From NCBI GenBank assembly GCA_937925845.1, contig CALAML010000232.1, positions 1 to 34,620 of the forward strand: a stretch of DNA of 34,620 nt, read 5' to 3'. This stretch comes from an uncultured Acidimicrobiales bacterium (GTDB lineage: Bacteria > Actinomycetota > Acidimicrobiia > Acidimicrobiales > CALAML01). The notes beneath the pieces were generated by a model. That model was not told where the DNA came from. It ran no database searches and saw only the letters and a program-made list of their open reading frames with translations. Below, piece by piece: positions 1-34,620 of this stretch. Numbering within the stretch: position 1 is the stretch's first letter; every line of letters begins with the position of its first letter. Both the position numbers and the translations under genes were made by a program.

Positions 1-43
1 TCGTGGGGTAAACTACATTGCTTACGAGCTGGGGAGAGCGGCC

Positions 44-1276
44 GTGACCGCAGAGGCCCGACAGAGGAACCGGACGAGCGTGCAACTGGACTTACAGGGT
101 TCCGTGCGGCTCGCTGGTCGCACCGGAAACACCGTGGTGGCCCGCTTGGCCCCTACTCGGGCCAACAACGGCGGCGCCGCCCGCCTGGTGCTCATCGATG
201 TCGAAGACGGCGCTCACGATGGTGTTCCCGCAGCCGGTCCGCTGTTGTCGGTGTGCCAGGACTACTCGGTTTCGGCTGGCGGCAAGCGCCTCGCCGTCCA
301 CAACCCCGACGGCAGCCTTCGTGGCGCCACCGAGTTCGGCGATCATCGTCAGGTGATCTGGGTTGTCGCCACGCCTGGGGCGATTTGGGTCCTCTCCACC
401 CGTGGGTTCGATCGCGCCGACGTTGGCCTCAACGGTGACCTTCCCGCCGTGCTGCATGACCTCGACGTGACCTGCATCGACCCGGCCGACTGCGCTCTCA
501 CCCATCACTTCGAAATCGACCGGCCCGATGTCACCGTGCTCGATCCCAACCAGGGGGCCGCGGGCTGTCGACTGCAAAGGGTGTATGACCAAACCAGCAG
601 CGGCGTGGTGCTGATCCAGGCCCACGATCGCAGCGATGGTCAAGCCAACCAGCGGGTGCTGTATTTTGCTCCCGATGCCGACCACTATCGGCTTCTGGGC
701 CAAACCCGGCCGCGGGTTCGGGGTCGGTCGGGGCTGTACCAGGTGGTGTTTGCCGAGGAGCATCTCCTGACCGCGGGCTATCGGGACCTCGCCGCTCGCG
801 ACCTTGAGTGGGAGCGTGACGGCATCCACCAGCGCCCGTTCACCTATTGGCCGTCGGCCCGCACGCTGAGACGGCTCCGTCGGCCGGGTGCCTGGCTGGA
901 GACCCGCCACCCACTCTTTATCGCCGCCGCCGACAACCGCACTGGGACCGAGTGTCTTCGCTTTGATCCTAAGAACGGGTCCACCAGCAGTCTCGGTACC
1001 TTCGCCGGTGCCATCAGCCCGGTCGGGATCCCGGTCCCGGGAACCGACCGGACCTCGTTTATCCGGCCGGTGTCGTTCGATGACGACAATGGTGTCTGGC
1101 TGAGCCTCACCGGCGACCAGGATTCCCAAGTTGTCGGTTTTGATCCGATGGGTCGCAGCCTGGGCCAGCTCAGCGTGCCCTACCGCTCCGTTGGTGTGGG
1201 CATGGCCGACGATCATCTGGTGACGATCCGCAACGATTGCCGCGGGCCGCTCGAGATCAATTGGCACGAACTCTGA
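44..1276 (+). CDS. Hypothetical protein, possibly beta-propeller-like
   Basis: I do not recognise this 410-residue protein. It starts at GTG 44, preceded by GGGGAG at 31-36 with seven bases between. There is no signal peptide or membrane segment, so it is probably cytoplasmic unless the start is wrong. The sequence is rich in short beta-strand-like stretches that alternate with Gly/Asp turns, and phrases such as VVGFDPMG and LYFAPDADH recur loosely. This pattern suggests a repeat beta-propeller fold, but I see no clear repeat signature. Its end lies next to the possible TTG starts of the downstream lipoprotein gene, so the two are probably co-transcribed. Base composition matches the neighbours. 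The function is unknown. Confidence 0.75.
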   Translation: MTAEARQRNRTSVQLDLQGSVRLAGRTGNTVVARLAPTRANNGGAARLVLIDVEDGAHDGVPAAGPLLSVCQDYSVSAGGKRLAVHNPDGSLRGATEFGDHRQVIWVVATPGAIWVLSTRGFDRADVGLNGDLPAVLHDLDVTCIDPADCALTHHFEIDRPDVTVLDPNQGAAGCRLQRVYDQTSSGVVLIQAHDRSDGQANQRVLYFAPDADHYRLLGQTRPRVRGRSGLYQVVFAEEHLLTAGYRDLAARDLEWERDGIHQRPFTYWPSARTLRRLRRPGAWLETRHPLFIAAADNRTGTECLRFDPKNGSTSSLGTFAGAISPVGIPVPGTDRTSFIRPVSFDDDNGVWLSLTGDQDSQVVGFDPMGRSLGQLSVPYRSVGVGMADDHLVTIRNDCRGPLEINWHEL

Positions 1277-2469
1277 GCTCTTTGCCTCGCCACGCGTGGG
1301 TTGGGTTGATCGCCCTGGTGTTGGTGGCCTTCGCCTGTGGGTCGAACGATCCCGGCCCTTCGGACTCTCAAGCCGCGGGCAACCAAGCCACAACCACCTC
1401 GGTCGCGGCTGCCACGAGCGAACCACCCGCTTCGTCTTCGTCATCGTCAACAACATCATCATCAACGTCATCGCCTGCTTCGTCATCAACAACGTCGGCG
1501 GCCCCAACCACCACTGCCGACCCCACGACCACCAGCTCAGACCCGACCACCACCAGCTCCGATACCACCACTTCCGTTGCCCCGACCACCACAGAGCCGC
1601 CGGCGACCAGCTCCTCTTCCACCACCAGCCCGCCGAGCACCACCGACTCCACGTCCGCGCCAACCACAGCCACTTCGGCGCCCTCTACCTCGGTTGCAAC
1701 CACCACAACCTCAACCACCACTTCCGTTGCCCCGACCACCACCGATCCTCCAGCGACCACCACCCCACCGGAGCCGGTGCGCATCTTCTTTGCTGGCGAT
1801 TCGATGGTTGAGGGGGTTCGGCCACCGATCGAGGCCGCCTTCGCCGGGCCAGGTGTCTCCTTTAGCAAGGACCTGGTGCCGGGCTTTGTCAACGAGACGG
1901 TAAGTGGCAACCCGATCTGGCCGGGGGTGTTGCGGGACGGCCCACCCGATGTTGTGGTCATGTTGTTCGGGGTCTGGGAAAACGCTGCCCTACGTAGCGG
2001 AGAACACCTCGACACCACCGAACCCGGCTGGCGACTTCGCTACCGCCGGGAGATGATCGAACCGGTGATTGAACAGATCACCTCGGCAGGAACTCACATC
2101 ATTTGGGTTTCGATGACGACGGTTCGATCCGACGAAATTAGTGCCCAATTCGCTGAGCTCAACCAGGTTTGGCGCTTTGTTGCGTCCGCAAATGACCAGG
2201 TGCATTGGATCGATAGCCAGAGTCTGCTGAACGCTCCGGGTGGTGAGTTTCGCGAAAGCGACCCTGATCCCAATGCTCCCTATCGCCGCGTCATCAATCC
2301 TGACGGTCTGCATCTTTGTGCTGGCGCAGGTTTTCGTCTGGCCCCGCCGATTCGAGCCAAGATCGTTGAAATCACCGGCCTGAGCGCCGATCCGGACTGG
2401 GACAACAGCGACTGGTCAACCGACCGGTTCGGCTATATCCCAGGAGAGTGCACCCAGCCGGTGGAGTAA
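1261..2469 (+). CDS. Thr/Ser-rich SGNH-hydrolase-family lipoprotein
   Basis: This is probably a secreted, lipid-anchored SGNH/GDSL-type hydrolase. From TTG 1261 the N-terminus reads as a signal peptide: Arg/His n-region, then a hydrophobic run ending in VAFAC with the candidate lipid-modified Cys near residue 26. A Ser/Thr/Pro low-complexity linker follows (bases about 1394-1768), as in wall-spanning actinobacterial proteins. The catalytic domain has GDS (Ser codon at 1801), a GVWEN block in place of the usual GxND, and DGLH with the His codon at 2311. This supplies the Ser and Asp-His parts of an SGNH triad. The start is ambiguous: TTG codons at 1237, 1261 and 1282 are in frame; I prefer 1261 because GAG sits five bases upstream and the n-region is normal. 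It could be an esterase or O-acetyl hydrolase acting on wall glycans, which is inference. Confidence 0.8.
   Translation: MARTLSSLPRHAWVGLIALVLVAFACGSNDPGPSDSQAAGNQATTTSVAAATSEPPASSSSSSTTSSSTSSPASSSTTSAAPTTTADPTTTSSDPTTTSSDTTTSVAPTTTEPPATSSSSTTSPPSTTDSTSAPTTATSAPSTSVATTTTSTTTSVAPTTTDPPATTTPPEPVRIFFAGDSMVEGVRPPIEAAFAGPGVSFSKDLVPGFVNETVSGNPIWPGVLRDGPPDVVVMLFGVWENAALRSGEHLDTTEPGWRLRYRREMIEPVIEQITSAGTHIIWVSMTTVRSDEISAQFAELNQVWRFVASANDQVHWIDSQSLLNAPGGEFRESDPDPNAPYRRVINPDGLHLCAGAGFRLAPPIRAKIVEITGLSADPDWDNSDWSTDRFGYIPGECTQPVE
1564..1742 (+). repeat. Exact 29-bp in-frame direct repeat in Thr/Ser linker
   Basis: Bases 1564-1592 and 1714-1742 are identical over 29 bp and lie 150 bp (50 codons) apart, in the same reading frame. 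Both encode TTTSVAPTTT. The surrounding linker is made of ACC, TCG and GCG codons and looks expanded by slippage or recombination. Confidence 0.9.
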
Positions 2470-2620
2470 ATCGACCTATTTCTCTGCTCCTATCCCTGGC
2501 CATAACGTTTGTATGGCCTACCGTCGTCTCGACGTAAGCCCTTGTGGATAAACCGCAACGCGACTTTCTTCCCACTTCGGAAGTCCAAGGCCCACACGCA
2601 AACAGGAGCACAACACAAAA

Positions 2621-3457
2621 ATGAATCCAAAAGCGTTAGCAGCCGAATTCTTCGGCACTCTTTGGCTCGTACTCGGGGGTTGTGGCGCTGCCATTCTTGC
2701 CGCCGACTTCGGCCTCGGTGGTAACGGCACCTCGCTCGGCCTCGGCTTTGTCGGCGTCAGCCTCGCCTTCGGTCTTACCGTGGTCACCGGCGCCTACGCC
2801 TTCGGCCACGTGTCCGGCGGCCACTTCAACCCGGCTGTCACCCTCGGCTTGGTAGCCGGTGGCGCCTTTGAGGCCAGCAAGGCCGTCTTCTACATCATCG
2901 CTCAGGTCATCGGCGCCATCGCCGCTGCGGCCATCATCTACGTCATCGCATCAGGTGTCGACGGGTGGGAAGCCGGTGGTTTCGCAGCCAACGGCTACGA
3001 CAACCTCTCACCGTCAGCTGACGCCGACGGCAACGGCGGCTACTCGCTCGTCGCCGCCTTCGCCGTCGAATTGGTCCTGACCGCGATGTTCCTCATCGTG
3101 ATCCTCGGAGCCACCGCCAAGAAGGCGGCTCCGGCCATGGGTGGCCTGGCCATCGGTCTCTGCCTCACCCTGATCCACCTCGTCTCGATCCCGGTCACCA
3201 ACACCTCGGTGAACCCGGCCCGCTCCACCTCGCAGGCCATCTTTGCCGATGGCACCGACCACCTTGGCCAGCTCTGGCTCTTCTGGGTCGCTCCGATCCT
3301 CGGCGCCATCATCGGTGGCATCATCCACGTCGCCCTCCTCAAGAACGACGACGATGTTGAAATCGACATCGCCGACGCCGACGCCGACGTGCTCGACGCT
3401 CGTGACTCGGCAAGCCGTGCCACCCGCGAAATGCGCGCCAAGGCCCGTCGGGCCTAA
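2621..3457 (+). CDS. aqpZ: Aquaporin Z-type water channel
   Basis: This is a 278-residue MIP-family membrane channel. Both half-helix motifs are present: NPA at residues 70-72 in GGHFNPAVT, and NPA at 198-200 in SVNPARS. The [17 protein letters not shown] stretch carries His186, Thr195 and Arg201, spaced as the aromatic/Arg selectivity filter of E. coli AqpZ, which points to water rather than glycerol. Six hydrophobic helices can be read. The ATG at 2621 follows AGGAG at 2604-2608. The C-terminal tail of about 38 residues is unusual: it is acidic (repeated Asp-Ala) and then basic (ends KARRA), and is probably cytoplasmic. The gene stands alone and is followed by a strong terminator. It could contribute to osmotic adjustment. 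Confidence 0.95.
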
Positions 3458-3504
3458 GCAACGCAGACGATCCCCGGCCCCGGCTGGGAAACCCTCGTCT
3501 CGAC

Positions 3505-3550
3505 CGGGCGGGCTTTGGCAACGGCGCCAAAGCCCGCCCGCTGCCGTTTT
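3505..3550 (+). terminator. Rho-independent terminator after aquaporin gene
   Basis: A perfect 15-bp stem (3505-3519 pairs with 3526-3540) closes a 6-base loop and is followed by a short T run (TTTT at 3547-3550). It lies 47 bases after the aquaporin stop codon. Confidence 0.9.
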
Positions 3551-3575
3551 CCCCTGCAGCACAGATAACCCCATT

Positions 3576-3631
3576 CAAGATTTGTGACGGCTCACGCGCT
3601 GTTTTTGGCGCGCTGGGCGTCACAGATCTTG
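3576..3631 (+). repeat. 24-bp imperfect inverted repeat upstream of acyl-CoA ligase
   Basis: Arms 3576-3599 and 3608-3631 match at 19 of 24 positions around an 8-base loop containing TTTTT. The outer halves (CAAGAT.TGTGACG against its complement) are the best conserved. It ends 35 bases before the GTG start at 3667. It could be an operator, a leader hairpin or part of a second terminator. The sequence alone does not decide. Confidence 0.7.
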
Positions 3632-3666
3632 GATCTTGGGCCGTGTTGACGGTGTAGGTTGGCCGG

Positions 3667-5292
3667 GTGAGCCAAACCTTCGACGACATCGATTGGACCT
3701 CGGCGACGATCCCTCAGGTGCTGCAGCGGGCCAACCGCCTTTTTGGTGATTTGGACGGCCTGGTCGATGACCCTGCGGCCCACCCTGCCGCCGGTGGAGG
3801 CCCTGTAGTCCGATGGAGCTTTTCGGAGCTGATCGAACAGGTCGAACAGGCGGGTGCCGCGCTGGTTGCCACCGGTGTTCAACCGGGGTCCCGAGTAGCC
3901 ATCTGGGCTCCCAACATCTGGGAGTGGGCGGTGGCGGCCCTCGCCACCCATCTCGCTGGCTGCACGCTGGTTCCCATCAACACCCGCTTCAAGGGTGCTG
4001 AGGCTCGATATCTTCTTGAATCCGCTGAGGCCAGGTTGCTCTTTTGTGTGACCGACTTCCTCGACACCAACTATGTCGAGGCCATTCGCTCCGCCGAGGG
4101 CGGGGTGCCCGAGTCCGTCGAGGAGATCATCGTGCTGCGCGGGGCACCCGCCCCAGACACCACAAGCTTTTCGGACTTTGTCGCCCGAGCCGACGAGCCT
4201 TCTCGAGAACAATGCCGGCACCGGGCCGAGGCGGTCGACCCCGACGACATCGCCAACATCTTGTTTACTTCCGGCACCACCGGCGCTCCCAAGGGGGCGA
4301 TGCTCACCCACGGCGCAACGGTGCGCGCGCACCGCACCTGGTGTGAGGTGATCGGCCTGCAGGCCGAGGACCGCTATCTCATCATCAACCCGTTTTTCCA
4401 CAACTTCGGCTTGAACGCTGGAATTCTCGCCTGTCTGATGCAGGGCGCGGTGATCATCCCCCACCCGGTGTTTGATGTTGAGTCGGTGATGCGGCGGATT
4501 CCGGTCGATCGGATCACGATGTTGCCCGGCCCGCCCGCCATCTACCAAACGATCCTGAATCATCCGGATCTTGCCGACTTCGAGATGTCGAGTCTTCGCC
4601 TTGCCGTCACCGGTGCTGCGCCCATCGCGCCGTCGATGATCGTCGAGATGAAGGAGCGTCTTGGCTTCGAGAACATCGTGACCGGCTACGGCCTGACCGA
4701 GTGCACCGGCGTGGCCACCATGTGTAGGGCCGACGACGATCCTGAACGTATCGCCACCACCTCGGGTCGGGCCATCGATGGCGTTGAGGTGCGAGTGGTC
4801 GACGGAGAAAACACCGAGGTTTCCCGCGGCGAAGCTGGAGAGATCGTGATCCGCGGCTTCGGGGTCATGCCGGGTTACCTCAACAACCCTGAAGCCACGG
4901 CCGAGGCCATCGATGCCGATGGCTGGCTCCACACCGGTGACATCGGCACCATGGACGACGACGGCTACATCGACATCACCGATCGTCTCAAGGACATGTT
5001 TATCGTCGGTGGGTTCAACGCCTATCCAGCCGAGATCGAGGCCACTCTGGTGCAACACCCAGATCTGGCGCAGGTAGCAGTGATCGGTGTCCCGGACGAG
5101 CGGATGGGTGAAGTCGGCCACGCCTTTGTTGTGGCCGCCGCCGGTTGCCAACCAGACCCGGATGCGATCATCGCCTGGGCTCGCGAGCGCCTGGCCAACT
5201 ACAAGGCTCCCCGGGCGGTTCACGTTCTCGACGCCCTGCCCCTCAACGCCAGCGGCAAGGTGCAAAAGTTTGTCCTACGAGAGTCGATCTGA
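3667..5292 (+). CDS. AMP-dependent acyl-CoA synthetase, FadD3-like
   Basis: This 541-residue enzyme belongs to the ANL superfamily and should activate a carboxylic acid to its CoA thioester through an acyl-adenylate. Visible motifs in order: the P-loop-like LFTSGTTGAPK at about 199-209, the YGLTE adenine/carboxylate motif near 341, HTGD near 422, and the C-terminal catalytic Lys531 in SGKVQK. Length and motif order are complete. The region around FFHNFG and TMLPGPP resembles actinobacterial FadD3-type ligases that act on steroid-ring propanoates, but this subtype call is from memory of the family and the true substrate is unknown. The start is GTG 3667 with only a weak Shine-Dalgarno. The next gene begins 27 bases downstream and is probably co-transcribed. 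Confidence 0.9.
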   Translation: MSQTFDDIDWTSATIPQVLQRANRLFGDLDGLVDDPAAHPAAGGGPVVRWSFSELIEQVEQAGAALVATGVQPGSRVAIWAPNIWEWAVAALATHLAGCTLVPINTRFKGAEARYLLESAEARLLFCVTDFLDTNYVEAIRSAEGGVPESVEEIIVLRGAPAPDTTSFSDFVARADEPSREQCRHRAEAVDPDDIANILFTSGTTGAPKGAMLTHGATVRAHRTWCEVIGLQAEDRYLIINPFFHNFGLNAGILACLMQGAVIIPHPVFDVESVMRRIPVDRITMLPGPPAIYQTILNHPDLADFEMSSLRLAVTGAAPIAPSMIVEMKERLGFENIVTGYGLTECTGVATMCRADDDPERIATTSGRAIDGVEVRVVDGENTEVSRGEAGEIVIRGFGVMPGYLNNPEATAEAIDADGWLHTGDIGTMDDDGYIDITDRLKDMFIVGGFNAYPAEIEATLVQHPDLAQVAVIGVPDERMGEVGHAFVVAAAGCQPDPDAIIAWARERLANYKAPRAVHVLDALPLNASGKVQKFVLRESI

Positions 5293-5319
5293 TCCTCCTC
5301 ACCAAGCAAAGTTGAGCCC

Positions 5320-7131
5320 ATGACCACGTTCAGTCACAAACCGACTTCCAGTGATGGGGTGGCCGAGTGTGCGTTGGTTGAAACCGGCGTTGGACCCTAC
5401 GTTTCGGATCTGCCCAGCAGCCGCTTCGGGGTGTACACCCGCGGCAATGCCGGTGAGGTCTTTCCGGAGGTGTTTTACCCTCTGACCTACTCGCTCACCC
5501 GCGAGCAGACCCAGACGGCAATGAACCGGGCGGCCATGGTGTCCGGGGTGGTGACCGAGGCCGATCTGGCGGAGGGTGTGGCTCAGGGTGCAGCCATGTT
5601 CACCGGAGTGTTCCGGGGCTATGCCTATCTCAACCTGTCGATGTCGCGGGTGATGGCTTCGCGGGCTCTGGGGGCCACCGTCGACGATGTCGACAGCCAG
5701 TTCATGGGTGCCGCCAGCGAGGCTCCGCCCCATCACAATCACCCTCTCGACCGTAACCTGGCGGCCACTGCTCGCTCTGTTCGTTGGATCACCTCGACCC
5801 TACGACTGACCGAACTCCCGGAGCTGGCCCTCGACCAGCAACGGGTGGAGCGTTGGCGCGCCGGTCTGCCCGACCCCCGGACCGCGACCAACCACGAGTT
5901 GCTTGCTGCCACCCGGGCCAGCCAGCCCTTCCTGTACGAGTTGTTCGAAACCCACCTTGTGGTGTCGGGTCGGTCGGCCATCCCTCTGGGGGTGATTTCC
6001 AAGATCTGTACTGACGCACTCCAGGATGAAAACCTGCCGGTGCGACTCTTTGGCGGCGTCGGCGATATCAGCTCGGCCGCACCGGCGGTGGCCTTGTGGA
6101 AGCTCGGACGTCACGTCGCCGCCGACCCTGACCTCACCGAACTCTTCGATGCCGGGACGTCGGGCCTGGCCGATCGGCTGGCGTTGGCCTCCAGCGCCGA
6201 AGGTTTCCAGATCGCCTTCTCCGAGTTCCTTGACCACTTTGCCAGCCGCGGCCCCAATGAGTGGGAGACCGCTTGCGACACGTGGGGCACCGACCCAAAC
6301 TTGGCCCTGACCCTGGTCGATCGGCTCCGTCTCGCCGACGAGAGCAACGATCCCGAGGTCACCCAGCGTCGGCTGGCTCAGGATCGAGCCGAGGCGGTAG
6401 CCGACGCGCAAGCGCGGCTCAAGGGTCCGAACCGGTGGATTTTCGACCGGGCACTCACTTCTGGAACCCTCCTGGCCCGCAGCCGGGAGCGAACCAAAAC
6501 CACCGTGGTCGAGGCCATCCATGAAGTCCGGTTGCTCTCGCGTGAGCTTGGTCGCCGACTCGCTGATCAGGCGGGTTCCGACCATCCCGACGATCTCTGG
6601 TTTGTCCTCAACCACGAGGTCGACCAGTACATGGCCGCGCCGGAGGCCTTCGCTGATGCAATCCAGGCTCGGCGCGATACCCGCCGCGCGCTGGCCGCCC
6701 GGGTGCCCCCGTTCATTTTCGATGGCCGCCAGCCGCCGGCTGACACCTGGATGCTGCGGGCCGATACTGCAGCCTCGGTCCAGTCGGTAACCGTTGGTGA
6801 GGTCCTGCCGGGAATCGCGGGGTGCCCTGGTCAAGCTCGGGGCCGGGCCCGCGTCGTGACCGACCCCTCGGATCCTGGAGCTCTCGGCCCTGGTGACGTG
6901 TTGGTTGCTCCGCTGACCGATCCGGCTTGGACACCACTGTTCTTGAGTGCCGAGGCGGTGGTGGTAAATGTCGGGGCCCAACTCAGCCATGCCGCCATCG
7001 TTTCTCGGGAGTTGGGCATTCCGTGCGCGGTGTCGGTTACCGATGCCACCCTGCGGATACCGAATGGCTCGTTGGTCGAGGTTGATGGCACCGCCGGGAC
7101 CGTAACGGTTCTCGAGCTACCCGAACGGTAA
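5320..7131 (+). CDS. PEP-utilising-enzyme mobile-domain protein lacking ATP-grasp
   Basis: This protein has 603 residues. Its C-terminal 100 residues form the swivelling phosphohistidine domain of PEP synthase, PPDK and rifampin phosphotransferase: GDVLVAPLTDPAWTPL, then LSHAAIVSRELGIPCAV with the candidate phosphoryl-carrying His557, then DGTAGTVTVL. The preceding about 480 residues are mostly helical and resemble the central region of rifampin-phosphotransferase-like proteins. No ATP-grasp nucleotide-binding domain is present at the N-terminus and none is next to it. A phosphoryl donor domain would therefore have to come from another protein, or the activity has been lost. The gene follows the acyl-CoA ligase by 27 bases. 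The His-domain assignment is firm; the function is unknown. Confidence 0.85.
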   Translation: MTTFSHKPTSSDGVAECALVETGVGPYVSDLPSSRFGVYTRGNAGEVFPEVFYPLTYSLTREQTQTAMNRAAMVSGVVTEADLAEGVAQGAAMFTGVFRGYAYLNLSMSRVMASRALGATVDDVDSQFMGAASEAPPHHNHPLDRNLAATARSVRWITSTLRLTELPELALDQQRVERWRAGLPDPRTATNHELLAATRASQPFLYELFETHLVVSGRSAIPLGVISKICTDALQDENLPVRLFGGVGDISSAAPAVALWKLGRHVAADPDLTELFDAGTSGLADRLALASSAEGFQIAFSEFLDHFASRGPNEWETACDTWGTDPNLALTLVDRLRLADESNDPEVTQRRLAQDRAEAVADAQARLKGPNRWIFDRALTSGTLLARSRERTKTTVVEAIHEVRLLSRELGRRLADQAGSDHPDDLWFVLNHEVDQYMAAPEAFADAIQARRDTRRALAARVPPFIFDGRQPPADTWMLRADTAASVQSVTVGEVLPGIAGCPGQARGRARVVTDPSDPGALGPGDVLVAPLTDPAWTPLFLSAEAVVVNVGAQLSHAAIVSRELGIPCAVSVTDATLRIPNGSLVEVDGTAGTVTVLELPER

Positions 7132-7167
7132 AAAATGGCATGGGCCCGGTCGATGACCGGGCCCATG
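7130..7167 (-). terminator. Hairpin terminator between convergent genes
   Basis: A perfect 13-bp stem (7139-7151 with 7155-7167) closes a 3-base loop. Read on the minus strand it is followed after three bases by six T (7130-7135 are A on the plus strand). It therefore best terminates the glpD-to-PAC2 operon. On the plus strand the same hairpin lies just after the stop at 7131 but has no T run. Confidence 0.85.
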
Positions 7168-7292
7168 TTCCGCCCACTTCCCTTCACGGGATTACGCCGC
7201 AAACCCAACAGGTCCTTGCGCTCCCGGTGGGTTCCTGCGACTCCCCTCCATCGGAAGAATTACTGCCGTTATGAGCAAAACGTTGAGGCAGG

Positions 7293-8168
7293 TTACGAAT
7301 CTTCGCCCTCTGTTGGCGGGTCGTGTCGTTCCCGCAGGAATGCTTCGAGTTCGGTAGCCAGGTCGTCACCGCTGGGCAGAAGGTCATCGCGCTGGTCGAC
7401 CTCGCCCTCCAACGCCTTGACGTAGCCGGCGATCCCCGGGTCGTCGGCCACGGCCGCTTCCACCTGCTCGCGCCACTCGGCCGCGTCCTCATCAAGTTCG
7501 GCGTGATCGGTCTCCATCCCGGTGACCAACTCGAACCGGCGCAGGAGCGATCTGGTCGCTTCCGGGTTGGGCGAGCCGGGAACGTAGTGGGGAACCGAAA
7601 CGCGAAGCGAGATCACCGCCTGCCCGCTGGCATCCAAAATGTCGTGGAGTACCCCGATGACCCCGGTCGGCCCTTCGTAACTTGGGCTGCGCAACCCAAG
7701 ACGCCGGGCCAGTTCGGCATCGGTCGAGCTGGCAATCACCCCAAGGGGGCGGGTGTGGGGGGCCATCCCAGCCATCGATCCGAGGGTGACAACCATCTCG
7801 GCCTTGGCTTGGTGGGCCAGTACTGCAAGATGGGTGCAGAACGCCCGCCACCGGAGGTGAGGCTCAACGCCTGACAACACGATGAGGTCGTGCTTTGAGT
7901 CCGGCACCGTTACCCCGATGGCTCGGTTGGTGGGCCACCGCAGCTCGCGGGTACCTCGACTGTTCATCACCACCGATGGCCGGGCTTGTTGGAAGTCGTA
8001 GAACCCGTCCGGGTCGATCTCAGCAATGTCGATCGGGCGACCTCGGCTGGCCAACCACATGGCGGCATCGGTCGCCGACCGCGAAGCGTCGAAATGACCT
8101 TCGAAGGCCAGGACGAGGAGCGGGCGACGTAAGTCGGGGGCGGCAATCCAGTCCAGTTCAGACGCCAC
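7293..8168 (-). CDS. PAC2-family protein
   Basis: This 291-residue protein matches the PAC2 (proteasome-assembly-chaperone-like) family common in Actinomycetota. Recognisable blocks are LVLAFEGHFDASRSATDA near the N-terminus, VLSGVEPHLRWRAF in the middle, VVTLGSMAGMAPHTRPLGV, and YEGPTGVIGVLH. The acidic C-terminal quarter (EDAAEWREQVEAAV.. GEVDQRDDLLPSGDDLATELEAFLRERH) is also usual in actinobacterial members. The role in bacteria is not established; a protein-folding or assembly role is inferred only from the eukaryotic and archaeal relatives. It starts at GTG 8168, two bases after the stop of the enoyl-CoA hydratase gene, so translation is probably coupled. It is the last gene of the unit and is followed by the 7130-7167 hairpin. 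Confidence 0.9.
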   Translation of the reverse strand: MASELDWIAAPDLRRPLLVLAFEGHFDASRSATDAAMWLASRGRPIDIAEIDPDGFYDFQQARPSVVMNSRGTRELRWPTNRAIGVTVPDSKHDLIVLSGVEPHLRWRAFCTHLAVLAHQAKAEMVVTLGSMAGMAPHTRPLGVIASSTDAELARRLGLRSPSYEGPTGVIGVLHDILDASGQAVISLRVSVPHYVPGSPNPEATRSLLRRFELVTGMETDHAELDEDAAEWREQVEAAVADDPGIAGYVKALEGEVDQRDDLLPSGDDLATELEAFLRERHDPPTEGEDS

Positions 8169-8170
8169 GT

Positions 8171-9022
8171 TCAGCGTCCGACAAACTTGGCCGGGCGGCG
8201 CTGGGCAAAGGCCACTGCTGCTTCTGCGACATCGTGGGTGGAGAAGTTCACGTTCTGGGCCACGCCTTCGTTCTCCAGCGCCATGGCCAAGCTCGATTCG
8301 AACCCGTTGTTGAGCATGCGCTTGCTCATACCCAGTGCGAGAGGCGGACCAGCCAGGAGCTTGTCGGCTAACTCCCCCACCGCATCGTCAAGGTCAGCCG
8401 GAGCCACCGTACGGGTGATCAGGCCGAGCTCGATGGCTTCGGCGGCATCAAGCACTTCGGCCAGCATCACCATGCGCTTGGCGTTGGCCAGCCCGATCGC
8501 CCGGGGTAGCAACCAGGACATTCCGCAGTCCAACGACAGCCCCCGACGGGCAAAGATTGCGGAGAACCGGGCCCGGTCCGAGGCCACCAGGAAATCGGCA
8601 GCGAGGGCCAGGCTGAGTCCGGCACCAACCGCCACCCCGTCGATTCGGGCGATCACCGGTTGCGGCGCCTCGAGGATCGCCGTGGGGGCGCGACCGATCC
8701 GTCGCATCCGTTGCAGGCCGTTGTCAGCGGGCGACTCCTGTTCTGTTGAGCCTCCAGTTTCGGAGCTCGCACCCCCCGATACATCGGCCCCGGAGCAGAA
8801 GTCGTCGCCATCGCCGCGCAGTACGATCACCCGTACCTCGACGTTGTCCGCCAGTTCAGTGAAGGTGCGCCCCACCTCTTCGAACATCTCCGTGGTGCAC
8901 GCGTTCTTGCGCTGGGGTTGTGAGATCGTGACCGTCGCCAGCCCGTCGGCAATATCGGTCCGGACTTCCGGTCCACCCGATCCGGGCTCGGCCTGCGTGC
9001 TCTTGCTGTCGAGACTGCTCAT
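8171..9022 (-). CDS. Enoyl-CoA hydratase/isomerase family protein
   Basis: This crotonase-fold enzyme is expected to act on acyl-CoA thioesters, for example hydration of enoyl-CoA in beta-oxidation. The oxyanion-hole segments are clear: DDFCSGADVSG for the first, and ARIDGVAVGAGLSLALAADF for the second. ARRGLSLDCGMSWLLPRAIG follows, where the usual Glu/Asp catalytic position is occupied by Leu-Asp-Cys, so exact chemistry cannot be set. I take ATG 9022; a TTG at 9046 would add eight residues and overlap the glpD stop by TTGA, which is equally consistent with coupling. It lies between glpD and PAC2 in one transcription unit. Confidence 0.88.
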   Translation of the reverse strand: MSSLDSKSTQAEPGSGGPEVRTDIADGLATVTISQPQRKNACTTEMFEEVGRTFTELADNVEVRVIVLRGDGDDFCSGADVSGGASSETGGSTEQESPADNGLQRMRRIGRAPTAILEAPQPVIARIDGVAVGAGLSLALAADFLVASDRARFSAIFARRGLSLDCGMSWLLPRAIGLANAKRMVMLAEVLDAAEAIELGLITRTVAPADLDDAVGELADKLLAGPPLALGMSKRMLNNGFESSLAMALENEGVAQNVNFSTHDVAEAAVAFAQRRPAKFVGR

Positions 9023-9042
9023 AGTCGCACACAGTAGAGCAC

Positions 9043-10740
9043 TCAACCGGCGGCTGCGTCGCTCCGGTCTGTGCTGGCGTTCACGCTGCCGTTGGGGTTG
9101 GTGTGGAGCTGGCGGTAAGCCTCAATCCGATCGGCGGCGTCGGCGCCAAAAAGCCCTTCAGCCAGGGTGTTGAAGCCCGGGTCCGCAGCGATGGTCTCGC
9201 GCCGCTCAAGCATGGCGATTTTCGATCGCCGCCGCAGGAAGTCCTCAAGATGCACCACCATTTCGGTGGCCGCGATGACCGGCAGCTCGGCTGCCAGGTG
9301 ATCGGAGCACGTCAACGTTGACGTGGCAAGCGACGGGTCTTTGCGGAGCTGGTCAAGTACCTCATGGGCCCTGCGACCGTAGCGACGCCACAACGTGGCC
9401 GCCATGGGTTCTCCAGCGCGATCGGTACCGAGGTCGAACTCTGCGGCCGCGGAAAGAAACGCATCCCGTTCAGCCGTGGTCGGTTCACCAAACCAGTCAT
9501 CATCGCTCTCGGTGCTGATCTCAACGCCGAGGTGGTGCACCATCTCGATCAGTTCCTCGCCCACATTGATGCAGTCGGTCAGCTTGCCGCCAAACACACT
9601 GATCACCTTCGCGTGATCGTCGTGTTCGATCTCGTGTTTACGCGACAGAGACGTCCAGTCAATGCCTTCGGTGTCACCAAAGTCGGACTCCACCACCAGA
9701 GGTCGCACACCGACCCGCTCCGAGATGATGTCGTCCTCGGTCAGCGGTGTCTCGAGGTCGAGTCTGGCGTTGATCTGTTCCAGCACAAAACGCCGGTCTT
9801 CGTCGGTCACTCCGTCATGGGCATCTTCAGTGCGGGTATCGGTGGTACCGATCACCGAGCGGTCCTCCATCGGGATCACGTAGAACAGACGCTGGGTGTC
9901 GTCGAAAAACGCCAGCACCCGATCCTGGGTCGCCAGCTTGGGTACCACCAGGTGGATCCCCTTTGAGTAGGCGATGCGATGATCGGTGGCAAAACCCATA
10001 TCGGTGTTGAGACCGTCCACGAAGGGTCCCGCGGCGTTGATCACAACCTTTGTCTCGGCCACAAACCGCTTGTCGGTCTCGGTGTCGCGAAGATGGAGCC
10101 GCCACAGGCTGTCGACCCGTTCGGCCCGTTCGACGCTCACATAGTTGGCGGCGTTGGCCCCGCGGTTGAGGGCGCTACGAACAAAGCTGAATACGAAGCG
10201 GGCATCGTTGTCCCGCAGGTAGGCATCGTCGTACCGGATACCACCCCGCACCGTCTCGGTGTCGACAACCGGTTCCAGAGCTTTGATTTTCTTTGGGCTG
10301 AGCAGGGCCGGGGGCCGGGTTTTGAAGCTACCGATCATCCAGTAGCCCACGGTGCCGAGCCCGGCGAGTAGCGGCGGATAGGGAGACGTTTGGTCGAGGG
10401 CGGCGAGGAAGCCGATCGGCTCGATCTGGGTCGGGTAGGCCTCGATCATCCGGTTCCTGGCCACACACAGGTCACGAACCAGCTTGAACTCGTAGTTTTC
10501 AAGGTATTTGAAGCCGCCCCAGACGAGGTTGGAACTTGCGGAACTGGTGAACCCGGCAAAGTCGCCCCGGTCGACAAGGCCCACCTTGGCCCCACGGCCC
10601 GAAAGCGCCGCTGCGGCCACCGCCCCGTTGATCCCGCCACCGATAATGAACACGTCAAAGACGCTGTCGTCGATGGCTTCGATCTGGTCGGCTCGCCGCT
10701 GGCGGCCAACGGGTTGGTTGGATTCGGTAGGAGAAGACAT
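9043..10740 (-). CDS. glpD: Aerobic glycerol-3-phosphate dehydrogenase
   Basis: GlpD oxidises sn-glycerol 3-phosphate to dihydroxyacetone phosphate with FAD and passes electrons to the (mena)quinone pool at the membrane face. The FAD dinucleotide motif IIGGGING lies at residues 32-39, followed by VDRGDFAGFTSSASSNLVWGG, typical of the family. KVVINAAGPFVD and RLFYVIPMEDRSVIGTTD are further family blocks, and the C-terminal helical domain is complete, giving 565 residues. The ATG at 10740 is preferred over an upstream in-frame codon at 10782 because AGGTGA lies seven bases upstream. The gene leads the glpD-hydratase-PAC2 unit. Its quinone dependence fits the menaquinone genes in the window. A companion glycerol kinase is not here. 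Confidence 0.95.
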   Translation of the reverse strand: MSSPTESNQPVGRQRRADQIEAIDDSVFDVFIIGGGINGAVAAAALSGRGAKVGLVDRGDFAGFTSSASSNLVWGGFKYLENYEFKLVRDLCVARNRMIEAYPTQIEPIGFLAALDQTSPYPPLLAGLGTVGYWMIGSFKTRPPALLSPKKIKALEPVVDTETVRGGIRYDDAYLRDNDARFVFSFVRSALNRGANAANYVSVERAERVDSLWRLHLRDTETDKRFVAETKVVINAAGPFVDGLNTDMGFATDHRIAYSKGIHLVVPKLATQDRVLAFFDDTQRLFYVIPMEDRSVIGTTDTRTEDAHDGVTDEDRRFVLEQINARLDLETPLTEDDIISERVGVRPLVVESDFGDTEGIDWTSLSRKHEIEHDDHAKVISVFGGKLTDCINVGEELIEMVHHLGVEISTESDDDWFGEPTTAERDAFLSAAAEFDLGTDRAGEPMAATLWRRYGRRAHEVLDQLRKDPSLATSTLTCSDHLAAELPVIAATEMVVHLEDFLRRRSKIAMLERRETIAADPGFNTLAEGLFGADAADRIEAYRQLHTNPNGSVNASTDRSDAAAG

Positions 10741-10747
10741 ATATGGG

Positions 10748-10753
10748 TCACCT
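10748..10753 (-). promoter_or_regulatory. Ribosome binding site deciding the glpD start
   Basis: AGGTGA on the minus strand lies seven bases upstream of ATG 10740 and supports that start over the 42-base-longer alternative. Confidence 0.75.
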
Positions 10754-10885
10754 GGGGTGGGGCCACGCTTGCCGCCGATCACAAGACGATAGATCGTAGA
10801 TGGCGGATTCGGCGCTGGTTATTTCGAGAGGGAGGGATCGATTGGCAGAGGTCGTTCGGTGCTGGTGCCGGGAGGCGGCTCAGCG

Positions 10886-13090
10886 CTATTGGGTGTTCCA
10901 GCTACAGGTGGCGCAGCTGGTGACAGCTTCTTCGAGCGCACCAACAAGAAATTCCGACAGGATCGCATCGGAAGCTTCGGTTGTCGGGTGAACGCCGTCA
11001 TAGAGCCACTCGTTGGCCACGTCATCCGGCAGTGCGTCGATATACCCAGCGTAATCCACCACCACCACGTTTTTGGACTCCGAGGCGACATCGGCCAAGA
11101 TCTCGTTGTAGCGGTTCACCCGTTGATTGTGGTCATCGGGGAGGCCTCGGTCGTCCCGGCTCGAACCAGCCTGGCCATCGGTGACCTGGGGTGTCGTGAA
11201 GAGAACCACGAGTGAGACGCCAGCGTCCTCCAGCGACGAGATGGCCAGGTCGAGTTCACCCCGCAGCGCCTGGTCGACTTCGGGGTCGAGCAGGCTCTGC
11301 CACTGCTGCGAGCCGGGCAGCTGGACATCGTAGGTGTCCCAAACCCCGGTCATGATGCCGACGACTTCAAGGCGGGACTCGATCGCCGCAGCAGGCCACA
11401 TCACCGGCCAGTCGTTGCAGAACTCGGTGGAGTAGAGCGGGTTTTGGTCCCGACTCGAGTCCCGCCTCTCGATATCGCGTAACAGCCCGCAACCCAGCCC
11501 GGTGTTGCCAACTCCCCAATCGATTACCTCGCTTACCACCACCGGGTTCTCGTTCTCATCGAGTCGGGTTCCGAAGGTGAGCGCAGTGCTGCCACCGACC
11601 ATGGCGACGCGTCGGTTGGCGCCATCGGCCCGGGTACCGGTGTCGGGGTAGGCATCATTGGGTCCGCGCTCCAGCACTTCGGCGGCCCGGGCCGGGGTGA
11701 GATCCATCGCCGCCAGGTCCCCGAGACCGGCGGCAAAGTCCCACTCGTTGCCGTTCCCTGCTTCGGCGGTGTCGCCGAGAGCCTCGAGCAGCTGGTTCAG
11801 CTCCACCTGCTTTTCCCGCTCGGCCTCGGCTGCGGTGTCGAAGTCGAGGGTGGCCACCTCGTCCGCTCGCGCCACCGGCGCCAAGCCCAAACCGACCAAC
11901 ACCAGGCTGGCTAGTGCGATAGCACCAAAGAGCGGTTTGCCAGGGATGACCCATTGGCGGGGCCGAATCTTGTCGGCCTTGGTCGCCACTGATTCCATCA
12001 ACGGCTTTTCGTAGACGTAGTGCACTATGGCGCCGACACCGATTCCGCTGGCGAACATCAGCGGGAGCTCCACCGCCCGACTCCAGTCGAGCTGATGATC
12101 GATGAACTGGAAGATGGGCCAGTGAACGACGTAGATCGGGAACGCCCAGCGACCGAGGATGGCGATCGGGCGCCACCGCAGGAGTCGGTGCACTGCGGTG
12201 GTCGGGTCGAGCGAGCTGAGCAGCACCCAGGCGGCGGGCAGGGCAAAGAGGCCCATCCCGCCTCGATAGAGCCACAGTTGGCTGCGTTCCACGGTGAACA
12301 TCACCACGGTGAGGCCAACCAGCGAGATCAGCCCGAGGCGGGCGACCAGAGTCGGGGTGCGATCATCGGTGGTGCTGCCACCACGATTGCGCAGCCACAT
12401 GGCGGCCAGTACCCCGACCAGGAACTCGGCCCCGCGTACGTGGGTCCCGAAGTAGGCGGTGTCAGGTGCCGGTTTGGTGATGAGCGGCAGGGCGCCAAGC
12501 ACCACCGCCAGCACCGCGATCAGCACCGCGCCAAGGTGGGCACGCCGACGGGAAGCGAACGCCGCCCCGGCCAGGATGAGCGGCAGAACGATAAAGCACT
12601 GTTCTTCCAATGACAGCGTCCAGTAATGCTGGAACGAGAACTGCTCCGCGTGCAGCTCCGCATACCGCCGGTCAGCCGCGATCGATCGCCAGTTAAACAC
12701 GTAGGTGAACACGGCGATGACGTCGCCGGGTAGTGCTTCGACCATCTCCCGTGGACCCCAGATCCTGGTGTAGCCGATGCTCATGGCCACCCCGACGAGG
12801 GTCACCGGCAGGAGGCGTCGGGCCCGGTTCGACCAGAATCGGACAAAACCCCCAAGGTGACCGTTATCGCCTGCGTGAAAGACCCGGTTGTAGGAGAGCG
12901 TGGCCAGGAATCCTGAAAGCACAAAGAAGATAGTCATGCGGGCAAACCCGCCCCGCACGATGCCGACTTCGGCGTGCCAGGCCATCATGCCCAGCAGGGC
13001 CGCACCCCGGTACCCATCGAGCGCCGGGTTTCGGCGCTTTCTGGACCGCCCACCCGGGGCCCGAGGCGCCTCGCTTACGGGTTCGGCCAC
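10886..13090 (-). CDS. Acyltransferase-3 membrane protein with C-terminal SGNH domain
   Basis: This 734-residue protein resembles OafA-type O-acetyltransferases: a polytopic acyltransferase-3 domain followed by a periplasmic/extracellular SGNH domain. The N-terminal block ALDGYRGAALLGMMAWH begins the membrane part; FFVLSGFLATLS and YWTLSLEEQCFIVLPL are family hallmarks, although the usual Arg of the R-x10-H pattern sits in GYRG. About ten hydrophobic helices run to about residue 390. The SGNH part has GGS with Ser501 instead of GDS, a GVWD block, and DGVH with Asp698 and His701 near the end. It likely O-acylates a surface glycan. I chose GTG 13090 because GGGGAGG lies eight bases upstream; the longer GTG start overlaps that site. 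It lies 83 bases after uridine kinase on the same strand. Confidence 0.92.
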   Translation of the reverse strand: MAEPVSEAPRAPGGRSRKRRNPALDGYRGAALLGMMAWHAEVGIVRGGFARMTIFFVLSGFLATLSYNRVFHAGDNGHLGGFVRFWSNRARRLLPVTLVGVAMSIGYTRIWGPREMVEALPGDVIAVFTYVFNWRSIAADRRYAELHAEQFSFQHYWTLSLEEQCFIVLPLILAGAAFASRRRAHLGAVLIAVLAVVLGALPLITKPAPDTAYFGTHVRGAEFLVGVLAAMWLRNRGGSTTDDRTPTLVARLGLISLVGLTVVMFTVERSQLWLYRGGMGLFALPAAWVLLSSLDPTTAVHRLLRWRPIAILGRWAFPIYVVHWPIFQFIDHQLDWSRAVELPLMFASGIGVGAIVHYVYEKPLMESVATKADKIRPRQWVIPGKPLFGAIALASLVLVGLGLAPVARADEVATLDFDTAAEAEREKQVELNQLLEALGDTAEAGNGNEWDFAAGLGDLAAMDLTPARAAEVLERGPNDAYPDTGTRADGANRRVAMVGGSTALTFGTRLDENENPVVVSEVIDWGVGNTGLGCGLLRDIERRDSSRDQNPLYSTEFCNDWPVMWPAAAIESRLEVVGIMTGVWDTYDVQLPGSQQWQSLLDPEVDQALRGELDLAISSLEDAGVSLVVLFTTPQVTDGQAGSSRDDRGLPDDHNQRVNRYNEILADVASESKNVVVVDYAGYIDALPDDVANEWLYDGVHPTTEASDAILSEFLVGALEEAVTSCATCSWNTQ

Positions 13091-13098
13091 GGCGCGCA

Positions 13099-13105
13099 CC
13101 TCCCC
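13099..13105 (-). promoter_or_regulatory. Ribosome binding site deciding the acyltransferase start
   Basis: GGGGAGG on the minus strand lies eight bases before GTG 13090. The upstream GTG at 13099 overlaps this site, so it is unlikely to be the start. Confidence 0.7.
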
Positions 13106-13173
13106 ACACTACTAGAGCACGCTCCGTTGCTGGTAGTGCGCCACGGCTCGTGCAGCCGTCGTGCGGCCGTCGA

Positions 13174-13815
13174 TCAGCCAGGACTAAGTGAGCTGAACCC
13201 GCGATCATTTAGCAGTTTTGTCAGCCGCTGGATCAGTTCTGCGCTGGTTTCTTCGATCGGGCCAACGCCGGGAACCACCAGATCGGCGTGGTCTCGGCCC
13301 TGGGCGACAAACCGTTCGAACATCGGCTGCACCGTCTCTCGCCATTGGCGACCAACGTCGTCGAGGTCGCGACCCCGTTCGGCCACATCGCGCACCGATC
13401 GCCGTTCGAACCGAACCTCATCTGGGGCATCAACAAAGGCGACGACGTCAAAACACCGCCGGAGTGCTTCGGAGTGCACAGCAAGGATGCCATCCACAAC
13501 CACCAGCGGCCGGCTGATGACAGTGACGGTCTCGTCAGACCGGGTGTGGGTGGCAAAGTCATAGATCGGCACCTCGATCGAGTGGCCCTGGGCCAACTCC
13601 CGCAGGTGACGCTCAAACAGGTCGGAGTCAAGCGAATCCGGATGGTCGTAGTTCACCAAGCGTCGCTCGGTGGGCGTCAGATGTCCCTGGTCGTTGTAGT
13701 ACGAGTCGAACGAAAGTTCGCAGGCGATCTCTGGCCCAAAGTGGGCCGCTACCGCCCGGCTGGTGGTGGTCTTGCCGGACCCACTACCGCCACTGATCGC
13801 ACAGAGCAGGCTCAT
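13174..13815 (-). CDS. udk: Uridine kinase
   Basis: This 213-residue P-loop kinase should phosphorylate uridine or cytidine to the monophosphate in pyrimidine salvage. The Walker A motif GGSGSGKT is at residues 9-16. The family blocks LSFDSYY, NYDHPDSLDSDLF and VPIYDFATHTR follow, as does RRSVRD in the lid region. Length is normal for Udk. The start is ATG 13815, with a G-rich stretch upstream. A phosphoribulokinase-like relative is the only alternative, but the substrate-binding blocks match uridine kinase better. It is the first gene of a minus-strand run that continues into the acyltransferase 83 bases downstream. Confidence 0.9.
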   Translation of the reverse strand: MSLLCAISGGSGSGKTTTSRAVAAHFGPEIACELSFDSYYNDQGHLTPTERRLVNYDHPDSLDSDLFERHLRELAQGHSIEVPIYDFATHTRSDETVTVISRPLVVVDGILAVHSEALRRCFDVVAFVDAPDEVRFERRSVRDVAERGRDLDDVGRQWRETVQPMFERFVAQGRDHADLVVPGVGPIEETSAELIQRLTKLLNDRGFSSLSPG

Positions 13816-13860
13816 GGCCCCCGCCTCGCTCGGACCGGCGCGGTTCCGAACAATGACGTG

Positions 13861-13889
13861 ATTTTACAGAGAATCACAAGTAGACTAAA
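13861..13889 (-). promoter_or_regulatory. Possible promoter of uridine kinase gene
   Basis: On the minus strand TAAAAT (13861-13866) is a good -10 box, with TTTAGT (13884-13889) 17 bases upstream as a weak -35. It would give a leader of about 40 bases. This is prediction only. Confidence 0.35.
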
Positions 13890-13918
13890 GGGACGGAAAG
13901 GGACTGAAAACACTTTAG
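13885..13918. repeat. Tandem 10-bp repeat within a small inverted repeat
   Basis: AAAGGGACGG (13887-13896) is followed directly by AAAGGGACTG (13897-13906). The pair is bracketed by CTAAAG (13885-13890) and its complement CTTTAG (13913-13918). It sits in the 215-bp divergent spacer between udk and the OmpA-domain gene, overlapping the predicted udk -35 box. It could be a protein-binding site. The rest of the spacer holds only a weak hairpin near 13986-14001. Confidence 0.6.
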
Positions 13919-14030
13919 GAATCGGGGCGAGGCCTCGGTGACCGCAGATCCACAGCAACCGTTGTGACTGACCTCCAGCCTTTCGGGTTTCAACCCGGGC
14001 AAAAGTGCAAAGAACTCGGACGGTATTCAC

Positions 14031-15392
14031 TTGGCCGATCAACGTACACCTGAACCGAACTCCTGGCCATCTCCGACCGGCCCGGGATCGAACGCGGCCA
14101 ACAAGAGTGCGCAAGACCCGGTGGCGCAGGGCAAGTTGGAGACACTCCGTAGGGCCCAGGAAACGCTGCGCCGCGATTCGGCCAAGACCCCAAAGGCGCC
14201 GGCCAAACCCGATCCAGTCGCCACGATCCCCGGCGAAGATGACGTGGTGATCGAGGCTCGTCGGGAGACGATGCGCCGAGCCCGCACCGCACTCGAGATC
14301 GACCTTCGCGAGGACATCGACCTGCGTGATGGCATCGACACCCATAAGCGCCAACGCGACCTCAAGGCCGTCGCCCGTCCCGGATTACCCCAGCGCTCCC
14401 CGACGCAACCGTCGGCGCCGATCCAGGGTGTCCCGCTAAACGTCAACCTGGACACCCGGGTGCACACCGAGCCCCGGGATCCGGTGGCCATCACGCATCT
14501 CAAGCCGGCCTACCTGCCCGCGGCAACCACCAGCCCGGCTCAGTCCCGATCCACGGCGAAGTGGGCGCTGGCCGCCCTGGCCCTTGGTGGCACCATCGCC
14601 GCTGGTGCCTGGTGGTTTACTCGCCCCGATCCATCGACCCCGATCACCACCGGCACCAACCAGGCGATCGGCATCGACGACACCGAGGCCGAGCAGACAG
14701 AGAACAACGGGGCCATCGAAGCGACCGCTTCGCAGGAATCCTTCGCCGAAGAAACGGCTGACGAAGAACAGAGCCCCAGCACCGAGGCTCCATCCGACGC
14801 CGACAATACGCCGGAGGAGTCTGAGCCTTCGATGGAGCCCGCCGCCAGTGAGTTTCGTTTGGTGTACGCCGACGGCGAAGCATCGATCTTCGGCGCACCC
14901 GACCCTGCGGCCTTTGCCGAGCTACGACTGATCAGCAACACCGTGCTGGCTGACCGTGATCCCACCGATCGCACCAGCAACCGCAATTCCCGACCACCGC
15001 TCGATGCTGAGGCGGCTACGGGTCTCGCTGCACTACGCGAAGCCGGCGACGTTCTCACCATCGAACTGACCGACCCGATCCTGACCGACGCCGGCCAGGT
15101 CTCGTCATCGGCCAACGAGGCCGCGACCCGACTCGCCGATTACCTGCAGGCCGAGCCCGACCTCAAATTGCTGATCGCCGGCCACACCGACAACCTGGGT
15201 CCGGAGGGTGAGAACCGGCTGATCTCGCTGCGCCAGGCCCAGCAGTTCAACGAGCTTTTGCTGAACGCCGGCGCCGACCGCACCCGACTGGCCACCCGCG
15301 GCAGCGGTGAGTCGTCGCCGATCGCCGACAATGGCCGCCCCGATGGTCGAGCTCTCAACAGTCGGGTGGAGATCTCCTTTATCTGGGCCTGA
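14031..15392 (+). CDS. Single-pass membrane protein with C-terminal OmpA domain
   Basis: This 453-residue protein has a long charged cytoplasmic N-terminus (about 1-175, with repeated Arg/Glu-rich helices such as ETLRRAQETLRRD and ETMRRARTALEID), one membrane helix at about 178-197 (WALAALALGGTIAAGAWWF), an acidic linker, and an OmpA-like domain at about 345-453. That domain carries LLIAGHTDNLGPEG, LRQAQQFNELL, and NSRVEISF at the end, the elements that normally bind peptidoglycan. The topology therefore puts the OmpA domain outside the membrane, as in mycobacterial ArfA. The start is TTG 14031 with a poor Shine-Dalgarno. It probably ties the membrane to the cell wall. Confidence 0.85.
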   Translation: MADQRTPEPNSWPSPTGPGSNAANKSAQDPVAQGKLETLRRAQETLRRDSAKTPKAPAKPDPVATIPGEDDVVIEARRETMRRARTALEIDLREDIDLRDGIDTHKRQRDLKAVARPGLPQRSPTQPSAPIQGVPLNVNLDTRVHTEPRDPVAITHLKPAYLPAATTSPAQSRSTAKWALAALALGGTIAAGAWWFTRPDPSTPITTGTNQAIGIDDTEAEQTENNGAIEATASQESFAEETADEEQSPSTEAPSDADNTPEESEPSMEPAASEFRLVYADGEASIFGAPDPAAFAELRLISNTVLADRDPTDRTSNRNSRPPLDAEAATGLAALREAGDVLTIELTDPILTDAGQVSSSANEAATRLADYLQAEPDLKLLIAGHTDNLGPEGENRLISLRQAQQFNELLLNAGADRTRLATRGSGESSPIADNGRPDGRALNSRVEISFIWA

Positions 15393-15458
15393 CCTTCGGC
15401 TGCGGAGAAATCCTGAACCTCGCCGTCGACCCCCTCGGGGCCGAACTACGGTGGGCGC

Positions 15459-16982
15459 GTGTTTGATCCAGTCATAGCCAGCTTCGGCCGAGCCGACAAC
15501 CCACCACAGCTGACCGCCGCCGAAACCGACTGGCGTGAACGCAGCGATGCGGTTGAGCTAATGGCCCAGGCCGCCGAGGAGGCCCTCGCTGACGCGCTGA
15601 GCGCGGGGGCGAGCCCCAACCTCGCGGCTCAGATCGACACGGTGATCGTGCCTCGCGGAAGCTGGGGCTTCCGCAACCCCGGACGAACCGTCGCCGAGCG
15701 TCTCGGTGCTTCAGACGCCCGGACTATTTCGGTGGAGCTCGGCGTGCTGCAAACCGTTGCTTTCTCCGAGGCTCTGCAACGGCTGGCCCGAGGCCACTCG
15801 AGCTGGGTGCTGGTACTCGGTGGCGAGGCCCGGTTCCGAGGGCTGGCGGCCAAGATCGTCGGTGAGGCCGCCGACGAGGCAGCCAACGTGGACGTGGCGG
15901 GCACCGAACCCGATGAGACGATCGCGCCCCAAACCATCCCGGTCCATCGGGTTGAGATCGATCATCGCCTCGTCGACGCGGTGGATCAGTACGCCATGGT
16001 CGATAACGCCAGGCGGGTCCGGCAGGGGTTGAGCATCGAAGCTCATCGGGACGACATCGATGCCCTGGCCCACCAGATGCACTCGATCGCCAGTCACAAT
16101 CCGCGGGCCTGGTTTGGGCAGGAGCGCCCTCCTGGCTTCTTTCGCACTCCATCAACCAGCAACCGGCCGCTGGCCCTGCCCTACAACAAGTGGCACTCGA
16201 CCCAATGGAACGTGGACCAGGCCAGCGCCTTTTTGCTTGGGACCAAGGAGACGGCGCGAGCCGCCGGCATCGACCCCGCCACCCTGGTCCCCATTCTCGG
16301 GGTCGCCAACTCCGAAGCGGTGGTACCGCTGAGCGAACGCCGCGACCTGGCCGCCACGCCGGGCACTCGGGCCACAGTCGATGCGGTGCTTAATGCTGCC
16401 GGCCGGAGCCTCGACGAGGTGGCGCATCTCGATCTGTACAGCTGCTTCCCGGCCGCGGTTCGGCTCCAGCAGGAGGCGCTCGGTCTCGATCACTCGATCG
16501 AGCCAACGGTGACCGGCGGGATGGCTTTCGCTGGAGGACCGTTCAACAACGCTGCGCTTCAGGCTGCGGCTGCGGTGTGTGCGAGACTTCGCGACGATCC
16601 TGAAGGGGTTGGGGTGGTCACCGCCTTCAGCGGCATGGTGACCAAACAGGGCGCAATCGCCCTCGGCGGCGCGGCCACCACTGCGTCCCGGACCGTGTCA
16701 GAATCCTCCGGAACGCGGGTCTTCGACGTAACCGATGACGTGTTGAGCCGATCGCCCCGAACCACGGTTGTTGGCGACCACACCGGTGGAGGGGTGATCG
16801 CCACCTATACGGTGCGGTACCGCGACGGCCAACCGGACAACGCCGTGGTGCTGGCCGACCTCCCAGATGGCAGTCGGGCCTTGGCGGTCTCGACCGATCC
16901 CGGTGCAGCCGTGGCCCTTAGCGATGGCGAATGGATCGGCCGCCCGGTGGCCCTGGAGCAGGGCGGGTTTTCCCCGGCGTAA
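15459..16982 (+). CDS. Thiolase-like protein (SCP2/TLP1 type)
   Basis: This 507-residue protein has the thiolase fold of the SCP2-thiolase-like group, often annotated acetyl-CoA acetyltransferase in mycobacteria. DLYSCFPAAVRLQQ matches the HDCF/NEAF block, and GGMAFAGGPFNNAALQA the GG..G block. The nucleophile loop reads SVELGVLQTVAFSEAL with no Cys where thiolases have the acyl-accepting one, and the second Cys motif is FSGMVTKQG, also without Cys. After about residue 430 there is an extra small beta-rich domain (GGGVIATYTVRY.. AVVLADLPDGSRALA), as in M. smegmatis TLP1. It may bind acyl-CoA without classical thiolase chemistry. The start is GTG 15459, 66 bases after the OmpA-domain gene. Confidence 0.88.
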   Translation: MFDPVIASFGRADNPPQLTAAETDWRERSDAVELMAQAAEEALADALSAGASPNLAAQIDTVIVPRGSWGFRNPGRTVAERLGASDARTISVELGVLQTVAFSEALQRLARGHSSWVLVLGGEARFRGLAAKIVGEAADEAANVDVAGTEPDETIAPQTIPVHRVEIDHRLVDAVDQYAMVDNARRVRQGLSIEAHRDDIDALAHQMHSIASHNPRAWFGQERPPGFFRTPSTSNRPLALPYNKWHSTQWNVDQASAFLLGTKETARAAGIDPATLVPILGVANSEAVVPLSERRDLAATPGTRATVDAVLNAAGRSLDEVAHLDLYSCFPAAVRLQQEALGLDHSIEPTVTGGMAFAGGPFNNAALQAAAAVCARLRDDPEGVGVVTAFSGMVTKQGAIALGGAATTASRTVSESSGTRVFDVTDDVLSRSPRTTVVGDHTGGGVIATYTVRYRDGQPDNAVVLADLPDGSRALAVSTDPGAAVALSDGEWIGRPVALEQGGFSPA

Positions 16983-17037
16983 CCGAGGTCAGTTCAGACC
17001 GATCTGATCGACAGGCCGACCTGGTAGAAGGGTTCTC

Positions 17038-17207
17038 CTAGTGGTGTGTCGCTGAAATAGTGTCGGGGTCTGGGCGAGGCATCCGGGGTCGTCTGGCAAG
17101 GACGCAGATCCCCGAGTTACCTCGTCCGGTAGGGAGGGGTCGAGGACGCAGCCAGCGGCGTCGGGGCCCGCCCAGACCCCATCAGTATTTTGGCGACACA
17201 CCACTAG
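17038..17207. mobile_element. MITE-like element with 39-bp terminal inverted repeats
   Basis: A 170-bp segment is bounded by inverted arms 17038-17076 and 17169-17207 that match at 34 of 39 positions, starting with a perfect 15 bp (CTAGTGGTGTGTCGC). The ends read CTAG, or TA if the outermost bases are target, which would fit a TA or CTAG target duplication as seen with IS630- and IS5-type elements. The 92-bp interior has no ORF and contains GGACGCAG twice. It lies between convergent genes, and the last CTAG supplies the TAG stop of the glycosyltransferase. It may also act as a terminator. The transposase family is not known. Confidence 0.65.
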
Positions 17208-18244
17208 CTGCGACCAGCCACGATCTCTTCGTAGAGCTCGATGTGCTCTCGCACCATCCGTTCGGTGCAGAAGTACTCTTCGACCTGCGCCCGGCAGGTG
17301 GAGCGTGACAGCCCATCGACCTTCTCGATGTGTTCCGCCATGGCCTCGGTGCTGTCGACCACCCAGCCGCTGAGGCCATGGTCGATCAGCTCCGGCACCG
17401 AGCCTTCACCAAATGCAATGACCGGAGTGCCGCAGGCCAAGGACCGAATCATTTCGTGCCCGAACGGCTCGGGCCACCGGATCGGGTTGAGCTGAGCGCT
17501 TGCAGCACCGATGAGTTCAAGTTCCTCAGCGTCGGATAGTTCGCCGACAAACTCGATGTCCTGGTTGAGCAGAGGCCGGACCGCTTCGTCGTAGAACTCC
17601 TGCTCCCACGGCTCGTTGATCGAAGCCACCATCTTGAGCCGTACGCCAGCCATCGCAGCCGCTTGGGCGGCGCGGCGGGGTCCCTTTTCCGGGGCCATTT
17701 TTCCGGTGAACACAAAATACTCACCCCGGTCGTCTCCGCCGCCGTCGCCGATCGGGAACGCAGCAGGATCGACACCGTGGTGGATCACGCCAGCGATCGG
17801 GAGTAGGCCCGCGGTGCGGGCCTGCTCATGGGAAATGGCGATCACGGGGACCTGCGAAGAAATACTCAGGTACACATCGGAGAGTTCTTTGCTGAACGGA
17901 CCGTGGTTGGTCGTCACTACCGGCAGGTCGGGGTACCGGAAGCTGTGCATCGGCCCCAGCAGCGAGTGGTCGTGCACGATGTCGCAGCCGCAGGCCCGGA
18001 GGGTTTCGTAACCGTGGATCAGGTGCTGCATCTCGATCGTGGTCGCACCGTTGCGGTCGGTCTGGGCCGCAGGAAAGACCCAGGCCAGGGGCACATCGCA
18101 GGTCGAGTCGCCCGTGCTCCACAGCACCACATCGTGCCCTGCGGCGCGAATACCCCGGGCCAGGCGGTCGATGACCGCTTCGGGGCCACCGTCATTGGCG
18201 GGCGGCACCGGGTGCCATGGGGGTGCAATGATGCCGACGCGCAT
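17204..18244 (-). CDS. Family 4 glycosyltransferase
   Basis: This 346-residue GT-B-fold protein should transfer a sugar from a nucleotide-sugar donor. The N-terminal domain begins MRVGIIAPPWHPVPPANDGGPE, as in actinobacterial GT4 enzymes, and the C-terminal domain has VFTGKMAPEKG, the donor-site EPFGHEMIRSLACGTPVIAF and GSVPELIDHG. In the donor motif the first Glu is kept but the second Glu of E-x7-E is Arg, an unusual change. The start is ATG 18244 with AGGAGA at 18255-18260. The stop TAG lies in the right end of the MITE-like repeat, so the C-terminus may have been shaped by that insertion. The acceptor is unknown; surface glycan or glycolipid synthesis is a guess. Confidence 0.9.
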   Translation of the reverse strand: MRVGIIAPPWHPVPPANDGGPEAVIDRLARGIRAAGHDVVLWSTGDSTCDVPLAWVFPAAQTDRNGATTIEMQHLIHGYETLRACGCDIVHDHSLLGPMHSFRYPDLPVVTTNHGPFSKELSDVYLSISSQVPVIAISHEQARTAGLLPIAGVIHHGVDPAAFPIGDGGGDDRGEYFVFTGKMAPEKGPRRAAQAAAMAGVRLKMVASINEPWEQEFYDEAVRPLLNQDIEFVGELSDAEELELIGAASAQLNPIRWPEPFGHEMIRSLACGTPVIAFGEGSVPELIDHGLSGWVVDSTEAMAEHIEKVDGLSRSTCRAQVEEYFCTERMVREHIELYEEIVAGRS

Positions 18245-18382
18245 ACCGGGGAAGTCTCCTGATGAGGGGCCGACACGATGTCGGACGGTGCTTGGTGGAA
18301 CGGCTGAAGAGAAAAAGACCGCTAGACAGTCAATCGGCTACTGGCCAGGACTCCTGAGCGATTTCTGAGCCGGCTGGTGATT

Positions 18383-21300
18383 TCAGCGCAGGGTCCGAGC
18401 CTGTTCGACGCCGGTATCACGATGCTGATGGGCCAAGCCGGTGGTCGACAGTGGCGAATCATGGGGCACCGGTGCCGGGCGACCAAACAGGTGACCCTGG
18501 CCGTGGTCGCACCCAAGCTCGTAGAGAACCGTGGCTTGACCGATGGCTTCAACCCCTTCCGCCGTCAGACTCAGATCAAGCAGTTGGGCCAGGTTGACCA
18601 GGATCTCGACAATGCCACGGGCGTTGGCGTCGGTTTCGATCGTCTGGATCAGCGTGCGATCCAGCTTGAGAATGCTGAACGGGTAGCGGCGAAGATGGGT
18701 GATGCTCGAGTACCCGGTGCCGAAGTCATCGAGGGCCAGATCGACCCCCATTGCACTGATGGTCTCAAGGACCGAAACCGCGGCATCATCGTCGGGCATC
18801 TGGGTTTCGGTCAGCTCCAGCCGCAGCAGGGATGGGTCGATCTGTGCTGCGGCGAGGGCATCAGCCACATCGCGCACCAGCGATCCCTGAGCCACATGAC
18901 GCCACGAGATGTTCACCGCGATCGGGTTGGGCGCCCCATGGCGAGCGGTCAGCACGCTGGCGAGCCGGGCTGCTTCGTTAATGGCCCATCGCCCGAGATC
19001 AACCACGAGGTTGCTTTGTTCGGCCACCCCGATGAACTCTTCAGGCGAGACAAGCCCCTCGCCCGGTCGGTCCCAGCGGGCCAGCGCTTCCCAGCTCAGC
19101 GTTTCCCCGGTCTTGATGCTCACGACCGGTTGGAGTTCGAGAAAGAGTGCATCGGCTCGCAGTGCGGTGCGGAGGTCGGCCTGCAGTTCCTGGCGACGCT
19201 GCCAGGCCCGCCGCTGGCTGTCCCCCGAGATGTTGACCGACGTCGCACCGGTCTTCGAGGTGTAGACCGCGAGGTCCGCCTCGTGCAGCAGATCCGAGGC
19301 GGTCGACCGGCCGGAGCCGGAGACGGCGACGCCCACGCTGGCGGAGATTTCGAGACGAACCCGGCTGAGAGAAACGGGCTCCTCGAGGGAGGCCACGATC
19401 TGCTCGCCCAGACCGGCTACCTCGCTCGAGCCTCCATGGTCGACAACCAGCACAAACTCGTCACCACCGACGCGGCCAACGAAGCAATCGGCGGGAAACG
19501 CGCCGGCCACGGCGAGGAGTCTCTCGGATACCACCCGCAACAATCCGTCACCGAGCCCGTGACCGTAGGTGTCGTTCACCTGCTTGAAGCGATCGAGGTC
19601 AACAAAGAGCACAGCAAAATTGTTGAGACCGGGATTCTGTCGCCGGCGTGAGATTTCGTGGTCGATCCGCTCATGGATCGAATGACGGTTCCCGAGACCG
19701 GTGAGGTCGTCAAAGCGCGACCGCTTCCAGAGCTCCCGCTGAAACTCGAGACGCTCGGTGATGTCACGGACCACCACCGACATCGGCGACGGCCCGTCCC
19801 GGCGGTGCTTTGACGCCGACATCAAAAGGCCTCGCAACCGTGGCTTGTCGCCTGCAGCGTCGAGGGTTTGACCGAGGATCTGGATCGGAGGGTTCGAAGC
19901 GTCCTTGGCTTCGGTCTTTAGCTGCACTTCTACCCGGCCAACACCAAGACGCTGCGTCTCTTCCAGCATGGCCCCGACGTTGTTGGATTCATCATCAAAA
20001 AGTTCGGCCAGTTGGCCGCCGATCAGCTGTGCCGATTCGGGCTCAAAGATTTTCCGGGCCGCTGGGTTGGCGGTGATCACCCGCCCGTCGCTATCGACGG
20101 TAAGGATGCCGTCGGCGGCGTAATCAACAAGAGCTCGATGGGTCTCTTCCGATTCCCGGAGTGCTGCGGTTGTCTCGCTGAGCTTTCCAACCGCGCCGTC
20201 GATGGCCTGGCCCATCGGGCCAGGAGTAGCATGGGCAAGGACCGGATCTTCGTAGGCCCCGGCGCCCATCGCGGTCAGTTGTCCGTCGAAGTGTCTCAGT
20301 GTGGTGGCCACGTCATCGAGCGCATCCGACACAATCGCCACCTCACGGGGTTCCCAACTGGTGCGTTCCGCCTCGGCAAAGTCACCGGTCGATATCCGTT
20401 GGGCCTGGCGCTGGAGCAGAGAAAGAGGGCGAAGCAGGATCCGAAGCGAGAGCAACGCCACCAGTGCCGTTCCGCCGAAGATGAGAGCAGCCATAAACGT
20501 GGACTGCGCCACCCGATCAGCCCGACGTTGGCGTCCGGTTTCGGCAACGGCCAGCACATCGCTGCGAAGCTCGACGGGGAGGGTCGACAGCTCTACCAGC
20601 CGGTCGTAGCCGGTCGTGGCGTACTCGATGGCGTTGAGCTCTGTTGTCTCACCGTCACGGAGGCCGGCCTCCACCAACAATCGCTCGCGGTAGCCGGCAT
20701 ATTTCACCGCAGTGGCGGAACCTTCCAGCTCCTGGAACAGTCGCTGATGTTTCGCTGGAGCACCGTCCAGATAGTCGGCGACAGCCCGGCCATAGTCCGC
20801 GCGCGCCGACGCCAACGTGAGAACAGGGTCGGTTGGTGGCACCGAACCTGGCAGCGGTGGAACAACCCCCTGGCCCGCCAGATATTCGCGGTTTGCCATG
20901 GCGAGGGTCACGTTGAGACGGTTGAGGGAACGAAGGCCACTCACCGCCTCAGCCATATCGGAGGCCGAGGGCACATCTGTGGCCCGGTCGAATACCTCGC
21001 CAGACGCCACGGTGTGGTCCGTTGCGGCCGACGAGAACCAGTCACTGATGTCGTGCACATATTCCTGGACGCCCACGGGATCGGCCACGGGGGGACTCAT
21101 GTCGTCGGCTCGGGCCCGCCACTGGTCAATCTCGGCTTGTAGAGCGAGCAGCTCGGTCCGCTCCGACGCGCTCAGGAGAAATCCGTCGTCGGACAACACG
21201 ATCTCAAGGTGGCCAAGCGCGGCATCGCCGCGGCTTCGAATCTGGTCGGCGAAGTCGCCGATGGTGACACCCTCGTCTTGATCGATGACGATGGCGCGGG

Positions 21301-21601
21301 CGTCGACCCCGGAGAGGTTCAGTTGGGCGATGGCCGCGTTGACGGTGCCTTCGGGGCTCAGCCAGAGGCCAGCGTTGCTCAGGGCGGTGGTTAGCCGGAT
21401 CGCCGATTCGATTTCTGCGGCCGCGGCGGTCTCGCGCCGTTGCTCGCGCACGGTGTCGGCAAAGAAGAACAGCGTTCCCACGGTCGGAAACAGGAGCGCG
21501 AGAACAACGATGAACCTGAGGCTCACCCACTGCTTCTGCGTCTTGGTCTTCCCACTCTGACCCGCGGTCACCGAAAGGATATCGGCGTAACGGCGGGCCA
21601 A
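18383..21601 (-). CDS. Membrane GGDEF-EAL cyclic-di-GMP protein with HAMP and PAS
   Basis: This 1072-residue sensor makes and/or degrades c-di-GMP. Order of parts: membrane helix at about 26-49; a large extracytoplasmic helical region to about 365; second membrane helix (FMAALIFGGTALVALLSL); HAMP-like segment with RPLSLLQRQAQRI; PAS domain from about 495 (ALVDYAADGILTVDSDGRV); GGDEF at 712-716; EAL at 838-840. The GGDEF motif is intact, and the upstream RxxD inhibitory site is absent (Pro and Cys at its Arg and Asp positions). The EAL domain keeps ELTET, DDFGTGYSS, KLDR and AEGVE, so both activities look possible. It starts at TTG 21601 with GAGG six bases upstream; GTG 21571 is an alternative. 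The extracytoplasmic ligand is unknown. Confidence 0.93.
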   Translation of the reverse strand: MARRYADILSVTAGQSGKTKTQKQWVSLRFIVVLALLFPTVGTLFFFADTVREQRRETAAAAEIESAIRLTTALSNAGLWLSPEGTVNAAIAQLNLSGVDARAIVIDQDEGVTIGDFADQIRSRGDAALGHLEIVLSDDGFLLSASERTELLALQAEIDQWRARADDMSPPVADPVGVQEYVHDISDWFSSAATDHTVASGEVFDRATDVPSASDMAEAVSGLRSLNRLNVTLAMANREYLAGQGVVPPLPGSVPPTDPVLTLASARADYGRAVADYLDGAPAKHQRLFQELEGSATAVKYAGYRERLLVEAGLRDGETTELNAIEYATTGYDRLVELSTLPVELRSDVLAVAETGRQRRADRVAQSTFMAALIFGGTALVALLSLRILLRPLSLLQRQAQRISTGDFAEAERTSWEPREVAIVSDALDDVATTLRHFDGQLTAMGAGAYEDPVLAHATPGPMGQAIDGAVGKLSETTAALRESEETHRALVDYAADGILTVDSDGRVITANPAARKIFEPESAQLIGGQLAELFDDESNNVGAMLEETQRLGVGRVEVQLKTEAKDASNPPIQILGQTLDAAGDKPRLRGLLMSASKHRRDGPSPMSVVVRDITERLEFQRELWKRSRFDDLTGLGNRHSIHERIDHEISRRRQNPGLNNFAVLFVDLDRFKQVNDTYGHGLGDGLLRVVSERLLAVAGAFPADCFVGRVGGDEFVLVVDHGGSSEVAGLGEQIVASLEEPVSLSRVRLEISASVGVAVSGSGRSTASDLLHEADLAVYTSKTGATSVNISGDSQRRAWQRRQELQADLRTALRADALFLELQPVVSIKTGETLSWEALARWDRPGEGLVSPEEFIGVAEQSNLVVDLGRWAINEAARLASVLTARHGAPNPIAVNISWRHVAQGSLVRDVADALAAAQIDPSLLRLELTETQMPDDDAAVSVLETISAMGVDLALDDFGTGYSSITHLRRYPFSILKLDRTLIQTIETDANARGIVEILVNLAQLLDLSLTAEGVEAIGQATVLYELGCDHGQGHLFGRPAPVPHDSPLSTTGLAHQHRDTGVEQARTLR

Positions 21602-21688
21602 CTAAACCTCAAGCTGAGCGTGAATCAAAAACTGATCCGGTCCGGATCGCCCTCATATCCCGGGAGCGCAAGCGCTCTGGGGAGCCTC

Positions 21689-22726
21689 CTACTGGGGTCT
21701 GGTGCCCACGATGCTGGCTCGCTCCATCACCCGGGTATCGGGGAAGTAGTCGCTTGCGGCGTAGTGCTGCACTGCCCGATTGTCCCAAAAGGCTACCGAG
21801 TCCGGCTCCCAGGAGAAGCGGCACTGGTATTCAAGAGTGTCGGCCTGGCGGCAAAGCCGGTCCAGCATGGCGAACGACGCCTCCGCCTCCATGCCCACGA
21901 TGAAGTCGGTGAAGAAGCGGTTCACATAGAGCAGCTTCTTGCCGGTGACCGGGTGGGTACACACCACCGGATGTTCCACCGCAGGATACTGCTCACGCAT
22001 CTCCGCCTCTTTGCCGGGTTCAACCTGCTGGCGGAAGGCTCGAAGAAAGTCATGCACCGCGGTCAGTGATTCGGCTTCAGCCTTCAGCTCCGGATCGAGT
22101 CCCTCGAAGGCCGCGTTCATGTCACAAAAGAGGGTGTCGCCGCCGCTCGCTGGAACCTGAAGGGCATGGAGTACCGCGCCCATCGAGGGTACCTCCCGCC
22201 AGGTGACATCGTGATGCCAGCCGTTCTCGTAGCCGCCGGTGTCGGGACCTTTTTCGAACCGCACCAGCTCCGGGTGAGTGTCGCTGCCGGGCAGGAACGG
22301 GTGGGTCTCAAGTTCGCCGAAGTGTTGGGCGAAACGGATGTGGGCTTCGGGCGTGAGTGGCTGGTCGCGGAAGAAGATGACCTTGTATTCATACAGCGCC
22401 TGACGAATCTCATCGAGCACTTCGGTGGCTGGGTCATTCACGATGTCAACGCCGCGGATCTCAGCGCCGATGGTGGTGCCGACCCGTTTGATGTCAAAGT
22501 GCTGCCACTCGAGTTGATCGAGTCGGGACCGTTCTGCTTCGAGCTGGGTGAAGGGTCCGAGGTAGACGTCGTAGCCGGGCATCTGCACCCGCTTGGCGTT
22601 GAGTGCCGAGCCCGGATCCGGAACCGAGTGCTGGGCTTCGTCAGTTTGGGCCTTGCCGTTGGATGCCTTGCCGTTGGGTTGGGTCTCGTCGGTGTCCGAT
22701 GGACCATGTTGTTCGACCGTGCTCAT
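21689..22726 (-). CDS. TauD/TfdA-family 2-oxoglutarate dioxygenase
   Basis: This Fe(II)/2-oxoglutarate-dependent dioxygenase has 345 residues from ATG 22726. The metal triad is visible: His171-x-Asp173 in WHHDVTW, and His321 in AVQHYA. Arg332 and Arg336 follow with the same spacing as the 2-oxoglutarate-binding and nearby Arg of TauD. EIRGVDI and VIFFRDQPLTPEAHI are family blocks. The first about 50 residues are a disordered Gln/Asn/Thr-rich extension. Substrate is not predictable: taurine, aryloxyacids, alkyl sulfates and others occur in this family. A longer ORF from 22813 exists, but its 29 extra residues do not look conserved and run into the hydratase gene's end. Confidence 0.9.
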   Translation of the reverse strand: MSTVEQHGPSDTDETQPNGKASNGKAQTDEAQHSVPDPGSALNAKRVQMPGYDVYLGPFTQLEAERSRLDQLEWQHFDIKRVGTTIGAEIRGVDIVNDPATEVLDEIRQALYEYKVIFFRDQPLTPEAHIRFAQHFGELETHPFLPGSDTHPELVRFEKGPDTGGYENGWHHDVTWREVPSMGAVLHALQVPASGGDTLFCDMNAAFEGLDPELKAEAESLTAVHDFLRAFRQQVEPGKEAEMREQYPAVEHPVVCTHPVTGKKLLYVNRFFTDFIVGMEAEASFAMLDRLCRQADTLEYQCRFSWEPDSVAFWDNRAVQHYAASDYFPDTRVMERASIVGTRPQ

Positions 22727-22787
22727 AGACCCAGAGTAGCCACTACTCGTTAGCTGCTGCCCCGTTGGGACGACTTTTGAAAAGAAG

Positions 22788-23453
22788 CTAGCCAGTTGGG
22801 AGCAGCGTGGCATGGGCCGATGGGTAGAGTCCCCGCTTCATGGTGCCGAGGGTGTCGCCGGCGTGGTGAGCCTGACTTGCGGCCCACTGGGTTGCGGTGG
22901 CCAACACCTCGGCTTCATCAGCTCGCGCTTCGGCCATGCCGGCGCTAACCATGTCCTCGGCTCCCCACCGTTTGCCGGTGACCACGGCTTCATGGAGGGT
23001 TGACGCGGGGATCCGTGACTGGAGGGCCGCGGTCATTCCGTCGGTGAGCGGCAGGCCGAGGTCGACTTCGGGGATACAGAAGTATCCCCGATCGGATCGC
23101 ATCACCCGGAAATCATGAACGGTCGCCAACATGGCCCCGCCGGCGAAGGCGTGACCGTTGATCGCCGCCGCGGTCGGCGCGTCGTTGAACAGAATCCGGC
23201 CGAACAACCGATGCACCTCGGTCATAAATTCCGGTCCCGAGTCGGCGCCATCCGACATCAACCAGTCCAGATCGAGACCGTTCGAGAAGAACTTGCCTGT
23301 GCCGGTGGTAACCAACGCTCGGGACCCGTCCACGCCATCGAAGTCGTCGAGACAACTATGCAGAGCCGCCATCGACTCCGCATTAAACCGGTTCTCGTCG
23401 TTGTCCATCGCCAGCACATAGACATGGTCACCGGCTTCACGGAGTTCAATCAT
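22788..23453 (-). CDS. Enoyl-CoA hydratase/isomerase, ECI-like
   Basis: This short crotonase-fold protein has 221 residues from ATG 23453 (an in-frame ATG at 23465 adds four). The two oxyanion-hole segments are KFFSNGLDLDWL and INGHAFAGGAMLATVHDF. FCIPEVDLGLPL carries a Glu in the place used as catalytic base by delta3,delta2-enoyl-CoA isomerases, so isomerase activity on unsaturated fatty acyl-CoA is more likely than hydration. The C-terminus is shorter than in typical hydratases, as in ECI-type proteins. It lies 61 bases upstream of the dioxygenase on the same strand, and may be in one unit with it. Confidence 0.85.
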   Translation of the reverse strand: MIELREAGDHVYVLAMDNDENRFNAESMAALHSCLDDFDGVDGSRALVTTGTGKFFSNGLDLDWLMSDGADSGPEFMTEVHRLFGRILFNDAPTAAAINGHAFAGGAMLATVHDFRVMRSDRGYFCIPEVDLGLPLTDGMTAALQSRIPASTLHEAVVTGKRWGAEDMVSAGMAEARADEAEVLATATQWAASQAHHAGDTLGTMKRGLYPSAHATLLPTG

Positions 23454-23522
23454 GGGCCACAGCATAGGTGGACCGCCCCGGGCGGGTTCGGCTGATGCGG
23501 CACCGCGGCCGAGGTCGCGGCA

Positions 23523-24356
23523 TCACCCGGCACTGGAGGTAAGGAATTCGATCACTCGGGGCCACGCCTGCGGATCCTGGAGAAAGAAGATGTGGCCTCC
23601 ATCGCACCAGTGGAGTTGGGCGTTGGGTAGCCGTTCGGCGATGCGTTCCATGTTGGCGACGGGCGCGACCCCGTCGTAGCGCCCGCCGATAACCAGCGTT
23701 GGGTGGATAACTGTCGCAAGGCCCTCCCACGTGTCGTGGTCGGCGCGGGCGTCGAGCTGACGCTGAGCTTGAACCTTGGCGACGGCGTCGGGCTCCGGGG
23801 CCTCGTTTCGGCGCTTGGCCCACTTGGTAATCAGGTCCATTCCGGGGGCGAGGACGCCGTTGGCCAGGTCGTTGCGGGTGTCGAGCTGGTTACCCCGAAC
23901 GACCAGGGCTTGCTCGGGTGACAGTTCGGCGAGTTCGCGAAAGTCGACCGAGGCGCCGCCAGGGCCCCCAGCAGAGGTGCAGGCCAGAACCAACCGACGT
24001 ATGCGCTGGGGATGGGCCACCACCAGGTTCTGAGCCACCATGCCGCCGAAGGAGGTCCCGACTACGTCGACCCGGTCCCAGCCGAGGTGGTCGAGCAACG
24101 CCGCCGCGTCATTTGCGTAGTCGGCCATGGTGTAGGCGACATCGGGATCGGGTTGGCCCGGCCGGTCACGATGGTCGACGGCACGGCCCAAGCCCCGTTG
24201 GTCGTAGTGGCAGACCGTGAAGTGGGCGTTGAGGGGATTGGTTTCGGGCGACGACCATCGCAGGTCGTTTCCCGTACCGGAAATGTTCAGCAGTGGCGGG
24301 CCACTGCCGTGGATCTCGTAGTAAAGCTCGACTTCGCCTACGCCAAGCATGGGCAT
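23523..24356 (-). CDS. Alpha/beta hydrolase
   Basis: This is a 277-residue alpha/beta-hydrolase-fold protein. The nucleophile elbow GTSFGG carries Ser102, the acid Asp lies in GGRYDGVAP, and the His in CDGGHIFF near the C-terminus. The oxyanion segment is ISGTGNDLRW. No secretion signal is seen. The ATG at 24356 follows AAGGGA by seven bases (24364-24369); a second ATG two codons on is also possible. It resembles small esterases or C-C bond hydrolases, and the substrate is unknown. It is followed on the same strand, 69 bases on, by the ECI-like gene. Confidence 0.88.
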   Translation of the reverse strand: MPMLGVGEVELYYEIHGSGPPLLNISGTGNDLRWSSPETNPLNAHFTVCHYDQRGLGRAVDHRDRPGQPDPDVAYTMADYANDAAALLDHLGWDRVDVVGTSFGGMVAQNLVVAHPQRIRRLVLACTSAGGPGGASVDFRELAELSPEQALVVRGNQLDTRNDLANGVLAPGMDLITKWAKRRNEAPEPDAVAKVQAQRQLDARADHDTWEGLATVIHPTLVIGGRYDGVAPVANMERIAERLPNAQLHWCDGGHIFFLQDPQAWPRVIEFLTSSAG

Positions 24357-24413
24357 GGTTGCATCCCTTGTGGTCGGTCATTCGGACAGTCCCGGAGTGA
24401 TAGGGCCAGGACA

Positions 24414-25331
24414 CTAGAAGTGGTAGGGGAAGCTGCTCCAGTCGGGCGGGCGCTTCTCGAGGAACGCGTCACGGCCTTCCTGGGCTTCGTCGGTCATATA
24501 GGCCAACCTGGTCGCTTCGCCGGCGAACACCTGTTGGCCCACCAGCCCGTCGTCGATCAGGTTGAGGGCAAACTTGGCCATGCGTTGGGCGGTGGGGCTC
24601 TTGGCGTTGATTTCGGCAGCCCACTCCAGCGCTACGGTTTCGAGCTCTTCGTGGGGGACGGCCCGGTTGACCATACCCATGGCCATCGCTTCCTCGGCGC
24701 TGTAGTTGGCCCCCAGGAAGAAGATCTCCCGGGCTCGTTTCTGACCCACCTGGCGAGCCAGGTAGGCCGATCCAAAACCGCCATCGAAACTGGCCACGTC
24801 GGTGTCGGTTTGTTTGAAGATGGCATGTTCCTTGCTCGCCAGCGTGAGGTCGCACACCACATGCAGGGAATGGCCCCCACCGACCGCCCATCCGGGCACC
24901 ACACAGAGCACCACCTTGGGCATGGTCCGGATCAGCCGTTGCACTTCGAGGATGTGCAGCCGTCCGACACGCGACGGGTCGATGCCTGCCGCGGAGTCGC
25001 CCTCGGCGTACTTGTAGCCGTCCCGACCCCGAATCCGCTGATCGCCTCCAGAGCAAAAGGCCCAGCCTCCGTCCTTGGGCGAAGGTCCGTTGCCGGTGAG
25101 CAGTACCGAGCCAACGTCGGGCGACATCCGGGCGTGGTCGAGGGCGCGGTAGAGCTCGTCGACGGTCTGTGGACGAAAGGCGTTGCGGACTTCGGGCCGG
25201 TTGAACGCGATCCGCACCGTGGCCTGGTTCACCGCCCGGTGATAGGTGATGTCGGTGAAGTCGAAGCCCTCCACCGGAGCCCAGGCCGCGGCATCAAACA
25301 ACGGGGAAATCTCTGAATCGGTCGAACCCAT
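24414..25331 (-). CDS. menB: 1,4-dihydroxy-2-naphthoyl-CoA synthase
   Basis: MenB cyclises O-succinylbenzoyl-CoA to DHNA-CoA in menaquinone synthesis. This 305-residue sequence has the family-specific blocks: FNRPEVRNAFRPQTVDEL, CSGGDQRIRGRDGY, VPGWAVGGGHSLHVVCDL, and TDVASFDGGFGSAYLAR; it ends in RPPDWSSFPYHF, the usual MenB C-terminus. The actinobacterial length is normal. The gene is transcribed away from the MerR-menF-menD-menH operon, and the 106-bp divergent spacer contains the MerR-type promoter dyad. Shared control with the operon is possible but not shown. Confidence 0.97.
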   Translation of the reverse strand: MGSTDSEISPLFDAAAWAPVEGFDFTDITYHRAVNQATVRIAFNRPEVRNAFRPQTVDELYRALDHARMSPDVGSVLLTGNGPSPKDGGWAFCSGGDQRIRGRDGYKYAEGDSAAGIDPSRVGRLHILEVQRLIRTMPKVVLCVVPGWAVGGGHSLHVVCDLTLASKEHAIFKQTDTDVASFDGGFGSAYLARQVGQKRAREIFFLGANYSAEEAMAMGMVNRAVPHEELETVALEWAAEINAKSPTAQRMAKFALNLIDDGLVGQQVFAGEATRLAYMTDEAQEGRDAFLEKRPPDWSSFPYHF

Positions 25332-25399
25332 GCCCGTACCATAGACCCCCGCCAGATCAGCCCACTCGCTCAGCTCTCAACTTCTTCGAGTTCGCACTC

Positions 25400-25431
25400 T
25401 TGGAGTATTTACTCCAACGGTTGGCTACACT
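25400..25431 (+). promoter_or_regulatory. MerR-type promoter with 18-bp dyad; leaderless start
   Basis: TTGGAG (25400-25405) and TACACT (25426-25431) form a promoter with an unusually long 20-bp spacer, the hallmark of MerR-controlled promoters. A perfect 18-bp dyad, TTGGAGTA-TT-TACTCCAA (25400-25417), overlaps the -35 box and spacer. The -10 box ends six bases before ATG 25438, so the mRNA is probably leaderless. The dyad centre is further from the -10 box than in the SoxR promoter. Confidence 0.65.
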
Positions 25432-25437
25432 TGAGCC

Positions 25438-26115
25438 ATGGCCGGAGAGCGGTATCGGGTGGAAGAGTTGGCAGCGACGACCGACATCGGCGTCGACACC
25501 ATCCGCTACTACCAGGCCCAGGGACTGCTCGAAGCTCCGACTCGTGATGGCCGCATCGCCTGGTACCACCGCGGCCACATCGCACGACTGAACGAGATCC
25601 GCGACCTCTCGGCGCAGGGCTTTAGCCTGGCCCAGATCCGCGCTTTGGCCGATGACGATGACCCGCTACTTCGGTCCTTGATCACGGGCAGCGGCGAGGC
25701 ACCCACCATCGATCGAGAAGAACTGGCCCGCCTCGCCCATCTCCCCGCCGAAGCGGTGGCGCTGGCCATCGAGGTCGGGCTGTTGAACCCCACCATTATC
25801 GATGGCGAGGAGCGCTTTAGCGACGATGCGGTTGACATGTTGTCGTCGGCCCGGCTCCTGATCGATGCTGGTGTTGATCCCACCGCCTTCACTGAGTTGG
25901 CCGTGCGCCACGCCGAACACACCGAACAGTTGGTCGATGATGCCATCGCCATCGTCCATGACCTGATCGAGGCCAAGGGACTCTCCCGGGGCGATGCCGC
26001 AGCCATGATCGAGTTGGCGATACCGAAGATCACCAAGCTGGTCGCCGGCCATTTCCAACAAACTCTGGTGGCCCGCGGCACCGCTCGCCTTACCGATGGC
26101 GACGAGCCTCGATGA
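25438..26115 (+). CDS. MerR-family regulator at head of menaquinone operon
   Basis: This 225-residue protein starts with a MerR-type winged helix: YRVEELAATTDIGVDTIRYYQAQGLL, then the wing and ARLNEIRDLSAQGFSLAQIRALADD. The effector part (about 85-225) is a helical domain with no Cys cluster, so it is not a metal or SoxR-like redox sensor. Other MerR regulators of this size sense small organic ligands. It ends in TGA at 26113-26115, overlapping the menF ATG at 26112, so it is translationally coupled to menaquinone synthesis. A dyad in its own promoter suggests autoregulation. Its control of men genes is inferred from context only. Confidence 0.9.
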   Translation: MAGERYRVEELAATTDIGVDTIRYYQAQGLLEAPTRDGRIAWYHRGHIARLNEIRDLSAQGFSLAQIRALADDDDPLLRSLITGSGEAPTIDREELARLAHLPAEAVALAIEVGLLNPTIIDGEERFSDDAVDMLSSARLLIDAGVDPTAFTELAVRHAEHTEQLVDDAIAIVHDLIEAKGLSRGDAAAMIELAIPKITKLVAGHFQQTLVARGTARLTDGDEPR

Positions 26116-27716
26116 CGCCCACCCGACCGCACCGCTCCGACGCTGCCGGCGACCCGGCTCCACCACCGCCACCACCCCTCGTCTACTGGTCCCGGCGGCT
26201 CGCTGACGACATCGACCCACTGGCGGTCTATGCCGTCAGCGACGAACCCCACCGCAACTTCCTGCGGGTCCGGGACGAGGGTGAGGCCTTCGCCGCCATA
26301 GGCGTTGCTGCAGCCATCGAGATCGACTCCACAACTCGGGGTTCTCGATTCCAGGCGGTCGCTCGGGCCCGCTTTCGACTCGGCCGCACCGTCACGCCCG
26401 CGGATTCACTCGATTCCGGGCCGAGTCCAGTGCTGATCGGTGGCTTCGCCTTCGACCCTCAACATCAGCCTGGGCCCGAAAGTGACTGGGTTGGGTTCCC
26501 GGCCGCCCAGCTGACCCTGGCCCGTGTACTGGTTCGGCGTACCGCTTCCGGCGCCGTTTGGGTCACCGCGGCCACGCCGACCGCCCAGGGGGCGGCAGAA
26601 TCTCGCCGCCGGATCGACAACGAAATCGATGCCCTCGTCGAAGCGTCGCGATCCTGGCGGGCGCCAGCCGACTCCCCTGGGGACCGAGCCCCCGCCAAGC
26701 AGGGTTCGACCAAGCAGGGTTCAAACGAGCAGGGTTCGACCGAGCACGGTTTGGCTGCCGCCGATCAGACCCAGGAGGCTGATCCCACGTACGGGTTTCT
26801 CTCCGAGACCGAGTTGCATGACGCCACCTACCCGGAGCTGGTGCGTCGGATCCTTGCCGAAGTGGGGGCTGGCCGGTTGGACAAGGTCGTGGCCGCCCGG
26901 GCCCTCGACCTGCCGAGGACCCCGGAACCCGGCGACCACTCCATCGCCGCCGATCTCGACTCCGCCAGCCTGGCCCAGGCGCTGGCCGACCGCTTCTCGA
27001 ACGCCACGGTCTTCGCCTTCAGCCGGGGTGATCGAACGTTCCTCGGCGCCAGCCCCGAGTTGCTTGTCCGTATCGACGGCCGCGGCGTCCACACCGAGGC
27101 CATCGCCGGCTCGCGTCCCCGGGGCGCTGACGCTGTCGACGACGCCGCCATCGCCGATGCCATGGCCACCGATCCGAAGGAGCAGGCCGAGCATCGTTTT
27201 GTGATCGAGAACCTCCGGCGGAACCTCACCAGCGGCGGAGTTCAGGTTGAGGACCCTAAGGGAACCAGGGTGCGCAAGCTTCCGGGTATCCAGCATCTCT
27301 TTACCCCGCTCCGGGGGCTGACTTCGGCTACGTCCACCACCGCTATCGCCATGGTCGGTGCCCTGCATCCCAGCGCTGCGGTCTGTGGAACGCCGTCAGC
27401 CGACGCCCTGCGATTCCTCCGCGCCCATGAGGATCTGGAACGGGGTTGGTACGCCGGGCCGGTCGGTTGGACCGATCTTGATGGTCGGGGTGAGTTCTTT
27501 GTCGCCCTCCGCAGCGGGGTGCTGGGCCCGACCCATCTGCGCTTGTTCGCCGGCGCCGGAATCGTCGAAGGTTCCGACCCCGACCGAGAGCTGGCCGAGA
27601 CGTCGATGAAGTTTCATGCGGTTCTTGACCCGGCCCGCCGGGCCAGCCGGGCCACAGAGGAATGGTCGGCATCCACGTCGGCGCCCGCCGCGACTGCTGC
27701 CGGAGTGCGACCGTGA
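26112..27716 (+). CDS. menF: Isochorismate synthase
   Basis: MenF converts chorismate to isochorismate, the first committed step to menaquinone. The 534-residue chorismate-binding enzyme has GRLDKVVAAR with the candidate catalytic base Lys258, SPELLVRIDG, TEAIAGSRPRG, the HRFVIENLRRNL helix, MVGALHPSAAVCGTP, and a C-terminal LFAGAGIVEGSDPDRE carrying Mg-binding Glu. It starts at ATG 26112, overlapping the regulator's stop by ATGA, and its TGA (27714-27716) overlaps the next GTG. An Arg/Gln/Gly-rich insertion around residues 190-220 is coded by a 15-bp tandem repeat and is absent from typical family members. Related salicylate or anthranilate synthases are less likely given the men neighbours. 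Confidence 0.95.
   Translation: MTPTRPHRSDAAGDPAPPPPPPLVYWSRRLADDIDPLAVYAVSDEPHRNFLRVRDEGEAFAAIGVAAAIEIDSTTRGSRFQAVARARFRLGRTVTPADSLDSGPSPVLIGGFAFDPQHQPGPESDWVGFPAAQLTLARVLVRRTASGAVWVTAATPTAQGAAESRRRIDNEIDALVEASRSWRAPADSPGDRAPAKQGSTKQGSNEQGSTEHGLAAADQTQEADPTYGFLSETELHDATYPELVRRILAEVGAGRLDKVVAARALDLPRTPEPGDHSIAADLDSASLAQALADRFSNATVFAFSRGDRTFLGASPELLVRIDGRGVHTEAIAGSRPRGADAVDDAAIADAMATDPKEQAEHRFVIENLRRNLTSGGVQVEDPKGTRVRKLPGIQHLFTPLRGLTSATSTTAIAMVGALHPSAAVCGTPSADALRFLRAHEDLERGWYAGPVGWTDLDGRGEFFVALRSGVLGPTHLRLFAGAGIVEGSDPDRELAETSMKFHAVLDPARRASRATEEWSASTSAPAATAAGVRP
26697..26756 (+). repeat. 15-bp tandem repeat (four units) inside menF
   Basis: Four units of 15 bp run from 26697 to 26756; units one to three differ at only one to four bases (AAGCAGGGTTCGACC type) and the fourth is degenerate. 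They code for repeated KQGST-like pentapeptides in a linker of MenF. Copy number could vary without frameshift. Confidence 0.85.
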
Positions 27717-28324
27717 CCAATCAGGCCGAGGCGGTGTATGACTACGTCGCTGCGTTCATCGACGAGTTGGCGCGCCAGGGTCTGGCTTGGGCGTTCCTCT
27801 CACCGGGTTCGCGCTCTACCCCGCTTTCGCTCACCGCCTACCGCAGCACGGTCGGCACGCGGGTCATCCTCGACGAACGCAGTGCCGGGTTTGTTGCTCT
27901 TGGTGCCGCCCGGGCCACCCGAGCGCCGACCGCCCTGATCTGCACGTCGGGGACCGCGGTGGCGAATTATCTACCGGCCGTGGCCGAGGCATCCCTCACT
28001 CAGGTGCCGTTGTTGGTCCTTACTGCGGATCGACCTATCGAGCTGAGAGGGTGGGCGCCGGGACAGACGATCGACCAGGTCAACATCTTCGGCGGCCACG
28101 TCCGGTGGCAGACCGAGGCACCGATACCCACCGCCGATGACGCCTCGCCGCTTGATGGTGGTGTGGGACCGAGCCATGCTCGCCGGCTGGCCCACCGAGC
28201 CATCACCACCGCCAAGGGTCCGATCCCGGGACCGGTTCATCTCAACTGGCCGTTTCGGATGCCTCTTGAACCGCCAGCGGGCTGGTTTGACCGTCGGCCG
28301 CCCGGCTCCGGTGGCGGTCGATGA
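27713..28324 (+). CDS. menD: MenD N-terminal (PYR) part, separate ORF
   Basis: This 203-residue ORF is the PYR domain of SEPHCHC synthase, the ThDP enzyme that adds 2-oxoglutarate to isochorismate. It has AFLSPGSRSTPLSLTAYR, and DERSAGFVALG with Glu55, the residue that activates ThDP and has the same number in E. coli MenD. ICTSGTAVANYLPAVAEA, LTADRPIELRGWAPGQTIDQ and GPVHLNWPFRMPLEP follow. It starts at GTG 27713, overlapping the menF stop by GTGA, with GGAG seven bases upstream. It stops at 28324 just after the domain, where a normal MenD would continue into the central domain. The remainder is the next ORF, overlapping by ATGA. It is not expected to work alone. Confidence 0.9.
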   Translation: MTNQAEAVYDYVAAFIDELARQGLAWAFLSPGSRSTPLSLTAYRSTVGTRVILDERSAGFVALGAARATRAPTALICTSGTAVANYLPAVAEASLTQVPLLVLTADRPIELRGWAPGQTIDQVNIFGGHVRWQTEAPIPTADDASPLDGGVGPSHARRLAHRAITTAKGPIPGPVHLNWPFRMPLEPPAGWFDRRPPGSGGGR

Positions 28325-29562
28325 CCAACGAACCTGTTCCCCTGGTCCGGTTTGGACCGAGCGAGGCGGCGGCCGCGGCCGAACACATCGCTTCACTTGC
28401 GGCCCGGCATCAACGAGGCCTGGTGGTGTGCGGTCCGGATCTCCGTGGCGGCGACGAACTGCGCCGAGCCGTTTCCGCCCTGGCCGCTCGGGCCGGCTGG
28501 GTGGTACTTGCCGATATCGGCTCGCCCATCCGCGGCACCACCGCGCCGACTTCCCGGGTTGCGGCGGTAAGCGCCACCGACGCCATCGTCCGGTCACAGC
28601 CACTCATGGAACGACTGGGCCGGGCCGAGGTGGTTGTTCAGCTGGGTGCGCCCCACCTGTCGAAGGCCCTGCGGCTGTGGCTGGAGGCTCATGAGCCCAC
28701 CCATACCGTGCTCTTCGACGCTGGCTACCAATGGGCCAACCCGTCGTTTGCTATCACCGCCATCATCGCCGCCGAGCCCGCAGCCGTGCTCGACTTGGCC
28801 GTGTCCGAGCTCGCGAAGGGTCACGATGACGATGCCGTCGACCGGGCCGGTTCGCCCGCCTCACCGAGTTCGCCTGATTTGGCGTGGGCCAAGCAGTGGA
28901 CCGAGGCCGAATCGGTCGCCCGTCAGGTAATCGCCGACCATACCGAAGAGTCGCATCTGGCCGACCATGTCGATCAGCCAGCCCTGGCGGCCACCCTGTT
29001 GGACCTGGTTCCTTCCGGACATCTGGTCTATGTCTCGAACTCGATGCCGGTTCGGGATCTCGACACCTTCGGCGGCCTACCCGCCCCCGATGTCGATATC
29101 CATGTCCATCGGGGCGCCAACGGCATCGATGGCCTCACCTCGGCTGCTGCCGGCGCCGCGTTGGCCACGGGGAGACCCACCACCCTGTACTGCGGTGATC
29201 TGGCCTTCCTTCACGACATCGGCGGGCTGATCACCGCTCGCGCTCTGGGCGTCAACCTCACAATGGTTGTGCCTGACAACAACGGTGGTGGCATCTTCAG
29301 CCAGCTACCGATTGCCCGCACTGCGCCTCGGGACGACTTTGCCGACATCTTCCATACTCCCCATGGCCTCGACCTCACTCGCGTCGGCGACATCGGTGAC
29401 ACCCGGACCCACCGGGCCGCCACCCTGGCCAAGGTGCAGGAGCTGTATCGCGACGCTATTTCCAGTTCCGGCATCGATGTGATTGTGGTGGAGGTCGACC
29501 ACGCTTATGACCGCGACCGTCGAGCAGCGCTGGCCGACCGCATCGCGGCCCGGCTTCGATAA
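28321..29562 (+). CDS. menD: MenD central and ThDP-binding part, separate ORF
   Basis: This 413-residue ORF carries the middle domain and the C-terminal PP domain of MenD. The ThDP/Mg motif runs from GDLAFLHD (about 292) to DNNGGG (about 319-324). RGANGIDGLTSAAAG and VVQLGAPHLSKAL are family blocks. ATG 28321 overlaps the stop of the N-terminal ORF (ATGA), with GGTGG six bases upstream, so coupled synthesis of a two-chain MenD is plausible. In its own frame a TGA at 28288-28290 precedes the start, so only 30 bases could have been joined by a frameshift. A single-base sequencing error in about 28291-28322 would fuse the two and cannot be excluded. Confidence 0.9.
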   Translation: MTNEPVPLVRFGPSEAAAAAEHIASLAARHQRGLVVCGPDLRGGDELRRAVSALAARAGWVVLADIGSPIRGTTAPTSRVAAVSATDAIVRSQPLMERLGRAEVVVQLGAPHLSKALRLWLEAHEPTHTVLFDAGYQWANPSFAITAIIAAEPAAVLDLAVSELAKGHDDDAVDRAGSPASPSSPDLAWAKQWTEAESVARQVIADHTEESHLADHVDQPALAATLLDLVPSGHLVYVSNSMPVRDLDTFGGLPAPDVDIHVHRGANGIDGLTSAAAGAALATGRPTTLYCGDLAFLHDIGGLITARALGVNLTMVVPDNNGGGIFSQLPIARTAPRDDFADIFHTPHGLDLTRVGDIGDTRTHRAATLAKVQELYRDAISSSGIDVIVVEVDHAYDRDRRAALADRIAARLR

Positions 29563-29659
29563 GCGACGGGCGAGTAATGCTGCATCGGCGAGCAGTGCCA
29601 GCCAACCGACCCCATTACCCAGGCGCCCCGTTGATGGCCCGGTCGGGAGCCGGTACCCA

Positions 29660-30658
29660 ATGACCGGCGACATGACTAGCGACCAGGTCAGCTACGATAC
29701 GCGATTTACCGGAACCGCCCTGCCCAGCGGCACCACCATCACCTGGGCCACCCATCATCGGAACGTAGATTCGGACCCCTCGAGCCCGGCCCCCGACCAG
29801 ACCAGGGCCACACGGATCCAGACCACCGAGCTGGCCTCGTCGAAGCAGCCCGACACGGTGATGATGCTCCACGGCTTCAGTGGATCGGGCCTCACCATGG
29901 CCCCGCTCGACCAGCAGCTCAACCAGCACCCAGCCACGCTGCTGGTAGATCTCCCCCATCACGGCCAGACCAGCGTGGCGCCCCTCCCCAAACCCACGGA
30001 GCAACCAGACCTCGACGCCATCACGCTGCCCGACGCGGTGAGCGCGCTACGGCAACTCCTCGACACGCTCGTCATCGAGCGGGTCGACCTCATTGGCTAT
30101 TCCTTGGGGGGCCGTACCGCCCTGAGTTTGGCCATGGCTCATCCCAACCGGGTACGGAGCCTGGTCCTGATCTCTGCCAGCCCGGGCCTGGCCGACCCCA
30201 CCGAACGAGACGAACGGGTGAAGGCCGATGCTGCTCTCGCTCAGCGGATCGTGAGCGAGGGCCTGGACCAGTTTCGAGATTTCTGGGATGGCCTGGCCCT
30301 CTTTGCTGGGACCATCGACCCCGCCGACCGCCTCGCCCCCGACCTGGAATCGATGATCGATCGGGAACAGCGTCGGGCCGACACGGCGGAGTTGGCCCGT
30401 TCCCTTCGAGGAATGGGCACGGGCCGCATGCCCGCGCTCCACGACCGGTTGTTCGAGCTCGACCTGCCCGTCCTGCTACTCACCGGCTCGCTCGACACCA
30501 AATACGTGGCCCTCGCCTCCGAGATGGTGGACGCGCTCCCCCAAGCCACCCATCGAACCATCAACGGCGCGGCCCACCGGGTCCACCTCGACCGACCAGC
30601 CGCCACCGCCGCGGCCATCAAAGACTTCTGGTCAATCCTCCCCGACCGCAGCCGGTAG
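29660..30658 (+). CDS. menH: SHCHC synthase-like alpha/beta hydrolase
   Basis: MenH eliminates pyruvate from SEPHCHC to give SHCHC, the step after MenD. From ATG 29660 the protein has 332 residues; the core fold runs from MMLHGFSGSGLTM, through GYSLGGRTALSLAM with nucleophile Ser148, to GSLDTKY and the C-terminal GAAHRVHLDRP with the catalytic His. The oxyanion and nucleophile blocks match MenH. GGGAG at 29645-29649 is ten bases upstream. A longer ORF from 29483 would overlap menD and has no family support. The N-terminal about 60 residues are a non-conserved extension. Its position after menD makes the assignment firm, although other hydrolases share the fold. It is the last gene of the operon. 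Confidence 0.88.
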   Translation: MTGDMTSDQVSYDTRFTGTALPSGTTITWATHHRNVDSDPSSPAPDQTRATRIQTTELASSKQPDTVMMLHGFSGSGLTMAPLDQQLNQHPATLLVDLPHHGQTSVAPLPKPTEQPDLDAITLPDAVSALRQLLDTLVIERVDLIGYSLGGRTALSLAMAHPNRVRSLVLISASPGLADPTERDERVKADAALAQRIVSEGLDQFRDFWDGLALFAGTIDPADRLAPDLESMIDREQRRADTAELARSLRGMGTGRMPALHDRLFELDLPVLLLTGSLDTKYVALASEMVDALPQATHRTINGAAHRVHLDRPAATAAAIKDFWSILPDRSR

Positions 30659-30743
30659 GCAACCAAAAGCCGCTGTGTTGGGTCGTCTGCCCCCATAGAC
30701 CCCCAGGTTTGCAGGAGACCGCCGGAAGACCGCTTGAAACTCT

Positions 30744-31853
30744 CTAGAGGTCGTAGCGTCGGAGCTTGCCCAGGCTGGTTCGAGGCAGGCTTGGAACCAC
30801 CTCGACGGCCCGAGGCGCCGCGAACGGGGCCAAATCCCGAGCCGCCCATTCTCGAACCTCGGCCAGTTCCGGCGGCTCGGTCCCGTCGGCAACCACGATG
30901 ATGGCGGTGACCTGTTCCCCCCATTCGGGGTGTGGCCGTCCGACGACCGCAACGTCGGCTATCGCAGGGTGGGCCAGGAGTGTCCGTTCGACGGGTCCCG
31001 GCCACACGTTCTCGCCACCGCTGATGATGAGGTCACCCTTGCGACCAAAGACCCGGAGTTGGCCCGCGTCGCTGATCTCGCCAAGATCTCCGGTGGCGAA
31101 CCAGCCATCAGCATCCTTGGGGTCGTAACCACCGAGGTAGCAGCGCAGGAGCGACGGCCCCCGTAGCGCGATTACCCCGCCGGAATCGATGCGCATCTCA
31201 ACTCCGTCCAGGGGCCACCCTTCATAGACCACCCCTCCCCCGGTTTCGGTCAAACCGTAGGTGGCGATGACGTTGGCGGGCCGGCCGGGAGGCGGGGCCG
31301 AGCCGCCGACAAGAATCTTGCGGAACGCGGTCGCCGGTATCCGGGCGAGTGTCGTCGGCACCAGCGAGGTCAAGGTGGCTCCAGCCTCGGCGGCGGCCAG
31401 AACCGCTCCGGTATCGAAGCCGGAGTGAACCGAGAGCGGGGTCCCGGTGATCAGCGCTCGGGTCACCACTCCCAAGCCCCCCACGTGGACGAGCGGCAGA
31501 CAGCAGAGCCAGCGGTCCTGATTGGGGTCGACATCGAGGTAGGCATGGGTGGCCCGAGCCGATGCCGCCAGTGCATCGTGGGTCAGCACCACCGCTTTCG
31601 GATCTCCGGTGCTGCCGGAGGTAGTGACCACCAGGGCGTCGTCCGATTCCATGACCCGCGGTTGCGACCGCTGGTGACGCCCCGTCGCATCGACCACCAC
31701 CGCTGGCGCCAGATGGTCGACGAGCGCGGCCCGAGCGGCCTCGGGTTGACGCAGATCGATGGGAGCCACCGCATCTCCATTGTCCCAAGCCTTGCCAAGC
31801 TCAGAAACGAAGTCGTCTCCTGGGGCCAGGGCAATAGCGATCAAGCGGTTCAC
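30744..31853 (-). CDS. menE: O-succinylbenzoate-CoA ligase
   Basis: MenE activates O-succinylbenzoate to its CoA thioester, the substrate of MenB. The 369-residue ANL-family enzyme is short, as actinobacterial MenE often is. Motifs: TTSGSTGDPKAVVLTH, LPLVHVGGLGVV typical of MenE, ATYGLTETGGG, FATGDLGE, GRKGDLIISGGENVWP, and TSLGKLRRYDL at the C-terminus with the catalytic Lys. The gene converges on menH with 85 bases between; I saw no convincing terminator there. It starts at GTG 31853 with no clear ribosome site, and the tandem 19-bp repeats lie across that start. Other ANL ligases are possible, but the men context decides. Confidence 0.93.
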   Translation of the reverse strand: MNRLIAIALAPGDDFVSELGKAWDNGDAVAPIDLRQPEAARAALVDHLAPAVVVDATGRHQRSQPRVMESDDALVVTTSGSTGDPKAVVLTHDALAASARATHAYLDVDPNQDRWLCCLPLVHVGGLGVVTRALITGTPLSVHSGFDTGAVLAAAEAGATLTSLVPTTLARIPATAFRKILVGGSAPPPGRPANVIATYGLTETGGGVVYEGWPLDGVEMRIDSGGVIALRGPSLLRCYLGGYDPKDADGWFATGDLGEISDAGQLRVFGRKGDLIISGGENVWPGPVERTLLAHPAIADVAVVGRPHPEWGEQVTAIIVVADGTEPPELAEVREWAARDLAPFAAPRAVEVVPSLPRTSLGKLRRYDL

Positions 31854-31888
31854 CGTTTCAAACTACTGGCACCGGTCCAAACTACTGA
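31851..31888. repeat. Two tandem 19-bp repeats at the menE start
   Basis: Bases 31851-31869 and 31870-31888 are direct repeats with 15 of 19 matches; the core CAAACTACTG is identical in both (31859-31868, 31878-31887). The first three bases of copy one are the complement of the menE GTG start. On the minus strand TAGTTT ends six bases before that GTG, so it could be a -10 box of a leaderless mRNA. The repeats could be a regulator site. Confidence 0.6.
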
Positions 31889-31957
31889 CCCCGCTTGCAC
31901 CAGTTGTCAGCCGAGCCCGCAGTCAGGGGCACTAAGGTTGGGCAGCCCGCGAGTATC

Positions 31958-31962
31958 GGAGG
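31958..31962 (+). promoter_or_regulatory. Ribosome binding site deciding the phosphotransferase start
   Basis: GGAGG lies seven bases before GTG 31970 and supports that start over an in-frame codon at 31895. Confidence 0.8.
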
Positions 31963-31969
31963 ACCAGCG

Positions 31970-33061
31970 GTGATCGGCATTCCAGCGAGCCTCAACAGCG
32001 TGACCGCTGAGTGGCTGACCAGCGCGTTCGAAGATCAGGCGATTGCCACTCCCGGGATCAGCTCACTCAGCTACGAGCCGATGCCCGGAATTGTTGGAGC
32101 CCTGGGCGAGATCGGAATTTTCACCATCGACTGGGCCGGGCCCACCGATCTCCCTGACCGCCTCGTTGGCAAGTGTCCCCTCGACGACGACATGGCCAAG
32201 CTCTTCAACAGCGTGATGCAGTACTACCGCCGAGAGAGCGGCTTCTATGCCGATGTCGCCCCACAGATTCGCGACGCGGGCCTGATGAAGTTGCCTGAGT
32301 GTTATCTGAACGTCACCGACCCTGACTCTGATCAGAACCTCCTGTTGATTGAACACTGCGGCGAAGCGACCGACGGTGACATCCTCGCCGGAGGTCTGGA
32401 GCCGGAGCCGATGCTTCGGCTGGTCGAAGACCTGGCTCGGGTACATGGCAAGTATTGGCTCGACGACAAGGTCGGCGACCTGCCGTGGCTTCTCGACTGG
32501 AGCACCGAGTCATTCCAGCTCGGCATCCCTGTGACCCAGGAAGGATGGTCAACCTTCCGCAATCGCGAACCGGACTTCTTCGATCCCGCTCTGGCCGAGG
32601 TTCTCGACCGAACCTACATCAACGACACCATTCGGCTTCTCGACGTTATGACCAACCGGCCCTGGACCTTTACCCACGGCGACTACGAGCTCGACAACTT
32701 TCTCTTCTGCAGCGACGATTCGGTGATCATTCTCGACTGGCAGACGGTGATGAAGAGTTTCCCCGGTGTCGACCTCGGTTGGTTCCTCGCCTGCAGCCAT
32801 AGCGAGGCGTCCCTGGCTGAGGAGCGCACCATCCTCGACCGTTACCGCAAGGTTCTGGCCGAGAGCGGCGGCCCGGAGTGGAGTCACGACCAGCTGATCG
32901 AGGACCTGGCCTTTGGCATGATGTTTCACGTCACCGGCCAGACGGTAACCGCCACCGCCGACTACGAGGACCGGGCCAAGCGCCGTTTCCGCCACATGCT
33001 CGAAGGCTGCCACGCCGCCGCCCTGCGCTGGAACGTCACCGAAGTCATCGCCGAAGCCTGA
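31970..33061 (+). CDS. Phosphotransferase of APH/ecdysteroid-kinase-like fold
   Basis: This 363-residue protein has the aminoglycoside/choline-kinase fold. The catalytic loop reads THGDYELDNFLF and the Mg-binding segment ILDWQTV. The N-terminal part has LVGKCPLDDDM, a Lys-containing strand likely to bind ATP. It resembles the CHK/EcKL-type kinases frequent in lipid- and sterol-degrading actinobacteria. Substrate is unknown, and resistance to aminoglycosides is not implied. The start GTG 31970 has a strong GGAGG. It runs away from menE and converges on the next phosphotransferase, leaving only 14 bases between the stops. Confidence 0.85.
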   Translation: MIGIPASLNSVTAEWLTSAFEDQAIATPGISSLSYEPMPGIVGALGEIGIFTIDWAGPTDLPDRLVGKCPLDDDMAKLFNSVMQYYRRESGFYADVAPQIRDAGLMKLPECYLNVTDPDSDQNLLLIEHCGEATDGDILAGGLEPEPMLRLVEDLARVHGKYWLDDKVGDLPWLLDWSTESFQLGIPVTQEGWSTFRNREPDFFDPALAEVLDRTYINDTIRLLDVMTNRPWTFTHGDYELDNFLFCSDDSVIILDWQTVMKSFPGVDLGWFLACSHSEASLAEERTILDRYRKVLAESGGPEWSHDQLIEDLAFGMMFHVTGQTVTATADYEDRAKRRFRHMLEGCHAAALRWNVTEVIAEA

Positions 33062-33075
33062 CGGCTAGTGGGAGA

Positions 33076-34119
33076 CTACGTGAGGAGGCTGGCTGCTTTG
33101 GTGAAGAGCTTCACCGTGGTGGCGTGGAGCGCGTCGCCGAATTCTTTGGGGGCCTTGCCCGCAGCGGCCCGCACGTTGGTTCCTTCGAGGATGATGCCGA
33201 GTCGGAAACAGGCCAGCACCGTGTACCAGTTGATGTTGGAGAGGTCCCGTTCGCTGCCGTCGGCGTAACGGTCCACCAACTCGGTTGCGGTTGGGAACCC
33301 GTCCCAGGGTTCGATCCGTAGGTCGGCGGTCGGGTCCTCGCCGGGCCAGAGGGCGACGAGTTGGCCCAGATCGACCAGCGGGTCGCCAATCGTGCTGAGC
33401 TCCCAATCGATCACGCCATCGAGCTCACCGCTGTCTCGGCGGAACATCACGTTGAGCAGATGGAAATCACCATGGATGATGCCGTTGACGTAGTTCTCGG
33501 GCCGATGGGCTTCCAGCCAGTCAGCCACCTCGTCGACGCTGTCGATTCCGTGGCCCTCGTATTCTTCAACCTCGTCGTAGGCGGCCATGTGGGCCCGCCA
33601 TCGAGGCACTTGCCGTTCGAGGTAGCCCGGCTTACCGAGGTCGACCAGGCCCTTGGCTTCGTGGTCGACCCGCGCCAGACCGGCGATTGCGTCGGCCATG
33701 GAGAGACCCATTCGGCGCCGGATCTCCGGATCACCTTTATGAAGGTCCGGCAGTCCCTGAGCCGCGACAAAGCCATCGAGGGGTTCCATCAGATAGAACG
33801 CTGCACCGAGCACCGAGAGATCGTCCGTGCCCGCGATAAAGGCCGGGTGCGGCACATCGCTGTCGGCCAACGCCTTGAGAACCCGGGCCTCGCGAGCCAT
33901 CGTGGCGTCGCTGTTCTTGCGCTTGTGCTGCGGTGGCCGGCGCAGCACATAGGACGCGTCGCCGCGGCTGAACTTCAACAAGACGTTCTGGGTCCCGCCG
34001 ACCAGGAGTTCGCCGGAGCCAAACGGTTCTCCCGTCTGAAGACCCTGGTCGTCCATCCAGCGCCCAAGCGCCTCGGGGTCAACCAGCTCGGGTTCGATCG
34101 GCCAAAGCGCAGCGTCCAT
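33076..34119 (-). CDS. Phosphotransferase of APH fold, ACAD10/11-like
   Basis: This 347-residue protein belongs to the phosphotransferase group related to the N-terminal kinase of eukaryotic ACAD10/ACAD11 proteins. Motifs: FSRGDASYVLRRPP with nucleotide contacts, IIHGDFHLLNVMF as catalytic loop, and VIDWELSTIGDPLVDLG as the Mg segment. Actinobacterial members usually sit near acyl-CoA dehydrogenases and may phosphorylate hydroxy-acyl-CoA, which is family knowledge and not shown here. I chose ATG 34119 because the fold begins there; an upstream start at 34188 adds 23 non-conserved residues. GATACT seven bases before ATG 34119 could be the -10 box of a leaderless mRNA. It converges on the preceding kinase gene. 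Confidence 0.9.
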   Translation of the reverse strand: MDAALWPIEPELVDPEALGRWMDDQGLQTGEPFGSGELLVGGTQNVLLKFSRGDASYVLRRPPQHKRKNSDATMAREARVLKALADSDVPHPAFIAGTDDLSVLGAAFYLMEPLDGFVAAQGLPDLHKGDPEIRRRMGLSMADAIAGLARVDHEAKGLVDLGKPGYLERQVPRWRAHMAAYDEVEEYEGHGIDSVDEVADWLEAHRPENYVNGIIHGDFHLLNVMFRRDSGELDGVIDWELSTIGDPLVDLGQLVALWPGEDPTADLRIEPWDGFPTATELVDRYADGSERDLSNINWYTVLACFRLGIILEGTNVRAAAGKAPKEFGDALHATTVKLFTKAASLLT

Positions 34120-34271
34120 GGTGCGCAGTATCGCACCTTCGCCAGTCCGGTTCGAACGCCAGGGCGGCGCCTGCGCCTCGCGCCGCACACGCTACCTTCG
34201 GCGCGGCCAATCAAGCTCGCGCTGCTTCCGGCGCCGCCACGACCCGCGGAGACGAGGCCTGGAGCCAGTTT

Positions 34272-34610
34272 CTAGCTGGCTTGGTGCAGCGGATCGTTGC
34301 CGAGAGCAACCTCGGTGAGTCGCTCGATGGCGTCTTCTGGAAGGTCGACAAAGAAGTCACTGAAGCGATCCCGAAGCACATCTTCGAGCTCGGCCCGACG
34401 GTGATCGGGCCAGCCTTTTGCCGCTCCCCGCAGCCGGCGCTCCAGGACGTGATAGAGGGCGCTCAGCTCGTTGAGGTGCACAATCTCGGCCGGATCCGCT
34501 TGCGACGCCTGCTCCGACCCGTCGCCGTCTTCATGGGCGCCGGAGAGCTCAACATCGGCGTCAGCGCCCCCAGCTTCGGCATCTTCGTCGCCGATGTCCG
34601 GCTGTGGCAT
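34272..34610 (-). CDS. Acidic hypothetical protein, 5' end uncertain
   Basis: I do not recognise this protein. From ATG 34610 it has 112 residues: an acidic, Ala/Asp/Glu-rich N-terminal third, then a helical C-terminal part (HLNELSALYHVLERRLRG and a further DAIERLTEVAL). The frame is still open at the window end with no stop, so the gene may start further upstream. There is no signal peptide or membrane segment. Its stop lies 152 bases from the kinase start on the same strand, and I see nothing else in that gap. Confidence 0.55.
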   Translation of the reverse strand: MPQPDIGDEDAEAGGADADVELSGAHEDGDGSEQASQADPAEIVHLNELSALYHVLERRLRGAAKGWPDHRRAELEDVLRDRFSDFFVDLPEDAIERLTEVALGNDPLHQAS

Positions 34611-34620
34611 CTTTGCTTCG

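Follow-up and report, generated by a model that had tools for sequence, protein, structure and literature searches.

The window, the whole stretch of 34,620 nucleotides from an uncultured Acidimicrobiales bacterium analyzed here, contains a palindromic 170-bp segment between two convergent genes (Table 1). The gene on the forward strand is presumably thiolase-like, and the one on the reverse strand encodes a glycosyltransferase. An earlier note on this DNA had described the convergent arrangement and had placed the stop codon of the glycosyltransferase gene in the tip of the segment; both are real, and such contact turns out to be frequent in the element family to which the segment belongs.

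Table 1. Features of the element and of its surroundings in the window
Feature	Position	Strand	Description
MITE proper	17041..17204	+	164 bp, GTGGTGTGTCGC...GCGACACACCAC; limits inferred from the empty sites of sister copies in other genomes
Left TA of the target-site duplication	17039..17040		From the empty sites of sister copies and the flank count over 39 copies
Right TA of the target-site duplication	17205..17206		Contributes two bases to the glycosyltransferase stop codon
Left terminal inverted repeat, as in the earlier note	17038..17076	+	Takes in the host C and TA
Right terminal inverted repeat, as in the earlier note	17169..17207	-	Takes in the host G and TA
Inner arms and apex of the full-length foldback	17080..17166	+	Limits approximate
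Glycosyltransferase gene	17204..18244	-	346 aa; name from the earlier sequence-only note; ends at the same C-terminal position as most homologues
TAG stop of the glycosyltransferase gene	17204..17206	-	TA from the target duplication, G the terminal base of the element
Convergent neighbour gene	15459..16982	+	55 bases between its stop and the left CTAG of the element

The terminal inverted repeats are 39 nt long and 87% complementary (34/39), with the outermost 15 bases pairing perfectly, just as had been claimed. When folded as RNA, the 170-nt strand reaches -118.9 kcal/mol (z = -12.9), a stability equalled by none of 200 shuffles, and the opposite strand reaches -98.5 kcal/mol (z -9.8). The segment was also said to lack an open reading frame; in a list of frames of at least 80 aa, a single mechanical frame of 82 aa crosses it, and a transposase gene is absent. 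The interior part contains the motifs CTGGC..AAGGACGC and GAGGACGC..GCCAG, which are common to several families of the element.

The element is repeated within its genome, and its tip recurs across the order

The window's own genome (G000) is an 87% complete assembly of 5.1 Mb in 328 contigs. Counting alignments of at least 55 bases, BLAST located the segment at 17 distinct places, including the one in the window: nine full or nearly full copies (170-189 bp, 82-100% identity) and eight partial copies, some of which are cut by contig ends. The other rows of the BLAST table were arm-to-arm matches or short pieces. The tip, with at most one mismatch, was found at 27 places compared to 0 for a reversed control, so that chance does not account for the repetition. 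Tips without a second end nearby were seen at C41:21342, C222:22203, C167:3183 and C295:4486; they are probably decayed or one-ended remnants, and inspection by eye recognized no transposase ORF beside them.

In the 58 other genomes of the order surveyed by BLAST, with at most 14 candidates scored per genome, only short internal matches were returned, in three genomes, and the element is therefore not conserved in position. Of 397 genomes of the order, 25 (G000 among them) carry the exact 14-base tip TAGTGGTGTGTCGC, at 108 places (summed by hand over the 397 genomes) versus 10 matches for the reversed control. The tip-rich genomes are G281 (32 places), G379 (15), G267 (6) and G347 (6). In the majority of the 25 the tip occurs one to three times, and some of these occurrences may be due to chance. 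We read the tip places as belonging to two kinds of element, MITEs of ~166 bp and insertion sequences of 1136-1156 bp. Scanning GTDB genomes with an extended tip returned 50 stretches. Many bear the title Candidatus Poriferisocius, Acidimicrobiia or simply 'bacterium'; two are titled Mycobacterium and, taking the titles at face value, a few belong to Gammaproteobacteria, Acidobacteria, Dehalococcoidia or Flavisolibacter. A scan of IMG/VR for the extended tip gave 0 matches.

Several variants were observed. Derivatives of 55-98 bp keep both tips (L122:2453-2507, L143:3500-3554, L181:4083-4177, L128:2420-2517 and L139:2412-2509). At L121:2521-2558 and L168:3825-3862, two copies of a 37-bp terminal segment lie head to tail and meet at a CTAG-like junction, an arrangement that would result if the end of one element had inserted in, or been joined to, that of another. 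In the genome G045 (L028, L031, L032, L064-L083), one of the three with short internal BLAST matches, a MITE family akin to this one shares its internal motifs and has other tips, CTAGTGGTCCCGCTCG, at 20 tip places; in this family the interior stayed while the tips changed.

Insertion at TA, preferentially within CTAG

Empty sites were sought with nine joined flanks in 17 genomes of one genus, and only the returned loci were aligned; 13 flanks had been prepared, of which L108, L144, L181 and L168 were left out. At three loci the aligned relatives have a single TA (7/7 at L148, 3/3 at L123 and 1/1 at L103, the last with an 8-base gap beside it), while the filled alleles have a TA on both sides. 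At L098, 12 of the 13 aligned relatives have TAG and one has TAA, with several bases beside it extra or different, and there is no clean empty site. The flanks of L107, L113, L122, L154 and L187 gave mostly one-sided or own matches. A tandem-repeat neighbour of L168 was considered as an empty site and dropped, as its left side was mismatched.

The flanking pattern C-TA...TA-G is found in 30 of 39 full-length elements, a count in which a few G045 rows (L028, L031 and L067) use an inner or imperfect tip. The outer bases differ in the other 9/39, as they do at the empty sites of relatives, where CTAA is found at L148 and L103 and GTAG or TTAG at L123. On account of these differences we rejected a 4-bp CTAG duplication. 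The single TA at the empty sites and the flanks of the 39 elements together indicate that TA is duplicated and CTAG preferred, which sets the limits of the element proper given in Table 1. The CTAG or TA that the earlier note had seen at both tips is thus present but belongs only partly to the element: the TA pairs are duplicated target, and the C and G outside them are host bases. The empty site that it had called for was likewise found in part, with a single TA at the three sister-copy sites in other genomes and none for the window copy, as the search for relatives of that copy returned no other genome of its family. IS630 is said to target the TA in CTAG. ISY100 both inserts at TA and duplicates it, according to the available part of its description (PMC2170065).

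Intact IS630 elements have the same ends

No IS630 transposase was detected in G000 either with Pfam DDE_3 (in the 87% complete, 328-contig assembly; 14 genomes served as the control, and 3 of them were positive) or by alignment (in the same incomplete assembly, with no positive control). As DDE_3 gave no match in the element's own genome, a helper was sought in other genomes. Insertion sequences that share the ends of the element and have a single transposase gene are complete at L135 and L085 (1136-1156 bp); at L094 one end is seen, and the transposase gene runs near the contig end. The three transposases match NCBIfam NF033545 IS630 with E values of 1.2e-69 to 1.9e-70, passing the cut-off, and also Pfam DDE_3. 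L156, one of the stretches from the GTDB scan, is an intact 1157-bp insertion sequence whose left end, CTAGTGGTGTGTCGCTGAAATAG, is exactly the first 23 bases of the window copy. Its transposase (P0004) is intact and 54% identical to that of L135, the profile scans having covered L135, L085 and L094. In the MAG Vin_3, L156 and a 55-bp derivative with the same tip (L143) occur together.

The best relatives of P0004 in plasmid records are Rhodococcus IS630 elements. One of these is ISRjo2 of Rhodococcus jostii RHA1 pRHL2 (NC_008270.1), which has a transposase 56.9% identical to P0004 over 96% of the latter and a tip, CTAGTGGTGTGTCTC, with 14 of 15 bases as in the window copy. Two further plasmid relatives start with CTAGTGGT. 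Insertion sequences with the same ends, which the earlier note had proposed to look for, are therefore found in other genomes (L085, L135, L156 and ISRjo2). According to that note, a mobile element would also be refuted by a single copy that keeps its position in distant relatives and lacks an IS with its ends; we found the contrary on all three counts, judging position from the BLAST survey of 58 other genomes.

As the element is palindromic, intergenic and multi-copy, we also considered a palindrome of the REPIN/RAYT type, for which a Y1 transposase like those of IS200/IS605 would carry out the movement, with single-stranded DNA as the substrate. REP-type elements are not known to make a target duplication, whereas here TA is duplicated at filled sites relative to empty ones; moreover, DDE-type IS630 elements have the same tips. 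We regard this explanation as extremely improbable. Repetition, IS630 ends and the empty sites of sister copies instead support the earlier proposal of a non-autonomous element moved by the transposase of another element. Judging from sequence comparison, the element is almost certainly a MITE, with transposases of the IS630 family (Tc1/mariner-type, DDE) from the ISRjo2-like group mobilising it in trans.

Sequence comparison shows many dispersed copies and tips that intact IS630 elements also have. For sister copies it shows entry at a TA, mostly one lying in CTAG, and doubling of that TA. When a gene's TAG stop is hit, TAG is remade, the first base of the element being G and its last C. An IS630 transposase would act on the tips and move the element by cut and paste. 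Insertions at gene ends would probably be retained because the protein is left unchanged, and the helper may have been lost from G000 or left unassembled there.

Some IS630 elements take their transposase stop codon from the target. In L156 and L085 this stop codon consists of the duplicated TA and the next host base, with 3' ends of ..CAT TA+A and ..CAC TA+G, respectively.

Comparison with known systems

One of the closest parallels is RUP of Streptococcus pneumoniae, which, in the available parts of the two reports, is a non-coding repeat of ~107 bp with IS630-like ends that occurs with IS630-Spn1 (PMC2229807, PMC3049150). As far as these sources go, the window MITE resembles RUP in being a short non-coding repeat with IS630-like terminal inverted repeats, inserted at TA and tightly folded with its ends paired. 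It differs from RUP in sequence and host phylum, in being GC-rich and often on TAG stops, in an interior conserved over several families, and in that no helper was found in G000. ISRjo2 and its group, likened to the window MITE by their tips, differ in being autonomous and carrying a transposase gene. IS630 of Shigella sonnei, also autonomous, is likened by target preference alone, its preference for TA in CTAG being known here from the title of Tenzen and Ohtsubo 1991. MITEPsy1 of Pseudomonas syringae is likewise a bacterial MITE with CTAG among its targets; however, in the available part of its description it is IS5-like, with a question mark in the paper, and duplicates 4 nt, whereas the window family duplicates TA (PMC3189936). 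A literature search on MITEs of Acidimicrobiia found nothing. The family is new to us; it is an IS630/RUP-type MITE with an ordinary mechanism and a neat stop-preserving insertion rule.

The interior fold across families

Eight representatives that are 49-84% identical (the 84% pair coming from one genus) have the internal motifs and the fold in common. RNAalifold was applied to 26 of the 39 full-length elements, leaving out insert-bearing and near-duplicate ones, and gave 49 pairs, 32 of them with changes on both sides. Pairing was observed in 93.8% of the cells versus 78.9% in shuffles and at most 47.9% in slid versions, with the structure fitted to the same alignment. Taking one representative per group, 91% of interior pairs form within an element versus 71% between the arms of different groups, and the relatedness of the families inflates these interior figures. 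One strand is the more stable in 8/8 representatives, in two of them by <3 kcal/mol. On the evidence of this alignment, the interior fold appears to be kept across divergent families. No Rfam covariance model matched, with E values up to 1 admitted.

The interior covariation might be mutational in origin. Quasi-palindromes mutate by template-switch correction, and switching at replication could correct imperfect palindromes so that the arms match without having any function. In addition, all families are related, so the shuffles overstate the significance of the pairing, which leaves more room for this explanation. However, G-U pairs persist at columns 48/124 (GU in 24 of 26 rows) and 51/121 (UG in 21 of 26), and template switching would tend to convert such pairs to Watson-Crick ones, although conserved GGCGTC motifs on both arms are an alternative source of them. 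We hold template switching to be quite possible, if somewhat short of an even chance.

The fold also bears on whether the element serves, or has come to serve, as a transcriptional device, for instance as a bidirectional terminator, as the earlier note had suggested, or as an mRNA 3' hairpin, the transposon ends being a relic. The great stability of the full-length foldback, the better interior pairing within elements than across families, the favoured strand and the frequent position at gene ends would all fit such a role. However, the terminator idea found no support in a scan of 16900-17350, which gave 0 terminator-like sites, the ends being without a U-tract. The short internal matches in only 3/58 genomes of the order argue that there is no conserved regulatory site, and divergent contexts occur too, in 5 of the 29 copies with both neighbours called. 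We therefore consider a transcriptional device quite unlikely as an alternative to the IS630-mobilised MITE.

A broader proposal is that the elements belong to a MITE lineage widespread in actinobacteria and designed for harmlessness, in which the CTAG target and the terminal bases regenerate TAG stops in either orientation, with an interior RNA or ssDNA hairpin selected on one strand and kept while the tips diverged to different IS630 helpers. We offer this tentatively, as a rather improbable reading. Occurring in several families of one order, these MITEs provide a system for asking if MITE interiors are selected as hairpins.

Element tips provide stop codons

Gene ends were taken from our own codon-usage gene caller. 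The stop codon of a gene is supplied by 17 of 44 copies, versus 42 of 653 CTAG sites elsewhere in loci that were fetched around elements and from which duplicates were only partly removed. None of the 44 elements is spanned by a called gene, and 15 are without a called neighbour on at least one side. Six of the nine full copies in G000 end a gene, compared to 30 of 195 CTAG sites (p = 0.0012), the count depending on gene-caller training, two trainings having given 5/9 and 6/9. The background for this comparison was 369,681 bp, with 69 sites inside genes, 96 intergenic and 26 more excluded by a loose tip filter. Against non-coding CTAG only, the excess has p = 0.011, so that part of it reflects CTAG preference and the loss of within-gene insertions. 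Among the partial or lone tips in G000, 2/10 end a gene and 8/10 do not.

Insertion at the TA of CTAG leaves TA followed by G on each side, because the element begins with G; TAG is thereby rebuilt, and a gene ending in TAG retains its stop. By eye, the C-termini of genes ending at tips look natural. For the gene at L154, two orthologues stop within ~1 codon of its end, and two further stretches are without a recognisable match. Homologues of the glycosyltransferase end within 3 residues of the end of the window protein in 18 of 24 cases (hand count), with the remaining six ending from 10 residues shorter to 24 longer. The stop contact of the glycosyltransferase gene most likely arose when the element inserted into the native TAG stop of that gene and left the protein intact. 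Stop contact is a property of the family that combines CTAG preference, removal of within-gene insertions and regeneration of the stop. Our literature search for insertion regenerating TAG stops returned no title on it, and we do not claim that it is undescribed.

An element that prefers CTAG and has G as its first base preserves stops. This accounts for the frequent stop codons from transposon tips in these genomes and provides a simple rule of harmless insertion, open to testing in any genome with IS630 elements. In annotation, a gene that ends at such a tip should be taken as probably intact rather than truncated. Worked out by hand, post hoc and on small numbers, the orientation of gene-ending tips is such that the right element end is at all eight of those in G000 (L001, L002, L003, L004, L005 and L008, and the partial L011 and L016), and the orientable ones of other genomes comprise six left and five right ends.
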